Source: Anaerofustis stercorihominis DSM 17244 (lineage in GTDB: Bacteria > Bacillota > Clostridia > Eubacteriales > Anaerofustaceae). From it: a stretch of DNA of 64,000 nt. Both the position numbers and the translations under genes were made by a program. The notes beneath the pieces were generated by a model. It saw nothing but the letters and a program-made list of their open reading frames with translations, was not told where the DNA came from and ran no database searches. The DNA lies in assembly GCF_000154825.1 (NCBI RefSeq), contig NZ_DS560015.1:521052-585051 (forward strand). Direction: 5' to 3'. Positions 1-64,000 of this stretch are shown one piece after another. Within the stretch, counting starts at the first letter, position 1. Every line of letters begins with the position of its first letter.

Positions 1-1017
1 CGTACCTTTTGCAAGTATCGGATTTTCGAATACGCCCATAGGTCCGTTCCAAACTACTGTCTTAGCTGATTTTACTGCGTCAGCAAATAATTTTGCAGTT
101 TCGGTTCCGATATCAAGTCCCATCATATCAGCAGGGATTGCATCTGAAGATACTACTTTTATTTCGATTTCAGCATCGATTGGGTTTGGGAAATCCTTTG
201 TTATTGTAGTATCTATAGGAAGTAAAAGTTTTTTACCAAGCTTTTCGGCTTTTTCCATCATTTCTTTACAGTAATCTAATTTTTCATCATCTACCAAAGA
301 AGTACCGATTTCGTATCCTTTAGCTTTTAAGAATGTATAAGCCATTCCACCGCCGATGATCAAAGTATCGCATTTTTCAAGAAGGTTAGCGATAACATTT
401 AATTTATCCGCAACTTTAGCTCCTCCGAGAATTGCTACGAAAGGTCTTTCAGGATTGTTTACGGCATTACCTAAAAAGTCGATTTCTTTTTGCATTAAAT
501 AACCTACAACGGCTGTGTCAACAAACTCAGTAACACCAACATTAGAACAGTGAGCTCTGTGAGCTGTACCGAAAGCGTCGTTTACGAAAATATCGCAAAG
601 TGAAGCTAAGTCTTTGCTTAATGCTTCTCCGTTTTTGGTTTCTTCAGCTCTGTAACGTGTATTTTGAAGAAGGACTACATCTCCTTCTTTCATTTCAGCA
701 ACTGCTTTTTTTGCATTTTCGCCTACTACGTTGTCATCAGCCGCAAAAACAACTTCTTTACCTAATTTTTCCGATAATCTCTTTGCAACGGGTGCAAGTG
801 ATAATTCAGGTTTAGCTTCTCCCTTTGGTTTACCTAGGTGAGAACATAAAATAACTTTTCCGCCGTCTTTCATAACCTTTTCGATTGTAGGAAGTGCAGC
901 GTTTATTCTGTTTTCATCTGTGATTTCTCCGTCCTTTAAAGGTACGTTGAAGTCACATCTTATTAATACTTTTTTTCCTTTAACATTTATATCATCTACT
1001 GATTTTTTATTTAGCAT
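1..1017 (-). CDS. pgk: Phosphoglycerate kinase, partial (C-terminus outside window)
   Basis: Cytosolic glycolytic enzyme that converts 1,3-bisphosphoglycerate and ADP to 3-phosphoglycerate and ATP. The minus-strand reading from ATG at 1017 is open to the window edge, giving about 339 of the usual 395 or so residues. Family landmarks are clear: the N-terminal substrate-binding RCDFNVP segment near residue 20, the CSHLGKPKG motif near residue 60, and the hinge and nucleotide-binding AILGGAKV segment near residue 200. The partial C-terminal domain ends at [14 protein letters not shown]-type ribosome site precedes the start. It lies 98 nt downstream of gapA on the same strand, the usual gapA-pgk order, with a hairpin between them that may attenuate transcription. 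Identity is certain. Only the 3' end is unseen. Confidence 0.97.
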
Positions 1018-1045
1018 CTAAAAGTGCTCCTTTCAAAATTTTGTA

Positions 1046-1081
1046 AATAAAAAGGTCCGGGCCAGTAACGATCCCGGACCC
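1046..1081 (-). terminator. gapA-pgk intergenic terminator or attenuator
   Basis: GGTCCGGG at 1054-1061 pairs with CCCGGACC at 1073-1080. On the minus strand the 8-bp G+C-rich stem is followed by TTTTTATTT. It lies between the gapA stop and the pgk start, so it probably lets gapA be transcribed in excess over pgk rather than fully ending the operon. Confidence 0.75.
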
Positions 1082-1115
1082 ATTTTGGATCTTTGTAAAT
1101 TGTACTTTAAATTAA

Positions 1116-2129
1116 TTAAGCTAATTCTGAGAAGTATTTGATTGTTCTTACCATTTGGCTTGTGTAAGAATTTTCATTATCATACCAAGATACTACTTGA
1201 ACTTGTGTATCGCCGTTTTCCATTGGAGATACCATTGTTTGTGTAGCGTCGAATAATGAACCGTATCTCATACCTACGATATCGCTTGATACTAATTCTT
1301 CTTCTGTGTAACCGAATGATTCTGTTTGAGCTTTTTTCATAGCTTCGTTGATTTGTTCAACTGTTACGTTACCTTTAACAACAGCTACTAAGATTGTTGT
1401 AGAACCTGTTGGTGTAGGAACTCTTTGTGCAGAACCGATTAATTTACCGTTAAGTTCAGGAATAACAAGACCGATAGCTTTTGCAGCACCTGTTGAGTTA
1501 GGAACGATGTTAACTGCAGCAGCTCTTGCTCTTCTGAAGTCACCTTTTCTTTGTGGTCCGTCAAGAGTCATTTGATCTCCTGTGTAAGCATGAATTGTGC
1601 TCATGATACCTGATTGGATTGGAGCTAAGTCGTTAAGAGCTTTAGCCATTGGAGCTAAACAGTTTGTTGTACAAGAAGCTGCAGAGATTACTGTATCTTC
1701 TGGTGTTAATGTTTTTTCGTTTACGTTATAAACGATTGTTGGAAGGTCATTACCTGCTGGAGCAGAGATAACAACTTTTCTGGCACCTGCTTTAACGTGA
1801 GCTTCTGCTTTAGCTTTAGATGTATAGAAACCTGTACATTCTAATACTACGTCTACACCGATTTCTCCCCATGGAAGTTTTGCAGCGTCAGCTTCTGCAT
1901 AGATTTTGATTTCTTTGCCGTCGATGATGATTGAATCATCTGTAGCTGAAACCTTATCAGCAAGAGCGTATGTTCCTTGTGATGAGTCATATTTTAATAA
2001 ATGTGCTAACATATCCGGAGATGTAAGGTCATTGATTGCAACTACTTCATAGCCTTCTGCACCAAACATTTGTCTGAATGCTAACCTCCCAATTCTACCA
2101 AATCCGTTAATAGCTACTTTTACTGCCAT
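1116..2129 (-). CDS. gapA: Glyceraldehyde-3-phosphate dehydrogenase (type I, NAD-dependent)
   Basis: Oxidative phosphorylation of glyceraldehyde 3-phosphate in glycolysis, in the cytosol. The 337 residues are the normal length. An N-terminal Rossmann NAD-binding motif (INGFGRIGR, residues 8-15) is followed by the catalytic domain with ASCTTNC (catalytic Cys153) and His180 in the [10 protein letters not shown] segment. The C-terminal WYDNE motif is present. The start is supported by an AGGAGG ribosome site 7 nt upstream. It is the first gene of a gapA-pgk operon with its own promoter (TTGATT-N17-TATAAT near 2259-2287). Asp34 in INDLT suggests NAD rather than NADP preference, by analogy with glycolytic GapA. 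Confidence 0.98.
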
Positions 2130-2258
2130 AATAAAATTCCTCCTAATATTATAATTATTTTATTTTTTTGAAGTCTTGATTTATTTTATTTTCAGACCTC
2201 ATTTCGTAGCAAGTTTAAATTAGCCCCAATATTCGAGCATAAATTGAACTTTATCAGT

Positions 2259-2287
2259 ATTATATATAAATTAATCAGTAAAATCAA
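2259..2287 (-). promoter_or_regulatory. gapA promoter
   Basis: On the minus strand, -35 TTGATT (2287-2282), a 17-nt spacer and a perfect -10 TATAAT (2264-2259) lie about 130 nt upstream of the gapA start, just after the serC terminator hairpin. The leader of about 120 nt between promoter and start has no motif I recognise. Confidence 0.6.
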
Positions 2288-2291
2288 TAAT

Positions 2292-2343
2292 TTAAAAGAA
2301 AAAATGAAACAACTTTTTTAATAATTTATCGTTGTTTCATTTT
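2292..2343 (-). terminator. serC transcription terminator
   Basis: Two perfectly complementary 13-nt arms (2301-2313 and 2331-2343) form an A+T-rich hairpin. On the minus strand it is followed by TTTTTTCTTTT. It lies about 85 nt downstream of the serC stop and upstream of the gapA promoter, so it separates the two transcripts. Confidence 0.65.
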
Positions 2344-2427
2344 ATTTTTGAAAATTTGTTACATATGCCCGCTTTTTTCAATATTATACGATGAAAATAA
2401 AATTAGAACATATATAAAAAACTTATA

Positions 2428-3516
2428 TTAAGCATTCTCTTTTTCAAATTTTTTCATAAATTCCACTAATTTTTCAACGCCTTCGATTGGCATTGCGTTA
2501 TAAATAGAAGCTCTCATACCTCCGACAGTCCTATGTCCTTTTAAGTTAACGAAGCCTGCTTTTGTAGCTTCCTCTACAAATTTAGCGTCTAATTCTTTAT
2601 CTCCAGTAACAAAAGGTACATTCATAAGAGAACGGTCTTCTTTCACGACGGTACCCTTGAACATCTTGCTTTCATCCAAGTAATCGTAAAGTATCTTAGC
2701 CTTCTTTTCATTATGTTCTTTCATAGCCTCTAAGCCGCCTTTACCTTTAAGCCACTTAAATACTTTTCCGCAGATATAAATACCATATGCGGGAGGTGTG
2801 TTGAATAAAGAGTCATTATCAGAATGAGTCTTATATCTAAGCATTGTAGGAACTTTTTCATCTATTTCATCATCTGATGGGATAAGGTCTTCTCTGATTA
2901 TTACTATTACAACACCTGCGGGACCGATATTCTTCTGTACTCCGCCGTAAATGATACCATATTTTTCAACGTCTACAGGTTCAGATAAGAAACAAGAAGA
3001 TACATCGGAAACCAAAGTCTTTCCTTTTGTATTTGGAAGTGTATGATATTTTGTTCCGTAGATAGTGTTGTTTTCACATATGTATACATAATCCGCATCG
3101 TCGTCGATATTTAGATCACTTACATCGGGGATATATGAATAAGTCTTATCTTCGCTTGAAGCAACCGCTTTTGCATTACCGTATTTTTTAGCTTCGTTAA
3201 AAGCTTTTTTAGCCCACTGACCTGTGATAATGTAATCAGCCACTCCGTTTTTCATAAGGTTCATAGGTATCATTGCAAATTGCTGACTCGCACCGCCTTG
3301 TAAAAATAATACCTTGTAGTTATCGGGAATATTCATTAAATCTCTTAAGTCCTGTTCCGCTGTCTTGATGATTTCTTCAAACCATTTCGAACGGTGACTC
3401 ATTTCCATTACAGACATCCCGCTTCCGTTATAATCAAGCATTTCTGCCGCTGCTTCTTTTAATACTTCTTCCGGTAATACAGCCGGACCTGCTGAAAAGT
3501 TATATACTCTGCTCAT
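2428..3516 (-). CDS. serC: Phosphoserine aminotransferase
   Basis: PLP-dependent transamination of 3-phosphohydroxypyruvate with glutamate to give phosphoserine (serine biosynthesis). The 362 residues are the family length. The N-terminus VYNFSAGPAVLP is the SerC signature. The PLP-binding lysine lies in YGGVQKNIGPAG near residue 196. The C-terminus has the GGMRAS(I/L)YNAMP motif. A GGAG site lies 9 nt ahead of the ATG. The gene is 41 nt downstream of a DUF1015 gene on the same strand, a pairing common in Firmicutes. The usual partner serA (3-phosphoglycerate dehydrogenase) is not in the window. Confidence 0.96.
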   Translation of the reverse strand: MSRVYNFSAGPAVLPEEVLKEAAAEMLDYNGSGMSVMEMSHRSKWFEEIIKTAEQDLRDLMNIPDNYKVLFLQGGASQQFAMIPMNLMKNGVADYIITGQWAKKAFNEAKKYGNAKAVASSEDKTYSYIPDVSDLNIDDDADYVYICENNTIYGTKYHTLPNTKGKTLVSDVSSCFLSEPVDVEKYGIIYGGVQKNIGPAGVVIVIIREDLIPSDDEIDEKVPTMLRYKTHSDNDSLFNTPPAYGIYICGKVFKWLKGKGGLEAMKEHNEKKAKILYDYLDESKMFKGTVVKEDRSLMNVPFVTGDKELDAKFVEEATKAGFVNLKGHRTVGGMRASIYNAMPIEGVEKLVEFMKKFEKENA

Positions 3517-3557
3517 TTACTTCAATCTCCTTTTATATATTATTACTATTATGTATT

Positions 3558-4793
3558 TTATATTTTATGTATAAATAAACCGCTTCTTAGTTTCGGTTCA
3601 AACCAAGTGGATTTCGGAGGCATGACCATGTTTGCGTCCGCCACACCGAACAAATCATCCATGGTTACCGGATAGACCGCAAATGCTGCACCACCGAATT
3701 TATCTGCTCTTTCCTGTAATTCTTTCAAGCCTCTTATACCTCCGACAAATTCTATATTGTCATTCGTCCTCGGGTCATCAATACCGAGAACGGGACCTAA
3801 AAGATTTTCCTGAAGTATATCGGCGTCAAGGCTCTTAACGGGATTACTTTCATCGAATGTACCTTCTTTGGCGGTAATAAGATACCACTTACCCTCTACA
3901 TACATTGAAAAGTCATGTTTCTTATTTGGTTTTATTATTTCTTCACTCGGTTCGCTTACTTCAAATTTTTCTTTTACTTTACTAAAGAATTCATCTTTAT
4001 CAAGTCCGTTTAAACTTTTTACCACTCTGTTATAATCCATTATAGCAAGCTCATCGCTGTCAAACACTACTGATAATATATAGTTATATTCTCTGTCGAC
4101 ATCATCCCCCGCTTCTTCTCTGAGCCTCTTACCCACTTCGTAAGACGAAGCTGTCCTGTGATGACCATCCGCAATATATAGGTAATCTATATTATTGTAA
4201 TATTCTCTTACTTTTTCAACGTCTTCTTCTTTATCGACTACCCATAATATATGGCTTATACCATCGTCGGAAACAAAATCGTATACCGGTTTATTGTTTT
4301 TTGTAAAATCTTCTATAAAGTTATGTACATTTTCATTGTGTCTGTGAGCGAAAAACACAGGTTCTGTATGAGCCGAACATGCAAGAAAGTTATTTATCCT
4401 GTCCACTTCCTTTTCAGGTCTCGTAAACTCATGTTTCTTGATTATCCCCTGCTCGTATTCGAATGTGGAACAGCATCCGCAGATACCTGTCTGCACTCTG
4501 CCGTCCATGATCTGTCTATATATGTAGTAAACTTCTTTGTCTTCTTTTTTTAAATAACCTTTATCCAAGAATTTATCGAAGTTTTCTCTTGCTTTTTCAT
4601 ATACTTTTTCATCATGAATATCTACACTGTCGTCTAGATCTATATCGGAGCGTACAATATGTAAAAAGGACTTTTCATTTTTGCCCATTTCCCTTGCTTC
4701 ATCCCTGTTCATTACATCATAAGGTAAACAGGATACATCTTCTACATATTTTTCATCGGGTCTTATACCCTTAAATGGTTTTAATACTGCCAT
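3558..4793 (-). CDS. DUF1015 family protein
   Basis: A 411-residue soluble protein of the DUF1015 family (often annotated as SpoOJ/ParA/ParB/repB-like, without proof). The hallmark is ADGHHRTASSYEV near residue 215, a conserved His/Asp-rich motif. The start MAVLKPFKGIRPD and the end WFEPKLRSGL match the family. The function is unproven. Its repeated genomic pairing with serC and serA suggests a role in serine or phosphoserine metabolism, and here serC follows 41 nt downstream. An AGGAGG ribosome site supports the start. Family membership is seen; the metabolic link is inference. Confidence 0.85.
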   Translation of the reverse strand: MAVLKPFKGIRPDEKYVEDVSCLPYDVMNRDEAREMGKNEKSFLHIVRSDIDLDDSVDIHDEKVYEKARENFDKFLDKGYLKKEDKEVYYIYRQIMDGRVQTGICGCCSTFEYEQGIIKKHEFTRPEKEVDRINNFLACSAHTEPVFFAHRHNENVHNFIEDFTKNNKPVYDFVSDDGISHILWVVDKEEDVEKVREYYNNIDYLYIADGHHRTASSYEVGKRLREEAGDDVDREYNYILSVVFDSDELAIMDYNRVVKSLNGLDKDEFFSKVKEKFEVSEPSEEIIKPNKKHDFSMYVEGKWYLITAKEGTFDESNPVKSLDADILQENLLGPVLGIDDPRTNDNIEFVGGIRGLKELQERADKFGGAAFAVYPVTMDDLFGVADANMVMPPKSTWFEPKLRSGLFIHKI

Positions 4794-4931
4794 AAACTCC
4801 TCCTAAAATTTTTATTAAACTAAATGATATCATCACTTACACCTAACTTCAAGAATTTTGAGAAAATTTTCATAAAAAGTTGATAAATTTGCAAATAAAT
4901 TACAATAACCAATATATTAAACAGTCTAAGC

Positions 4932-4967
4932 CAAACAAAAAGGAGCCATTTTTATCAGCTCCTTTTT
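4932..4967 (-). terminator. Terminator of the GntR/ABC operon
   Basis: AGGAGC (4941-4946) pairs with GCTCCT (4958-4963), extended by flanking A/T pairs. On the minus strand the stem is followed by TTTTTG. It lies just past the ABC permease stop at 4996. Confidence 0.75.
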
Positions 4968-4995
4968 TATATTTAATTAAAAATATATAATCAAA

Positions 4996-5811
4996 TTATT
5001 CTAAGTTGAGTCTGTTTTCCATCATATACTTGGTTATGAAGAAATATGCTGCGTTTAATATCAGTATATATAATATAACCCCGATGAATAATAAATGGAA
5101 AGCGGCTGCATTACTTAAAGTACTCATCATCGCTTTTAAAGGATTGGATAACACCATTCCGGCAACAGTGGTTATTACAGTTAAAATCAATGATAATACC
5201 ATATATGCTCCGAATGAGCATAAAATCTTATTCTTTTTAGCCGAAAATCCTATTGCCATGGATGCATATACGTTAAGTATCTTTGATGAACATCCAAGTA
5301 TTATAATTATGATTACGTATATAATTGCAATAAATGCAAGTCCGCCTTCTTCGGTAAATATAGCATTAATTACTTCTTTGAAAGAAGTCCAGTCTATATC
5401 CGTAATATTCAAAGCACCCGAAACCATCAAAATGACAAATATAGAGAACATTACGACTATCCCCGTTACAACTATCCAAAATGTACCTATTATTATTTTA
5501 CTTAAAATTTCTTTTGATATCGTTACAGGTAATGTATGAGTCAAATATCCTTCGTTTGATAAGTCTGATTTATAAAATCTAAAGAGTGCAAGTAACCCCG
5601 ATATTATAAATATACCTATAATACCCAATACATAAGCAGTCATCCCAACGCCTCCGAAGAGATTGACAAATATATTGTTTTTACTTATATGAGGTTCTAT
5701 AACTCCAAAGAAAACTCCGTTAAATATTGATATAAGAAAAAGTACAATAATTGCAGGAAGCATTATTCTCTTTGTAGCTTTAAATTCGTATTTCATTAAT
5801 TTCCTTAACAT
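4996..5811 (-). CDS. ABC-2 type membrane permease subunit
   Basis: A 271-residue integral membrane protein with about six hydrophobic segments (near residues 20-38, 58-77, 107-130, 155-173, 198-222 and 238-260). It is typical of the permease of small bacitracin/antimicrobial-type or YtrB-like ABC exporters. The start overlaps the end of the ATPase reading frame by 7 nt, so the genes are translationally coupled. The matching ATPase upstream is frameshifted and has lost its signature motif, so this permease probably has no working partner from this operon. The substrate cannot be read from the sequence. Confidence 0.8.
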   Translation of the reverse strand: MLRKLMKYEFKATKRIMLPAIIVLFLISIFNGVFFGVIEPHISKNNIFVNLFGGVGMTAYVLGIIGIFIISGLLALFRFYKSDLSNEGYLTHTLPVTISKEILSKIIIGTFWIVVTGIVVMFSIFVILMVSGALNITDIDWTSFKEVINAIFTEEGGLAFIAIIYVIIIIILGCSSKILNVYASMAIGFSAKKNKILCSFGAYMVLSLILTVITTVAGMVLSNPLKAMMSTLSNAAAFHLLFIGVILYILILNAAYFFITKYMMENRLNLE

Positions 5812-6456
5812 CTGAATTCCTCCCTAAATAAATTGTCTATAGACATTCCTTTTTCTTCCCTTATTTCATCTGCGTCACCATTTAATACCACCTGACCGTT
5901 TTTCAGAAAAATGACTTCATCGAGTACCTTTTCTATATCGGAAATCAAATGAGTGGAAATGATTACCGTTGAATCTTCGGAGTAATTATTTATAATGGTG
6001 TTTAAAATATAGTCTCTGCTTGCGGGGTCGACTCCGCCGATAGGTTCGTCTAAAAGATAAACTCTGGCTTCTCTGCTCATAGAGTTTATCCGTAGGATTT
6101 ATTTTAAGACTTTCAAGCATTTTGTAAGCTTTCTTTTTATTGAAATCCTTATAAAAATCTTCAAAAAAATCCATCAGCTCATCTACCCTCATCCATTCAT
6201 TCAAATAGCTTTTATCGGGAAGATAAGACACAATTTCTTTTGTTTCTATCCCCGGACTCATTCCGTCGATCGTGATTTCTCCCCCGGAAGGAACGAGAAG
6301 TTTATTCATTAACTTGATAAGTGTAGTCTTGCCGCTGCCGTTAGGACCGAGTAGCCCCACTATTTTACCCTTTGGAATACTTAAAGTAACATTATTCAGA
6401 GCAAGTATTTCATTGTATTCCTTAAATAAGTTTTTAATTTCAATTAAATTACTCAT
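5805..6456 (-). pseudogene. ABC transporter ATPase, frameshifted, signature motif deleted
   Basis: The N-terminal part (from ATG at 6456) has Walker A GPNGSGKT near residue 36 and continues correctly to about residue 125 (INPTDKL). It then runs out of frame. A second frame carries the C-terminal part from about 6080 down to 5805, with Walker B VYLLDEP, the D-loop GGVDPAS and the switch STHL. In intact relatives these parts are joined by about 15 residues containing the LSxG(M/Q) ABC signature. That stretch is missing near 6085, so this is a deletion plus frameshift, not one miscalled base. Without the signature motif ATP hydrolysis would be lost. A GGAGG site and overlap with the upstream GntR gene show it was the middle gene of a regulator-ATPase-permease operon. 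Confidence 0.85.
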
Positions 6457-6823
6457 CTTTTTTTCCTCCCACAGCCTCTTTTATTACAGATATAATATCT
6501 TCATCATTAAAACCAATCTCTCTCATCTTAAGCAAAAAATCATCTACATATTCCCTGGCTAACAATTTCCTTCTCTCCTTAATTACATTTTCGTCTTCCG
6601 TCACAAATCTTCCGCTGGTCCTTGAAGAAAAAACTATGTTGTTTTTTTCAAGTTCGCTGAAAGCTTTTTGAACGGTATTTGGATTTACATTTGCAATACT
6701 TGCAAATTCTCTGACCGACGCTAGTTTGTCAGCTGCTTTGTATTTTCCTTTTAGTATATCTCTTTCTATATATGAAGCTAATTGCAGATATATAGGTCTG
6801 TCACTTTTAAATTCCCATCCCAT
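6449..6823 (-). CDS. GntR family (YtrA subfamily) transcriptional regulator
   Basis: A 124-residue DNA-binding protein. A winged helix-turn-helix spans residues 8-75: RPIYLQLASYIERDILKG, then SVREFASIANVNPNTVQKAFSELE as the recognition part, then the wing SSRTSGRFVTED. A short C-terminal dimerisation helix pair replaces the large ligand domain, which is the YtrA architecture. YtrA proteins repress their own ABC transporter operon. The next two genes are the (broken) ATPase and the permease, overlapping by 8 and 7 nt. The 38-bp palindrome 17 nt upstream of the start is the obvious operator. Confidence 0.9.
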   Translation of the reverse strand: MGWEFKSDRPIYLQLASYIERDILKGKYKAADKLASVREFASIANVNPNTVQKAFSELEKNNIVFSSRTSGRFVTEDENVIKERRKLLAREYVDDFLLKMREIGFNDEDIISVIKEAVGGKKDE

Positions 6824-6839
6824 ATTCGTCCGTCCTTTC

Positions 6840-6877
6840 TTGTATTATTGTATTAATTAACTAATACAATAATACAA
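6840..6877. promoter_or_regulatory. 38-bp palindromic operator of the GntR/ABC operon
   Basis: Perfect 16-bp arms, TTGTATTATTGTATTA (6840-6855) and its complement (6862-6877), flank a 6-bp centre. It starts 17 nt upstream of the GntR start codon. The arm contains two near-repeats (TTGTATTA and TTGTATTA sharing one T-rich boundary), suggesting two dimer sites. YtrA-type regulators bind long inverted repeats next to their own gene, so autoregulation is likely. The same intergenic region precedes the divergent leucine-rich-repeat gene. Confidence 0.75.
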
Positions 6878-7034
6878 CCTTATTTCAATATTGTCAATAC
6901 CTTTAATAAAAATATTTAAATTTAAAGATGAATAATAATTTATGATGAAAATATAATGAAATTAAGAAATAATATATTTAAATAATTACATAAATATGGT
7001 AAAATGATTTGAATATAAAAAGGAAGTATAGATA

Positions 7035-8426
7035 ATGAAAAGAAATAAAAAAATCACTTTGATATCAATTATTTTAATGACTTTATTAATAATACCTTCA
7101 ATTACTTTCGCTAAAACGGATATGACAGACGAAGAAACCTCGAGAGAAGTCGGCGACAGTATAACCAACGTAACACAAGGCAAAGAAAACGGATATACAT
7201 ATAGGATAAGAAACAAAAAAGCTTATATAATATCATATGACACAACAGAGGAAAGTATCAAAAGCCTTGTTATTCCTGATAAGATAAAAAATTGTCCTGT
7301 CGTAAGTATACAAGATGAAGCCTTTAAAAACATACCTGCAAAAAGTATCGTAATCCCTAAATCAGTGGAAACAATAGGAGATTTTGCTTTTTACAACTGC
7401 AGTAATCTTGAGGAACTTACCATTAAAGGAAGTAAAAAAATCAACAGCTATGCTTTTGCAAACTGTTTAAATTTAAATAATGTTATTATTGAAGAAGGTA
7501 CCGCCAAAATCGAAGAAAGTGCATTTTTAAACAGCGGGATGAAGACAATTTCGCTTCCTTCTACCCTTAAAGAAATCGGGAACAATGTTTTTACCAACTG
7601 TTCAAATCTTACGGATTTTACAGTAGCTCAAAACAATAAAACGTTCATAAGCATTGACGGTGTATTGTACAGTAAGGATAAAAAAACTTTAATTGCTTAT
7701 CCGACCGATAAAGATTTAAATAGCTATACAGTAAATGCTGATACTAAAACAATCAGTAATTCTGCATTTTATGGTAACAAACAGCTTGAAACAATAATTT
7801 TACCTAAAAAGCTTAAAACTATAGGTTCTTTGGCATTTTATAATACAAGAAGTTTAAAAAGTATAGAAATACCTAAAAATGTATCATCCGTAGCAAGCGA
7901 AGCTTTCTACGGCAGCGTAAGCTTATCAAATGTTACACTAAAAGGAACAAAAACCATAAGCAAAAATGCTTTTGCGGAATGTGAAAGTTTAACTGATGTA
8001 AAATTATCTGACAGCTTAACGGAGATAAAAGCAAATGCTTTCGAAAATTGTACTATTCTTAAAAACATTGACCTTCCGGACTCTATTGAAATTATGGGAG
8101 CTTCAGTATTCAGAGGCTGTATAAGCTTAAATAAAGTAACTATACCTAAAAGTGTAAATTATATCAGAGACTATGCTTTTGCGGACTGTACGGGACTTAC
8201 AGAAGTTGATTTAAGTACGGGAGTAACTAAAATAAACAAAAAAGCATTCAGCAACTGTCCTAAACTTACGAAATTCATCGCACCGTCATATAATTTGGGT
8301 TTCATAGGAAAGACAGTTTTTGATGACAGCAAAAATGTAGTTATATATGCGCCGTATAATTCTTATGCATTAAAATATGCGGAGGAAAATAAAATAAAAA
8401 CTGAAAATATTGATGCAGAATATTAA
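7035..8426 (+). CDS. Secreted BspA-like leucine-rich-repeat protein
   Basis: 463 residues. Residues 1-27 form a signal peptide (basic start, hydrophobic run, cleavage after SITFA). From about residue 75 to 440 the protein is built of repeating units of about 23 residues of the BspA/TpLRR (LRR_5) type, with consensus A-F-x-x-C-x-x-L-x-x-(V/I)-x-(I/L)-P-x-x-(L/V)-x-x-I. There are about a dozen copies, with one imperfect interruption near residue 205-225. No LPxTG, cell-wall repeat or C-terminal membrane anchor is seen, so it is secreted or loosely held. BspA-type proteins often serve adhesion in mucosal anaerobes, but a function here is inference. It is convergent with the phage capsid gene. 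Confidence 0.88.
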   Translation: MKRNKKITLISIILMTLLIIPSITFAKTDMTDEETSREVGDSITNVTQGKENGYTYRIRNKKAYIISYDTTEESIKSLVIPDKIKNCPVVSIQDEAFKNIPAKSIVIPKSVETIGDFAFYNCSNLEELTIKGSKKINSYAFANCLNLNNVIIEEGTAKIEESAFLNSGMKTISLPSTLKEIGNNVFTNCSNLTDFTVAQNNKTFISIDGVLYSKDKKTLIAYPTDKDLNSYTVNADTKTISNSAFYGNKQLETIILPKKLKTIGSLAFYNTRSLKSIEIPKNVSSVASEAFYGSVSLSNVTLKGTKTISKNAFAECESLTDVKLSDSLTEIKANAFENCTILKNIDLPDSIEIMGASVFRGCISLNKVTIPKSVNYIRDYAFADCTGLTEVDLSTGVTKINKKAFSNCPKLTKFIAPSYNLGFIGKTVFDDSKNVVIYAPYNSYALKYAEENKIKTENIDAEY

Positions 8427-8460
8427 ATAAAAAAGGAAGATAAAATCTTCCTTTTTTATT
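8427..8460. terminator. Bidirectional terminator between LRR and capsid genes
   Basis: GGAAGAT (8435-8441) and ATCTTCC (8444-8450) with A- and T-runs on both sides form a hairpin with U-tails in either direction. It overlaps the capsid stop codon and directly follows the LRR stop. Confidence 0.8.
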
Positions 8461-9688
8461 ACATTTCGTCAAATCCGAATAATCTTGCTTGACCTTTAGG
8501 TTTTGCACATCCGATATCGCAGTACATTTCAAGAACTGCCTGATATACCGGAGTATTATCAACTCTATGCAAGATACCTCCGTCTTTTTGCATCCAGTCA
8601 AAATCATCTAATTGGAAAAGAGAGAAGTCTTTGGTTGAAATAAAGTCCATTGTCCCCTCTTTCAGATATCTTTCTTTAAAAATCGGGATACCTGCGAAAG
8701 ACATCGTCTTATAACCGCCCTTTATATCGGTATATTCGATATTTCTTTTATAAGACTGATACAGGTTTTGAAATGCTCTGGCACCGCCGTATGTGGTATG
8801 GATATAATCTATTGTAGAACCCATTTGCTCTTCACATAAATCAATTGCATACTGCATATCCATTTCCGTTAACGGATGAGCACCGTCTGCTTCTTCCGCC
8901 GCGATTTTATTTGCGTTAAACCATGAATTTGCGGACCTGTCTATTCCGTAAAGATTGGAGCTGTTAAATACAGCGTCGATACCCGTAAGTTCCATATCTT
9001 TGTTTCCAGTAAAGACGATATAATCCGCAGAAACGGTTCCCGATGCATTAGACTCAACAGTCAAATCGGAAGGTAGATTCAGGATAATCGTATTAGCTTT
9101 ATAATCTACGTCTTTTATTTCCAATGCTTCCATATCCGCAAATCCTTTATTTTCGCTGCTATCGATTATATCTATGAACTGACCGGGATAAAAATATTTG
9201 CTGTTTTCGACATTTACGGTCGCTTCCCCGCTTTTATACACCCATGTACTGTCATTCTTCTTTATACATGTAACCTTACCTGAGCCGTCGGATAAATACT
9301 GTCTTCTGATATTATCCTTTGCATCGGTAAGTAAATCCTGCATTTGAGCGGTAAGCATATTTGCAAAACTTCCTTTATCTGTCCTTGAAGCTTTGATGAG
9401 TTTAGACGAAATACTTAAAACCGCAAACAGGTTTTTTGTTTCCCAAGTAGCCTGTACATATTTTCTTGCATTTGCAGTAGGTAAAAGGCCGTCTTCGCTT
9501 CTGTTGCCTATACCGCCGTGTCTGCCGTACTGAAGGGCCATTTTGATATTTCCGCCTTCAACATCTTCGCTGTTACGGGTAATCATTGCAAAAAACGGTC
9601 CCGAGTCTTCATTCAAAGACGCTCTTACAGGGGATAAAAAATAAGATTTAAGTGCCTGATCGGCACTCTTAGTTGTTGTAACTGACAT
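8459..9688 (-). CDS. Phage major capsid protein
   Basis: A 409-residue protein read as a tailed-phage major head protein. The N-terminal part (residues 20-130) has the segments FFAMITRNSEDVEGG, GRHGGIGNRSEDG and TWETKNLFAVLSISSKLI, typical of phage capsid proteins that lack a cleaved scaffold. A central insertion rich in beta residues (about 130-230) and a C-terminal domain with HTTYGGARAFQNLY and GIPIFKERY follow. The gene upstream is a scaffold-type protein 21 nt away on the same strand, the usual scaffold-capsid order. The ORF is intact, with normal codon use and its own terminator. Downstream head-completion genes are absent; a convergent host-type gene follows. The portal-like gene sits about 51 kb away on the same strand. 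Confidence 0.85.
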   Translation of the reverse strand: MSVTTTKSADQALKSYFLSPVRASLNEDSGPFFAMITRNSEDVEGGNIKMALQYGRHGGIGNRSEDGLLPTANARKYVQATWETKNLFAVLSISSKLIKASRTDKGSFANMLTAQMQDLLTDAKDNIRRQYLSDGSGKVTCIKKNDSTWVYKSGEATVNVENSKYFYPGQFIDIIDSSENKGFADMEALEIKDVDYKANTIILNLPSDLTVESNASGTVSADYIVFTGNKDMELTGIDAVFNSSNLYGIDRSANSWFNANKIAAEEADGAHPLTEMDMQYAIDLCEEQMGSTIDYIHTTYGGARAFQNLYQSYKRNIEYTDIKGGYKTMSFAGIPIFKERYLKEGTMDFISTKDFSLFQLDDFDWMQKDGGILHRVDNTPVYQAVLEMYCDIGCAKPKGQARLFGFDEM

Positions 9689-9709
9689 ATAATCACACTC
9701 CTTTTATAT

Positions 9710-10498
9710 TTATTCAAGGGATTTTAAAAATAATTTTGCTGCGTCGGCAAAGTTTTTCGGTTCTTCCTTTTTTGTATAAGATGTATAACCGTCTTCGTCT
9801 TTAAAAACGAGAGGCATTTTCATTTCATCCAAGTCTTTAAGATAGTTTTCTATAACCACATTCTTTACCGTTTCATTCTGTGCAATCTTATCTATATTCT
9901 TTTCGATATAATCTTCTATATCCGGAAGTTCTTCCACAGAATACTTACACATGTTATACGCCGCAATCAAACCGTCATATCCGCTTTCATACAAGTACTT
10001 AACCTTTTCGCCGTCAATATTTATGACTTCGGTATCGATTTTCTTTAAAATGCTGTTTTCCAGACTTTTAAAATCCTCATATTTTTCTCTTAGTTTTATA
10101 ATATTCTCTTTAAATATATAACCCTTTTCAATTTCGGATTTTTCTTTGGTAAGCTTATTATTTTCTTCTTCAAGCTCTCTTATCCTGAATTTCAAACTCA
10201 TGACTTCGGGACTTTCCTTAGATGAATAATCACTGTCTTCATTGATTTGCTGTCCTTCTTCACTATATTCTTCCAAAGATTTTTTAACTTTTGTACTGTC
10301 TATATTTTTTTTATTATTTTTCATATTTTCATCTTTGGTATTTTCTTTTGAAGGATCAACATCATCCGGCTTTTTATCATCCTCTTTTTTATTTTTTTCA
10401 TTTTGAAAATCCTTAATGTTTTTTTGATTTATGGGATTTTTGATTTTTTTCTTATCATCTGCAAACAGCTGCATATTTTGAGTATTATATTTAATCAT
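9710..10498 (-). CDS. Phage scaffold-like protein (MQLFA-type)
   Basis: 262 residues. The N-terminus NTQNMQLFADD matches the NxQLFA start found in many Firmicute phage scaffold and minor structural proteins (DUF4355/Gp20 style). Residues 15-100 are very rich in Lys, Asp, Glu and Asn and look disordered. Residues about 95-150 are a predicted coiled coil (LKFRIRELEEENNKLTKEKS). The C-terminal third is helical, as expected for capsid-binding segments. It lies immediately upstream of the major capsid gene with a strong GAGGAGGTGG ribosome site. Scaffold proteins guide procapsid assembly and then leave. No protease is seen nearby. Function is inferred from the N-terminal motif, composition and position. 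Confidence 0.75.
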   Translation of the reverse strand: MIKYNTQNMQLFADDKKKIKNPINQKNIKDFQNEKNKKEDDKKPDDVDPSKENTKDENMKNNKKNIDSTKVKKSLEEYSEEGQQINEDSDYSSKESPEVMSLKFRIRELEEENNKLTKEKSEIEKGYIFKENIIKLREKYEDFKSLENSILKKIDTEVINIDGEKVKYLYESGYDGLIAAYNMCKYSVEELPDIEDYIEKNIDKIAQNETVKNVVIENYLKDLDEMKMPLVFKDEDGYTSYTKKEEPKNFADAAKLFLKSLE

Positions 10499-10617
10499 TT
10501 CTCCACCTCCTCTCAGTTAAATACTTCTATCTAAATATAATCAAAAATAAAAAAATAAAATCAGTATTAAATTGTTACAATTGTGAAGAAGTGATAAAAA
10601 ATTGATTAGAAATGAAT

Positions 10618-10640
10618 TAAACTTGTATTTTACAAGTTTA
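10618..10640. promoter_or_regulatory. Palindrome in the divergent scaffold/DUF4177-like intergenic region
   Basis: Perfect 10-bp arms, TAAACTTGTA (10618-10627) and TACAAGTTTA (10631-10640), are separated by TTT. The site lies between the start of the scaffold-capsid pair (minus) and a small plus-strand gene. It has the size of a dimeric repressor site. No T-run follows in either direction, which makes a terminator unlikely. Confidence 0.5.
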
Positions 10641-10724
10641 CATGAATTTATTATTGTGATATATTTATATTAAACTAATTATGTGGGATATATAATAAAT
10701 TTAATTTACTAGGGGGATAGTAGG

Positions 10725-10901
10725 ATGAAGTATATCGTTGAAAGAGATTTATTTATGAGCAAGCTGCAAAATTACCTTAATGAGATGGACGAAAAAGGAT
10801 ATGATCTTGTGGATGTTTTTGTATCCGAACAGGATATAAAAGACGGCAAAGAGAACAAATATCAAAGAGCCAGCAAAGTCACAGTGATAATGAGTAAATA
10901 A
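10725..10901 (+). CDS. Small DUF4177-like protein
   Basis: A 58-residue ORF with a GGGGGATAGTAGG-type ribosome site just upstream. The sequence MKYIVERDLF...LNEMDEKGYDLVDVFVSE has the pattern of DUF4177 proteins: a beta strand, a helix, then an (E/K)GY(D/E)LV strand. Those are small beta-alpha-beta proteins of unknown function often found near mobile or stress genes. The C-terminus KYQRASKVTVIMSK fits the last strand. A TATAAT at about 10691 could be its -10 element. It is divergent from the scaffold-capsid pair and 176 nt upstream of pflB. Coding nature is likely; the family call is by pattern only. Confidence 0.65.
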   Translation: MKYIVERDLFMSKLQNYLNEMDEKGYDLVDVFVSEQDIKDGKENKYQRASKVTVIMSK

Positions 10902-10935
10902 ATTGTACCAATATGTAGAAAAATTCAAAAAAGAT

Positions 10936-10965
10936 TTGACTATATATGCTAAAATAGAGTATTAT
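10936..10965 (+). promoter_or_regulatory. pflB promoter
   Basis: TTGACT (10936-10941), an 18-nt spacer and TATTAT (10960-10965) precede pflB by about 110 nt. The leader contains a small hairpin (AAAAATCA 10985-10992 with TGATTTTT 10996-11003) followed by T's, which could act as a weak attenuator. Confidence 0.5.
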
Positions 10966-11076
10966 TAGACCGAAGATAAATCAGAAAAATCAAAATGATT
11001 TTTTTGAATTTATTTTTGGTTTTATTTAATTATTTGAATAAAATTTATATAAAAATATTTATATGGAGGAAATATA

Positions 11077-13308
11077 ATGTTTAAACAATGGGATGGATTT
11101 AAAGAAGGTTTATGGAATGATAACATCAACGTTGACGATTTTATCCAGATAAACTATACCCCATATGACGGAGACGAAAGTTTTCTTGCAGGACCTACAA
11201 AAAGGACCACAGAATGCAACGAAAGAGTTAAAGAACTTTTAGTCGAAGAAAGAAAAAATGGCGGTACTTTAAAAGTCGATGCATCTAAGATCATGAGAAT
11301 AAATGCTTTTGATCCCGGATATATAATAGAAGGAAAAGATATAATAGTAGGTCTTCAAACAGACGAACCTTTAAAAAGAGGTATTTGTCCGTTCGGAGGA
11401 ATAAGAATGGTCAAATCGGAACTTAAAGAATACGGTGCCGAATTACCTAAAGAAATAGATGATATGTTCAATTATATCACTACACATAACGACGGAGTAT
11501 TCAAAGCTTACTCTCCGGATATCAAAAAAGCCCGTCATTTGGGTTACTTAACAGGTCTTCCCGACGCTTACGGAAGAGGAAGGATCATCGGTGACTACAG
11601 AAGATGTGCACTTTACGGTATAGACAGACTGATCGAAGAAAAGAAAAAAGACCACGACGAAGTTTCTTCAAGATCTGTAATGCTTGAAGAAAACATAAGA
11701 GTTGCGGAAGAAATTTCACACGAAATAGACGCTTTAAAAGAAATCAAAAAAATGGCAGAAAAATACGGTTATGATATATCCAAGCCTGCCAAAGATTTTA
11801 AAGAAGCCGTTCAGTGGACATACTTTGCTTACCTTGCGGGTATCAAAGAAGAAAACGGAGCTGCGATGTCAATCGGAAGGATATCAACTTTCCTTGATAT
11901 CTACGCCGAAAGAGATTTAGAAAAAGGAAACTACACCGAAGAACAAATCCAGGAAATCATGGATGACTTCATTTTAAAATTAAGAGTTGCAAGACATCTT
12001 AGAACAAACGAATACAACGAACTCTTCGGAGGAGACCCAATGTGGATAACGGAAGGTATCGCTGGGGTCGGAGAAGACGGAAGACACAGAGTAACAAAGA
12101 ACTCTTACAGGATTTTAAATACTCTATATAACCTAGGTGCCGCACCTGAACCGAACTTAACTGTTCTATGGTCTAAAAACCTTCCTGAACCGTTCAAGAA
12201 ATTCTGTGCACAGGTTTCAATTGATACTGACTCTATTCAATACGAAAACGATGATGTAATGAGACCTCACTGCGGAGATGACTACTCTATCGCATGCTGT
12301 GTATCAGCTATTCAAATGGGTCAGCAGATACAGTTCTTCGGAGCAAGATGTAACCTCGCAAAAATCCTTTTACTTTCTCTAAACGGAGGTAAGGAAGAAA
12401 GAAGCGGAGACAGCATGGGTCCTCAAATGGAACCTGTTGGAGACGGTCCTATAGACTTCGACGATGCATGGAAGAGATATATGGAATATATAGAATATTT
12501 CATGGGACTATATGTAAATACAATGAATATAATCCATTACATGCACGATAAATACGACTTTGAAAAGAGTCAAATGGCATTCCTTGACTCCGAAGTTAAA
12601 AGACTTATCGCATTCGGCGTTGCGGGATTATCCGTTGCAACAGATTCATTATCAGCAATCAAATATGCAAAAGTAACTCCTATAAGAGATGAAAACGGAT
12701 TGATAGTTGATTATAAAACAGAAGGCGACTTCCCTAAATACGGAAATGACGATGACAGAGTAGATGAAATCGCAGTTAAAATAACAGAAAAAGTTATAGA
12801 AGAGTTGAGAAAACACCCTTCATACAGAAATGCGGTCCATACTTTATCTATACTTACAATCACTTCAAACGTAATGTATGGTAAGAAGACGGGAAACACT
12901 CCTGACGGAAGAAGAGCGGGAACACCGTTCGCACCGGGAGCTAACCCAATGCACTGCAGAGATAACACGGGAGCGATAGCTTCACTTAACTCAGTATCAA
13001 AAATCAAATGGGATACATGTCAGGACGGTATTTCAAATACCTTCAGTATTACTCCAGATTCACTGGGTAAAGATAAAAAATCAAGAAATGAAACATTGGT
13101 TAAATTACTAAGCGGATATTTCAACCAGGGAGCACATCACTTAAACGTAAATGTTCTAAATAAAGAACTGTTGATGGACGCTTACGAAAACCCTGACAAA
13201 TACCCAAGCTTAACGGTCAGAGTTTCGGGATATGCGGTAAGATTCAACGCACTATCAAAAGCTCACCAAAAAGAAGTTATAGAAAGAACTTTCCACGAAA
13301 GTTTATAA
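11077..13308 (+). CDS. pflB: Formate C-acetyltransferase (pyruvate formate-lyase)
   Basis: Glycyl-radical enzyme that splits pyruvate and CoA into acetyl-CoA and formate, a central step of anaerobic fermentation. At 743 residues it is the normal length. The diagnostic adjacent catalytic cysteines are present in [10 protein letters not shown] (Cys407-Cys408), which distinguishes true PFL from other glycyl-radical enzymes. The radical glycine lies in the C-terminal RVSGYAVRF motif at about Gly718. An AGGAGG site supports the start. The activating enzyme pflA follows after a hairpin, as in most Firmicutes. The enzyme is oxygen-sensitive, in keeping with an anaerobe. Confidence 0.98.
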
Positions 13309-13319
13309 TTTAAATTGAG

Positions 13320-13351
13320 TGATACCGGTCTTATGTCCGGTATCATTTCTT
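13320..13351 (+). terminator. pflB-pflA intergenic terminator or attenuator
   Basis: TGATACCGG (13320-13328) pairs with CCGGTATCA (13337-13345), followed by TTTCTT. The modest T-tail suggests partial read-through, so that less pflA than pflB is made. Confidence 0.7.
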
Positions 13352-13381
13352 AATTGAGAAAGTTTATAAGAGGGTAAAAAA

Positions 13382-14089
13382 ATGGTCAAAGGCAGATTAC
13401 ATTCCATAGAAACATTCGGAGCAGTTGACGGTCCGGGTATAAGGACGGTTTTTTTCTTGCAGGGGTGTCCCGCAAGATGTCTTTACTGTCACAATCCCGA
13501 CAGCTGGAAAATAGGTGCGGGAAGTGAAGTGGAAGCCGAAGATTTGGTAAAGAGAGCCAAAAGAGGCATCCCCTACTACGGAGATGACGGCGGAGTGACA
13601 TTCTCGGGAGGAGAACCTTTACTTCAAGGCGAATTCCTTATTGAAGCCATAAAAGCGCTTAAAAAGGAAAATATAAACTGTGCCATAGATATAAGCGGTA
13701 CATACTACGATGAATTTTCACACGAAGCTATAAATCAGGCGGATTTGATACTTCTGGATATAAAACATACAAATCCAAGGGAATTTACCAAAATAACAAG
13801 CAGAAACCAGGAAACGCTGTTTAAAATAATAAAAGATATAAATGAACTTGATAAAAAAGTATGGATAAGGCAAGTTATAATACCTAGTATCAACGACACA
13901 GAAGAATACATCGAGAGTTTAAATGAATTTATAAAACAAATAGGAAATGTAGAAAAAGTGGAACTTCTCGGATATCACAATATGGCTATAAGTAAATACG
14001 AAAAACTTGGAATGGACTATAGGTTAAAAGACGTAAAACCTATGGATAAAGATAAACTGGAAAAACTGAATAGTTTGATAAAATATTAA
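13382..14089 (+). CDS. pflA: Pyruvate formate-lyase activating enzyme
   Basis: Radical SAM enzyme that generates the glycyl radical on PFL using a [4Fe-4S] cluster and S-adenosylmethionine. The cluster cysteines are in CPARCLYC (Cys29, Cys33, Cys36). The SAM-contacting motif VTFSGGEPLLQ is near residue 77. The C-terminal part has the WIRQVIIPSIND and VELLGYHNMAISKYEKLG segments typical of PflA. At 235 residues it is the normal length. An AGAGGG ribosome site precedes the ATG. It lies 73 nt after pflB. Confidence 0.97.
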   Translation: MVKGRLHSIETFGAVDGPGIRTVFFLQGCPARCLYCHNPDSWKIGAGSEVEAEDLVKRAKRGIPYYGDDGGVTFSGGEPLLQGEFLIEAIKALKKENINCAIDISGTYYDEFSHEAINQADLILLDIKHTNPREFTKITSRNQETLFKIIKDINELDKKVWIRQVIIPSINDTEEYIESLNEFIKQIGNVEKVELLGYHNMAISKYEKLGMDYRLKDVKPMDKDKLEKLNSLIKY

Positions 14090-14093
14090 ATAA

Positions 14094-14126
14094 AAAAAGC
14101 TTTCATATTGAAAGCTTTTTATTTTT
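14094..14126. terminator. Terminator between pflA and zapA
   Basis: AAAAAGCTTTCA (14094-14105) and TGAAAGCTTTTT (14109-14120) form a 12-bp stem with T-runs on both strands. It serves the convergent pflA and zapA genes. Confidence 0.8.
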
Positions 14127-14132
14127 TATAAG

Positions 14133-14678
14133 TTAGCTTGAATAATCAAGTATATTCTTTCTTGCTTTTACGAGTTCGATTTGATTTTCAAGGAGTTTAT
14201 TTTGAAGTTCGCTTATGGATCTTCTGTTAAGTTCAATTTCACTTCTCATAGATGTGAATTTTTCCTTATACTCTTCAAGTAAATCTTTTAGTTCTTCATT
14301 CTCGATTTCAAGTTTTTCATACTTATACTGCATGGAAAGTCTTTTAGCTTCGTTTGCTTCGGCTTCTTCCAAAGCAGACATCAACTTTTCCTTATAATCC
14401 GTAAGTATTTCATACTCTTCCTTATCTTTTCTAAGGTCTTCGACTTCATCTTTTAAGGAGAATAATTCTTCGCATAAGTTAAGTGAAGATAACACTGCAG
14501 CCGTATAAGGATTCATATAAGGATTGTTTTTCTTTACTTCCTTAATGAGTTCATCCACAAAGCCCGCAACTTTCTTTAAGCTGTCTTCATCATTATCGGT
14601 TATTATAGTGTAATTAGTACCCAGAATATTAACAACGACTCTATTCTTTGGTGTGTTTTTTTCTTCCATATCTATCAC
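14133..14678 (-). CDS. zapA: Cell division protein ZapA-like
   Basis: 181 residues. The N-terminal domain (residues 10-95) matches ZapA: VVVNILGTNYTIITDNDEDSLKKVAGFVDELIKEV, then a helix containing NPYTAAVLSSLNLCEELF. The rest (about 75-175) is a long charged coiled coil, longer than in the shortest ZapA proteins but common in Clostridia. ZapA binds FtsZ filaments and promotes Z-ring bundling in the cytoplasm. No other division genes are adjacent. Confidence is high for the domain and moderate for the exact role of the long tail. Confidence 0.85.
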   Translation of the reverse strand: MIDMEEKNTPKNRVVVNILGTNYTIITDNDEDSLKKVAGFVDELIKEVKKNNPYMNPYTAAVLSSLNLCEELFSLKDEVEDLRKDKEEYEILTDYKEKLMSALEEAEANEAKRLSMQYKYEKLEIENEELKDLLEEYKEKFTSMRSEIELNRRSISELQNKLLENQIELVKARKNILDYSS

Positions 14679-14939
14679 CCATTCACTTTACAAAAATATA
14701 TAAATTTATCAAAATACAATATATAAATATATAATACCACAAAGTTTACTATAAAAAAAAGAAAAAATTAGAAAATCATATAATTTTTTCTCTTTTTATC
14801 GTAAATACTACATTTTATAAATATTAATTTCGTATTATATGTACTATTATGCTAGTTAATGTAATATTTTTAGCATATTTAATTTAAATTTTATTTGCTA
14901 AAGCCAAGAGAAAAATAATACAAATAATCATAAAATATA

Positions 14940-15611
14940 TTATTTATTTTCCGGACTCATAACAGGAAATTTTTTATATAAATAATCATCGTTATATGTC
15001 TTATCCATCCATTCTCCGATAAATGTTTTGGCAGGAATATTTTTCTGCCTTAAAGCCATTCTTCCGAGAGCGGTATATGTCAGTATCATATTTATCACAA
15101 TAAATATTACTACAGCTATAAAAATAGGATGTCCTATTTTATAAGGGGTTTTTTGAAGCAACTTTGATACAAAAGGATAAACTATCTTTATAAGGACTGT
15201 ACCGCCTATCCCCTAGCCTATCATGTAAGGAATGGTGGTTCTTCCGCATATGTTAAGAAATCTGCCAGTATAATCCCAGAATTCAACGCCGAAGACAACA
15301 TCGGCTATCCAGCTTGTAGCAAATTCCGTAACCCCTCCAATGATAGAAGCGTATAATAAAGTCTTCCAAACATTTCTTTTATCATTATTTTTACCGAGAA
15401 AAATAACAAAAATAGCTACGCCTATTCCATATATGGGACTGAAAGGTCCATAGAGCAGACCCTGCCTGTCGGTGATTACATGATATTTTACATACCATAA
15501 AATTTCTTCATAATAAGTCCCCAGCAAACAGCCTATCAAGAAAAACACAAATATTATTTCAAAACAGTAACCTTTGGCAAATACTTTATTTTCATTATTT
15601 TTTTCATTCAT
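14940..15611 (-). pseudogene. PF06541-type membrane protein (putative ABC permease), one in-frame amber
   Basis: Read as one frame from ATG at 15611 to the stop at 14940, this gives a protein of about 223 residues of the 'putative ABC-transporter type IV' family (PF06541). Landmarks are FFLIGCLLGTYYEEILW, the LLYGPFSPIYGIGV loop, and a C-terminal part with KTPYKIG and a cytosolic tail. The frame is broken once by TAG at 15215-15213, in the sequence PYMIG-stop-GIGG. Relatives have an aromatic residue (often Trp) there, so a single TGG-to-TAG change explains it. Both sides remain well conserved, so the lesion is recent or a sequencing error. Confidence 0.8.
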
Positions 15612-15674
15612 TTTTTATGACCCTTTAATTTACAAGATATATTATTATCTAAATATTACCGATTTCAATCATGT

Positions 15675-16856
15675 TTATATTTCATCCAAGATACCGTCAA
15701 GGATTTCAATACAATTATCTATATCCCCTTTGGAAACAATAAGAGGCGGAACAAATCTGATTATGTTTACTCCCGAATTAAGTAACAACAAACCTTTGGA
15801 AAGAGCACTATTTATTATATCCGCTACCGGGAATTCAAGTTCCATTCCAAGCATCAAACCAACACCCCTTACGTCGGTTATGAAAGGATATTTCTCTTTT
15901 AAGCTCTCTAGTTTTGATTTTAAATATTCCCCTTGCTCTTTTACGTTATCAAGTATACCCTCGTTTAAAATCTTGTTTACAACGTATTTGCTTGCCGTAG
16001 AAGCAAGTGCATTTCCTCCGAAGGTAGAAGCATGGTTGCCTGGTTCGAAACCTTTAGCTTTATCTTCGCTTACCAAAATCGCACCTATAGGGAAACCTCC
16101 TCCGAGACCTTTCGCCATTGCCACAACATCGGGAACTACATCGAAATATTCATAAGCAAATAAGTATCCCGTCCTGCCTATACCGCACTGAACTTCGTCG
16201 AATATAAGAAGTATATCCAGTTCGTCACATAACTTTCTTACCTTTTGTAAAAATTCTTTAGTTGCGGGTCTGATACCGCCTTCTCCCTGTACGGGTTCGA
16301 GGATAATACCGCAGGCACCGCTCCTAGCTTCTTTTTCCAAGGCTTCATAGTCCATAAAATCAACATGAGTCACATCGGGTAAGATAGGTCCCAGACCCTT
16401 TTGATACTTAAGCTGTCCCGTTGCGGTTATGGAACCGAAAGTCCTGCCGTGAAAAGAATTCTTCATTGCGATTATCTTAGTTTCTTTATTTTTAAATTTA
16501 TAAGCATAAAGTCTTGATAACTTCAAAGCCGCTTCGGTAGCCTCTGCTCCCGAATTACAGAAAAATACCCTGTCCAGCTTGCTGTTATCGACTAAAAGCT
16601 TTGCGGCTTCCACATTTGCCTTTGTATAATAAAGGTTTGAAACATGATAAAGTTTCTTCATCTGTTCGCTTAAAGCATTGTTAAGTCCCTCGTCGTTATA
16701 ACCGAGAGCATTTACCGCAATCCCCGCTACAAAATCAAGATATTTATTTCCCTTATCATCATACAGATATACCCCTTCTCCTCTGTCAAAAACCACGGGA
16801 ATCCTCCCGTATGTATTCATTAAGACTTCACTGCCCGTTTTTACCGTATCTTCCAT
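15675..16856 (-). CDS. argD: Acetylornithine aminotransferase
   Basis: PLP enzyme that transfers an amino group from glutamate to N-acetylglutamate semialdehyde in arginine biosynthesis. 393 residues, class III aminotransferase fold. Landmarks: FCNSGAEATEAALKLSR near residue 100, SFHGRTFGS near 138, the PLP-contacting LIFDEVQCGIGRTG near 216, and the PLP lysine in AMAKGLGGGFPIGA near 245. It is the last gene of argJ-argB-argD and starts 3 nt after the argB stop. Confidence 0.95.
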   Translation of the reverse strand: MEDTVKTGSEVLMNTYGRIPVVFDRGEGVYLYDDKGNKYLDFVAGIAVNALGYNDEGLNNALSEQMKKLYHVSNLYYTKANVEAAKLLVDNSKLDRVFFCNSGAEATEAALKLSRLYAYKFKNKETKIIAMKNSFHGRTFGSITATGQLKYQKGLGPILPDVTHVDFMDYEALEKEARSGACGIILEPVQGEGGIRPATKEFLQKVRKLCDELDILLIFDEVQCGIGRTGYLFAYEYFDVVPDVVAMAKGLGGGFPIGAILVSEDKAKGFEPGNHASTFGGNALASTASKYVVNKILNEGILDNVKEQGEYLKSKLESLKEKYPFITDVRGVGLMLGMELEFPVADIINSALSKGLLLLNSGVNIIRFVPPLIVSKGDIDNCIEILDGILDEI

Positions 16857-16859
16857 TTC

Positions 16860-17714
16860 TTACTCCTTAATCATCGTTCCTATTCCATAGTTGGTAAATA
16901 ATTCTATTAATAAACTATGTTCAACTCTGCCGTCTATTATATGTACGCCTTCAACGCCGTTTTCAACGCTTTCTTTTGCACCCTTTATCTTCGGTATCAT
17001 ACCTCCGTCTATTGTGCCGTCGTCGATAAGACCTTGTACATCGCCTATATTTATTTGTCTGATTAGGTTTTTATCCTTATTGAGGACTCCCTCTATATCA
17101 GACATGAATAACAATTTCTTTGCACTCAGTGCACTCGCCACATGACAAGCAACAAAATCCGCATTGATATTATAACTGTGTCCCGTCTCGTCAACACCTA
17201 CAGGAGCTATGATAGGAATGAAATCATCATCTATGAGTTTTGCTATAAGCATAGGATTTACACTTTTTATCTTACCAACATAGCCTATATCATCTCCTCC
17301 TGGAGTATGTTTTTCGACTTCGAGGATATGACCGTCCTGTCCTGAAATACCTATGGCATTCATTCCCTGATTTGTAAACAGTGAAACCAAGTCTTTATTG
17401 ACTCCTCCGGCAAGGACCATCTGAACTATATCCATAGTATCGTTATCGGTATATCTAAGTCCGTTTATAAACTTGTGTTCTTTACCGACTCTATCCAGCA
17501 TCTTATTGATATCTTTTCCGCCCCCGTGAACGATAACAGGCATTATACCAACAAGCTTCATAAGAGCGATATCCTTTATTACGCTGGCTTCCATTTCTTT
17601 ATCTACCAGTGCCGCTCCGCCGTATTTGATTACTACTATCTCACCGTAGAACTCTTTTATGTAAGGAAGAGCTTCTATTAAAATATTGGCTTTTTCCATA
17701 TATTTATCATCCAT
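16860..17714 (-). CDS. argB: Acetylglutamate kinase
   Basis: Phosphorylates N-acetylglutamate with ATP, the second step of the acetylated arginine pathway. At 284 residues it is the normal length. Amino-acid-kinase motifs are KYGGAAL (near residue 29), IVHGGGKDIN (near 62) and the C-terminal DGGMIPK(I/L). Its start overlaps the argJ stop, so the genes are translationally coupled. Whether arginine inhibits it cannot be said firmly: the N-terminal extension typical of arginine-sensitive forms (about 10 or more residues of helix) is only partly present. Confidence 0.96.
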   Translation of the reverse strand: MDDKYMEKANILIEALPYIKEFYGEIVVIKYGGAALVDKEMEASVIKDIALMKLVGIMPVIVHGGGKDINKMLDRVGKEHKFINGLRYTDNDTMDIVQMVLAGGVNKDLVSLFTNQGMNAIGISGQDGHILEVEKHTPGGDDIGYVGKIKSVNPMLIAKLIDDDFIPIIAPVGVDETGHSYNINADFVACHVASALSAKKLLFMSDIEGVLNKDKNLIRQINIGDVQGLIDDGTIDGGMIPKIKGAKESVENGVEGVHIIDGRVEHSLLIELFTNYGIGTMIKE

Positions 17715-18934
17715 CAGCTTCTGTACTCTCCGTTTATTTTTACATATTCATAGCTTAAATCACAGCCCCATGCAGTTGCTTTTTCATTTCCCATATTCAT
17801 GTTTATATCTATTTCTATTTCAACTTGCTGTAGTATTTCAAGGGCTTTTTCTTCGTCAAAATCAAGAGCTATCCCGTCTTTATAAAGTTCGATTTCTCCT
17901 TTTGCACTCTTAAATGAAAGAGTAACGATATTTGGATTGAATTTTACTCCCGAATATCCTGCGGCACAAAGTACCCTGCCCCAGTTTGCGTCTTCTCCGA
18001 AGAATGCAGTTTTTACAAGAGAAGAACCTATTATGCTCTTGGCTATTTTCTTCGCATTTTCTTTCGTGTCGGCATTTAGTACATTTACTGCCATGAACTT
18101 CGTAGCCCCCTCTCCGTCTTTTACGATTTGAGTGGCAAGGTGTTTACATACAAAAGTAAAGGCATCTTTGAACACATTATAGTCCTTATGCTCTTTTGTA
18201 AGGAGTTCGTTTCCCGCCATGCCGTTAGCAAGGGCAATCACACTGTCGTTTGTCGAAGTATCTCCGTCAACGGAAATCATGTTATATGTATCGTCGGCTA
18301 TCTCTTTTAAAAGGTCTTTGAAAACAGCGTCGTCTATGTTTACGTCGGTAGTGATAAAGGAAAGCATTGTCGCCATGTTCGGATGTATCATTCCCGAACC
18401 TTTGGCTATACCTCCTATTTTGACTTTCTTATCGTCGATTATTATTTCAACCGCTTTATCTTTGATAAAAGTATCGGTGGTAAGGATACCTTCCGCACAG
18501 TTTATCCCGGAAACTATGTCATCATCGAGAGCAAGAGAAACTTCTCTTATACCGCTGATAATGGTATCCATAGGAAGCTGTACGCCGATTACTCCCGTAG
18601 AATTCACATATACGTCTTCGGGTTTTAATGCAAGACATGCAGCAGTCTCTTCAGCCATTTTATATGTATTGTTAAGCCCTTCTTCTCCCGTACAAGCATT
18701 TGCGTTACCGCTGTTGATGATTATGGCTCTTGCTTTTTTACCTTTATTATACAACTCCATATTATGAAGCACGCTTGAAGCCTTTACCTCATTTGTGGTA
18801 AATACCGCAGCTACATTGCAAGGCTTCTCTGAATATATAAGAGACATGTCTTTTCTCTTTCTCTTTAGTCCGGTAGACTTACCGGCAGCATAAAATCCTT
18901 TTGGTGCAACAACGCATCCTTTTTCTGTTTTCAT
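17714..18934 (-). CDS. argJ: Glutamate N-acetyltransferase / amino-acid acetyltransferase
   Basis: Bifunctional ArgJ recycles the acetyl group from N-acetylornithine to glutamate, and in some species also uses acetyl-CoA. At 406 residues it is the normal length. The self-cleavage site is in GMIHPNMATMLSF, where the Thr becomes the nucleophile of the beta chain. Other family blocks are TTNEVKAASV-like near residue 50, INSGNANACTG near 73 and the C-terminal CDLSYEYVKINGEYRS. An AGGAGT-type site precedes the start. The pathway order would be argC-argJ-argB-argD, but about 820 nt of repeat DNA lies between argC and argJ. Confidence 0.96.
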   Translation of the reverse strand: MKTEKGCVVAPKGFYAAGKSTGLKRKRKDMSLIYSEKPCNVAAVFTTNEVKASSVLHNMELYNKGKKARAIIINSGNANACTGEEGLNNTYKMAEETAACLALKPEDVYVNSTGVIGVQLPMDTIISGIREVSLALDDDIVSGINCAEGILTTDTFIKDKAVEIIIDDKKVKIGGIAKGSGMIHPNMATMLSFITTDVNIDDAVFKDLLKEIADDTYNMISVDGDTSTNDSVIALANGMAGNELLTKEHKDYNVFKDAFTFVCKHLATQIVKDGEGATKFMAVNVLNADTKENAKKIAKSIIGSSLVKTAFFGEDANWGRVLCAAGYSGVKFNPNIVTLSFKSAKGEIELYKDGIALDFDEEKALEILQQVEIEIDINMNMGNEKATAWGCDLSYEYVKINGEYRS

Positions 18935-18949
18935 TGTTATACTCCTTAC

Positions 18950-19745
18950 TATTATTTGTAAGGCTTTGCCTTACAATTCCTATAAGGGACTTTGCCCCTT
19001 ACACCATGCTTAAACTTTGCTCGCCCTAATTTGCAAATATTCCTAAAGCAAATCTGCTCATATTATTTAGTGTACTTCGTACACACAGATTTTAATTAAT
19101 TAAAATCTAAAAATCTTCCCTAAAAGATTTAATTAGTCAATTTAAGAATAAAGGACTTCACTCAATCGCCGTAATGGCTTTTACACTGCTCGATGTAACT
19201 GTTAGCTATTTCGAAGAAATAGGCGTATATTATTTATAGAATACGCTCAGTCGATAAATTGATAAACAACATGAACAAATTCGCTTTAGCGATATTTGTG
19301 AATTATTAAGAAACGCTACCCGCGTTTCTTAGAAAAGAAGCTACTCCATCCTTCAATTAAACATTTATATATTATAAAAAATAATAACTTTTCATTAATA
19401 AGGGGCGGGAGAGCGACTGTTTCACAAAATATTCTTATATTAAAGTTTATAACTCTTTCAGGTAAATAGCGGGTGATATTCTTAAATAAGTTAAAGATCC
19501 CTTTTGCCGAAGGCTTAGCACCACGCAGTGGAAGAATTTGACTGTTTACCCATTTAATAAATGGACTGGATTTTATTAAAATCCAGATGTGCCTTGGCAC
19601 ATTAAACAACACGAGCGGATTTGCGTCAGCAAGATTTGCGAGTTTCCATAAGTTTTTTTTCTTCGGAAAAAACTTCGCAGGGTTCCTAAGGGACGGAGTC
19701 CCTTATAACAGGGTTTTAAGGGTGGATAGCCCTTAATCCTTTCTT
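18950..19745. repeat. Intergenic repeat copy A, large element with inverted ends, inside the arg operon
   Basis: This 825-nt gene-free stretch has long imperfect inverted ends. The left arm is about 18981-19107 and the right arm about 19568-19707. Both arms contain a TATAAGGGAC hairpin, then a GCAAAT...GCAAATC block, then a TGT...ACA hairpin, then a GATTTTA...TAAAATC palindrome at the inner end. Between them are further hairpins, such as CGAAGAAATAG and TTCGCTTTAGCGA. Parts recur at 25.0, 28.4, 49.4 and 50.4 kb. No conserved coding frame is convincing. It is best described as a non-autonomous, MITE-like or structured-RNA repeat. The family is not one I recognise. Confidence 0.7.
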
Positions 19746-19759
19746 TCTTTTAAAAGAAA

Positions 19760-20797
19760 TCATATATACATAGGAACAAAATCAATCCCTTCTTTTTCAC
19801 CAAAGCCGAACATTATGTTCATATTCTGCACCGCCTGTGATGAAGCACCTTTCATAAGGTTATCGATAACGCTTGATACTATGACTCTGTTCACTCTCTT
19901 ATCGAGAACAAAGCTCGTATCTAAGATATTAGTTCCTTTTACGTAATTGGTTACGGGAAGGTCTCCCGTTTCTCTCAGCCTTATAAAATATTCATCTTTG
20001 TAATATTTTTCATAAGCTTCTTTTATATCACTTTCCCCTACTCCCTCGTTTACATTTGCATAAATAGTAGTCAAAATCCCTTTGTTCATAGGTACCAAAT
20101 GAGGAGTGAAAGATAAAGTTATATCTTCTCCAAGCTTGGATAACTGCTCTTCTATTTCCGGAGTGTGTCTGTGAGTTCCTATTCCATACACTTTTATGCT
20201 TTCGTTGCATTCGCAGAATAAAGACCCGGTCGCGGCTTTTCTGCCCGCTCCGCTGACACCCGACTTTGCGTCTATAATGATAGAATTTATATCTATAAGT
20301 TTTTCCTTTACCAAAGGATAAAGAGATAATATGGAACAAGTAGTGTAACATCCCGGATTTGCAAGAAGTCTCGTTCCTTTGATATTTTCTCTTTCTATTT
20401 CACATAAACCGTAGACACTTTCACTGAGCACATCTTCGCCGTAATGTTTTGTCTTGTACCATTCTTCATATGTATCTATATCACTGAGCCTGAAATCCGC
20501 CCCAAGGTCTATCACCTTTGTTTTTTCCAAGACTTCCTTAGTTACGACTTTTGAAGCTACTCCGTGAGGAAGAGCCATGAATACCACATCGCATTCATCC
20601 GCAAATTCATTCATATCACTATCCAGACATTCTCCGTCTTCTATATCTTTAAAAGCCTTATATACATCGCTGAAATCCTGCCCAACATAACTGTGGGAAC
20701 CCAGCTTTATATTTCCTACTTCTTTATGTTTTTTAAGTATACTTACAAGGATCGCTCCGGTATAACCCGTAGCTCCCAAAATACCGACATTTATCAT
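19760..20797 (-). CDS. argC: N-acetyl-gamma-glutamyl-phosphate reductase
   Basis: NADPH-dependent reduction of N-acetylglutamyl phosphate to the semialdehyde, third step of arginine synthesis. The start at 20797 is preferred over an ATG 33 nt upstream because GGAGG lies 7 nt before it and the protein then begins MINVGILGATGYTG, the canonical Rossmann motif. That gives 345 residues, the family length. The catalytic cysteine lies in LLANPGCYTTCSIL near residue 146. GTHRHTPEIEQ-like and HLVPMNKGIL segments follow. It is 34 nt downstream of coaE and is separated from argJ by repeat copy A. Confidence 0.95.
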   Translation of the reverse strand: MINVGILGATGYTGAILVSILKKHKEVGNIKLGSHSYVGQDFSDVYKAFKDIEDGECLDSDMNEFADECDVVFMALPHGVASKVVTKEVLEKTKVIDLGADFRLSDIDTYEEWYKTKHYGEDVLSESVYGLCEIERENIKGTRLLANPGCYTTCSILSLYPLVKEKLIDINSIIIDAKSGVSGAGRKAATGSLFCECNESIKVYGIGTHRHTPEIEEQLSKLGEDITLSFTPHLVPMNKGILTTIYANVNEGVGESDIKEAYEKYYKDEYFIRLRETGDLPVTNYVKGTNILDTSFVLDKRVNRVIVSSVIDNLMKGASSQAVQNMNIMFGFGEKEGIDFVPMYI

Positions 20798-20831
20798 TTC
20801 GTTACCTCCATAATATGATACATTATACATA

Positions 20832-21455
20832 TTAATGTATATTTATGCAAGTATTATTTTTAGAAAATTTACTCTGATATACTTTTTTGATATTATCTTT
20901 TAGCTCACTGTAATTCCCGTCATTATTTACGACTATATCCGAAAACTTTATTTTCTCTCCCGGACTCATTTGAGCTTCTATCCTCTTTATTGCGTCTTCC
21001 TTACTTATCTTATCCCGAAGCATTACCCTCTTAAGCTGGATATCGTAAGAAGTATAAATAAGCATTACCACATCTACAAAACCCGTAAGCTTTTCTTCTA
21101 TGAGTAAAGGGCAGTCATAAACAACGTAAGGCTCTTCTTGATTTCTATATTTATTAACAAGCTCATTGAATCTATTCGTTACTTCGGGGTGAACGATATC
21201 ATTTAACTTTATCCTTGCTTTCTCATCGGAGAAAACCAGAGCCCCCATTTTTATCCTGTTGAGCTCTCCGTTTTCCGTGATAAATTCTTTGCCGAATTCA
21301 TTTTCTATTTTATTTAGTCCCCTGCTTCCTTTTTCCACAGCTTCTCTGCTGATTTTATCTGCATCGATTATGGGGATATCGAATTCTTTATTGAGTATTT
21401 CACTTGCGGAACTCTTTCCCGTTCCTATTGAACCGGTAAGACCTATTATTTTCAT
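20832..21455 (-). CDS. coaE: Dephospho-CoA kinase
   Basis: Last step of CoA biosynthesis, phosphorylating the ribose of dephospho-CoA. The start at 21455 gives MKIIGLTGSIGTGKS with the P-loop GSIGTGKS at the N-terminus. The ATG shares its A with the polA stop codon (TAATG), so translation is coupled. An ATG 18 nt further upstream would give an uncharacteristic six-residue extension. 207 residues. Other family blocks are DADKISREAVEKG near residue 32, the lid region with YDCPLLIE near 105 and QLKRVMLRD near 132. The polA-coaE order is common in Firmicutes. Confidence 0.95.
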   Translation of the reverse strand: MKIIGLTGSIGTGKSSASEILNKEFDIPIIDADKISREAVEKGSRGLNKIENEFGKEFITENGELNRIKMGALVFSDEKARIKLNDIVHPEVTNRFNELVNKYRNQEEPYVVYDCPLLIEEKLTGFVDVVMLIYTSYDIQLKRVMLRDKISKEDAIKRIEAQMSPGEKIKFSDIVVNNDGNYSELKDNIKKVYQSKFSKNNTCINIH

Positions 21456-24121
21456 TATTTCGCCTCGAACCAAGTTTTTCCCACAGAGATATCAGCCTTA
21501 AGCGGACATGACATATCTACCACGTTTTCCATTTTATCTTTTAGAAGTGCCTTTACTTCCTCTACTTCTTCCATAGGTGTATCGATTATAAGCTCATCGT
21601 GTACCTGAAGAATTAGTTTTGCTTTAAGCTTTCTCTTATTAAGTTCGTTTTGAACATTAACCATAGCAAGTTTTATAATATCCGCCGCACTTCCCTGAAT
21701 AGGAGTGTTGAGTGCCGTCCTCTCTCCGAAGGACCTTACGTTAAAATTCTTGGAGTATATTTCATTTATATATCTTCTTCTGTTGAACATAGTCGTAACA
21801 TATCCTTGTTCTTTTGCGGTAACTACTATATCTTCCATGTATTTACATACTCCCGGATATTTGGAAAGGTAAGTATCTATATATTCCTTTGCGTCTTTTC
21901 TTGCAATACTAAGACCCTTTGCAAGACCGAAATCACTTATCCCGTAAACTATACCGAAGTTTACCGCTTTTGCACTGCTTCTCATTTCGGATGTCACTTC
22001 ATCTATAGGCACATTAAATACTTCGCTTGCTGTCCTTGTATGAATATCTTCATTGTTCTTAAATGAATTTATCAGCTTTTCGTCCTTTGAAATATGAGCA
22101 AGCACTCTAAGTTCGATTTGAGAATAATCCGCATCAACCAGTACATTATTTTCACTGCTTGAGATAAATACCTTCCTTATTATCCTTCCCTCTTCCGTCC
22201 TTACGGGGATATTCTGAAGATTGGGATTGGATGAAGATATCCTGCCCGTTGTGGTTATGGTTTGATTAAAGGTGGAATGTATCTTATTGGTATCCTTATC
22301 TATAAGACTGACCAAACCTTTAACATAAGTGGAATTGAGCTTGCTTATCTGCCTTAAGTCTATTATCATAGGGATTATTGGATGATGATCTCTTAATTTT
22401 TCAAGGACTTCTATATTCGTCGAGTATCCCGTCTTTGTCTTTTTAAGTGCGGGAAGCCCCATTTTATCGAATAAAACATGACCGAGCTGTTTCGTGGAAT
22501 TCACATTAAAATCCTCATCTTCGCCCGCGGCTTCTCTTATATTTCTTGTAAGATCCTCTACCCTTTTATCAAAATCCACACCAAGCTCTTCAAGAGTATT
22601 CAAATCTACTTTGAACCCTTCAAGTTCCATATCACCTAAAACATACATCAGTTTATGCTCTATATTTTGATATAAGTCTTCCATTTCCTCTTCTTTAATT
22701 TTTTCCTTAAAAATCCCAGCAAGAGAATATATGCTTTTAGCTTTTTTCATCTGCATATTGTATTTATTGTTGTCTTCTATATCAAGAAAGCTCTGCTGTA
22801 CGGCTTCGCCTTTTTCTTCTTCCAAATCTATATCGAGATATTTCTTGCTCATTACTTCGAGAGAATATCTTTCATCGCTTGGATTTAAAACATATCCCCC
22901 GAGATAAATATCAAATCTGCAATGTATATCATCATATCCCTGAGACACAAACACTTTATAAACGTCTTTAAAGTTATGAGTAACTATATCAAGTCCGCTT
23001 CTCATTATTTTTACCAGTTCACTTATGTCCGATACGCTGCTGTCATAAAGATAAAAATTATCTTTATCAAAAATCATGGCACTTTTTATCGTCTTTAAAT
23101 CGTCGCTTAAAACAAAATAAACACTGAGGGATTTTTTATCTTTGATATTATTTAAAACTTCATCCAATGATATATCTTTCGAAATGGTTTTATATTCTTC
23201 TTTTATATGAGAAAAATCGTCTTTTTCGTTTTCTTTATTATCTTCCCTCGTGTCATTGGCTTTTACACCAAGCTTTTTGATTATTGATTTTAAATCAAGC
23301 TCACGGAGTATAGAGATGAATTCTTCGTTTTCAAAATTAAAGTTACATTCCTCGTTTAAATCTAAGTCAATATCCATATTTACTTCAATGGTTCCCAAGT
23401 CTTTACTTAAGAAAGCATTGTCTTTATCATTTATAAGCTTTTCCTGTAATTTACCTTTTATTTCCTCTATATGTTCATAAACTCCGTCCAAATCAGAATA
23501 CTTTTCAAGCAAATTAAGAGCGGTCTTTTCCCCCACTCCTTTTACTCCCGGGATATTATCCGACTTATCGCCCATCAATGCCTTAAGGTCTATCATCTGC
23601 TTAGGCGTAAGGTTATACTTCTCTTTTAAATAATCCTCATTAATCACTTCGATATCGCTTATACCCCTTTTTGAATAGAGTATCTTAGTATGTTCCGATA
23701 CAAGCTGGAATGAATCTCTGTCTCCGGTAATTACTACGGTATCTATACCTTCTTTGTCAGCCACTTCACTTACGCTTCCTATTATATCATCGGCTTCATA
23801 ATCGTCTACTTTCAAAGAGATGATATTTGCTGCGTCAAGGAGCCTTTCTATATAAGGTATCTGCTCCCTCAGCTCTTCGGGCATACTTTGTCTTCCCGCT
23901 TTATAATCGGCGTATTTATCGTGTCTGAAATTCTTATGTCCCTTATCGAACGCCGCATATAAATAATTTGGTTTTTCATCGCTTATCAATTTTAATATTA
24001 TATTTAAAAATCCGTAAACCGCATTGGTTGAAATACCTTTCGGAGAATGCATGGGTCTTACCCCGAAAAAGCATTTATAAATAATCGAATATGCGTCTAT
24101 AATAACAAGTTTTTTCTTCAT
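21455..24121 (-). CDS. polA: DNA polymerase I
   Basis: Repair and Okazaki-fragment processing polymerase. 888 residues in three parts. The 5'-nuclease domain is residues 1-290, with FDKGHKNFRHDKYADYKAGR, DDYEADDIIG and the helix-hairpin-helix GVKGVGEKTALNLL. A degenerate 3'-5' exonuclease-like domain is about 310-480; the catalytic acidic motif is not evident (SLSVYFVLSDD in place of DTE), as in Bacillus and clostridial enzymes. The polymerase domain is 490-888, with motif A VDADYSQIELRVLAH, the O-helix RSSAKAVNFGIVYG and motif C LQVHDELIID. Proofreading is probably absent, inferred from the missing residues. First gene of polA-coaE-argC. Confidence 0.97.
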   Translation of the reverse strand: MKKKLVIIDAYSIIYKCFFGVRPMHSPKGISTNAVYGFLNIILKLISDEKPNYLYAAFDKGHKNFRHDKYADYKAGRQSMPEELREQIPYIERLLDAANIISLKVDDYEADDIIGSVSEVADKEGIDTVVITGDRDSFQLVSEHTKILYSKRGISDIEVINEDYLKEKYNLTPKQMIDLKALMGDKSDNIPGVKGVGEKTALNLLEKYSDLDGVYEHIEEIKGKLQEKLINDKDNAFLSKDLGTIEVNMDIDLDLNEECNFNFENEEFISILRELDLKSIIKKLGVKANDTREDNKENEKDDFSHIKEEYKTISKDISLDEVLNNIKDKKSLSVYFVLSDDLKTIKSAMIFDKDNFYLYDSSVSDISELVKIMRSGLDIVTHNFKDVYKVFVSQGYDDIHCRFDIYLGGYVLNPSDERYSLEVMSKKYLDIDLEEEKGEAVQQSFLDIEDNNKYNMQMKKAKSIYSLAGIFKEKIKEEEMEDLYQNIEHKLMYVLGDMELEGFKVDLNTLEELGVDFDKRVEDLTRNIREAAGEDEDFNVNSTKQLGHVLFDKMGLPALKKTKTGYSTNIEVLEKLRDHHPIIPMIIDLRQISKLNSTYVKGLVSLIDKDTNKIHSTFNQTITTTGRISSSNPNLQNIPVRTEEGRIIRKVFISSSENNVLVDADYSQIELRVLAHISKDEKLINSFKNNEDIHTRTASEVFNVPIDEVTSEMRSSAKAVNFGIVYGISDFGLAKGLSIARKDAKEYIDTYLSKYPGVCKYMEDIVVTAKEQGYVTTMFNRRRYINEIYSKNFNVRSFGERTALNTPIQGSAADIIKLAMVNVQNELNKRKLKAKLILQVHDELIIDTPMEEVEEVKALLKDKMENVVDMSCPLKADISVGKTWFEAK

Positions 24122-24253
24122 TGTGTCCTCTCATTCCGTTTAAAATCTTCTTATAAAGGATAACATAAATACGTGGAAAAATAAACATGTTACACCTTTT
24201 TCTTGAAGCGTAATTCTGTTATACTATTTTTGACATTAACTTAGGAGAATATT

Positions 24254-24964
24254 ATGGATTTAAGAGAATATTTAAAAGCGGGACTAAAAAAATCAGGTAT
24301 AGAAATAGAAGATAACAAGGCAGAAAAACTATTAAAATTCATGGAAATAGTTTTAAGAGAAAATAAGAAATTCAACCTTACGGCTATAACCGACGAAAAA
24401 GAGTTCATCGAAAAGCATATAATCGACAGTGCCATAGCGGTAAAATACATAAAAAACGAAGGGAAACTCATAGATATAGGTTCGGGAGCGGGAATGCCGG
24501 GAATAATCATAAAAATATTAAATGATGATATGGATATACTTCTCCTTGACAGTTTAAACAAAAGAGTAAATTATTTGAACGAAACAATAAAAGAACTTGA
24601 ACTAAATAATATAGAAGCCATACATGCAAGAGCCGAAGAACTTTCTCACGATAAAGACTACAGAGAAAGTTTTGATTATGTGACCGCAAGAGCGGTAGCT
24701 AAGCTAAATGTACTTACCGAGTACACCACTCCTTTTATAAAATCAGGAGGTAAATTCATAGCTTTAAAGGGAAGCAGAGGAAATGAAGAATTAGAGGAAA
24801 GCAAAAATGCGATAGGTTCACTTTCATGCAAACTACTGGACACTCATAAGATAAATCTTCCATACTCAAATGCAGAAAGGGATATAATCGTAATAGAAAA
24901 GATAAAACCGACTTTAGACAGATATCCGAGAAAGCAGGCGAAAATCAAAAAAAGTCCTCTATAA
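24254..24964 (+). CDS. rsmG: 16S rRNA (guanine527-N7)-methyltransferase
   Basis: 236 residues, SAM-dependent methyltransferase of the GidB/RsmG family acting on 16S rRNA G527. The family blocks are NLTAITDEKEFIEKHIIDSA near residue 40, the SAM-binding IDIGSGAGMPGI near 74, VTARAVAKLNVLTEY near 140 and ALKGSRGNEEL near 168. The C-terminus ends with the typical YPRKQAKIKKSPL. An AGGAG site precedes the ATG. In most Firmicutes it sits near mnmG, parA or parB; here it stands alone, divergent from polA. Confidence 0.95.
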   Translation: MDLREYLKAGLKKSGIEIEDNKAEKLLKFMEIVLRENKKFNLTAITDEKEFIEKHIIDSAIAVKYIKNEGKLIDIGSGAGMPGIIIKILNDDMDILLLDSLNKRVNYLNETIKELELNNIEAIHARAEELSHDKDYRESFDYVTARAVAKLNVLTEYTTPFIKSGGKFIALKGSRGNEELEESKNAIGSLSCKLLDTHKINLPYSNAERDIIVIEKIKPTLDRYPRKQAKIKKSPL

Positions 24965-25119
24965 AAGGCGATACCAAAAAACCACTGAGAGCTCCCCTTC
25001 CTCAAATAAAAACCGGCTCGTCAGGTTTTCATATCTTCCTAAAGCAAATTTTGATAATAAAATAAATTCGAAATGATGTATAAAACGTATTTCACACATC
25101 CGAAATCAAAGCAAATCTT
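24965..25119. repeat. Intergenic repeat copy B (partial) after rsmG
   Basis: Within this stretch TTCCTAAAGCAAAT (25036-25049) and the following ATGATGTAT...ATTTCACACATC hairpin (about 25072-25100) match the arm of copy A at 19041-19085 in sequence and layout. The rest, including GGCTCGTCAGG, is diverged. It appears to be a decayed partial copy. Confidence 0.5.
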
Positions 25120-25147
25120 AAAAAGACTTCAAAGAAGTCTTTTTTTA
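25120..25147 (+). terminator. Terminator downstream of rsmG and repeat B
   Basis: AAAAAGACTTC (25120-25130) and GAAGTCTTTTT (25134-25144), followed by more T's. The 11-bp stem with a 3-nt loop is a standard terminator, though it lies 156 nt past rsmG. Confidence 0.7.
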
Positions 25148-25633
25148 ATATCGATTAAATTAATTATTACAAAAATCCTTTCGTTCCCAATATCAGTCTG
25201 AAGACCTAATATATTTTATAAATAAAATATATATTTCTGCATAATATTAACAGTAAAAATCTGACCGATATTCATTAACAGTCTATCACCTTATAAAAAA
25301 CTATAAAGGTTAATAATTATTTTAAGGTAATATAAGTTATATGACCTAAGTAATTTTAAGCTTTTTATTATTTACATTAAATAAACTTCAAATAATTATC
25401 CATACATTTTAAGTATTTAAGTTCTCGGATAATTTATATATAAAAGAGTAAATATGTTTTATATCTTTTGAAGATCATATCAGCTTTACGCATTATAAAT
25501 TTCCCCAAATAAATCAATTATTTTAAAATCCTTAAATCCTATTTTAAAATATTTTAACTTATTCTTTAATTATAAATCCATTTAAAATAATATTGATAAA
25601 TTTGATATTGCTTTTATGAATAAAAATATGTTT
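25148..25633. other. A+T-rich intergenic stretch, nothing recognised
   Basis: About 490 nt between the terminator and the TetR gene. Very A+T-rich on both strands, no ORF with a ribosome site, and no stable hairpin with a T-tail. It may hold decayed repeat sequence. Confidence 0.5.
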
Positions 25634-26218
25634 TTACTTCTCGGACGGTTCACCTCTATCGGTTTTGATATTTTCTGCTATCATTTTCAGGATACCCTTG
25701 GAAGTTATGTTGTACACCAACTCGATTATTTCTTCTTCACTATAGTCTTTATTATTCTTTATCCACTTCTTTATAAGCCCGAAGCAAGCCGATACATGAT
25801 ATTCTATGATATATTCGAATTTCTTTTCATTGACAAGTTCAAACTGACTCTTTATAAAGGGAATAAGAAATTCTTTTACCTTATCCTCCAAAATATAATG
25901 ATGATGATTTTTTAAAAGCAGTTCTATATACTTTTCCTTTGACTTAAATATACTTAAAAACATATACATTATCTTGTCGCTGTTCAAGGCGGTCTCAAAA
26001 CTATCTATATTAGAGAAGGCTTCTCTCGGTGAAGTCATTATATCTTCTATCGCCTCATCCAGTAAATCGTATATGTTTTCAAAGTAGGAATAAAATGTGG
26101 AGCGGTTATATCCGCTGAGTTCGCACAGCTCCCTTATTGATATCTTATCTATCGTTTTTATTTGATATAACTGCCAAAATGCTGTTATAAAATCGTTTCT
26201 GGTCTCTTCTCTCTTCAT
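25634..26218 (-). CDS. TetR/AcrR family transcriptional regulator
   Basis: 194 residues. The N-terminal three-helix DNA-binding domain (residues 8-55) reads FITAFWQLYQIKTIDKISIRELCELSGYNRSTFYSYFENIYDLLDE, the classic TetR pattern with the STFYxYF recognition helix. The C-terminal helices are ligand-binding and give no substrate clue. It is divergent from an ABC ATPase/permease pair 122 nt away, so it probably represses that exporter. A perfect ACATT-AG-AATGT palindrome in the intergenic region overlaps the transporter's -35 box. Confidence 0.92.
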   Translation of the reverse strand: MKREETRNDFITAFWQLYQIKTIDKISIRELCELSGYNRSTFYSYFENIYDLLDEAIEDIMTSPREAFSNIDSFETALNSDKIMYMFLSIFKSKEKYIELLLKNHHHYILEDKVKEFLIPFIKSQFELVNEKKFEYIIEYHVSACFGLIKKWIKNNKDYSEEEIIELVYNITSKGILKMIAENIKTDRGEPSEK

Positions 26219-26290
26219 GTAAATACCTCGAAATCATTATAACTCAAAACCGACAATTTGTATATAATTGTTGATTGATTTAAGTGAGCC

Positions 26291-26317
26291 TTGACATTAG
26301 AATGTTATAGATATAAA
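26291..26317 (+). promoter_or_regulatory. Exporter promoter with overlapping palindrome
   Basis: TTGACA (26291-26296) and TATAAA (26312-26317) are 15 nt apart. The palindrome ACATTAGAATGT-like (26294-26305, arms ACATT and AATGT) overlaps the -35 box. A second inverted repeat, ACAATT-N7-AATTGT, lies at about 26253-26271. Both are candidate TetR sites. Confidence 0.45.
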
Positions 26318-26340
26318 AAATGACATAAGGAGTGTGATTT

Positions 26341-27237
26341 ATGAATACTATCGAAATAAGTCATTTAACCAAAGACTACGGAAATCACAAAGGTGTATTC
26401 GATGTTTCTCTGAGTATTAAAAAAGGAGAAGTCTACGGATATCTCGGTCCCAACGGAGCGGGCAAATCCACGACGATGAGACATCTAATGGGCTTTGTAA
26501 GACCCGAAGTCGGAAGTGTAAAGATAAATGATATGGAATGTTGGGATGATCAAAAGAAACTTCAGGAAGATATGGGGTACCTTGCGGGAGAAATCGCTCT
26601 TCCCGAAGATATGAACGGTCTTAAATATTTAAAGCTGATTGCGAACATGAGACATATGAAGAGTTTTGCTCATGCGGAAGAACTGCTTGATCTATTCAAA
26701 ATAGACCCAAATTCAAACATCAAGAGCATGTCTAAAGGAATGAAGCAGAAAGTAGCCATAGTCGCGGCTTTTATGCACGACCCGGAAATACTTCTCCTCG
26801 ATGAACCCACGAGCGGTCTGGATCCTTTGATGCAAAATAACTTTATAGAACTTATACAAAAGGAAAAATCAAAAGGAAAGACCATAATCCTTTCTTCTCA
26901 TATATTCGAAGAAGTGGAAAAGACATGCGACAGAGTGGGTATGATAAGAAACGGTAAATTAATAAAAGAATTTACCATAGACGAACTTAAACATTCAAAA
27001 CTCAAGACGTATAAAGTGGAACTTAAAAATGACAATGACGTACAAAATCTGAAACTAAAATTCCCCGACGCAAAATTCAAAGAAGCGGAAAAACAAATGA
27101 TAATCTCTATAAACGACAAAGATATAAACACTTTGATAGGAGAATTATCAAAATGCGACATAAACTTTCTAAAGGAAGAAAAACATACGCTTGAAGAATA
27201 CTTCATGCAGTTCTACGGAGGTAATGACAATGTTTAG
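26341..27237 (+). CDS. ABC transporter ATP-binding protein (exporter type)
   Basis: 298 residues, cytoplasmic ATPase. Walker A is GPNGAGKST near residue 38. The signature SMSKGMKQK is near 137. Walker B LLLDEPTSGLDP is near 158, followed by the switch SSHIFEEVEKTCDRV. The extra C-terminal domain of about 80 residues is typical of drug or lantibiotic export ATPases (CcmA/DrrA type). A GGAGTG-type ribosome site supports the start. It overlaps the permease gene by 8 nt. The substrate is unknown; TetR control suggests a toxic compound. Confidence 0.92.
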   Translation: MNTIEISHLTKDYGNHKGVFDVSLSIKKGEVYGYLGPNGAGKSTTMRHLMGFVRPEVGSVKINDMECWDDQKKLQEDMGYLAGEIALPEDMNGLKYLKLIANMRHMKSFAHAEELLDLFKIDPNSNIKSMSKGMKQKVAIVAAFMHDPEILLLDEPTSGLDPLMQNNFIELIQKEKSKGKTIILSSHIFEEVEKTCDRVGMIRNGKLIKEFTIDELKHSKLKTYKVELKNDNDVQNLKLKFPDAKFKEAEKQMIISINDKDINTLIGELSKCDINFLKEEKHTLEEYFMQFYGGNDNV

Positions 27238-28015
27238 TTTCCCTTATTTTAAGCAAACAATAAAATCCAATATGAAGTTCTTATTAGCCTTTACGGCTGT
27301 TTTATGCATATTCCTGACTGTAATGTGCTATGTATTCACACCGCAGGCTATGTCGGGTCTACAGTCGGCTACGGCGGGTACCCTTGCGGGCAACCTGTTA
27401 TCCGGTAACGGTACCCTTGTAGGCTTCATGTCAAATTCATTCTACGCCCTTATGGCGATAATCTTCCCTATGGTTTACTCAATCATGGTAGGAAACAGGA
27501 TGATAGCGGAAAAAATCGACAAAGGAAGCATGACGGGATTTTTATCCACCCCTACCACCAGAAATCAAATCACCATAACCAGTGCGGTTTACTTTATCCT
27601 TTCCCTCGCAGTAATGTGGGGCATTGCTTCGGGAGTAGGCATAGTTGCAGCAAACGCTTTTCAGCCCGATGCACTGGATATAGAAACGTTCCTGACTCTA
27701 AACCTCGGAGTTTTCCTATATCACTTGGTGATAAGCGGTATATGCTTTTGTGCTTCATGCGTATTCAATACCTCTAAGGACTCTCTAACATTGGGAGCGG
27801 GCATACCTCTGTTCTTCTTCGTCGTAAGCCTGTTTATCAAATTATCTCCCGACTTGGACTTCTTGAAATACGTAACATTGAATACATTGTTCGATACTCA
27901 AAATATACTGCTGGGAAGCGGTTACGGCACGGAATTCATAGTAATGGGAGTTATATCTCTTGTACTATATATCACGGGTATAGTATGGTTTAACAAAAAA
28001 GATTTACCGCTTTAA
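27230..28015 (+). CDS. ABC-2 type permease subunit
   Basis: 261 residues from ATG at 27230, chosen because GGAGG lies 8 nt before it. Longer readings run back into the ATPase gene. About six membrane segments are visible (near residues 17-38, 65-90, 115-140, 150-170, 180-205 and 232-255). The central loop ISEKIDKGSM-like (AEKIDKGSMTGFLSTPTTRNQI) is the cytoplasmic coupling region of ABC-2 permeases. It forms the membrane half of the TetR-regulated exporter with the overlapping ATPase. Confidence 0.88.
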   Translation: MFSFPYFKQTIKSNMKFLLAFTAVLCIFLTVMCYVFTPQAMSGLQSATAGTLAGNLLSGNGTLVGFMSNSFYALMAIIFPMVYSIMVGNRMIAEKIDKGSMTGFLSTPTTRNQITITSAVYFILSLAVMWGIASGVGIVAANAFQPDALDIETFLTLNLGVFLYHLVISGICFCASCVFNTSKDSLTLGAGIPLFFFVVSLFIKLSPDLDFLKYVTLNTLFDTQNILLGSGYGTEFIVMGVISLVLYITGIVWFNKKDLPL

Positions 28016-28035
28016 AATATAACTTCCGCAAAACA

Positions 28036-28072
28036 ATCCTAAAACCTCTCTGTAAAAACAGAGAGGTTTTTT
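28036..28072 (+). terminator. Terminator of the TetR-linked ABC exporter
   Basis: AAAACCTCTCTGT (28041-28053), a four-A loop and ACAGAGAGGTTTT (28058-28070), then TT. A strong 13-bp stem. Confidence 0.85.
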
Positions 28073-28139
28073 ATAACTCATTGAACTTACTTTTATAAAA
28101 TGATGATATTGTTAAAAACCCAACTGACAGATTTCCGAC

Positions 28140-28520
28140 TGCATTTTATAGTCGTGACTCCCCTAAGTCAATAAAAAATCATTTAAACTTTTATTTAAGA
28201 CTTCGGGCAGCGGTCGTTTCAAAAATCTATTATTCATCAATAGCTGATAAATCTTTTGTGTAATCAGCATATGAAAGCGGAAGGATGTTTAATATCTCTT
28301 TTAGCGAAGCTTTAAGCTTCTGCGTTGAGAAAGGTCTTTTCTTCCATTTTGTGACTATTAAAAGACTTCGAAAAAAGCTTACTAAAATTTACTTAAGTAA
28401 ATTTTAGATGTGTGAAACACAATTAATAACACCAGAGGATTTGCTTCAGTATTATTTGCGAGTAGGATAAGCAAAGAATAGCGAGGTTTTAAAAGAGTGG
28501 AATCCCTTTGAATTTTGTTT
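28140..28520. repeat. Intergenic repeat copy C before the amino-acid transporter
   Basis: The segment 28385-28465 reproduces the right arm of copy A: a TAAAATTTACTTAAGTAAAT palindrome, AGATGTG...CACA hairpin, TTAATAACACCAGAGGATTTGC, then ATTATTTGCGAG. The block CAGCGGTCGTTTC (28208-28220) matches, in reverse, GAAACGACCCCGCT of copy D. CTTTTCTTCCATT (28336-28348) matches CGTTTCTTCCATT of copy D reversed. GAAGCTTTAAGCTTC (about 28305-28320) forms a hairpin. Confidence 0.6.
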
Positions 28521-28580
28521 CTTTTAAAAAGGAAACTTAAGTATAAATATAAATAAAAATGTATAAAAATAAAAAAGTGC

Positions 28581-28609
28581 TTGATTTTTAGGTAAAATCA
28601 TAGTAAACT
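28581..28609 (+). promoter_or_regulatory. Promoter of the first binding-protein gene
   Basis: TTGATT (28581-28586), 17 nt, TAAACT (28604-28609), 38 nt upstream of the start codon. Confidence 0.5.
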
Positions 28610-28646
28610 TTTATTAATTTCAAAGGGAATAAACGGAGGATTAATT

Positions 28647-29489
28647 ATGAAATTGAAAAAAGTCATGGCAGTTACAATGGCTGCACTAATGAGCCTTGCC
28701 GTATTTGCGGGATGCGGTAACAAAGATAATGCGAACAGCTCTGAAGTAAAACTTGTAAAAGAAGGAACTCTTACCGTAGGTCTTGAAGCTTCTTATCCGC
28801 CAATGGAATACATAGACGAAAAGACAGGCGAACTTGCGGGATTCGATATCGAGCTTGCTAAAGCTATCGCTAAAGATATGGGACTTGAAGTTGAATTCGT
28901 TCAAGTTGGGTTCGACGCTATATTTGCAGGTCTTGACGCAGATAAATATGATGTTGCGATTTCCGCTATCAGCGTAAACAAAGACAGACAGGAAACTTTG
29001 GCTTTATCAGACACTTACCTTGCCAATCAGCAAGTAGTTATTTCAGCTAAAGACGGAAAACAAATCAAATCGGTTAAAGAACTAAGCGGCAAAAAAGTTG
29101 CGGTTCAAGTAGGTACAACAGCCGATGAAGCTTGTCAGTACTATCAGGAAAAAGAAGGTCTTGAATTCGACTTACAGCAATTAGACGATATGACGGCTGC
29201 TTTCCTAGCTTTAAAGAGCGGAAATGTTGACTGTGTAGTAACAGACTTGGTAGTTGGTGATTACTATGTAAACAACTTCCCTAAAGATTATGTAAAATCT
29301 TGCGATAAACTTACAAACGAACCTATCGCTATTGCAGCTAAAAAATCAAATACAGCTTTAATAGCCGAAATTAACAAATCTTTAAAATCACTTATCGACA
29401 GCGGCAAAACATCTGAAATTTCCAAAAAACTGTTCGGTGAAGATTTAACAAAGAATATCGACGCTAACTTAAAGAACTACGATGAATAA
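28647..29489 (+). CDS. Amino-acid ABC transporter substrate-binding lipoprotein (copy 1)
   Basis: 280 residues. A lipoprotein signal (residues 1-23) ends in the lipobox LAVFAGC, so the protein is anchored on the outer face of the membrane. The rest is a type II periplasmic-binding fold of the polar amino-acid family: LTVGLEASYPPMEY near residue 38, GFDIELAKAIAKDMG near 60, VGFDAIFAGLDADKYD near 85, then VAVQVGTTADEA. The binding ligand (glutamine, cystine or other polar amino acid) cannot be fixed from sequence. A paralogue follows, then the permease and ATPase genes. A terminator separates it from copy 2. Confidence 0.93.
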   Translation: MKLKKVMAVTMAALMSLAVFAGCGNKDNANSSEVKLVKEGTLTVGLEASYPPMEYIDEKTGELAGFDIELAKAIAKDMGLEVEFVQVGFDAIFAGLDADKYDVAISAISVNKDRQETLALSDTYLANQQVVISAKDGKQIKSVKELSGKKVAVQVGTTADEACQYYQEKEGLEFDLQQLDDMTAAFLALKSGNVDCVVTDLVVGDYYVNNFPKDYVKSCDKLTNEPIAIAAKKSNTALIAEINKSLKSLIDSGKTSEISKKLFGEDLTKNIDANLKNYDE

Positions 29490-29500
29490 AAATCAACATA

Positions 29501-29530
29501 AAAAAAGAGTCTGACATAGGCTCTTTTTTA
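29501..29530 (+). terminator. Terminator after binding protein 1
   Basis: AAAAAGAG-C and G-CTCTTTTT arms around ACATAG, followed by TTTTTTATTT. The stem contains an internal mismatch. Confidence 0.65.
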
Positions 29531-29615
29531 TTTATTAAAAAGGTATAAAGATTTTTAACATATCATTAATATAGTATAAATATACATAAATATTTATAAA
29601 AATTAACAAAAACTA

Positions 29616-29644
29616 TTGCATTTATTTACATTGTGTAGTATATT
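29616..29644 (+). promoter_or_regulatory. Promoter of the second binding-protein gene
   Basis: TTGCAT (29616-29621), 17 nt, TATATT (29639-29644), 40 nt upstream of the start. A separate promoter lets the two binding proteins be controlled independently. Confidence 0.5.
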
Positions 29645-29684
29645 TAGATGTAAATTTTTTACTTATTTTTGGAGGAAATACAAT

Positions 29685-30521
29685 ATGAAAAAAGGAAAGA
29701 AAATCGCGGCTATAGTTCTAACATCTGTTTTGGGATTCAGCTTACTCAGCGGCTGCGGTTCTAAAGATACGGTTTCGGCGGAAGCTCAGTTTACAAAGGA
29801 CAAAACATTGGTTGTAGGAATAGACAATACATATCCCCCTATGGAATACGTGGACAAAAACGGCAAGACGGTCGGTTTCGATATCGAATTTGCAAAAGCC
29901 ATAGGAGAAAAAATGGGAAGGAAAGTCGAGTTCGTAAACAGCTCATGGGACGCTATTTTCGCGGGGCTAGACGCAGATAAATACGACCTTGTGATCTCCT
30001 CTGTGGGAGTAAATAAAGACAGACAGGAACAGCTTGCACTATCAAATCCTTATCTTGCAAATCAGCAGGTAATAATTTCATCTAAAAGCGGAAAACAAAT
30101 CAAATCCGTTGAAGAACTTGCAGGTAAAAAAGTAGGCGTACAAGTAAGTACAACTTCGAATGATACATGTAATTATTACTTATCAAAGGGAATCGATTTT
30201 GATTTAAGAGAATACGACGGAATGACCGAAGCATTCGTAGCTCTTGAAGGAGGAAGTGTCGACTGCGTAGTGACAGACCTTGTGGTCGGAGAATATTACG
30301 TTCATAAAAATACAAATAAATTTGTAAAGACATGCGATAAACTCACAAACGAACCAATCGCGGTTGCGGCTAAAAAAAGCAATCAGGCTCTTATAGATAA
30401 AATCAATCCTATACTCGAAGAACTAAGCAAAGACGGAACGATGACAAAAATATCAAAGAAAGTATTTGGTAAAGATTTAACACAAAATATAGATACGACT
30501 TTAAAAGGATATGACGAATAA
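29685..30521 (+). CDS. Amino-acid ABC transporter substrate-binding lipoprotein (copy 2)
   Basis: 278 residues from ATG at 29685, chosen because GGAGG lies 9 nt upstream and the product then begins with a lipoprotein signal ending in LLSGC. A longer in-frame reading would start upstream of the promoter -10 and is not credible. It is strongly similar along its whole length to copy 1: NTYPPMEYVD, GFDIEFAKAIGEKMG, DAIFAGLDADKYDLVIS, VVTDLVVG(E/D)YYV. The two therefore arose by tandem duplication. Differences in the first lobe may mean a different ligand. The permease and ATPase follow. Confidence 0.93.
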   Translation: MKKGKKIAAIVLTSVLGFSLLSGCGSKDTVSAEAQFTKDKTLVVGIDNTYPPMEYVDKNGKTVGFDIEFAKAIGEKMGRKVEFVNSSWDAIFAGLDADKYDLVISSVGVNKDRQEQLALSNPYLANQQVIISSKSGKQIKSVEELAGKKVGVQVSTTSNDTCNYYLSKGIDFDLREYDGMTEAFVALEGGSVDCVVTDLVVGEYYVHKNTNKFVKTCDKLTNEPIAVAAKKSNQALIDKINPILEELSKDGTMTKISKKVFGKDLTQNIDTTLKGYDE

Positions 30522-30552
30522 CCGTATATATTGTGGTATTAGAGAAAAAAGT

Positions 30553-30592
30553 AAGAGGTCTGCTTGCCAGGCTTCTTGTTTTATTATATAAT
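30553..30592 (+). terminator. Terminator overlapping the permease promoter
   Basis: AAGAGGTCTG (30553-30562) pairs, with two G-U wobbles, with CAGGCTTCTT (30568-30577), followed by GTTTTATT. The same bases hold a promoter, TTGCCA (30564-30569)-N17-TATAAT (30587-30592), that would start the permease-ATPase transcript. This layout lets the binding protein be made in excess while the transporter genes keep their own start. Confidence 0.55.
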
Positions 30593-30626
30593 GTAAAAGA
30601 TTAAACGTAAAATAGGAGAAAATATT

Positions 30627-31280
30627 ATGACTAGTGTGCAGATTTCGAAATTGGCAGCAGGAACAGTGTCGACCATAGAACTTACTCTTATAAGTATAGT
30701 TCTCGGTATGATACTCGCTCTTGTGATTGCATTTATGAGCATCGGCAGAAATAAAATATTAAAAGGGATTGCATGGATCTATACTTGGGTGTTCAGAGGA
30801 ACTCCTCTGCTTCTTCAAATAATGGTAGTATATTTTGCCATACCTTTAATGGTAAAACAAATGGTGGGTTCACCGCTGAATTTCGAACCGTTCACAGCGG
30901 CTATCATAGCCCTTACATTAAATACGGCAGCTTATACTTCTGAAATATTCAGAGCGGGTATCCAGTCAATAGACAAAGGTCAGATGGAAGCGGCAAAAGC
31001 CCTCGGGATGACTTACTCTCAGGCAATGTTCAAAGTAATAATACCTCAGACGGTTTCAAGGGTAATACCTCCTTTCGCAAATGAGTTTATCATGATATTA
31101 AAGGATACATCTTTGGTTTCAACTATAGGTATGGCCGACTTGATGAGAGTTTCGAAACAATTTGCGGCAAGCGGTGACTGGAGCTACTACTTTGTGGCAG
31201 GCGGGATATATTTGGTACTTACATCGGTATGTATAGTATTATTCCAAAGACTCGAAAAGAAAACCAGCAGGTACATTTAG
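30627..31280 (+). CDS. Amino-acid ABC transporter permease (HisM/GlnP family)
   Basis: 217 residues with about five membrane segments. The N-terminal helix AAGTVSTIELTLISIVLGMILALVIAF matches the polar amino-acid permease pattern, and the cytoplasmic EAA loop is EAAKALGMTYSQAMFKVIIPQ near residue 118, which contacts the ATPase. TPLLLQIMVVYFAIP near residue 55 is also typical. An AGGAG site precedes the start. Followed 9 nt later by the ATPase gene. Confidence 0.95.
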   Translation: MTSVQISKLAAGTVSTIELTLISIVLGMILALVIAFMSIGRNKILKGIAWIYTWVFRGTPLLLQIMVVYFAIPLMVKQMVGSPLNFEPFTAAIIALTLNTAAYTSEIFRAGIQSIDKGQMEAAKALGMTYSQAMFKVIIPQTVSRVIPPFANEFIMILKDTSLVSTIGMADLMRVSKQFAASGDWSYYFVAGGIYLVLTSVCIVLFQRLEKKTSRYI

Positions 31281-31289
31281 GAGGATATT

Positions 31290-32051
31290 ATGAGCAGTGT
31301 AAAAGTAGAAAACGTAAAAAAAGATTTTGGTGAACTAAGTGTACTCAAAGATATAAATCTTACAATTGAAAAAGGTGAAGTCGTTTGTATAATCGGTCCT
31401 TCGGGGTCGGGTAAAAGTACATTTCTAAGATGTCTAAACCACTTAGAAAAATTGACTTCAGGCAAAATATACATAGACGATGAACTCGTTTTTCACAGAG
31501 AAAATGATAAAAGTGTAGTAAAGACTGAAAAGGAAAAGCTTGTTGAGATACGTACAAAGATAGGCATGGTATTCCAAAGATTCAATTTATTCCCTCATAA
31601 GACGGTTCTTGAAAATGTAACACTTTCTCCAATGGTAGTTAAAAAGGTGGGAAAAGAAGAAATAGAAAAGAAAGCCTATGAACTTTTGGATATGGTCGGA
31701 CTCAGAGATAAAGCAGACGAATATCCAAACAGATTATCGGGAGGTCAGCAGCAAAGGGTCGCTATAGCCAGAGCCCTTGCAATGGATCCCGAAATAATGC
31801 TTTTCGATGAAGCAACATCAGCTCTTGACCCGGAACTTGTAGGAGAAGTTTTGGAAGTTATGAAAAACTTGGCTAAAAAACATTCCATGACCATGATAGT
31901 CGTTACTCATGAAATGGGCTTTGCAAAAGAAGTAGCGGACAGAGTCATATTCATGGCTGACGGTGTGGTGGTTGAAGAAGGTCCCGCGAGAGAACTTATC
32001 GACAATCCTAAACACGAAAGAACGAAAAAATTCTTAAATAAAGTTTTATAA
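31290..32051 (+). CDS. Amino-acid ABC transporter ATP-binding protein (GlnQ family)
   Basis: 253 residues. Walker [10 protein letters not shown] near residue 37, signature RLSGGQQQR near 148, Walker [15 protein letters not shown] near 168, H-loop VVTHEMGFA near 200. The GlnQ subfamily is shown by [21 protein letters not shown] and by the C-terminal [23 protein letters not shown]. It energises uptake with the permease upstream and the two binding lipoproteins. An AGGAGG site supports the start. Confidence 0.96.
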
Positions 32052-32057
32052 AAATCA

Positions 32058-32086
32058 AAGAAGTAAGTTTTCTTACTTCTTTTTTA
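32058..32086 (+). terminator. Terminator of the amino-acid transporter operon
   Basis: AAAGAAGTAAG (32058-32068), TTTT loop, CTTACTTCTTT (32073-32083), then T's. Confidence 0.8.
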
Positions 32087-32145
32087 ATGCCATTTAATTT
32101 ACAATCAAACAATAAATTTATTTATCTTATATAGATTTTTATGAA

Positions 32146-32175
32146 ATAAAAAAGACCGACTTATATCGGTCTTTT
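32146..32175 (-). terminator. Terminator of the Ig/FN3-like secreted protein gene
   Basis: AAAAGACCGA (32150-32159) and TCGGTCTTTT (32166-32175). On the minus strand the stem is followed by TTTTTTATTT. Confidence 0.75.
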
Positions 32176-32184
32176 GATTTATTA

Positions 32185-32904
32185 TTATTTTACCTTAGGA
32201 GTCCTTATAGGTTTGGTGAATGAACTCTTAACGCTTCCTCTTACCGTTCTTACTTTGTAATAGTATCTCTTGCCCTTTTTAAGCTTCTTGTTTGTGAATT
32301 TGTTGGACGTTGTGGTCTTTACCTTTTTGTAGCCTTTTGTTTTCTTTGTTGAACGGTAAATTTCATATTTCTTACCGCCCGTTGCTTTTTTGAAAGATAA
32401 AGTCACTTTTCTTTTACCCGCTTTTGCTTTTACTTTTGTTGGGGCTTTTAAAGTCGCAACTTTTATTTCGGTCAATGCCAATTCCATACTGCTGCCGGTC
32501 TCGTCGGTAGCATCAGCTATCCCTACAACTACATAATTTGCACCGTTTGGAGCTTTCTTGGTATTAAGTGTCGTTTTATATGTATAAGTTCCTTTAAAAA
32601 GTTTTGTACTTCCTTCGGATAAAGTTTGACCTTTTGAACCCATTAAAAAACTGACTACTCCTGTATATCCGTTACCGAACGGATCTTTTACAGTTGCCGT
32701 CACATTTATTTTTTCACCCTTATAATATACTTTCTTATGAGTAGGTGAAGAAATTTTTACATACTTATTTGTAACTACTTGTCTCGGTGACTTTACATTT
32801 AACGATTTTTTCGGAGTAGCTGCGCTTACAGCAGACACACAGGAAAACATAAATAAAGACGCAACCAAACCGCATAATATTTTTTTAGAATTTTTCATAT
32901 TCAA
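32185..32904 (-). CDS. Secreted protein with Ig-like and FN3-like domains
   Basis: 239 residues. A signal peptide (residues 1-28, cleavage near VSAA) is followed by a beta-sandwich region (about 45-150: KISSPTHKKVYYKGEKINVTATVKD, then GTYTYKTTL), resembling bacterial Ig-like domains. A C-terminal fibronectin-type-III-like module (about 153-235) has the KVTLSF...YEIYRS...YYYKVRTV pattern. The C-terminal half is very rich in Lys and Thr, giving a strongly basic surface that could bind wall polymers or host glycans. No anchor motif is present. The function is not known. Not obviously in an operon. Confidence 0.75.
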   Translation of the reverse strand: MNMKNSKKILCGLVASLFMFSCVSAVSAATPKKSLNVKSPRQVVTNKYVKISSPTHKKVYYKGEKINVTATVKDPFGNGYTGVVSFLMGSKGQTLSEGSTKLFKGTYTYKTTLNTKKAPNGANYVVVGIADATDETGSSMELALTEIKVATLKAPTKVKAKAGKRKVTLSFKKATGGKKYEIYRSTKKTKGYKKVKTTTSNKFTNKKLKKGKRYYYKVRTVRGSVKSSFTKPIRTPKVK

Positions 32905-33021
32905 ATTCCCTCCTTATCTTAATCACAATTTTATCACACATCATCCTACTTTGCAATTCGTTTTCATAAAAAACAAATAAAAAATAACTGCTCCTAAATC
33001 GAACAGTTATTAATCAATTTT

Positions 33022-34374
33022 TTATACTAAAGCAGTATCGAAGATTTTTTCCAAATCTTTGGACGATAAATCTTCCTTCTTGTAAAGAAGTTTTGCGAGC
33101 TTATTTATAGCTTCCACATTCGATTTTATAATGTCTTTCGCTTTCAAATAAGTAGAGTCCAATATTTTCGTTACTTCTTCGTCTATTTCATCTTTAAAAA
33201 TAGTATCATTTTTGATATCAAAAGTCTTATTTTTATATTTGCTCATCCCATATTCGCATACCATGGAATTGGCAAGCTCGTTTGCCTTTGCTATATCATT
33301 TTGAGCACCTGTGCTTATTTCTCCGAATATTATCTCTTCGCTGGCTCTTCCCGCAAGAAGCATACAGATTTTTTCTTCGAGTTCTTTCTTTGTGAGTATC
33401 AAGTTATCTTCTCCGCTTCCCGTAAGGACAAAACCGAGAGATACTCCGTATGGGACTATAGTTACCTTATCGGGAAGTACTCCGGTCAGAATGAAGCTCA
33501 CGAGGGCATGACCCGCCTCATGAAAAGATACTATCCTTTTTTCCTTGTTATTTAAAATCATGCTCTTATTTTTGAGCCCCGCCATGGTTTTTATGATAGC
33601 TTTATCGAATTCATCGTTGGTTATTACTTTCCTGCCTTTTCTTATTGCCATAAGTGCCGACTCGTTTACTATATTTGCGAGATGTGCTCCGCTGAGTCCG
33701 TTTGTCTTTTCTACTATCTTTTGTATATCGAGATTTTTGGATACGGGTTTACCCTGAATATGATGATTTAAAATTTCTTTTCTCGTTATACTCGAAGGAT
33801 TGCCCACATAAATATGTCTGTCAAATCTTCCAGGTCTTAAAAGTGCGCTGTCCAGCATATCCATCCTGTTTGTCGCCGCCATTACGACGACCCCCGTGTT
33901 TTCGCTGAAACCGTCAAGCTCTATTAAAAACTGATTTAATGTCTGGTCTCTCTCGGAATTATTATCGGTGCTTCGGCTTACTCCGATTGCATCAAGTTCA
34001 TCTATAAAAATTATCGCAGGGGCTTTTTTTCTCGCTTTATCGAATAAAGCTCTTATCCTGCTTGCACCTATACCTACAAACTTTTCAATGAATTCACTTC
34101 CCGAAGCATACATGAACGTAGCTCCGCATTCCCCTGCCAAAGCTTTTGCTATAAGAGTTTTCCCTGTTCCGGGAGGTCCGTAAAGGAGTACTCCGCTGGG
34201 TATTTTCGCTCCGAACTTTTTATACTTTGCAGGCTTTGTCAAAAAGTCGCTTATTTCCAAAAGTTCTTCTTTTATTTCATCTAAACCCGCAACATTTGTA
34301 AAGTTTATATCGCTTTTTATGACCGCAGGATCTTCCGGTCTGTTACCCATAAATTTTATATATGAATTCTTCAT
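33022..34374 (-). CDS. FtsH-like AAA+ zinc metalloprotease lacking N-terminal membrane anchor
   Basis: 450 residues, against about 600-700 for FtsH. The AAA+ domain (about 24-220) has FTNVAGLDEIKEEL, Walker A YGPPGTGKT (65-73), Walker B IIFIDELDAIG and the SRH region MDSALLRPGRFDRHI. The M41 protease domain (about 270-445) has the zinc site SFHEAGHALVSF near residue 285 and the third ligand region GAQNDIAKANELA. The usual two N-terminal membrane helices and extracytoplasmic domain are missing: the protein starts only about 25 residues before the AAA domain. The start is firm (GGGGG site, no upstream coding frame). It is probably a soluble second FtsH paralogue. Confidence 0.88.
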   Translation of the reverse strand: MKNSYIKFMGNRPEDPAVIKSDINFTNVAGLDEIKEELLEISDFLTKPAKYKKFGAKIPSGVLLYGPPGTGKTLIAKALAGECGATFMYASGSEFIEKFVGIGASRIRALFDKARKKAPAIIFIDELDAIGVSRSTDNNSERDQTLNQFLIELDGFSENTGVVVMAATNRMDMLDSALLRPGRFDRHIYVGNPSSITRKEILNHHIQGKPVSKNLDIQKIVEKTNGLSGAHLANIVNESALMAIRKGRKVITNDEFDKAIIKTMAGLKNKSMILNNKEKRIVSFHEAGHALVSFILTGVLPDKVTIVPYGVSLGFVLTGSGEDNLILTKKELEEKICMLLAGRASEEIIFGEISTGAQNDIAKANELANSMVCEYGMSKYKNKTFDIKNDTIFKDEIDEEVTKILDSTYLKAKDIIKSNVEAINKLAKLLYKKEDLSSKDLEKIFDTALV

Positions 34375-34501
34375 CTTTGTCCCCCAATTTCATGTGCTAA
34401 TGATATTATTGTTAACATTTTTGATTTTTATACTACTATGAAAAAAAATATTTTTTATTTATATTATGTGGTATAATAATATAAAAGCAGGAGGTTTTAA
34501 T

Positions 34502-34882
34502 ATGAACAAAGACGATTTATTAAACAAAGCAAGTGAATTTTTGGGAGAAGCAACAGAAAAAGCGAGACAATTTTCTTCGGAAGCTTTAGAAGCATCCAAG
34601 AGCTTTGCGGAAAGTGCAAAGAAAACAATTCAAGCAGAAAAATTGGATTATGAAATTTCAAGAAAATACAGAGAAATCGGTAAACTTGTATATTCAGCAT
34701 ATGAAGAAGAAGGTTCTTATGAACATGTGGCTGACGAACTATGTGAAGAAATAAACGCTTTATTCGATCAAATCATAGCAATCAAACTCGGAGAAGATGC
34801 CGATGTGAGCGATGAAGAAAAAGAAGGCATCATCGAAGAAGTTAATGATATAATCGAAGAAGATAACGAGGACGAAGAATAA
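34502..34882 (+). CDS. Small acidic helical protein, unknown function
   Basis: 126 residues from ATG at 34502 (AGGAGG 7 nt upstream). The N-terminal half is alanine- and lysine-rich amphipathic helix (LLNKASEFLGEATEKARQFSSEALEASKSFAES), and the middle KLDYEISRKYREIGKLVYSAY resembles the helical start of many small Firmicute proteins that carry a zinc ribbon. Here the tail is simply acidic (DEEKEGIIEEVNDIIEEDNEDEE) with no cysteines in a ribbon pattern. No signal or membrane segment. It is likely real and expressed from a nearby TATAAT, but I cannot assign a function. Confidence 0.75.
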   Translation: MNKDDLLNKASEFLGEATEKARQFSSEALEASKSFAESAKKTIQAEKLDYEISRKYREIGKLVYSAYEEEGSYEHVADELCEEINALFDQIIAIKLGEDADVSDEEKEGIIEEVNDIIEEDNEDEE

Positions 34883-34887
34883 AAATC

Positions 34888-34919
34888 AAAAGACGAGAAA
34901 ATCTCGTCTTTTTTTTATT
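34888..34919. terminator. Bidirectional terminator
   Basis: AAAAGACGAG (34888-34897) and CTCGTCTTTT (34903-34912), with T-runs on both strands. It separates the small acidic protein from the convergent old-yellow-enzyme gene. Confidence 0.8.
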
Positions 34920-35978
34920 TTAATAAAGGGTTTCATCTGCCTTTATCAAATTAGGACATTTATAGTCTCCCCTGTTCATATGACATTTAGGCTTGCAGTG
35001 ATAACAATAATTTATAGGTATGTCGTTCTTTGCCTTATACGCCCACTGATAGTCAGCAATAAGTTCTCTTCCTATAGCGGTAAAATCCGCATAGTTATTT
35101 TTTAGCAGATATTCTGCTCTTTCGGGAGTAGAAATCATATTAACGGCTATAACGGGAACGTCTACGGCTTCTTTGATAAGCTTAGCGGAATATACGCTGT
35201 AATTGAAATCGGGATTATCGGTTTTGAGTGTTACGTCTTCTTTGTTTGCATATGAAATATCGAGTACATCCACCCCCGCTTCTATAAGCATCTTCGCTCC
35301 TTTTATCCCGCTTTCTATATCGGGAACGCATGGTCCGTATCTATAGTATATAGGCATGTCTTCCCCTACGGCTTCTCTCACCGCTTTTATTACTTCTATC
35401 GGAAATCTAAACCTGTTCTCTAAACTTCCTCCGTACTCATCTGTCCTCTTATTGTAATTCGGCGCAGTAAATTCACATAACAAATATCCGTGAGCTCCGT
35501 GAAGTTCCACCGCTTTAAATCCCGCTTTCTTCGCTCTTAACGCCGCATTTACAAAATATTCTTTTACCTTGATAAGTTCTTCCTTTTTTACTTCCCTGCT
35601 TCCCTCGTAGTCAGGATGTGCACTGGCACCGTAAGGATGTTCGCTCAGTTTCCCCGCGGCTCTTACTCCGGGATTATGAAGCTGTATCACAGAGAAACAG
35701 TCGTTGTCGTTAATGACTTTTGCGATTTTTGACAGTCCCTCTACGAATTTATCATCCCATATACCAAGCTGATAGAATGGTCTTTGCGATTTATCCGTAG
35801 CGGCTGCTTCCACGATTATCGTTCCTATTTCGCTTTTCGCTCTCTTTTCATAATATGATACGTGCTTATCCGTAACATATCCGTCTTCCTTTGCCAGCAT
35901 AAAAGTGACCATAGGCGGCATTACTATCCTATTCTTTATCTTATTCCCTTTTATTTCATATCCATCAAATAACATCAT
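34920..35978 (-). CDS. Old-yellow-enzyme family NADH:flavin oxidoreductase (copy 1)
   Basis: 352 residues. A TIM-barrel FMN domain fills the protein: KNRIVMPPMVTF near residue 16, IQLHNPG near 100, the active-site EL(H)GAHGYL near 163 (His/His pair), NKRTDEYGGSLENRFRFPIEV near 185 and the C-terminal flavin site FTAIGRELIADY near 312. The C-terminus CYHCKPKCHMNRGDYKC has the Cys-x2-Cys-x3-Cys-x10-Cys spacing of the [4Fe-4S] site of 2,4-dienoyl-CoA reductase-like enzymes. The protein stops there, without the usual FAD/NADPH domain, so electrons must come from another protein. A paralogue lies 334 nt upstream. Confidence 0.9.
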   Translation of the reverse strand: MMLFDGYEIKGNKIKNRIVMPPMVTFMLAKEDGYVTDKHVSYYEKRAKSEIGTIIVEAAATDKSQRPFYQLGIWDDKFVEGLSKIAKVINDNDCFSVIQLHNPGVRAAGKLSEHPYGASAHPDYEGSREVKKEELIKVKEYFVNAALRAKKAGFKAVELHGAHGYLLCEFTAPNYNKRTDEYGGSLENRFRFPIEVIKAVREAVGEDMPIYYRYGPCVPDIESGIKGAKMLIEAGVDVLDISYANKEDVTLKTDNPDFNYSVYSAKLIKEAVDVPVIAVNMISTPERAEYLLKNNYADFTAIGRELIADYQWAYKAKNDIPINYCYHCKPKCHMNRGDYKCPNLIKADETLY

Positions 35979-36312
35979 TTATTCTCCTTTGATGATTTAA
36001 TAATAACTTTTATAAATATTGAATTTCTATGTTTTATAACCTATTCGTAAAATTTCAAAAACTTATATCAAATTTACTTTTATATTTTTAAAACAGATTT
36101 GAATCAGCATTCATTTTACATTTGTAATTTCCTATAATACAAATATATAAATTATTTGTGATTAAATTTTCTTTTACATTAGGAACTTAAAATATATTGT
36201 TAAAAATAATAACCATAATTTAAAACAAACCTTGTTCTAATATATACAAAACCATAATGATATAATTTTAGCTTTAAATATATTAACTATATTGATTTTT
36301 CAGTAATCAAAC
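35979..36312. other. A+T-rich spacer between the two OYE genes
   Basis: 334 nt, very A+T-rich. TATAAT-like sequences are present but none has a well-spaced -35. No hairpin with a T-tail, no ORF. The downstream gene has a CTCCTTTG (GGAG) ribosome site at its edge. Confidence 0.5.
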
Positions 36313-37359
36313 TTAATACAAAGTATCCCCCGTCTTTATAAGGTTGGGACATTTATTGTCTCCTCCGTTCAAACGACATTTCGGCTTGCAGTGATAACAA
36401 TAATTTATAGGTATATCGTTCTTTGCCTTATATGCCCACTGATAGTCGGAAAGAAGTTCTCTTCCTATGGCGGTGAAATCCGCATATCCTTCCTTTAAAA
36501 GTTTCTCGGCTCTCTCTGGTGTAGATATCCTGTTTACGCAGATAACGGGAATATCCGCATTTTCCTTTATTATTTTTGCACTTGATGTAACCGAGTTGAA
36601 CTCGTGTTCTTTATCTTCCAAAGATGTTGAAGCATCGAAAGCAGAAGATATATTTAAGACATCCACGCCCGCGTTTACAAGCATATTCGCTCCCTTGATA
36701 ACATCATCTATATCTTCCATATTAACTCCCATCCTGTAATAAATAGGATAATCCTCTCCAACAGCTTCCCTTACCGCTTTTGTGACCTCGATAGGAAAAC
36801 GGTATCTGTCTTCCAAGTTTTCAAATCCGTACTCATCGGTCCTATTATTGTATTTTTTTAGAGTGAATTCACATAACAAATATCCGTGAGCACCGTGAAG
36901 TTCCACAGCTTTAAATCCGGCTTCTTTCGCCCTTACCGCCGCATTTACAAAGTCATTTACTGATTTTTTGATATCATCTTTTGACATCTGTCTGCCGTAT
37001 CCCTCCAAAGGACTAGGACCGTAAGGACACTCTTCCATCTTTGCCTTTATTCCCGCATTATGAAGCTGAATTACGGAAAATGCTCCGTTATCGTTTATGG
37101 CACCTGCAAGCTTTTTAAGCCCCGGGATAAACTTATCGTCCCATATCCCGATTTGGTTCCATGCCTTTTGATTACCGTCTACACCGCTTGCCTCAACTAT
37201 AATGGTACCTACTTCGTTCTTTGCTCTCTTTTCGTAGTAAGATATATGCCTATCATCTATAAAGCCGTCTGACCTAACGAGAGAATATGTAACCATCGGA
37301 GACATCACTATCCTGTTTTTTATAACGTTTCCTTTAAGTGTAAAACTATCAAATAACAT
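36313..37359 (-). CDS. Old-yellow-enzyme family NADH:flavin oxidoreductase (copy 2)
   Basis: 348 residues from ATG at 37359, chosen because GGAGG lies 7 nt upstream; an earlier start adds five residues only. It is closely similar to copy 1 through the whole barrel (KNRIVMSPMVTY, IIVEASGVDGNQKAWNQIGIWDDKF, ELHGAHGYLLCEFT, FTAIGRELLSDYQWAYKAKNDIPINYCYHCK). The same C-terminal Fe-S type cysteine pattern is present and the FAD domain is absent. The ligand-facing stretch around residues 105-125 differs most between the copies, suggesting different substrates. Tandem duplication is the simplest origin. Confidence 0.9.
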   Translation of the reverse strand: MLFDSFTLKGNVIKNRIVMSPMVTYSLVRSDGFIDDRHISYYEKRAKNEVGTIIVEASGVDGNQKAWNQIGIWDDKFIPGLKKLAGAINDNGAFSVIQLHNAGIKAKMEECPYGPSPLEGYGRQMSKDDIKKSVNDFVNAAVRAKEAGFKAVELHGAHGYLLCEFTLKKYNNRTDEYGFENLEDRYRFPIEVTKAVREAVGEDYPIYYRMGVNMEDIDDVIKGANMLVNAGVDVLNISSAFDASTSLEDKEHEFNSVTSSAKIIKENADIPVICVNRISTPERAEKLLKEGYADFTAIGRELLSDYQWAYKAKNDIPINYCYHCKPKCRLNGGDNKCPNLIKTGDTLY

Positions 37360-37381
37360 TTTAACACCTCCCAATATAATG

Positions 37382-37409
37382 ATTATATCATAATATTTAT
37401 AATATTGAA
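37382..37409 (-). promoter_or_regulatory. Promoter of OYE copy 2
   Basis: On the minus strand, TTCAAT (37409-37404), 16 nt, TATAAT (37387-37382), 23 nt before the start codon. Confidence 0.45.
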
Positions 37410-37783
37410 CATTTAAGACCTATCTGAAATATATATTTAAACCAAAGAAAGTATTATGAGTAAGGTTTCATATTAAAATATAGAAGTAAAAATATTTATT
37501 GATTTTAGCGGTAAAATAATATTTGTTTATAAAATCATCTGATAAATGAAATCATAATATCAATCATTCGTTTTCTGTGATTAAAATAATATATACTAAT
37601 CTTTTATTAACACTTAATTTTCTTTACCGATTATAAGTAAATAACTTTAAATAAAGCATTGTATGTCTCATATCTTATTCATTTTAAATTTGCATACCAA
37701 ATCTTCTTCCCCAATACATAATTCCTTACAAAAACCGACTTAAAGCATAAGAATAATAAATCCTACTTTATGCGATTATTTTA
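37410..37783. other. A+T-rich intergenic stretch, nothing recognised
   Basis: About 370 nt between the OYE promoter and the promoter of the small RHH gene. No ORF with a ribosome site and no clear terminator. Confidence 0.5.
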
Positions 37784-37824
37784 TTGGCTTATGTGTTACC
37801 ACAGTATATAATATATGTATTACC
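37784..37824 (+). promoter_or_regulatory. Promoter with direct repeats for the small RHH gene
   Basis: TTGGCT (37784-37789), 17 nt, TATAAT (37807-37812). Two direct copies of GT(G/A)TTACC (37793-37800 and 37817-37824) flank the -10 box at a 24-nt step. This is the kind of site a ribbon-helix-helix repressor uses to regulate itself. Confidence 0.55.
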
Positions 37825-37845
37825 AAAAGCGAGGTGATTACTTTA

Positions 37846-38022
37846 ATGGTAAAAAAAATGGGTAGACCTACAGATAACCCCAGGACTTATAATACCAGGA
37901 TAAGGATGAATGAAGACGAAGTAAGAGTGTTGACTATATGTGCCGATAAGCTTGGCATGACACGTTCGGATGTATTAAGGCTAGGATTATCAATGGTTTA
38001 CGAAGAAATAATAAAAAAATAA
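37846..38022 (+). CDS. Small ribbon-helix-helix-like protein (mobile-element type)
   Basis: 58 residues starting MVKKMGRPTDNPRTYNTRIRM. The GRPTDNP start followed by a beta strand and helices (EVRVLTICADKLGMTRSDVLRLGL) matches small RHH/CopG-type regulators found in Firmicute conjugative elements. The ATG at 37846 is preferred because GAGG lies 11 nt upstream; a GTG at 37834 is too close to the ribosome site. Its promoter has direct repeats, and another RHH-like gene and a broken element gene follow, so this is a remnant of a mobile element. Confidence 0.75.
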   Translation: MVKKMGRPTDNPRTYNTRIRMNEDEVRVLTICADKLGMTRSDVLRLGLSMVYEEIIKK

Positions 38023-38025
38023 AAA

Positions 38026-38105
38026 GACAGCCCACCCTGCCATACCAAGCAATTATGTGGACTGTCACCCCTAACGGAGTATGTAAATATTATACACTGC
38101 ATACT
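38026..38105 (+). other. Two hairpins between the small RHH genes
   Basis: GACAGCCCAC (38026-38035) pairs with GTGGACTGTC (38057-38066) with one mismatch. AGTATG (38078-38083) pairs with CATACT (38100-38105). There is no T-tail, so they are more likely RNA structure or element ends than terminators. Confidence 0.4.
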
Positions 38106-38142
38106 TCTGTTTGGCAAGGATAAAAACGGAGGTATATTTTTT

Positions 38143-38304
38143 ATGAAATACAAATACATTGAATTCACATTAGATAGAGAAATAAAAGAAAAACTGGACA
38201 GATACTGCAAAGAAAATGACTTGACCATAGAAGAAACGGTAAATCTTGCCATCACAAAACTGGAAGATTTATATTTAAACGGTTCGGAGGGGAAAAATGA
38301 TTGA
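38143..38304 (+). CDS. Small RHH-like protein of the same mobile remnant
   Basis: 53 residues, MKYKYIEFTLDREIKEKLDRYCKEN... A beta strand then two helices (IKEKLDRYCKENDLTIEETVNLAITKLEDLY) suit a ribbon-helix-helix fold. GGAGG lies 8 nt upstream of the ATG. Its 3' end overlaps the start of the broken gene that follows (38297). Family assignment is tentative. Confidence 0.6.
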   Translation: MKYKYIEFTLDREIKEKLDRYCKENDLTIEETVNLAITKLEDLYLNGSEGKND

Positions 38305-38545
38305 CGATATATTCGGCTAAATATATAGGAAATTCTGCCCTAACGATAGTAATTTTAAAGCGGAACATACACCAAAGAATATCAGAATGGAAAAATCAAA
38401 CTTAACAGAGCATTTGAGAGAAATCATAACAAAAGAACGATATGTTTAAATTGAAGATACCATAAACAAATACGCCTATTTGATAGAAGAAGCATTTTTC
38501 ATACAGGGATACAAAGAATCAATAAAAGATTTAAAAAAAATCTAG
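38297..38545 (+). pseudogene. Broken mobile-element ORF (DUF6809-like)
   Basis: From ATG at 38297 the frame reads MIDDIFG, stop, IYRKFCPNDSNFKAEHTPKNIRMEKSNLTE..., a second stop after ITKERYV, then a helical end (IEDTINKYAYLIEEAFFIQGYKESIKDL) and a final stop at 38543-38545. The pattern of a short N-terminal motif, a charged helical middle and a Y-x-L-x-E-A-F-F-I-Q-G-(Y/F)-K end resembles small proteins of about 80 residues found in Firmicute conjugative elements. Two in-frame stops (TAA and TAA) mean the gene is dead. Confidence 0.65.
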
Positions 38546-38787
38546 AAAAAGATAATATTATTAGTTTAGATATAAAAAACTTATGAGAGATACTAACTTT
38601 GTATCCCTGTTTTCTTAATCATATATTCATAAATTTTAATATTCAAAGTGTATTATATAACTATAACGATAAAACCTATTTATTATATATTTGATATAAG
38701 TCAATTAAAATTATAATAAATTAGTTATAAATAGTATTAAAAATCAAAATATAATATTATTAATTACTAACTTTTAACACAAAAAGC

Positions 38788-38816
38788 TTGACTAACAGGG
38801 ATTTTACGGTTATACT
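38788..38816 (+). promoter_or_regulatory. infC operon promoter
   Basis: TTGACT (38788-38793), 17 nt, TATACT (38811-38816). The transcript would start near 38823 and carry a leader of about 140 nt. Confidence 0.7.
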
Positions 38817-38822
38817 ATTTAA

Positions 38823-38941
38823 GTCAAACAAAGTAGAAGAATTGCTTCTCACCAAACAAACGTGGATTTAGTTTGGTAAATATATTGCAAATTAATTGTA
38901 GTGATATATTTAGGTAGCAGTTCTATGCTATCTATTTTTTT
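38823..38941 (+). ncRNA. L20-type leader of infC-rpmI-rplT, with terminator
   Basis: The leader has a hairpin ACCAAAC (about 38859-38865) with GTTTGGT (about 38873-38880). Then comes a transcription terminator, TAGGTAGCA (38911-38919) with TGCTATCTA (38926-38934) followed by seven T's. It ends only about 7 nt before the GGAGG of infC. In Bacillus this operon is controlled by L20 binding to a leader and promoting termination. The position, gene order and terminator fit. The exact L20 pseudoknot is not verified here. Confidence 0.65.
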
Positions 38942-38961
38942 AATCATGGAGGTATAATTCG

Positions 38962-39483
38962 ATTAAAGATTTTCAAATTAACGAACAAATCAGAGACAGA
39001 GAAGTAAGAGTTGTCGCTGATGATGGTTCTATGCTTGGTATTATGTCTGCTGAAGAAGCTTTGAAACAAGCCGATCAGAGAAACTTGGATTTAGTTAAAG
39101 TTTCCCCTGAAGCTAAACCGCCGGTTTGTAAAATTCTTGACTACGGAAAGTTCAAATACGAACAAAACAGAAAAGAAAAAGAAAACAAGAAAAACCAAAA
39201 GGTTGTAAACATCAAAGAAATCAGGACTTCAGTTAGAGTACAGGATCATGACTTGGAAGTAAAAGCCAAGAACTGCCGTAAATTCTTATCAGCGGGAGAC
39301 AAAGTTAAAGTTTCCGTTAGGTTCAGAGGCAGAGAAATGGCATATGTAAACAGAGGTAAAGAAGTACTCTTAAAATTTGCTTCTATGGTTGATGAAGTAG
39401 GAACAATAGAAACTAAGCCTAAGCTTGAAGGACGTAACTATACTATGACTTTAAGCCCAATAAAAGGTAAAGAAAAAAAATAG
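38962..39483 (+). CDS. infC: Translation initiation factor IF-3, ATT start codon
   Basis: IF-3 binds the 30S subunit and checks start codons. The start is the rare ATT at 38962. GGAGG lies 9 nt upstream and no ATG, GTG or TTG occurs in frame before residue 24, although the conserved N-terminus ([21 protein letters not shown]) begins exactly there. That gives 173 residues, the family length. An ATG at 39031 would cut off the essential N-domain. ATT starts are well known for infC and let IF-3 repress its own translation. The C-domain has [23 protein letters not shown] and [11 protein letters not shown]. First gene of infC-rpmI-rplT. Confidence 0.95.
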
Positions 39484-39503
39484 CAGGAAGGAACGGATTT
39501 AAA

Positions 39504-39698
39504 ATGCCTAAAATGAAATCGCACAGAGGTGCATCTAAAAGATTTAAAAGAAAAAAATCTGGTGTTATCAAAAGAAAGAAAGCTTTCAGAAATCATATTC
39601 TAAACAAAAAAACAACTAAGAGAAAAAGAAAATTAAGAAAGGGTGGCTACGTTTCTGCAGCTGACCAAAAGACAATCAGCTACATTATCGTTAAGTAG
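39504..39698 (+). CDS. rpmI: 50S ribosomal protein L35
   Basis: 64 residues, very basic, [20 protein letters not shown] start and the (K/R)GG(Y/V)VS end typical of L35. It lies 20 nt after infC and 17 nt before rplT, with a GGAAGGA-type site. Part of the large ribosomal subunit, near the peptidyl-transferase region. Confidence 0.98.
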
Positions 39699-39715
39699 TT
39701 AAAAGGTGATGATAT

Positions 39716-40069
39716 ATGGCTAGAGTAAAGAGAAGTTTAAATAGTAAAAAGAAACATAAAAAAGTTTTAAAACTTGCTAAAGGTTATTACGGAGCAAAAT
39801 CTAAATTATACAGACCTGCAAACGAAGCTGTAATGAGAGCTTTAAGAAGTTCTTATGCAGGAAGAAAACAAAAGAAGAGAGATTTTAGAAAACTTTGGAT
39901 AACAAGAATCAACGCAGCGGCAAGAATGAACGATATGTCTTATTCAAGATTCATAAACGGTCTTAAAAACGCTAACGTTGAAATCGACAGAAAAATGTTA
40001 GCTGACATCGCTATGAATGACGAAGCTGCATTCGCTAAATTAGTGGAAGTTGCTAAAGGCGCACTATAA
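39716..40069 (+). CDS. rplT: 50S ribosomal protein L20
   Basis: 117 residues, [29 protein letters not shown] start and LWI(T)RINAAARMN(D)MSYSRFI core, standard L20. It is a 23S rRNA-binding assembly protein and, in Bacillus-type operons, the repressor of the infC leader upstream. AAGGTGATGAT-type ribosome site precedes it. Confidence 0.98.
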
Positions 40070-40074
40070 AATTC

Positions 40075-40106
40075 AAAGACATGACTTCGGTTGTGTCTTT
40101 TTTTAT
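40075..40106 (+). terminator. infC-rpmI-rplT operon terminator
   Basis: AAAGACA (40075-40081) pairs with TGTCTTT (40094-40100) around a TTCGG loop, followed by TTTTATTT. Confidence 0.75.
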
Positions 40107-40240
40107 TTCAAAGAACCTTTTAATCACATATTTATTTGGTTAAAAAAGTCTTAAGATAATATTAAACTTCGATTTTAAAGTTGAGTTTATATATTATTTA
40201 TTGTATCATGTTAAAGTATTATGAGAGAAAGAGGTAAAGT

Positions 40241-40744
40241 TTGAGTTATAAAAACAAAAAAGTAAATTGGTTTTGTCTATCGATTTTAGTTATATATATA
40301 ATAATAGTTTTCTCCATGACTCTCGTTCCTTATATGGGCGAATACACATATGAAAGAAACTATAATTTGATCCCCTTTGCGAGTATTAAAAGTTATTTTG
40401 AAAGCCTTAGATATAACGGCTTTTTCAGCGGAGGACAGCCGAGCATGGTCGCATTTATAAACCTGTTTGGGAATATAGGTCTCCTTCTTCCCTACGGATT
40501 TTTGCTCCCTCTAGCCTTTCCGGGAAAGATAACTTTTAAAAAGACGGTCTTTACCGCATTTTTAATGACTACTTTTATAGAAGTTTCACAGTTCTTATTC
40601 CTTGTAAGCAGAAGAGCCGATATAGACGATGTGATATTCAATACACTCAGTGCGGTGATTGGGTATATTTTATACTTCATAATATGCCACAGACATTATA
40701 AATATTATAAGAAACATAAACCGAACGGTAAATATTTTTCATAA
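40241..40744 (+). CDS. VanZ-like membrane protein
   Basis: 167 residues with TTG start: GAGG lies 6 nt upstream and no other start fits. Membrane segments at about 9-30, 72-90, 98-118 and 135-152. The VanZ family core is visible: NLIPFASI near residue 45, NLFGNIGLLLPYGFLLPL near 75, and EVSQFLF...RRADIDDVIFNTLSAVIGYI near 120-150. VanZ proteins raise resistance to teicoplanin or lipoglycopeptides, but chromosomal relatives like this have unknown roles. Followed 9 nt later by another membrane protein gene, with which it probably forms an operon. Confidence 0.85.
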   Translation: MSYKNKKVNWFCLSILVIYIIIVFSMTLVPYMGEYTYERNYNLIPFASIKSYFESLRYNGFFSGGQPSMVAFINLFGNIGLLLPYGFLLPLAFPGKITFKKTVFTAFLMTTFIEVSQFLFLVSRRADIDDVIFNTLSAVIGYILYFIICHRHYKYYKKHKPNGKYFS

Positions 40745-40753
40745 GAGGTACAT

Positions 40754-41296
40754 ATGGCAGAAACACTCTACACCCTACATTTCAATTACTCTTATATCCC
40801 GATATTATTGATACCTCTTATTGTATCAATTGGATTTTTTACTTTCAATAGGTGGTATACAAGGCAAAACTCGGGAGTAAATGAACCCCGCAATAAGCTA
40901 CATAAAAAGTATATAGCAAATAATATACTCACAAAAGCGGTAGGCTTGATCACGTTTATATTATTTATTTATACATCTGCGGGTTATCTGATAGACTACT
41001 TTGACTTAAAAGAAAAATATGAAACCGATAATTATAAAACAATAAGCGGATATGTAGAAAGATTTCATGCACTAAAAAAAGAAGGACACGACAGCGAACA
41101 TTTTTATATAGATGATATTTATTTTGAATATTCAAACAGAGAAATGATGAGCGGATATAATATCCCTCTATATAAAAACGGAGCGATAAAAATTAACGGT
41201 CAATATTTGATTATAAAATACGTCACATATGAAAACGGAGAAAATGTGATAATTGAAATAAAAGAAGATAAAATCAAGGAGATGAAGAATGAATAA
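40754..41296 (+). CDS. Membrane protein of unknown function
   Basis: 180 residues. Two membrane segments (about 14-32 and 61-82), then an extracytoplasmic or cytoplasmic domain of about 95 residues that looks mainly beta (TISGYVERFHALKKEGHDSEHFYIDDIYFEYSNREM, then INGQYLIIKYV). No family is recognised with confidence. GAGG lies 6 nt upstream. The end overlaps the next gene, a GNAT acetyltransferase, by 8 nt, so the three genes VanZ-like, this one and GNAT are coupled. Confidence 0.7.
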   Translation: MAETLYTLHFNYSYIPILLIPLIVSIGFFTFNRWYTRQNSGVNEPRNKLHKKYIANNILTKAVGLITFILFIYTSAGYLIDYFDLKEKYETDNYKTISGYVERFHALKKEGHDSEHFYIDDIYFEYSNREMMSGYNIPLYKNGAIKINGQYLIIKYVTYENGENVIIEIKEDKIKEMKNE

Positions 41297-41765
41297 ATTA
41301 AAATTCAGATTTGCAGAACCGAAAGACACAAAGTTAATACTTACATTCATAAAAGAACTTGCGGTATACGAAAATATGCTGGATGAAGTAGTGGCAGATG
41401 AAGAAACTTTGAACAAATGGCTGTTCGAAAAGAAAAAAGCCGAGGTAATAATCGGAGAAGTGGAAAACGAACCCATTGGATTTGCATTATTCTTCCATAA
41501 TTTTTCTACATTCCTTGGTAAAAGCGGAATATACTTGGAAGACTTATACATAAGAGAAGAATATAGGAAAAACGGTTACGGCAAAGGTTTTCTAAAGAAA
41601 TTAGCTCAGATCGCAAAGGAAAGAGACTGCGGGAGACTTGAATGGTCCTGTCTTGACTGGAACAAACCGAGCATCGATTTTTATCTTTCATTGGGAGCGG
41701 AACCTATGGACGAATGGACGGTTTACAGACTGACGAGAGAAAAAATAGACAGACTGGCGAAATAA
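41289..41765 (+). CDS. GNAT family N-acetyltransferase
   Basis: 158 residues. A single GNAT domain: KFRFAEPKDTKLILTFIKELAVYE start, ALFFHNFSTFLGKSGIYLEDLYIREEYRKNGYGKGFLKKLAQIA as strands 4-5 and the acetyl-CoA pyrophosphate loop (R/Q)xxGx(G/A), then LEWSCLDWNKPSIDFYLSLGAEPMDEW. This is the spermidine/diamine-acetyltransferase-like branch, although the substrate is not proven. It overlaps the upstream gene by 8 nt. Confidence 0.9.
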   Translation: MNKLKFRFAEPKDTKLILTFIKELAVYENMLDEVVADEETLNKWLFEKKKAEVIIGEVENEPIGFALFFHNFSTFLGKSGIYLEDLYIREEYRKNGYGKGFLKKLAQIAKERDCGRLEWSCLDWNKPSIDFYLSLGAEPMDEWTVYRLTREKIDRLAK

Positions 41766-41767
41766 GA

Positions 41768-41799
41768 AAAGATACTTACTATTAGTAAGTATCTTTTTT
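41768..41799. terminator. Terminator between GNAT and hybrid kinase genes
   Basis: GATACTTAC (41771-41779), TATTA loop, GTAAGTATC (41785-41793), with A's before and T's after. It serves both convergent genes; the stem overlaps the kinase stop codon region. Confidence 0.8.
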
Positions 41800-44400
41800 G
41801 TTATATATATTATTTAAACTATCTATCAAATTTCCGATATTTATAGGTTTGCTTATATGAGCGTTCATACCAAAGCTTATACTCTTTTCAATATCATCTT
41901 CGAAAGCATTTGCACTTATAGCGATTATTATGACTTCTTTTGCGTCTTTCCTGTCAAGGCCCCTTATTATTTCAGTCGCTTGATAACCGTCCATTACAGG
42001 CATTCGTATATCCATGAATATTATATCGAAATCATATGGCTTGGATTTTTCAAAGGCTTCAACTCCCTCTTCACCGTTTACGGCACAAGTGACTTTGCAG
42101 CCCTGCAATATAAGAAGCTCCCTTAATATTTCCATATTAAGTTCATTGTCTTCTACTATAAGGACGTTTTTGCCCTTTAAAATATCTTCGTTTTTATAAT
42201 TTATATCCTCAAAGTTCAAGTCTATATTATCCATTCCGTATAAAACATCTATTATGGAAGATATAAACATAGGTTTATTTATAAAAGCATCGGCTCTTTC
42301 CCACTTCTTATCATCCATTATATCGATGGTATCATATGAAGAAACGATGATTTTTATATCGTTCTCAGCAGTATCTTTTATATCATCAATGACCTTAGAT
42401 GCACTCATATCGTTTAAATCATCATAGATCATACATATATCATATTTGCTTGGGTTTTCCTTTATTTCTTTAATACCGCATTCTCCGCTTCCGATGCACT
42501 TATAATCTATTTTCATGGTTTCGAATATATAAGCCATCCTATCCAGAGTTTCCGGCATACTGTCTATCAAAAGTATATTCAGTTTTTTATTCATAAAAAT
42601 ATCTATGTTCGGCTCCGGTATTCTGGTAAAAGGCAAATCTACGGTAAAGGTACTTCCCTTTCCCACTTCGCTTTTGAGAGAAATATTACCGCCGAGCATT
42701 TGTGTAAACCTCTTTGCGATAGGAAGCCCAAGCCCCGTCCCTCCGTAGTTATAAGAAACGGAAGCATCTTCTTGTTCGAAAGGATTAAATATTTTATCAA
42801 AGTTTTTCTTTTCTATACCCACCCCGGTATCAGATACCTCAAACCTTATCCAAACCTTATTATCTTCTTCTTTTAATAAGCTTATCCTGTTTGTTATTTC
42901 CCCGCCTTTATCGGTGAATTTAACGGCATTTGAAAGTAAATTTACTATTATCTGATTTGTATGAAGATAATCTCCTTTTACATATGAAGGTATATTCCCG
43001 ATAAGTACACTCTTAAACTTTATGCCCTTTTCTTTTGCCTGCGAAAAGAAAAGGCTGACGGTGGATTCAACAAAATTCCTAAATCCGAATTTTTTATTCT
43101 TAATTTCGACTTTTCCGCTTTCTATTTTCGACATATCCAATATATCGTTTATCAAAACAAGCAAATGTTTCGAAGAAGCGGAAATTTTATTCACGCAGTC
43201 TATTTCTTTTGATTTGTTGTTAATATTTTCTCTTGCCAAAGTGACCATACCTATTATACCGTTCAGAGGAGTTCTTATTTCATGAGACATCCTCGATAAA
43301 AAATCACTTTTTGCTTCATTCGCTTTCTCTGCCTTTTCAAGTGCATTCTTTAAGCTTTCCTGCATCAATACTTGATCGGTTTCATCGCTGTAAACAGTAA
43401 GCCATACATCTTCTCCGTCGGCATCTACATAATTAACCGACATCTTGATTTTTAGGACCTCACCGGAAATAGGATGATGATAATCAAAGGTATACTCCCA
43501 GTCTTCTTTATCCGTACTTTTTTGTATTTTACTTATCTCTTCCCTGTCTTTTTCATCTATATTTCTTATTATCAAATCATATCCGTTCAATAGCTTTTCA
43601 TGCTTTATTCCAAAGAGCTTCTCCGAACTCTCGGATATGAAATTTTCGTTAGGGTCATTTAAATTATGAAGGAAAAGACCCTGAGCGATGTTCTTTGATA
43701 TAGTGTCAAATATGGAGTTTTTATAATTTATTATTTTATTCTTTTTATTCAAAGATATTTGATATGCTATCAGTCCCAAAATAATTATAAGGAACATAAT
43801 AATAGATATAGACTCAGAAATGTTTTTTATATCATTTGCATTCATATAAAAGCTATGTATTTTTATATCGACCTTATTTTGTATTTTTACTACAAGAGTG
43901 TCGATTTTATCAAAATAAGGATTTACGTTATCCGTCATATACTTATTTATTTCTTTATACTTATAATTTTCATCTGACGCATTTTTTAAAAGGATATTTT
44001 CATTTTTCTTTAACTCACGGAAATTATTGTAAAGTTTTCTGACGTTACCGTCATTGGCATCAAAGAAACTTCTTAAGTTCAAAAATTCGCCTTCGACACT
44101 AGCATAAATATTTTCAATATCTTTACTTATATGTTTTATATTATCTTTTGTACTGTTGAATTTCAAATTTTCATTATATACTTTTAGCTTATCTATCTCC
44201 GCATTTACTTTATCCGTAGAAACAAGAACTTCGTAAGGTCTTCTGACTATCAAGTCTACCTGATCCATAAGTTTATTCATGTTGAACATGATTATATAGA
44301 AATAAAGAGCTAAGAAAAAAATCAATACCCCCCATAGAAAAATGATTTTTTTATTATCTCTTAAGCTTTTCTTTATATACTTCTTATCGCTGATTTTCAT
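41782..44400 (-). CDS. Hybrid sensor histidine kinase, intact paralogue
   Basis: 872 residues. Order: membrane helix (about 18-38), extracytoplasmic helical sensor (40-195), membrane helix (197-216), PAS-like domain (about 225-345), HisKA with [18 protein letters not shown] near residue 375, HATPase (about 475-600) with NLLSNAVKFTD, DTGVGIE and GGTGLGLPI boxes, then two receiver domains. The first receiver (about 610-730) has lost the normal Asp pattern (DICMIYDDLND). The second (about 748-865) keeps VEDNELN and FMDIRMPVMDGYQA. No separate response regulator is adjacent, so phosphotransfer within the protein or to a distant partner is likely. A frameshifted paralogue lies upstream. Confidence 0.93.
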   Translation of the reverse strand: MKISDKKYIKKSLRDNKKIIFLWGVLIFFLALYFYIIMFNMNKLMDQVDLIVRRPYEVLVSTDKVNAEIDKLKVYNENLKFNSTKDNIKHISKDIENIYASVEGEFLNLRSFFDANDGNVRKLYNNFRELKKNENILLKNASDENYKYKEINKYMTDNVNPYFDKIDTLVVKIQNKVDIKIHSFYMNANDIKNISESISIIMFLIIILGLIAYQISLNKKNKIINYKNSIFDTISKNIAQGLFLHNLNDPNENFISESSEKLFGIKHEKLLNGYDLIIRNIDEKDREEISKIQKSTDKEDWEYTFDYHHPISGEVLKIKMSVNYVDADGEDVWLTVYSDETDQVLMQESLKNALEKAEKANEAKSDFLSRMSHEIRTPLNGIIGMVTLARENINNKSKEIDCVNKISASSKHLLVLINDILDMSKIESGKVEIKNKKFGFRNFVESTVSLFFSQAKEKGIKFKSVLIGNIPSYVKGDYLHTNQIIVNLLSNAVKFTDKGGEITNRISLLKEEDNKVWIRFEVSDTGVGIEKKNFDKIFNPFEQEDASVSYNYGGTGLGLPIAKRFTQMLGGNISLKSEVGKGSTFTVDLPFTRIPEPNIDIFMNKKLNILLIDSMPETLDRMAYIFETMKIDYKCIGSGECGIKEIKENPSKYDICMIYDDLNDMSASKVIDDIKDTAENDIKIIVSSYDTIDIMDDKKWERADAFINKPMFISSIIDVLYGMDNIDLNFEDINYKNEDILKGKNVLIVEDNELNMEILRELLILQGCKVTCAVNGEEGVEAFEKSKPYDFDIIFMDIRMPVMDGYQATEIIRGLDRKDAKEVIIIAISANAFEDDIEKSISFGMNAHISKPINIGNLIDSLNNIYNKKDTY

Positions 44401-44535
44401 TAAAAAATGCCTCTTTTATGTAATATATATCATTTTAACATAAATACGTTAACATTAAAACTTGAAACTATATTAAATACTTTTTTTGAATTTATACTCA
44501 AACAATATTATACTACCAATATTAAATAATTGCAA

Positions 44536-44567
44536 AACAAAAAAGAGCATAGTAAAATGCTCTTTTT
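44536..44567 (-). terminator. Terminator of the broken hybrid kinase
   Basis: AAAAAGAGCAT (44540-44550) and ATGCTCTTTTT (44557-44567). On the minus strand it is followed by TTTG. It precedes the intact paralogue's leader. Confidence 0.75.
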
Positions 44568-44573
44568 TGTTTT

Positions 44574-47170
44574 TTAACTAAACTGCGCACCCAGTTTATC
44601 ATATATCTCATCCATATTTATAGGTTTACCTATGTGGTCATTCATACCGCTTTCAATACTCTTTCTAACGTCACTTTCGAATACATTTGCCGACATTGCG
44701 ACAATGGAAACAGTCTTGGCATCTCTTCTGTCAAGCTTCCTTATCTCTTTCGTCGCTTCATAGCCGTTCATAACCGGCATTTGGATATCCATAAGAATCA
44801 AGTCGTAATATCCCTCTTTAGAACCTGCAAACATATCGACGGCTTCTTTTCCGTCTTTTGCTTTTTCAACTTCGGCACCGTTCATTATCATAAGTTCCGA
44901 GGCTATTTCAAGATTGAGGTCATTATCTTCCGCAATTAAAATTCGTTTTCCAGCAAAGACATTTCCAGCAAAGCCGTCTTTCATGACTTCATAAGTTTCA
45001 TTATGGTTCTTTGCGTTTTCAATGGCTTCAACGATAGTGGATTCGAATAAAGGTTTGTTTATAACTCCGTTTGCCCCTACTCTCAAAGCTTCTTCTCTTA
45101 TTTCTTCCACATCATAAGCTGTTATGAGTATTACGAGGATATCTTTATCCTCTGCAATTTCCCTTATCCTTCTTGTAGTTTCGATACCGTCTATATAAGG
45201 CATTTTCCAGTCGATAAGACACACATCGAATTTATCATTTTCTTTTATGGACTCTTCTATTTTCTTTATTGCATCAAATCCGTTATCTACCCAGTCGGCA
45301 TTTAATCCGATTTTATTTAAAAGAGATTTTGTATTTGTACAAGTTTCGATATCATCATCCACAACGAGTACATTCAAATTCCCCAAATCCGATTTTCTTA
45401 TAGGTTTTTGGTCAAGGACTTTTTTAAAAGGTATTTGGACTATAAAATCACTTCCCTCGCCCTCTTTGCTTTGTACACTTATTTCTCCTCCCATAAGATG
45501 AGCAAAACGTTTAGAAATAGAAAGTCCGAGCCCCGTTCCTCCGTAGCGTTTCGTTATACTGTCATCTTCCTGCTCAAAGGCATTGAAAATCTTATCCGCA
45601 TTCTCTTTTTTGATACCGCAGCCGTTGTCAATGACTTCAAACTTAAGTATGTCTTCATCAGTACTGCTTTTTACCAATGTTATTTTAAATTTAATCTTTC
45701 CGTTATCAGGAGTAAATTTAAGCGCATTTGAAAGCAGGTTACCCAAAATTTGATTTAATCTCAAAGAATCGCCATTGAGCTGTTCGGGGATATCGCCGAT
45801 CAAAATCGTTTCATAATCTATGTTTCTGGCTTTTGCCTGAGTAAAATAAATAGAAGTTATGGACTCGATAAATACTCTGAAATTGAACTTCTCATTCTTT
45901 ATTTCAACTTTGCCGCTCTCGATTTTAGCCATATCCAAAACATCATTTACAAGGACAAGGAGATGCTTATTTTATTGAGGCAGTCAAGTTCTTTTTTTTC
46001 GTCTTTAATATTTTGTATGGCGATCAAAGTCATTCCCGTGATACCGTTAAGAGGTGTCCTTATTTCATGAGACATCCTAGATAAGAATTCACTCTTTGCG
46101 ATACTCGCTCTTTCTGCATTGTCAAGTGCATTTTCGAGTTTTCTCTGCATATTTTTTCTTTCCGTTTCATCGGTGAATACTGTGATCACAACGGGGATAT
46201 CCTTATCCCGTACGTAGTAATATTCGAGAAGTATGTTTTTCTTTTCATTTGTATTGGGATTTGTATAAATAAAAGAATAACTCCAATTCGAATCAACATT
46301 CTTCTCAGATAAGTCTTTAAGATATTCTATCTCTTCATTATTTATATATTCGCTGATCACACCAAAATCAGAAGATAATAATTCACGACCATCGAAACCC
46401 AATATATTTTTTATATTATCGGATATGTAATCATCTTCTTCATTTTTAAGATTTTTTATATAAAAAGCATTGTCTATATTTTTTGAGACTATATCGAAAA
46501 GCTTATTTTTGTAATTGATAAGTTCATGCTGCTTTGAAATAAAATATTGATAAACCGCTACTGCTACTAAAGTCAATATCAGCACAACTATCGATAAAAA
46601 AACAGAGACATTTTTATTATATATGGCGGTTTCGGTGATTTTATTAAATTTATTTTCCGCAGAGACCAAAATATTATCATTTAAATCTTCCATTTTTGAA
46701 TAAAGCGAATTTAAATTTTTATTTTGAAAAGCTTCCATTTCTTCGTAGCTTCTGTCTCCGGTTTTACCATAATCAATGACCGCAATGTGTTCCTTTTTTA
46801 TTTTGGAAAAAATATTATAGAGTTCGGCTGCTTTACCTTTTGAAATAAGAGTCTTTTCTTCTATTTCCTTTATACTTTTTTCAAGTTTGGGATAAAGACT
46901 TTCCATGGATTTTTCCATCCTTGAAGTTTCCGCATTATTATTGTTATATAAAAGCTTTTCGGAGTGTATCCTCATTTCTTTTATATAGGTTTCAACATCA
47001 CCCGAAGCTATGATGACTTTCAGGGGATGTTCCCGCATACTCTCGACCTGATTAATAATCTTATTGGAATTAATTAGATTGGAAACGAAAAGAACAATAA
47101 CAAATAAAACCACAGCAAGCCCTGCGATCCATGTTATCTTTCCGTTTGATATTCTCTTTTTTCTATCCAC
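44574..47170 (-). pseudogene. Hybrid sensor histidine kinase, frameshifted inside the HisKA domain
   Basis: Two frames together match the intact paralogue at 41782-44400. The N-terminal part (from 47170) has a membrane helix, helical sensor, second membrane helix, PAS domain and HisKA with [13 protein letters not shown], and then ends after NKISISLSL. From about 45965 a second frame continues with [21 protein letters not shown], HATPase (NLLSNALKFTP, GGTGLGLS) and two intact receivers (DWKMPYIDG, DIQMPVMNG). About four codons (SSKH-like) are missing at about 45960. The sequence AGCATCTC at the junction is consistent with a short deletion between two 8-nt repeats. If real, the fragments could not form one working kinase. 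Confidence 0.85.
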
Positions 47171-47287
47171 ACCTATTGTCCTCTTTCATAATAATACTTT
47201 AAACCACATATTATACTAATATATTCATTATAGCCTCTTTATTCTATATTGTAAATCATAAAAAATTATTTCTAAAGTATATTTATA

Positions 47288-47321
47288 AATAAAAAAGAGC
47301 AGTATGTAACTGCTCTTTTTT
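47288..47321 (-). terminator. thrS terminator
   Basis: GAGCAGT (47297-47303) pairs with ACTGCTC (47309-47315), with A's and T's extending the stem. It lies just past the thrS stop on the minus strand. Confidence 0.8.
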
Positions 47322-47327
47322 TATATG

Positions 47328-49241
47328 CTAAATACTTTTTTCTTCTATTTCTTTTACTGCTTTATTTATAAACTCGTCTACACTCATTGCACCGAGGTCT
47401 TCCCCGTCTTTTCTTGCACGAACGGATATGACGCCATTTTCCATATCTCTGTCCCCGGCGATTATCATATAAGGAACCTTTTCAAGCTGAGCTTCTCTTA
47501 TCTTATATCCCATTTTTTCGCTTCTGTCGTCTATTTCACATCTGATACCCTTTTGTTCAAGCTTATCTTTGATACCTTTTACATATTCAAGATTTCTGTC
47601 CGTAATAGGAATAAGTTTAGCCTGAACGGGAGCTAACCATAACGGGAATGCACCAGCAAAATGTTCCGTTAAGATACCTATGAAACGTTCTATGGAACCG
47701 AAGATAACTCTGTGTATCATAACAGGTCTGTGTTTTTCGCCGTCATGACCGATATAAGTAAGGTCAAATCTTTGAGGCATTTGGAAGTCAAGCTGTATAG
47801 TACCGCACTGCCATGTCCTTCCCAGACAGTCTTCCAAGTGGAAGTCCAGTTTCGGTCCGTAGAATGCACCGTCGCCTTCGTTTACCACATAGTCCATACC
47901 CTTTTCTTCCATAGCTTCTCTTAGAGCTTCCGTAGCCATGTTCCAGTCTTCGTCCGAACCCATCGAATCGTCGGGTCTTGTTGAAAGTTCAACGTGATAT
48001 TTAAATCCGAACATATTATATACATAATCGATAAAGTCGATAACACCTATAACTTCTTCTTTGATTTGTTCGGGAAGCATGAATATATGAGCATCGTCCT
48101 GAGTAAAAGTCCTTACTCTCATAAGACCGTGAAGTGCACCGGATAACTCGTGACGATGTACCTGACCCATTTCCCCTATCCTTAGAGGTAAATCTCTGTA
48201 CGACCACATCTTTCTTTTATAAACAAGCATAGAGCCTGGACAGTTCATAGGCTTGATTGCATAGTCGTTATCGTCTATCCTAGTAAAGTACATGTTGTCT
48301 TTATAATGATCCCAATGTCCGGAAGTATGCCAAAGCTGTTCGTTTAATATAAGAGGAGTCTTGATTTCCTGATATCCTCTTTTTCTGTGTTCTTCTCTCC
48401 AAAAGTTTTCAAGCTCGTTTCTTATAACCATTCCTTTCGGAAGGAAGAACGGGAAGCCCGGACCTTCTTCGCAGATCATGAATAAGTCCATATCTTTGCC
48501 GATTTTTCTGTGGTCTCTCTTCTTTGCCTCTTCAAGCATAGCAAGGTATTCTTCGAGGAGTTTTGCTTTAGGGAATGAAATCCCATATACCCTTTGAAGC
48601 ATTTTTTTGTTGCTGTCCCCTCTCCAGTATGCACCTGTCGTAGAAAGGAGCTTTATCGCCTTTACCGGCTTTGTGTTAAGTAAATGAGGTCCCGCACAAA
48701 GGTCGGTAAACTCTCCTTGTTTATAGAAAGAAATTATGCTGTCTTCGGGTAAATCTTCTATCAATTCCACTTTATAATCTTCATTTGCCTCTTTTTCAAA
48801 TCCGATAGCTTCTTTTCTTGGTAAAACGAATTTTTCGATAGATAAGTTTTCCTTAACTATTTTCTTCATTTCAGCTTCGATTTTTTCAAGGTCATTTTCC
48901 GTTATGGGAGTTTCTATATCGAAGTCATAGTAAAATCCGTTATCTATACTCGGTCCTATGGCAAGTTTTACTTTGTCGCCGTAAAGTCTCTTAACAGCCT
49001 GAGCCAATATATGACTGGTCGTATGCCAGAATGCTTTTTTACCCTCAAGGTCATCGAATTTATAAAATACGATACTTGCGTCTTTATCTAAAGTGGTTCT
49101 TATATCCACGATTTCGTCATTAACTTTTGCGCATAAAACGTCTCTTTTAAGTGCGGGAGATATACTTTCGGCAATATCCAAAACGCTTACGCCGTTTTCA
49201 AATTCTTTTATGTTTCCGTCCGGAAATGTTACTTTTATCAT
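47328..49241 (-). CDS. thrS: Threonine-tRNA ligase
   Basis: 637 residues, normal length. Domains in order: TGS (1-60), the editing domain (about 65-220, with HTTSHILAQAVKRLYG and the HxxxH/Cys-type site ending in CAGPHLL), class II catalytic core (about 250-530, with the MNCPGSM motif, RVRTFTQDDAHIF and GSIERFIGILTEH), and a C-terminal anticodon-binding domain (535-637). An AGGAGG site precedes the ATG. I see no T-box in front; the upstream 200 nt contain repeat copy D instead. Confidence 0.98.
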   Translation of the reverse strand: MIKVTFPDGNIKEFENGVSVLDIAESISPALKRDVLCAKVNDEIVDIRTTLDKDASIVFYKFDDLEGKKAFWHTTSHILAQAVKRLYGDKVKLAIGPSIDNGFYYDFDIETPITENDLEKIEAEMKKIVKENLSIEKFVLPRKEAIGFEKEANEDYKVELIEDLPEDSIISFYKQGEFTDLCAGPHLLNTKPVKAIKLLSTTGAYWRGDSNKKMLQRVYGISFPKAKLLEEYLAMLEEAKKRDHRKIGKDMDLFMICEEGPGFPFFLPKGMVIRNELENFWREEHRKRGYQEIKTPLILNEQLWHTSGHWDHYKDNMYFTRIDDNDYAIKPMNCPGSMLVYKRKMWSYRDLPLRIGEMGQVHRHELSGALHGLMRVRTFTQDDAHIFMLPEQIKEEVIGVIDFIDYVYNMFGFKYHVELSTRPDDSMGSDEDWNMATEALREAMEEKGMDYVVNEGDGAFYGPKLDFHLEDCLGRTWQCGTIQLDFQMPQRFDLTYIGHDGEKHRPVMIHRVIFGSIERFIGILTEHFAGAFPLWLAPVQAKLIPITDRNLEYVKGIKDKLEQKGIRCEIDDRSEKMGYKIREAQLEKVPYMIIAGDRDMENGVISVRARKDGEDLGAMSVDEFINKAVKEIEEKSI

Positions 49242-49321
49242 TTTATTTCCTCCTTTTATTAGGAAAGATTAATACCCTTACCTAACAAAAAAGTATATCA
49301 AAATATGCTGTTAAAGTCAAT

Positions 49322-49515
49322 ATAAAGGGGTTTTAAGGTTTCGCCATATGACCTTACATTCTGTAGGGTTCCACCCTACGACCCGCCATTTTTTGCTTGT
49401 CCAAAGAATGGAAGAAACGACCCCGCTGGGCGCGGTGCCTTACTACGCTTCTTGATTTTCTAAGTAATGCTGCCCGCATTCCTTGAAAAAGAAGCTACCC
49501 CTACCATTTTATAAA
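49322..49515. repeat. Intergenic repeat copy D upstream of thrS
   Basis: The 46 nt at 49460-49505 align without gaps to 19306-19351 of copy A with about three quarters identity (shared words CCCGC and AGAAGCTAC). A hairpin TGTAGGG...CCCTACG lies at about 49360-49380. GAAACGACCCCGCT and the following CGCGGTGCC are the reverse of modules in copies A, C and E. The flanks are unrelated. Confidence 0.6.
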
Positions 49516-49744
49516 AAAGATATAACTTAAAAAAATAAAAGCCTTATATGATTTATTCTCTGAAAATCCCCAGTAAGATACATTATAAATTTATTTTAAA
49601 GTGTTTAATACGCCTATTTATACATTAAATAAACTATTTATTTATAAAATATTCTTTAATATCTAACCTTTTTATTCTTAGTTATAAATACAAAGAAAAT
49701 TTATCTGAAAAATCTTCATTTCCTTTATTTCAGCTCAACTTTTT
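49516..49744. other. A+T-rich spacer between repeat D and the XRE gene
   Basis: About 230 nt, strongly A+T-rich, without ORF or recognisable signal. It is the 3' side of the XRE gene. Confidence 0.4.
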
Positions 49745-50059
49745 TTAATAATTAAGATTATCAATCAATATTTTTCGTTCTTCTTTTGTACAGTCTTTAA
49801 ACAGTAAATCAATCTCCCTGATTGTTAGATACATAGACCTTTTTCCCAAATCCAAATCTAAAAGATCATCCAAACTTACATTTAAAACATTTGCAATATT
49901 TACTATAGTCTGGAGTGATGTCTTTTCATTTCCATTTTCTATGTGACTAAGGTGACTTACTGACAAGTTCACGTACTCTGCTAATTTTTCCTGTGTAACA
50001 CCTTGTTTTTTTCTTTCCTCTTTTAACCTTTTTCCTAGTTTTCTATAGTCTATTTTCAT
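49745..50059 (-). CDS. XRE family helix-turn-helix regulator
   Basis: 104 residues. A helix-turn-helix spans residues 9-62 (LGKRLKEERKKQGVTQEKLAEYVNLSVSHLSHIENGNEKTSLQTIVNIANVLNVSLDDLL), the standard XRE/Cro pattern. A short C-terminal helical part follows (CTKEERKILIDNLN). It is standalone, flanked by two repeat copies, and not paired with a toxin or phage lysogeny gene here. The target is unknown. Confidence 0.9.
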   Translation of the reverse strand: MKIDYRKLGKRLKEERKKQGVTQEKLAEYVNLSVSHLSHIENGNEKTSLQTIVNIANVLNVSLDDLLDLDLGKRSMYLTIREIDLLFKDCTKEERKILIDNLNY

Positions 50060-50217
50060 TCACTGCACCATATTATTTGTTTAAATTATCATTTATAATT
50101 ATTTTATCATTTTTCTTGAACAAAACAGGAATGTATACATTCCATTTCAAATATTATTTGAGAAATAAATGTATCCAAAGAAGGCTATTTCTAAAAACTA
50201 TCCGTAAAACTTATATT

Positions 50218-50545
50218 TTACGGGGGCTTGGTAGCATTTTTCACAAGAAACACGGGAAGCATCTTCTATTGATTTGCTAATATGCCTAAAGCAACATTTA
50301 TATGTTTCTTTATTATATACCGAAAATCTTTAAAACTGCTGATGTACTACCCTTACATAAAATGTTTATATTAAATCAAAGTCAACAACTCTCTCAGGTA
50401 ATTTGCGGGTGAACGACTTCGGTAAGTTAAAGATCTTTTTTGCCGAAGGCTAAGCCGCCGCAGCTAGTGGAGCCCTTTATTCTAAATCTTTGGGCGAGCA
50501 AAGATTTAGCGGGGTGTAAGGGGCGGAGCCCCTAGATACTTGCTT
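50218..50545. repeat. Intergenic repeat copy E upstream of the HD-domain gene
   Basis: The block 50388-50465 matches copy A 19451-19525: CTCTCAGGTAA, GCGGGTGA, AGTTAAAGATC and TTTTGCCGAAGGCT are shared, then CGCAG. TTTGCTAATATGCCTAAAGC at 50273-50292 matches the arm core of A (19030-19050). The end AAGGGGCGGAGCCCCT hairpin (50518-50533) corresponds to the GGGAC hairpin at the outer end of copy A. It is a shorter, rearranged copy. Confidence 0.65.
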
Positions 50546-50597
50546 TTAATAAAATGATTATTTATAATGAAACATATTAAATAAAACGGAGAGAAAA

Positions 50598-51197
50598 ATG
50601 GATAAAAATAGGATAGATAAGCAGTTTGAATTTTTCAGAGAAATAGATAAAGAAAAGTTTATCGAAAGACAGACATATTTAACGGGCGCAAAGAGGAAGG
50701 AAAACGACGCAGAACACGCTTGGCATATGACTATAATGACTTTTTTACTGAGCGAATATGCAAACGAAGAAATAGACGTACTGAAGACGATAAAAATGTT
50801 ACTCATTCACGATATAGTGGAAATAGATGCGGGAGACACTTTTGCCTACGACAAAGAGGGACAAAAAACACAAAGAGAGCGTGAAGAAAAAGCGGCAAAG
50901 AGGATTTTCGGACTTCTCCCTTCCGACCAAGGAGAAAAACTAATGGCTCTATGGGAAGAATTTGAAGAGGGAGAAACAAAGGAAGCAAGGTTTGCACATA
51001 CAATGGACAATATCCAGCCTATGATGTTAAATGCTGCAAACGACGGCAAAAGCTGGCAGGAATGGGGAGTAAAACTCGAACAAATACTTAACAGAAACAC
51101 AAACACAAATAAGGGTTCCGAAGTATTATGGGATTATGCATATAACAACTTCATTCTTCCAAATGTTGAAAAAGGCAGGATAAATGGTGAAGAATAA
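50598..51197 (+). CDS. HD-domain hydrolase
   Basis: 199 residues with the metal-binding HD pattern: H in AEHAWHMTIM near residue 35, HD in LLIHDIVEIDAGD near 74, and a final Asp in HTMDNIQPMML near 133. The closest recognisable relatives are the YfbR-like/5'-deoxynucleotidase group, although substrate is not fixed by sequence. GGAGAG lies 6 nt upstream of the ATG. Confidence 0.88.
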   Translation: MDKNRIDKQFEFFREIDKEKFIERQTYLTGAKRKENDAEHAWHMTIMTFLLSEYANEEIDVLKTIKMLLIHDIVEIDAGDTFAYDKEGQKTQREREEKAAKRIFGLLPSDQGEKLMALWEEFEEGETKEARFAHTMDNIQPMMLNAANDGKSWQEWGVKLEQILNRNTNTNKGSEVLWDYAYNNFILPNVEKGRINGEE

Positions 51198-51558
51198 TAT
51201 AATTTTGATTATATAAAAATATTTATTATCATATACATTCATATTTCTTATAACTTATTTTTTAATATATACCAACAAAATAAGTTTCGTAATGTGATTT
51301 ATTTAAAATAATCATAGGCTAATTGTTATAATACTTATTTTATCTTAATCATATTTTAAATAAGTTAAGATACGATTATATTTTATTAATATATATAATT
51401 TACGGTAAAAAAAGTTAAATGATTAAAATATATAATTTTAAAATCCCAAGCTAATTATATTATCAATAAAAATAATAAATCAAATAATGTATAAATAAGA
51501 CCTATCCAGTCATTATTTATATCAAGTAACAGATTTACTCAATAATCTTTGTTTTTTA
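51198..51558. other. A+T-rich intergenic stretch, nothing recognised
   Basis: About 360 nt between the HD gene and the trpS promoter, almost without G+C. No ORF, no T-box motif and no stem-loop with a T-tail was found. It is not part of the repeat family. Confidence 0.5.
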
Positions 51559-51587
51559 TTGAAAATAAAGAGAAATATTGTTATTAT
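51559..51587 (+). promoter_or_regulatory. trpS promoter
   Basis: TTGAAA (51559-51564), 17 nt, TATTAT (51582-51587), about 55 nt before the start codon. There is no room for a T-box leader. Confidence 0.5.
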
Positions 51588-51642
51588 TAATAATTATAGT
51601 AAAAGCATAAAATCAAATTTAAATATATTCAGAGGTAGGACT

Positions 51643-52644
51643 ATGTCAGAAGATAAAAAAACCATACTAAGCGGTATCCAATCCAGCGGAGAATTTACAA
51701 TAGGAAATTATTTCGGAGCGATAAAGAACTGGGTAGAACGTCAGGACGATTATAACTGCATTTATTTCATAGCCGATATGCACGCAATAACAGTAAACCA
51801 AGTTCCGGCGGATTTAAGAAGAAGAAGTTTTGAATGTGCGGCAATGCTCCTTGCAAGCGGTATTGACCCTAAAAAATCTCTTTTATTCATTCAGTCTCAC
51901 GTTCCCGCTCACGCAGAACTTCAGTGGATACTTAACTGTAACGCTCACATGGGAGAGCTTTCGAGAATGACTCAATATAAAGATAAATCCAAGAGTCAGG
52001 GAGAAAATATAAAAGTGGGACTATTCGACTATCCCGTACTAATGGCGGCGGATATACTTCTTTATCAGGCAGACCTCGTTCCCGTCGGAGACGACCAAAA
52101 ACAGCATTTGGAACTTACAAGGACAATAGCCAACAGATTTAACAATAACTACTCTCCTACTTTCAAAGTTCCCGAAGGTTACTACGGAGAAAACGGAGCA
52201 AGGATAATGTCGCTTCAGGATCCTTTAAAGAAGATGTCAAAATCCGATGAAAATAAAAACGGATTTATTTCTATGATAGATAGTAAAGATGTGATAATGT
52301 CAAAATGCAAAAGAGCGGTAACGGACTCGGATATGAACATCATTTACGATAAAGAAAATAAACCAGGAGTATCAAACTTGCTTGAAATATACTCCTGTGC
52401 GGCAAATAAAACTATGGAAGAAGCGGTAAAAGATTTTGAGGGCAAAAACTACGCATACTTTAAAAATGCGGTGGGAGAAAGTATTGCAGACAGACTCTCT
52501 CCTATCCAAAACGAATTTGACAGACTATGCAAAGATAAGACTTACGTCAACGAAGTTTTGAAAGACAGCAGAGACAGTGCCTCTTATATAGCTAATAAGA
52601 CACTCAGAAAAGTAAAGAAAAAAGTAGGTTTCTACAGCTTATAA
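51643..52644 (+). CDS. trpS: Tryptophan-tRNA ligase
   Basis: 333 residues from ATG at 51643, chosen because AGAGGTAGG lies just upstream and the product then starts KTILSGIQSSGEFTIGNYFGAI, the class I HIGH-like region (TIGN). An in-frame ATG further upstream lies inside the promoter. Other blocks: DMHAITV near residue 45, the KMSKS signature (KKMSKSDENKNG) near 195, and FPVLMAADIL-like DYPVLMAADILLYQ near 128. Charges tRNA-Trp in the cytosol. Confidence 0.97.
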   Translation: MSEDKKTILSGIQSSGEFTIGNYFGAIKNWVERQDDYNCIYFIADMHAITVNQVPADLRRRSFECAAMLLASGIDPKKSLLFIQSHVPAHAELQWILNCNAHMGELSRMTQYKDKSKSQGENIKVGLFDYPVLMAADILLYQADLVPVGDDQKQHLELTRTIANRFNNNYSPTFKVPEGYYGENGARIMSLQDPLKKMSKSDENKNGFISMIDSKDVIMSKCKRAVTDSDMNIIYDKENKPGVSNLLEIYSCAANKTMEEAVKDFEGKNYAYFKNAVGESIADRLSPIQNEFDRLCKDKTYVNEVLKDSRDSASYIANKTLRKVKKKVGFYSL

Positions 52645-52650
52645 AAAATA

Positions 52651-52679
52651 AAAGGAGTAAGTACGATTACTCCTTTTTT
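52651..52679 (+). terminator. trpS terminator
   Basis: AAAGGAGTAA (52651-52660) and TTACTCCTTT (52667-52676), followed by TTT. Confidence 0.8.
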
Positions 52680-52740
52680 AATGGATAAAAATATGATGCA
52701 GAAACAAAAAAATACTAAGAAAACCAAATAAAAATGATTT

Positions 52741-52961
52741 TTTTTGTCTGAAATACTAAAAGACAAAGAAACCATGTACGATTATAAGCATGGTTTTAGT
52801 GTCAAAGAAGTAAAATTTAGATTAATAAACGGCTTTGCAGGTATGAAAATGACGGGTTCGGATTAATGGTCGCAAAAATTAACGAAGAAGGTAAATTCAT
52901 AGGTCAGTGTGGTCTTACAATGCAGGATTATAAAGGCGAAAGCACATCTAATATAAGATAA
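52741..52961 (+). pseudogene. GNAT acetyltransferase fragment with frameshift
   Basis: One frame reads EILKDKETMYDYKHGFSVKEVKFRLI...MKMTGSD-stop. After a one-base shift the next frame reads GFGLMVAKINEEGKFIGQCGLTMQDYKGES. Together they match the first half of RimJ/RimL-type GNAT proteins (the ETMYxYxH and GxFIGxxGL motifs). The N-terminal start and the C-terminal acetyl-CoA half are missing. A decayed remnant. Confidence 0.7.
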
Positions 52962-53083
52962 CTGTTTAATAATATTTTCAAAACAAGGAATAATTAAAAA
53001 AGCACAAAGAAATAATTGAAAATCTTTTTATGTATAAAATTTATTAAATTCAAATAGAGCCAAGATAGGATTATCCTATCGAA

Positions 53084-53434
53084 CTATACAATATCCTCAC
53101 CCAATAAGATTTTGGGCATCGTAGTAAGACAACGGTTCCATCTTTTATAAAATTTCTCCAATCCAAGCTTTGAAACTCGGGCATGAGTTTCTTCATCCTC
53201 CAGAGTCCAATGCAAAATATATGTAACTTTACCTACCCATTTAGTAAGACGGATAGGTGGTTCACCTTCCTTGACTGCATTAAAATCTTTTTGGCGGTGT
53301 GTACGTTTGATATACTTCACATCTATAACACCTCTCTGAGAAAGATAAAACTCGGCAACCTCTTTCATTAAAGTTTCTATTTCATCTTGTTTGTTGATTT
53401 TCGCTTCATAAATGCAGATTTCATTAAACATCAA
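53084..53434 (-). CDS. Small dimeric alpha/beta-barrel-like protein
   Basis: 116 residues. The pattern NEICIYEAKINKQDEIETLMKEVAEFYLSQRGVIDVKYIKRTHRQ... resembles antibiotic-biosynthesis monooxygenase/dimeric alpha-beta-barrel proteins (strand, helix, then a strand with GVxxxxYxxR). The second half has a VTYILHWTLEDEETHARV helix. AGGAGG precedes the start. A palindrome 14-33 nt upstream suggests its own repressor. The enzymatic role is not known. Confidence 0.65.
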   Translation of the reverse strand: MMFNEICIYEAKINKQDEIETLMKEVAEFYLSQRGVIDVKYIKRTHRQKDFNAVKEGEPPIRLTKWVGKVTYILHWTLEDEETHARVSKLGLEKFYKRWNRCLTTMPKILLGEDIV

Positions 53435-53447
53435 AAGACCTCCTTTA

Positions 53448-53467
53448 AAAACATATAGCTATGTTTT
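53448..53467. promoter_or_regulatory. 20-bp palindrome upstream of the alpha/beta-barrel gene
   Basis: AAAACATA (53448-53455), TAGC, TATGTTTT (53460-53467). It ends 14 nt before the start codon, overlapping or next to the likely -10 region, so it is a candidate repressor site (for example MarR- or HxlR-type). Confidence 0.45.
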
Positions 53468-53767
53468 CATTCTAGCATGAGCCATTTGGTAATGTCAAAC
53501 AGCTCACTTAGTTACGTTACTTTATGTTAACTTATAACCATATTTGTTCACTTAATCACTATTACCCTTAAACGGGATGTATCAAAATGCTGATTTAACA
53601 GGATTTTGATTTGAAAAAATCAACTTATGACATCCGGATAATTATTGTTTTTTATTATATTACTTCGTTTTGTTGAAACAGAATATAACATTAACAATAA
53701 AGCAACTGATAATTGTAAAGATATTGATATTATATATAAAACTTTTTAATTATAATACTCCTATATT

Positions 53768-54265
53768 TTAGACTATTTCATACCTATAAACAAAATCATC
53801 CATATAAAAACCACTGCCTATATCATTTTTTTCTTCTCTAATTTTAACGAAACCAAAATGCTCATATACATTTATAACGGGATTATTCTTATTCACATTT
53901 AAAGTCACACCTTTAAGTCCACACATTCTTGCTTTATCTATAATAAAATCAAGCATTTCTTTTGAATACCCCTTCCCCCTGTTATCTTTACCTAGATAAA
54001 ACTTGCTAAGATACATACATTCACCTTTAGGATAAAAAGCTATAAAGCCTATCCTTTCATTAAAATCATCCAAAACAAAATAATAGTCATATCCATCATT
54101 TAACTGTGAAGTGATAGATTTTACACTTTGAAATTTTTCTATCATATAATCGTTTTGTGAACTTCCTATTATAGGGTCAAAATATTCTTTTACTATATTT
54201 GAAGCAAATACCGAAAGCTCTTTTATCTTATCTTTTTCATTTATATTTATTTTATCGATTGTCAT
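53768..54265 (-). CDS. GNAT family N-acetyltransferase
   Basis: 165 residues from ATG at 54265, preferred because GGAG lies 6 nt upstream; a start 42 nt earlier lacks a site. The GNAT core is visible: YYFVLDDFNERIGFIAFYPKGECMYLSKFYLGKDNRGKGYSKEMLDFIIDKAR (strands 2-4 and the acetyl-CoA loop RGKGYS), then VTLNVNKNNPVINVYEHFGFVKIREE. Substrate unknown. It is upstream of nothing obvious on the minus strand. Confidence 0.88.
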   Translation of the reverse strand: MTIDKININEKDKIKELSVFASNIVKEYFDPIIGSSQNDYMIEKFQSVKSITSQLNDGYDYYFVLDDFNERIGFIAFYPKGECMYLSKFYLGKDNRGKGYSKEMLDFIIDKARMCGLKGVTLNVNKNNPVINVYEHFGFVKIREEKNDIGSGFYMDDFVYRYEIV

Positions 54266-54351
54266 ATTGTTCTCCGTATACTGTTTCATATCATAAATAT
54301 TAATCAAAATAATATTTTAATTATACCATTCATGCGTTTATGTACTGATTT

Positions 54352-54771
54352 TTACTCCTTTTCGCTTATCCTTTCTTTAAGCATAAAGAAAAGCAATAAT
54401 ATTCCTACACCGACGAATATATGTCCTATACCGGCAATTCCCGATATCGCTGAAACAAGCGCCTTTGATATGTTCACATTTAACACTTGGATAACTCCAT
54501 GAACGGCTAACATAACGGAAGTTATCAAAACACCCAAATTATAAATGATATAAAATATATTGAATTTCCCTAAGCTAATTATATCGAATTTATCATTCAA
54601 TAGTAATATAACAAGGAACACGATCATGCCCAACATGAACAAATGTGCATGAACTTTTGAAAGCATGGTTACACCGGTAAATCCATTATATTTCGTAAAC
54701 TCTCTGTAAAATACCCCGCCTATCATTGCAAGTATTGCATACATAAATGAAGTATTCAATAATCTTTTCAT
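54352..54771 (-). CDS. DUF2871 family membrane protein
   Basis: 139 residues with four membrane segments (about 8-26, 42-60, 72-96, 108-131). The family motif SKVHAHLFMLGMIVFL is present near residue 40 and HxxxGxGHIFVGVGILLLFF near 112. DUF2871 proteins have no known function. AGGGAGGT-type site precedes the start. It is divergent from the Crp-type regulator. Confidence 0.85.
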   Translation of the reverse strand: MKRLLNTSFMYAILAMIGGVFYREFTKYNGFTGVTMLSKVHAHLFMLGMIVFLVILLLNDKFDIISLGKFNIFYIIYNLGVLITSVMLAVHGVIQVLNVNISKALVSAISGIAGIGHIFVGVGILLLFFMLKERISEKE

Positions 54772-54908
54772 ATTTTTACCTCCCTTAAATTATATTAAAT
54801 AATTTTAACACTATTTAATATAAAATCAACAGATATAAAATTTAAAAAATCAAAAGTTACAATTTGAATAATTTTCCATTTTAGATTATTAAAATATAAT
54901 TAAAAATA

Positions 54909-54952
54909 TTGAAAAATCATAGTAAAAGATGTATAATTGTAACAAATGTTAC
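54909..54952 (+). promoter_or_regulatory. Promoter and Crp/Fnr-type site of the redox operon
   Basis: TTGAAA (54909-54914), 17 nt, TATAAT (54932-54937). Immediately after lies the palindrome GTAACA-AA-TGTTAC (54939-54952). It covers the transcription start, so bound regulator would block the promoter: autorepression. The palindrome resembles sites of HcpR-like Crp/Fnr regulators, as far as I recall them. Confidence 0.6.
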
Positions 54953-55026
54953 CGAAATGCTAATATTTTTCTGGTATTATATAGAAAATTCATTAGTGAG
55001 GCAGCAAATCTGAATAAGGTGAAAAA

Positions 55027-55704
55027 ATGGATTTAAAATTGATTGCCAAGTCTGAATTATTTAAAGGGATAGACGAAGTATCCATAGAAAAAATGCTTCA
55101 TTGTTCCAATTCAAGGATAAAAGAATATTCAGCGGATGAAATCATATTTAATGAAGATGAAATATCCGATTACCTTTATGTTTTGTTAAAAGGCGAGGTA
55201 ATGATAGTAAAAGATTATCCGTCGGGAAACAGGAATGTATTTTACGAAGTGGAAGACGGTGAGATTTTCGGAGATTTGTTTCATGGGTTGGATAACGCAC
55301 TGAATTATTATGATGCAATTTCCACAAAGAAATCAAAAGTCATGATAATACCGTGGAACTTTTTCTTCAACGTATGTGAAAAAGCATGCGAATTTCATAA
55401 AATGCTCATAAAAAACATCATGCAGCTTCAGTCAGATAAATCTCTTACACTGATGAAAAAAATACATATTTTATCCGCAACGACCTTGGAAGAAAAAATA
55501 GCTCTTTATTTAATTCAAAGTATGAAAGACGATAAAAGAGTAACACTAAATATGACAAGAGAAGAAATGGCGGATTATTTCGGAGTGAAAAGACCTTCAC
55601 TCTCGAGAAGTTTGATGAAAATGCAAAAAGACAATCTTATAAAAGTAGATAAAAAATATATCTTGGTCTTGAACCGGGAAAAACTTGAAGATTTATGTTT
55701 TTAA
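55027..55704 (+). CDS. Crp/Fnr family transcriptional regulator
   Basis: 225 residues. A cyclic-nucleotide-binding-like sensor domain (10-125: DYLYVLLKGEVMIVKDYPSGNRN, GEIFGDLFHGL), a long dimer helix (126-150), and a winged helix-turn-helix (about 150-220: TREEMADYFGVKRPSLSRSLMKMQKDNLIKVDKK). The four Fnr-type N-terminal cysteines are absent, so it is not a classic [4Fe-4S] Fnr; haem or nitrosyl sensing (HcpR/Dnr-like) is possible. It sits 28 nt upstream of the flavodiiron-superoxide reductase gene, so it most likely controls the response to NO or oxygen. Confidence 0.92.
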   Translation: MDLKLIAKSELFKGIDEVSIEKMLHCSNSRIKEYSADEIIFNEDEISDYLYVLLKGEVMIVKDYPSGNRNVFYEVEDGEIFGDLFHGLDNALNYYDAISTKKSKVMIIPWNFFFNVCEKACEFHKMLIKNIMQLQSDKSLTLMKKIHILSATTLEEKIALYLIQSMKDDKRVTLNMTREEMADYFGVKRPSLSRSLMKMQKDNLIKVDKKYILVLNREKLEDLCF

Positions 55705-55732
55705 ACAGAAAAGAAAGGATGATTTTTAGATT

Positions 55733-57322
55733 ATGGAGAGTATCAGAAAAATAACCGAAGACTTATATTTTGTAGGAGCAAATGACAGAAGGATAGCACT
55801 TTTTGAAAACATTTATCCGGTAGACAGCGGAGTATCTTATAACTCATATTTACTTATGGATGAAAAAACCGTATTACTGGATACCGTAGACAAAAATGCA
55901 AGCAGTGAATTCTTAACAAACGTCAAAGCAGTGCTGAAAGACAGAAACCTTGATTATATCGTTGTAAACCACATGGAACCGGACCACTGTGCAATGATAG
56001 AAGAAATAGTGGAAAGATATCCCGATGTAAAAATAGTTGCAAATCAAAAAACAGTGAATATGATAAAACAGTTTTTTAACTTCGATATAGATTCAAGAGT
56101 AGTTTTGGTAAAGGAAAATGACACTTTGAACACAGGTAAACACACTCTTGCTTTCGTTATGGCACCTATGGTTCACTGGCCTGAAGTTATGGTTACTTAT
56201 GATACCACGGATAAAATCTTATTCTCAGCCGATGCCTTCGGGACATTCGGAGCTATAGACGGTAATTTATACACCGATGAAGTCGATTACGAAAAAGACT
56301 GGCTCGATGAAAACAGAAGATATTTTACAAATATCGTAGGAAAGTATGGTCCTCAGGTCCAGGCTACATTAAAAAAAGCTTCTGCCCTTGATATAGAAAT
56401 GATATGTCCTCTTCACGGTCACATTTGGAGAGATAAAAAAGACATAGAATTCATTTTGGATAAATATAATTTATGGAGCACTTATACTCCGGAAGAAAAA
56501 TCGGTGGTAATAGCTTACGCATCGATCTACGGTCATACCGAAGTTGCTGCGAATATTTTGGCAAATACATTGGCAGATAAGGGAGTTAAAAACATAAAAG
56601 TATATGATGTATCAAAAACCGATCCTTCATATATAATCTCGGATGCCTTCAAGTATTCAACTCTTGTGTTCGCATCTATAACTTACAACAACGAAATATT
56701 CCCTAAAATGGAAGCTCTTCTTCACGAAGTGGCGGCTCACAATATTCAAAACAGGGATATTGCACTCATAGAAAACGGTTCATGGGGACCTTCGGCAAAT
56801 AAAAAGATGAAAGCTATTTTGGAAAAACTCAAAAACTGTAATTTTATAGAAGAAGAAGTAACTATAAAATCAGCACTCAAAGAGGACAGCTTAAATAGTT
56901 TGAATAACTTAGCAGACCAAATAATAAAAAAGAGAGGTAAAAAAATCATGGAAGCAAAATTTTACAGATGTAACCACTGCGGAAACATAATCGTTTTCGC
57001 AAAAAATCAAGGAGTACCGGTAATGTGCTGCGGAGAAAAAATGGAAGAACTAAAAGCGGGAACAACAGATGCGGCAGTTGAAAAACATGTACCTGCAGTA
57101 AGCGTTGACGGTAATAAAGTAAGCGTACAAGTAGGAGATGTTATTCATCCTATGGAAGAAAAACATCACATTGAATTCATTTGGATAGAAACAAAAATGG
57201 GTCACCAAATCAAGAATTTAAAACCGGGTGACGAACCTAAAGCTGAATTTATTTTAGCAGACGGAGATGAACTTGTTGCTACATATGAATATTGTAATCT
57301 TCACGGATTATGGAAAAAATAA
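55733..57322 (+). CDS. Flavodiiron protein fused to desulfoferrodoxin (superoxide reductase)
   Basis: 529 residues. Residues 1-250 form a metallo-beta-lactamase-like diiron domain: His80, Glu82, Asp84 and His85 in HMEPDH, further ligands in MVHWPE and SADAFG, and CPLHGHIWR near residue 226. Residues 255-400 are a flavodoxin FMN domain (YASIYGHTE, GSWGPSA). Residues about 406-529 are a complete class II desulfoferrodoxin: Cys-rich desulforedoxin site CNHCG...CCGEKM, then the neelaredoxin iron site with EKHVP, KHHIEF and C-x2-HGLW. FDPs reduce O2 or NO; Dfx reduces superoxide. A GAGAGG site 10 nt before Met406 suggests the SOR can also be made alone. Operon with the Crp-type regulator. Confidence 0.93.
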   Translation: MESIRKITEDLYFVGANDRRIALFENIYPVDSGVSYNSYLLMDEKTVLLDTVDKNASSEFLTNVKAVLKDRNLDYIVVNHMEPDHCAMIEEIVERYPDVKIVANQKTVNMIKQFFNFDIDSRVVLVKENDTLNTGKHTLAFVMAPMVHWPEVMVTYDTTDKILFSADAFGTFGAIDGNLYTDEVDYEKDWLDENRRYFTNIVGKYGPQVQATLKKASALDIEMICPLHGHIWRDKKDIEFILDKYNLWSTYTPEEKSVVIAYASIYGHTEVAANILANTLADKGVKNIKVYDVSKTDPSYIISDAFKYSTLVFASITYNNEIFPKMEALLHEVAAHNIQNRDIALIENGSWGPSANKKMKAILEKLKNCNFIEEEVTIKSALKEDSLNSLNNLADQIIKKRGKKIMEAKFYRCNHCGNIIVFAKNQGVPVMCCGEKMEELKAGTTDAAVEKHVPAVSVDGNKVSVQVGDVIHPMEEKHHIEFIWIETKMGHQIKNLKPGDEPKAEFILADGDELVATYEYCNLHGLWKK

Positions 57323-57327
57323 TAATT

Positions 57328-57355
57328 AAAAAAAGGAGCATACAGCTCCTTTTTT
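57328..57355. terminator. Bidirectional terminator between redox operon and topA
   Basis: AAAAAAAGGAGC (57328-57339) and GCTCCTTTTTT (57345-57355), T-runs on both strands. Overlaps the topA stop codon. Confidence 0.8.
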
Positions 57356-59426
57356 ATTGTTCTTCTTTATATTTGCATTCTTTATTTTTACAAAATAATT
57401 TTTTTGTCTTGCCTTTGCTTTCGTATAGAAGTTCTCCGCATTTCGGACAAATCTTCTTGGTAGGTTTCTGTGAAGAAGCAAAGTCGCAGTTCGGATAATT
57501 CTTACATCCGTAAAACACACTGCCCTTTTTGCTTTTCCTTTCAACGACCTGTCCGCCGCATTTCGGACACTCCGCATCTATTTCTTTTACGATAGGTTTT
57601 GTCGTCTTACAGTCGGGATAACCGCTGCACGCCATGAATTTGCCAAACCTTCCGTATTTGATGACCATAGGTTTCCCGCAGTTTTCACATACTTCATCGG
57701 TCTCTTCTTCCGGCAGTTTTATCCTTTCAATGTCTTTTACCTTATCCAGTTCCTTTTCAAGCCCTTTATAGAATTCCGCAATTACATCTTTCCATTTCTT
57801 GCTTCCCTCTTCTATATTATCCAAGGTACTTTCCATTTGAGCGGTAAAATCGACGTCGACTATATCTTCAAAGTTTTCTCTGAGAAGTTTATCCACCGCT
57901 TCTCCAATCATTGTAGGAGAAAATCTTCTTTGATTTACTTCAACGTAGCCTCTGTTCTTTATGGTATTTATTATCTGAGAATAAGTGGAAGGTCTTCCGA
58001 TACCCTCTTCTTTAAGCACCTTTACAAGGCTCGCTTCATTGTATCTTGCGGGAGGCTGAGTGAACTTTTGGATAGGAGATAATTTCTTCAAATCGACTTC
58101 TTCACCCTCCGTAAGGAGCGGTATATTTTCATTTTCACCGTCTTTATCTTTTTTGCTTATAAAATCATATACTTCAAGATAGCCTTTGAACTTCACTCTT
58201 GAACCCGTAGAACGGAAAATATAATCGCCGTTTTCTATATCCACTCTTAAAGTGTCATAAACCGCAGGAGTCATGAGTGACGCCAAAAATCTGTTGTATA
58301 TAAGTGTATACAATTTAAGCTGATCCTGGTTCAGTGACGTTTTGAGTTTATCGGGAGTCAGATTTACATCTGACGGTCTGATAGCCTCATGGGCGTCCTG
58401 TATCTTGCTGTTGGCTTTACCCTTAGGTCCCGTATATCCTAGGAATTCTTTACCGTATTTATCTATTATGAAGGCACTTCCGGCTTTTACGGCTTCTTCG
58501 GACAGTCTTGTAGAGTCGGTCCTTAAATAAGTGATAAGACCTATCTGACCTATCCCTTCGACTTCCACACCTTCGTAAAGCTGCTGAGCCAGCATCATAG
58601 TCTTGGAAATAGAGAAATTAAGTTTATTGTTTGCGTCCTGCTGCATCGAACTGGTTTCAAAAGGAGGAGGTGAATTTTTCTTCTTCGTACCTCTTTTGAC
58701 CTCTTTTACGATATACTTATTTTCTTTTAAATCTCTTACTATTTTATCTGCGTCTTCTTTTGTCTTTACTTCGGCTTTTTTGCCTTTTATAAGAGCAAGC
58801 TTACTTAAAAACGCCTCTTTTGTATCTTTTTTATTGAAGATACCTTCCATAAGCCAATATTCTTCGCTTACGAAATTCCTTATTTCATTTTCTTTATCTA
58901 CTATAAGTCTCATAGCAACGGACTGAACTCTTCCGGCACTTAGTCCCCTTAGTACTTTGCTCCATAGGACGGGACTTATTTTATAACCAACCAGCCTGTC
59001 GAGAACTCTTCTTGCTTGCTGTGCGTCCACGATATTCATATCTATGGTTCTTTTGTTTTTTATAGCATTCTTTATGGCAGAGGGAGTTATCTCCAAGAAC
59101 TCCATCCTGTTTTTATCATTTAAATCAAGCCCCAAATAATTGGCAAGATGCCACGAAATGGCTTCCCCTTCTCTATCGTTATCAGTTGCGAGGATAACTT
59201 CATCGGCTTTTTTTGCGTCCGCTTTAAGCTTTTTAAGCCTTTCCCCCTGACCTCTTATAGTTTTATAATCCGGTTCGAAATCATTTTCTATATCTATTCC
59301 GAGCTTGGATTTGGGTAAATCGATCACATGTCCTTTAGACGCAACTACTTTGCAGTCTTTAGGCAAATATTTTTGTATTGTTTTCGCTTTAGCAGGCGAT
59401 TCCACTATTACTAATCTATAAGACAT
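57354..59426 (-). CDS. topA: DNA topoisomerase I
   Basis: 690 residues. The TOPRIM domain has VIVESPAKAKTIQKYLP at the start and EVILATDNDREGEAISWHL near residue 100. The core carries the catalytic tyrosine in GLITYLRTDSTRLSE near residue 292. Three C-terminal zinc ribbons follow: CENCG...FMACSGYPDC, CPKCG...FYGCKNYPNC and CPKCG...LFCKNKEC. It relaxes negative supercoils. It lies 36 nt downstream of dprA, the common dprA-topA order of Firmicutes. Confidence 0.98.
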   Translation of the reverse strand: MSYRLVIVESPAKAKTIQKYLPKDCKVVASKGHVIDLPKSKLGIDIENDFEPDYKTIRGQGERLKKLKADAKKADEVILATDNDREGEAISWHLANYLGLDLNDKNRMEFLEITPSAIKNAIKNKRTIDMNIVDAQQARRVLDRLVGYKISPVLWSKVLRGLSAGRVQSVAMRLIVDKENEIRNFVSEEYWLMEGIFNKKDTKEAFLSKLALIKGKKAEVKTKEDADKIVRDLKENKYIVKEVKRGTKKKNSPPPFETSSMQQDANNKLNFSISKTMMLAQQLYEGVEVEGIGQIGLITYLRTDSTRLSEEAVKAGSAFIIDKYGKEFLGYTGPKGKANSKIQDAHEAIRPSDVNLTPDKLKTSLNQDQLKLYTLIYNRFLASLMTPAVYDTLRVDIENGDYIFRSTGSRVKFKGYLEVYDFISKKDKDGENENIPLLTEGEEVDLKKLSPIQKFTQPPARYNEASLVKVLKEEGIGRPSTYSQIINTIKNRGYVEVNQRRFSPTMIGEAVDKLLRENFEDIVDVDFTAQMESTLDNIEEGSKKWKDVIAEFYKGLEKELDKVKDIERIKLPEEETDEVCENCGKPMVIKYGRFGKFMACSGYPDCKTTKPIVKEIDAECPKCGGQVVERKSKKGSVFYGCKNYPNCDFASSQKPTKKICPKCGELLYESKGKTKKLFCKNKECKYKEEQ

Positions 59427-59462
59427 CCCCTACTCCTTTCGATGATAAGTTATGCGCACTAT

Positions 59463-60614
59463 CTACTGTTTTATGGTAAGATTTGCGCCTGTGCTAATAA
59501 CAATACCTCTAATTTCCAACATTGTCAAGACAGAATTTATAAGATTTATTTCAAGCCCCAGATTTTCATTTATAAGATCCGCGGTGTTATTTCCGTCTAA
59601 AATCGCCTGACATATATTTCTTTCATCATCGGAAAGTTCGTATTTATCAAGGATATTTACTTCCTTTTTTATTTGCCTGAAAGACCTGTCCTCCTTCGCT
59701 TCTATTATATCAGTTATCCTTTCCATATTCGGTCTGTCGAGAACATAATATAAATCTTCCAAAACATCGTTTGCGCTTAAAATAAGCTTTGCACCGTCTT
59801 TTAAAAGAGAGTTGCTGCCTTCGCATAAGGCGGAAGTAATATTTCCCGGAACCGAGTAAACTTCTCTTCCCTGTTCGTTGGCATATCTTGCGGTTATCAG
59901 TGAACCGCTTTTATATGAAGCTTCTATCACGATCGTCCCGTGGGACAGTCCGCTTATAATTCTGTTTCTTGCGGGGAAATGATGGCTCAAAGGCTCCGTT
60001 CCCGGAAAGTACTCACTGATTACCATACCTCGCTCTATTATTTCATCGTAGAGCTTCGCATTTGATTTGGGATATATTTTATCTACTCCCGAACCAAGTA
60101 CGGCTATGGTATCCCCAAACCCCTGAAGTGCACCCTTATGAGCATAAGTATCTATCCCCGCAGCCATACCGCTTACAACATCCAAACCTTTATTTGAAAA
60201 TTCCCTTGCAAAATCCCTTGCGACCTGAATCCCGTAATTACTGGCTTTTCTCGTTCCCACAATGGAAATCATTGGGTTTTCTTCGACGAATAGGTTTTTA
60301 CCTCTGTAAAACAGTATGGGAGGATAATCGTAAATTTCCTTTAGAGAATAAGGATAATATTTATCATCCATGGTAATGTAGTTGATACCCTCATTATACA
60401 TCTTATCTATGAGCCTGTTAAATTTATTTAAATCCTTATCCATAGTGAGCCTTGTTGCGATATCGAGAGTTATTCCGCTGACCTTAGTATATTTATTTAT
60501 ATCATCATTCAAATATATCTCATCTATGGAACCGAAATAATCATATAAATTAATAGCTCTTTTTGCTCCGATATTTTGAATTGACATCAACCATAACCAT
60601 TTTTCTATATTCAT
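59463..60614 (-). CDS. dprA: DNA processing protein DprA
   Basis: 383 residues. An N-terminal SAM-like helical domain (1-75), the Rossmann core (about 105-310) with SIVGTRKASNYG, GMAAGIDTYAHKGAL, AVLGSGVDKIYP and FPARNRIISGLS, and a C-terminal winged helix (about 318-383). DprA loads RecA on incoming single-stranded DNA in natural transformation, and also occurs in non-competent species. No other competence gene is in the window. It is upstream of topA. Confidence 0.96.
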   Translation of the reverse strand: MNIEKWLWLMSIQNIGAKRAINLYDYFGSIDEIYLNDDINKYTKVSGITLDIATRLTMDKDLNKFNRLIDKMYNEGINYITMDDKYYPYSLKEIYDYPPILFYRGKNLFVEENPMISIVGTRKASNYGIQVARDFAREFSNKGLDVVSGMAAGIDTYAHKGALQGFGDTIAVLGSGVDKIYPKSNAKLYDEIIERGMVISEYFPGTEPLSHHFPARNRIISGLSHGTIVIEASYKSGSLITARYANEQGREVYSVPGNITSALCEGSNSLLKDGAKLILSANDVLEDLYYVLDRPNMERITDIIEAKEDRSFRQIKKEVNILDKYELSDDERNICQAILDGNNTADLINENLGLEINLINSVLTMLEIRGIVISTGANLTIKQ

Positions 60615-60820
60615 ACTTAATCTCCTTTTATCCTATGTTTAAAGGATAAAACATTTTTTGACAAATTTCAACACTCTTAGAACATTTGGTCACAAACAGG
60701 ACAATTATAGGTCACATAATATAAACGATGACAGTTTGATAATTTTTATAATAAAATATAAATGAAATATCCTATCCGCCTATGATAAAATATAAAAAAA
60801 CAAACCCTTAGGAGAACACC

Positions 60821-61399
60821 ATGTACGAAACCAATATTATAAATCTTAATGAACTGAATGAAGAAAAGAAAACAGAAGCGGTAAAAATATTTACTAAAGG
60901 GTTCAAAAATACCTTGACTTTTGCCGATGAAGATGAAGCCTTAAAGCTCTTCCTCTTATCCTTTGATTTTAAGATGATGTATGTATATATAAAAGACGAT
61001 GAAGTCCTGGGTGTTTTGGGAGTCAGTACATTAAAGAACAGAGTATACGATTTTAAAGAAGATGTGTGCAGACAAATATTTAAGAGGAAAGGGAAATTCA
61101 TATATAAACAGCTTAGGATGTCAACGGACAACATCCCAATAAAAAATGAGGAACAGATATATATCGAACTTTTGACTACCTGTGAAAATCACAGGAACAA
61201 GGGTATCGCAGGAAAACTTCTTGATTTTACTTATGATATGAAAGGATATGAAGAATGTCATTTGGAAGTGTTATCAAAGAATGTAAATGCTCACAGGCTT
61301 TATAAAAAGCTGGGTTTTGAAGAATATAAGAAAAGCTTTAACTTTTTCACGTTTATTCAAGGTTTGGGAAGTCCTATATTTATGAAGAAAACAAAATGA
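60821..61399 (+). CDS. GNAT family N-acetyltransferase
   Basis: 192 residues. The GNAT core sits in the second half: YIELLTTCENHRNKGIAGKLLDFTYDMKGYEECHLEVLSKNVNAHRLYKKLGF, with the acetyl-CoA loop RNKGIAG and the VNAHRLYKKLGF end typical of the family. The N-terminal part is helical and more diverged. Substrate unknown. AGGAGAA precedes the start. Convergent with the portal gene. Confidence 0.88.
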   Translation: MYETNIINLNELNEEKKTEAVKIFTKGFKNTLTFADEDEALKLFLLSFDFKMMYVYIKDDEVLGVLGVSTLKNRVYDFKEDVCRQIFKRKGKFIYKQLRMSTDNIPIKNEEQIYIELLTTCENHRNKGIAGKLLDFTYDMKGYEECHLEVLSKNVNAHRLYKKLGFEEYKKSFNFFTFIQGLGSPIFMKKTK

Positions 61400-61400
61400 G

Positions 61401-61430
61401 AAATGCCGGTGAACCCGGCATTTTATTTTA
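61401..61430. terminator. Terminator between GNAT and portal genes
   Basis: AAATGCCGG (61401-61409), TGAAC loop, CCGGCATTT (61415-61423), followed by TATTTT. The T-tail is good for the GNAT gene and weaker on the portal strand. Confidence 0.7.
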
Positions 61431-63374
61431 TGAAGCGGAATTCAACGCTTTATCGTGAAGCTCTATATGTTTTAAAAATCTGTTTTCAAGGTCTCCGTCA
61501 TTTTCGCAGGCATTTTCAAACTCTTCGCTTAACATAAAGTTTATATGTTCATTCTTATGCAGTTCATGTTCGTCGTAAGGTTTGAATTTAGCTTCTCTGC
61601 CCTTTAGCATATTGATATTCTCCCTGTCAACTTTGGATATATTAGGATTAACGCTTTCGCAGTAATCTTCCCAGTTCCCAAGCTCTATCATCTCAAAGAG
61701 TTTTACCAATGTTTCCTTTGTTACCTTTCCCGTATCGGGGTCGTTGAAAAGTCCCCTCTCCATAAGGTCAAGGACAAGTTCTCTCCTGCTTTCAGGGGTC
61801 TTTGCAAGGAGTGACGTGCTGTCGATATATATATCCGTGGAATTTATATTCGTCCCGTCCCAGTAAAATACCTCTACCTGACCTTTCATATCCACATACT
61901 TGGAAAGTCTCGGGGTCGTAACGGAATTTTTGAGTATCCTAAGCGTCTGCTTTGCTATTTTTATTCTCGTGTCGTACATATTTTCATAGTTTAGAGCGAG
62001 CCTCGTATCGTCCTGATCCTGAAGCAATGACAGTGCCACACCCGAAGTTACGTTCTTCGGATTGTAAGAGTTCCTGCTCATCTCGCTCACTCCGCTGAGT
62101 GTAATAAAGAGTTCTTCCGTTGCTTTCTCGTCGCTGAGTATAGTCGAAGGAAGTGCGGGCGTCCTAAGATATGACGGTTCTTCGCTTCCCTGTCTTCTCG
62201 GTATCACAGCCCCCGGAGCAAGCCCCATATCAATGACGTCATCTTCGTCGATACTCCCCTTTTCGTATGTTATCTGTCCTATTGCCACCCTGTTCAAATA
62301 TTCCTGCTTCCTGTTCTTGATGTTATTAAATCTTCTCTGAAGAGGTATGAGCCTGTTTATTATACTCTCTCCGAAAAATTCTCCGTAATCGAGAGATTTC
62401 TGAATTACAAAGGGAAGTTCTCTTTCTCCGTCTTCTGCGTTTATATAAGGCAGGTCTCCCATATGAAGCACATTATCTTTTGTACAAACTATATATCTGC
62501 CTTTGGGATATCGATTTGTGGGCTTTTCGAAGTAGGATATGACCTCTGCGCTCAAATCGATATTTTTGCTGCTTTCGCTGTAACCGTGACCTTTGCTTCC
62601 GAGACCTCCCACGTTCGTTTTCGATTTGGAATAAGACACTACGTTGTTTTCATATCCCTCTACGGTAATATTGAACATATTTTCTATCTCTTTCACGCTC
62701 ATCACTTTATACCATATGGCATAGTCTAAACTCTCAATGTCTTTCGCATATACATTTGAAGGGAAAAAATCAAAAGGAGATATAATTTCATAATTTATAC
62801 CTCCTTCTTTTATTGCTACATTTATTTTCTCTTTTTTATCGCTGTTTTCTTTTACAACATACTGTTCTTTATAACCTATGGTCTTTCCTTTATTTTTATC
62901 CCAAAATACTCCCCATATGGCGCTTCCCGTCTTCTCCGCCCATATATTCGCCTGCTTTTGAAGTTTCTTCATCTCCAAGTCTTCTTCTATGCTCTCAAGT
63001 ATTTTTTTGCATACCTTGCTGGATTTGACATCGTCCTTGGAATTCGTGGCGGGTCTTACGTTCATAAGAACTTTAAGCTTTGATAACTTTGCAAGCCTCG
63101 TATCGTATATGGGAGCTATCTGATTGAACACTTCTCTCTCCTGCCACCACTGCACATTATCCACCTCCATTATTCCTCCGCTTACAGAATCGATGTATGA
63201 ATACTGATCTCCCTGAAGAAAGTTTATGGCAAGCCTCCACTTCAGTTCATACGGAAGTCTTTCTCTCCTTTTTTTCTCCAGCAAATCGAATATAAATGAA
63301 CATATTTCGTGCTCGTCGTACTTTGCTTCTTTTTTGTCTTTAATGACCGCTTCTTCTTTTTTTATATACTTCAT
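61428..63374 (-). CDS. Phage portal protein (P22-like/podovirus type)
   Basis: 648 residues. The N-terminal stem region (1-130) has WRLAINFLQGDQYSYID and WQEREVFNQIAPIYDTRLAKL. The central part carries GSAIWGVFWDKNKG and EIISPFDFFPSNV, and the wing and clip region FGESIINRLIPLQRRFNNI followed by NRKQEYLNR, which is the portal hallmark. The C-terminal part has GVALSLLQDQDDTRLAL and LSGVSEMSRN. Portals form the dodecameric DNA entry ring of phage heads. The gene is intact with an AGGAGG site. The companion scaffold and capsid genes lie about 51 kb away on the same strand; no terminase is in the window. Confidence 0.9.
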   Translation of the reverse strand: MKYIKKEEAVIKDKKEAKYDEHEICSFIFDLLEKKRRERLPYELKWRLAINFLQGDQYSYIDSVSGGIMEVDNVQWWQEREVFNQIAPIYDTRLAKLSKLKVLMNVRPATNSKDDVKSSKVCKKILESIEEDLEMKKLQKQANIWAEKTGSAIWGVFWDKNKGKTIGYKEQYVVKENSDKKEKINVAIKEGGINYEIISPFDFFPSNVYAKDIESLDYAIWYKVMSVKEIENMFNITVEGYENNVVSYSKSKTNVGGLGSKGHGYSESSKNIDLSAEVISYFEKPTNRYPKGRYIVCTKDNVLHMGDLPYINAEDGERELPFVIQKSLDYGEFFGESIINRLIPLQRRFNNIKNRKQEYLNRVAIGQITYEKGSIDEDDVIDMGLAPGAVIPRRQGSEEPSYLRTPALPSTILSDEKATEELFITLSGVSEMSRNSYNPKNVTSGVALSLLQDQDDTRLALNYENMYDTRIKIAKQTLRILKNSVTTPRLSKYVDMKGQVEVFYWDGTNINSTDIYIDSTSLLAKTPESRRELVLDLMERGLFNDPDTGKVTKETLVKLFEMIELGNWEDYCESVNPNISKVDRENINMLKGREAKFKPYDEHELHKNEHINFMLSEEFENACENDGDLENRFLKHIELHDKALNSAS

Positions 63375-63386
63375 TATTTCCTCCTT

Positions 63387-64000
63387 TTAATATCCTACGC
63401 TAAGTTCTATTTCATTTTCATCCCAAAGTAATTCCGATGAGCTTGAATTCGGTACATAATAATTCTTCTCGGGAATGTTATATAGTTTGTCTTTGGTATC
63501 GGCTACTACTGCACTGTCTTTGAATTTAACGTTTGTCAGTGTTCTCAAATCATCTCCAGCACCCCCTATTTTTATATGGCTGTTCCCGTCAGTCTTATGA
63601 ATGTATAAATCATTCAATAATGTAACAGAGGGAGTTTTTATCATATTTATATACCCGGGATAAATAAACCTTACATGATCGTTTGAACCGCTTATAATGA
63701 CATTCTCGGGTAATGTAAGCCTTTGATAATATCTTTTGCACCTTAAAAGCTCCAAACTTTCGTTTACATCCACATAATCAGTCTTAAATTCTCCCGCTTC
63801 CATTTTGATGTTATAAAGCTTAAAACTCGGCAAAACATTTTCTTTAAATGTTATTTGCAGTTCAAATATAATATCGTTTCGTAACACTCCGAAATTGATT
63901 TGGAAATTTGTATTATCACTATTATTTAAAGTTCCCAACAACATATTATTTATATATAACTCGATAGAAAGAATATTTTCAAATTCTCCGTTTACTGAAA
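63387..64000 (-). CDS. Phage tail-fibre/receptor-binding-like protein, C-terminal part
   Basis: The frame is open from the window edge (no start inside) to the stop at 63387, at least 204 residues. The segment SFKLYNIKMEAGEFKTDYVDVNESLELLRCKRYYQRL matches a pattern common at the C-termini of phage tail-fibre and baseplate proteins, in which a beta-sandwich is followed by (L/C)xRYYQRL. Beta-rich segments surround it. It ends 12 nt before the portal start, so it is in the same operon. A tail gene directly before a portal gene is not the usual phage order. Confidence 0.6.
   Translation of the reverse strand, partial: SVNGEFENILSIELYINNMLLGTLNNSDNTNFQINFGVLRNDIIFELQITFKENVLPSFKLYNIKMEAGEFKTDYVDVNESLELLRCKRYYQRLTLPENVIISGSNDHVRFIYPGYINMIKTPSVTLLNDLYIHKTDGNSHIKIGGAGDDLRTLTNVKFKDSAVVADTKDKLYNIPEKNYYVPNSSSSELLWDENEIELSVGY

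Follow-up and report, generated by a model that had tools for sequence, protein, structure and literature searches.

A flavodiiron protein gene apparently fused in recent times with its superoxide reductase neighbour in Anaerofustis stercorihominis

Flavodiiron proteins (FDPs) have been divided into classes A to H (PMC6033852) and, in a 2025 review, into nine classes, A to I (PMC12288474). In the portions of these papers and of PMC9364112 that were available, the partner domains of multidomain FDPs comprise rubredoxin, short rubredoxin, NADH:rubredoxin oxidoreductase (NROR), flavin reductase and [4Fe-4S] domains. The protein described here shares with the multidomain classes the diiron and FMN core as well as the presence of an extra C-terminal redox domain, but its partner is a superoxide reductase (SOR), which is not among the partner domains named in those portions. 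SORs have been catalogued in SORGOdb, where, in the sections of the text available, 19 HTH-Dx-SOR and 10 'Atypical-SOR', i.e., exceptional fusions or proteins with mutated Dx domains, are counted (PMC3116461). Anaerofustis, flavodoxin and lactamase are all absent from the main text of that paper (PMC3116461); SORGOdb covers the draft genomes of May 2010, and the fused protein might therefore be found in its supplement. When compared with Dx-SOR proteins, the SOR part of the fused protein has the same complete centres I and II and is full length from its own methionine; unlike them, it carries a 405-residue N-terminal stretch with another enzyme.

Genes for the two enzymes are also known as neighbors. 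In Clostridium acetobutylicum, according to the part of the literature at hand, an NROR-FprA2-desulfoferrodoxin operon serves the removal of O2 and reactive oxygen species. FDP and desulfoferrodoxin are thus encoded in one operon in that organism, although as separate proteins, and sharing an operon suggests that the two enzymes belong together physiologically. In Desulfovibrio vulgaris, dfx (DVU_3183) and fdp (DVU_3185) are two locus-tag numbers apart in the excerpt available (PMC10156729). The SOR and FDP genes are near each other there, but they are not fused. We take this neighborhood to be the rbo-rub-roo cluster, with the SOR gene first and a rubredoxin gene in between. No FDP-SOR fusion is named in the literature titles and abstract openings that were searched, and the same search returned no paper combining Anaerofustis and flavodiiron. 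In what follows we argue for a probable recent fusion of two operon genes, joining a pair of enzymes that we have not found described as one protein and whose joint function is putative.

The window, i.e., the whole 64,000-nucleotide stretch of A. stercorihominis DSM 17244 DNA that was analyzed, belongs to a genome (G000) that comprises 5 contigs and 2,284,703 bases. Positions 55733-57322 (+) form a single stop-free frame of 529 residues with one terminal stop, and translation yields a complete FDP core that a 7-residue linker connects to a complete two-iron SOR starting at Met406 (Table 1). Four Pfam families score above their cut-offs along this chain: ODP (residues 34-229), Flavodoxin_1 (260-365), Desulfoferrod_N (409-439) and Desulfoferrodox (445-528). 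The initial annotation, made from the letters of the DNA, had described an FDP joined in frame to a full two-iron SOR, with a GAGAGG site and the ATG at 56948 lying at the fusion point; both statements hold, the former by translation, Pfam and complete ligand sets, and the latter with GAGAGG placed 10 nt from the ATG. Its estimate of about 14 kDa for the SOR alone agrees with the calculated 13.9 kDa, whereas the fusion, at 60.1 kDa, is slightly heavier than the 59 kDa proposed.

Table 1. Positions, within the window, of the fused gene's parts and of the elements around it.
Feature	Position	Strand	Basis
Promoter-like site TTGAAA, 17 nt, TATAAT (11/12), upstream of the regulator	54909..54937	+	Consensus scan
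Crp/Fnr-family regulator gene, 28 nt upstream of the fused gene	55027..55704	+	Pfam HTH_Crp_2 and cNMP_binding above cut-offs
FDP core, residues 1-399 (diiron lactamase-like and flavodoxin domains)	55733..56929	+	Pfam, ligand motifs, PDB matches
AATAAAA, sole remaining copy of the 7-nt repeat bounding the 18-nt gap	56923..56929	+	Alignment to G002
Linker codons KKRGKKI, residues 399-405	56927..56947	+	Counterpart in G002 is the gap before the SOR gene
GAGAGG, candidate ribosome-binding site kept from a free-standing SOR gene	56932..56937	+	Identical to G002
Two-iron SOR (desulfoferrodoxin), residues 406-529, own ATG retained	56948..57322	+	Pfam, ligand motifs, alignment to 1DFX
Intrinsic-terminator-like hairpin after the fused gene, before a convergent gene	57329..57355	+	Consensus scan, scored on both strands

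In the FDP core all seven diiron ligands are present (H80, E82, D84, H85, H148, D167 and H228), and they correspond to the set given for Clostridioides difficile FDPs in the part of PMC6033852 available. The lactamase-like domain is followed by an FMN domain (PF00258, 29.3 bits against a cut-off of 25, residues 260-365). Searched against the PDB, the core matches 14 distinct sequences at E <= 1e-30, annotated as flavorubredoxin, nitric oxide reductase, rubredoxin:oxygen oxidoreductase, FprA or flavoprotein. Class A FDPs have no further domain, and here a complete SOR continues in frame; with regard to the multidomain classes (B-H or B-I), Pfam detects no rubredoxin, short rubredoxin, NROR, flavin reductase or [4Fe-4S] domain, and beyond residue 400 it reports solely the two desulfoferrodoxin families. 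Aligned to desulfoferrodoxin 1DFX, the SOR part contains centre I as C413, C416, C432 and C433, in the CX2CX15CC arrangement of Dx-SOR (motif from the portion of PMC3116461 available), and centre II as H452, H472-x5-H478 and C521-x2-H524. It passes the cut-offs of PF01880 and PF06397, even though it stays below that of the desulfoferrodoxin equivalog TIGR00320 (dfx_rbo; 126.9 bits against 146.9). Judged from domains and ligands, both enzymes in the fused frame are complete. In an AlphaFold model of the fused protein, pLDDT is below 50 at residues 403-409, 423-435 and 441-529; the SOR part is thus poorly modeled, and the model is silent on how the domains pack.

The origin of the fusion can be read from the nearest relative (G002, locus L054), whose FDP and SOR are 95% and 99% identical to the two halves and are encoded by separate genes. 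There, the FDP ends with ...QIIKSL followed by TAA, and after a further 27 nt the SOR ATG stands in the same frame. Over the FDP-SOR stretch the alignment of the two genomes contains a single gap, in which the window lacks 18 nt at position 56922; the missing nucleotides include the FDP stop codon, and the reading frame is preserved. There are 8 equivalent alignments of this gap, since its ends share the 7 nt AATAAAA, and the first AAA of the linker is ambiguous owing to the same repeat. As G002 is an exact unfused counterpart that differs by one 18-nt change at the junction, the fusion goes beyond chance, and the proposal of the initial annotation that two adjacent genes had lost the first stop is strongly supported. 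The dN/dS values between the fused gene and its G002 counterparts (0.06 for the FDP and 0.01 for the SOR) indicate that purifying selection has acted on both parts in the comparison of these species; the measure pools both branches and is thus no evidence of selection since the fusion.

Five other tight FDP-SOR pairs (G002, G001, L055, G189 and G873) have the same gene order and strand, and all have a stop between the two genes. In G001, also an Anaerofustis, the FDP stop is TAG and is followed by a 46-nt gap, with the SOR in another frame. In L055 the FDP ends with TAA, 57 nt before an SOR in the same frame, with two stops between FDP and SOR; in G873, TAA is followed after 24 nt by an SOR in the same frame; and in G189 the FDP stop is TGA and the SOR lies in another frame. 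We also note that in G007 (L013:666-2441) genes for FDP, rubredoxin and SOR are consecutive, in that order and on one strand, without being fused. Because the pairs of G001, L055, G189, G873 and G007 are unfused, the fused state is most simply seen as derived in the lineage of the window.

In the loci surveyed, proximity of the two genes is not the usual arrangement. An SOR accompanies the FDP in 3 of the best 80 named loci (L054-L056), all three with stops in between, 20 of the 80 named stretches being shorter than 7,000 bases. An SOR was found in none of 20 close FDP regions, 12 of which contain a rubredoxin match, and in none of 20 further FDP regions picked for long frames or matches past the FDP end. 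In the phylum of locus L113, SOR and FDP are close to each other in two genomes, G873, with the stop mentioned above, and G947, where the SOR comes first.

The occurrence of the fusion was surveyed with the whole protein (genus, family, order and class) or with residues 301-529 (class, phylum and the phylum of L113), a fusion being a match that covers most of both domains without a stop. It is present in one of three Anaerofustis genomes. Apart from the window's own, no fusion was found in the family (13 genomes, 11 with any match), among the matches listed for the order (67 genomes, at least 64 with a match at 1e-15) or among those listed for the class with the whole protein (391 genomes, at least 216 with a match at 1e-60). 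With residues 301-529 there was likewise no other fusion in the class (27 of 391 genomes with a match at 1e-46) or the phylum (37 of 398 at 1e-35), and none among the matches listed for the phylum of L113 (296 genomes, at least 139 with a match at 1e-20). These sets are overlapping samples, in which many or most of the class, phylum and L113-phylum genomes fall below the match limits, so that a distant fusion could be missed; two further phyla (198 and 194 genomes) gave zero matches and carry no weight as to the rarity of the fusion. The initial annotation had named presence of the fusion throughout the family as a finding that would speak against it, and on these counts a family trait can be rejected. 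Where it was decisive, the DNA itself was read, as automated open-frame figures were misleading (592 for G007 and 552 for the genome of L055, despite stops in both). Some SOR matches have up to about 25 stop-free upstream residues (G828 from query residue 82, G687 from residue 88), in frames of less than 180 aa that are too short for an FDP, and are not fusions; nor are the longer than usual SOR frames of L198-L201 fusions with an FDP.

The deletion left the start of the former SOR gene untouched. The stretch AAAAAGAGAGGTAAAAAAATCATG ahead of the SOR is unchanged from G002, in which it forms the start of a separate SOR gene. It is predicted to pair with the 16S tail at -9.3 kcal/mol, compared with a median of -7.7 kcal/mol for 53 gene starts in the window, 16 of which are as strong or stronger; for 377 internal in-frame ATGs of the window the median is -2.4 kcal/mol, and the SOR ATG is among the best 8, itself included. 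These statistics refer to the 64-kb window, and the gene starts are the first ATGs of long, mechanically chosen frames. Folding of the RNA near the SOR start is not unusual; the 10-nt spacing between site and ATG is somewhat long, and elongating ribosomes may hinder internal initiation there. Given that the ribosome-binding site and the ATG are unchanged, free SOR would still be made, and the protein is probably produced both in fused form (60.1 kDa) and alone (13.9 kDa). The suggestion of the initial annotation that the SOR is made in both ways thus draws its support from sequence, namely a site identical to that of G002 and stronger than the window's median gene start.

Flanking elements are consistent with, and weakly suggest, a single transcript, from the promoter-like site before the regulator to the hairpin after the SOR (Table 1); this reading is weak as promoter-like sites are about twice as frequent as in shuffled sequence (23 found against 12.0), and terminator-like hairpins number 2 against 0.9 expected in shuffles. 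The regulator gene precedes the FDP-SOR stretch in G002 as well (597 of 675 nt identical). On its other side it adjoins a divergent DUF2871 gene at 54352-54771 (-; PF11070, 156 bits). At some distance, 61428-63374 (-) encode a 648-residue open reading frame that by eye resembles a phage portal protein, and a prophage may begin there.

We consider it highly likely that loss of 18 nt fused an fdp-sor pair, that the locus now gives a 60-kDa chain together with free SOR, and that the main effect is to tether the two enzymes. According to this scheme, slippage between two copies of AATAAAA would have cost the pair behind the Crp/Fnr gene its 18 nt; the loss itself is taken from the comparison with G002, and slippage as its cause is inferred from the repeats. 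The deletion would have removed the FDP stop together with the last two FDP residues and kept the frame, so that the former intergenic gap became the KKRGKKI linker. Ribosomes starting at 55733 would then produce the 60-kDa FDP-SOR chain, and those binding the untouched SOR site the free 13.9-kDa SOR. Each module would probably keep its own chemistry as known from its family: the diiron site would reduce O2 to water or NO to N2O and the SOR iron would reduce superoxide to H2O2, with rubredoxin feeding both. Reduced rubredoxin is given as electron donor of SOR in the part of PMC10156729 available, and, according to the corresponding portion of PMC11980386, an E. coli FDP can pass electrons from its rubredoxin domain to C. 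difficile Sor, which makes a common donor for FDP and SOR plausible. A rubredoxin frame lies outside the window (G000:C1:647366-647506, 64 aa by automated count). The fusion would thus mainly tether two enzymes that were probably already co-expressed, and the locus looks like a multidomain redox enzyme in which a new gene fusion has been caught early. In this pair of sister species one can read both states, unfused and fused, along with the exact 18-nt change that separates them, and the old start is still in place.

What such tethering is worth is a question separate from its origin. We would give about an even chance to a neutral or mildly harmful accident, in which the deletion rose by drift in a single strain, or in culture, and was tolerated; this concerns the value of the fusion and may well be the whole story. 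The fusion occurs in one genome only, the five other tight pairs have stayed unfused and the SOR start has been kept unchanged. Moreover, the same genome contains a second SOR (C5:688453, 59%) and a second FDP (C3:42354, 56%), both unfused, and with these paralogues at hand the fusion may be neutral. Against decay after such an accident, both halves keep complete active sites in an open frame. If neutral, the case would illustrate the ease with which operon genes merge when they lie close together in the same frame. It is less probable, in our estimate unlikely, that the coupling is adaptive, with a single chain clearing O2 (or NO) and superoxide at a 1:1 supply from a shared electron donor. 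The operon partnership of FDP and desulfoferrodoxin in C. acetobutylicum and the repeated gain of C-terminal redox domains by FDPs (PMC6033852, PMC9364112, PMC12288474, in the portions available) would fit such a benefit, but the sampled genomes contain no second fused lineage. If the fusion were fixed and useful, SOR would join the partner domains of FDPs, and the locus would offer a clean system for measuring what is gained by tethering operon partners. To our knowledge, superoxide is not normally released by FDPs, and channelling from the FDP to the SOR is therefore not obvious.

Still more doubtful is a new FDP class in which the SOR's Fe(Cys)4 centre takes the C-terminal place that rubredoxin has in flavorubredoxins, and electrons pass within the chain from FMN to Fe(Cys)4 to the SOR iron. 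The order of redox potentials, from FMN through the Dx centre to the SOR iron, is downhill. In such a class, a single supply of electrons would serve to clear both O2 (or NO) and superoxide, and the balance between fused and free SOR would be set by the SOR start that has been retained. We regard it as very improbable that sequencing or assembly dropped the 18 nt between short repeats. The gap does lie exactly between 7-nt repeats, but repeats of this length do not normally mislead assemblers, the frame is intact on both sides and the flanks match G002: outside the 18-nt gap, the alignment contains three 1-nt gaps, located in the spacers that precede the regulator and FDP genes, and a 4-nt gap beyond the SOR, and 250 of 278 nt are identical downstream of the SOR. 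A homopolymer error in particular is an unlikely cause, as the A6 and A7 runs beside the gap have the same length as in G002. Although one gap separates the two junctions, so that the pair alone gives no direction, an ancestral fusion whose stop was regained in G002 by insertion is the least credible reading of all, given the separate genes in G001, of the same genus, and in L055, G189 and G873.

At further loci, too, a rubredoxin or SOR-like part seems to be joined to other domains. In the genome of the window, a rubredoxin follows an acyl-CoA dehydrogenase and an ETF-alpha FAD domain in one fused protein (L002:1-1482 and 1498-2697, G000:C3:40854-43550; L167), whose gene ends 12 nt before the second FDP gene. 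Locus L004 (G000:C1:293362-293709) has, by eye, an N-terminal helix-turn-helix and a desulfoferrodoxin-like part in which several iron ligands are missing; it resembles a degenerate HTH-Dx-SOR, its matched part belongs to no Pfam family at E 0.001, and L009 (G002) aligns to that part of the query as well. Finally, L200:1231-2058 (G856) is a 276-residue frame in which what appears by eye to be a regulator of the Fur/PerR type is joined with a complete two-iron SOR; GAGGAGGAAAAAATG lies at its junction, and it would be a fusion of this sort from a different lineage, again with its start site retained.
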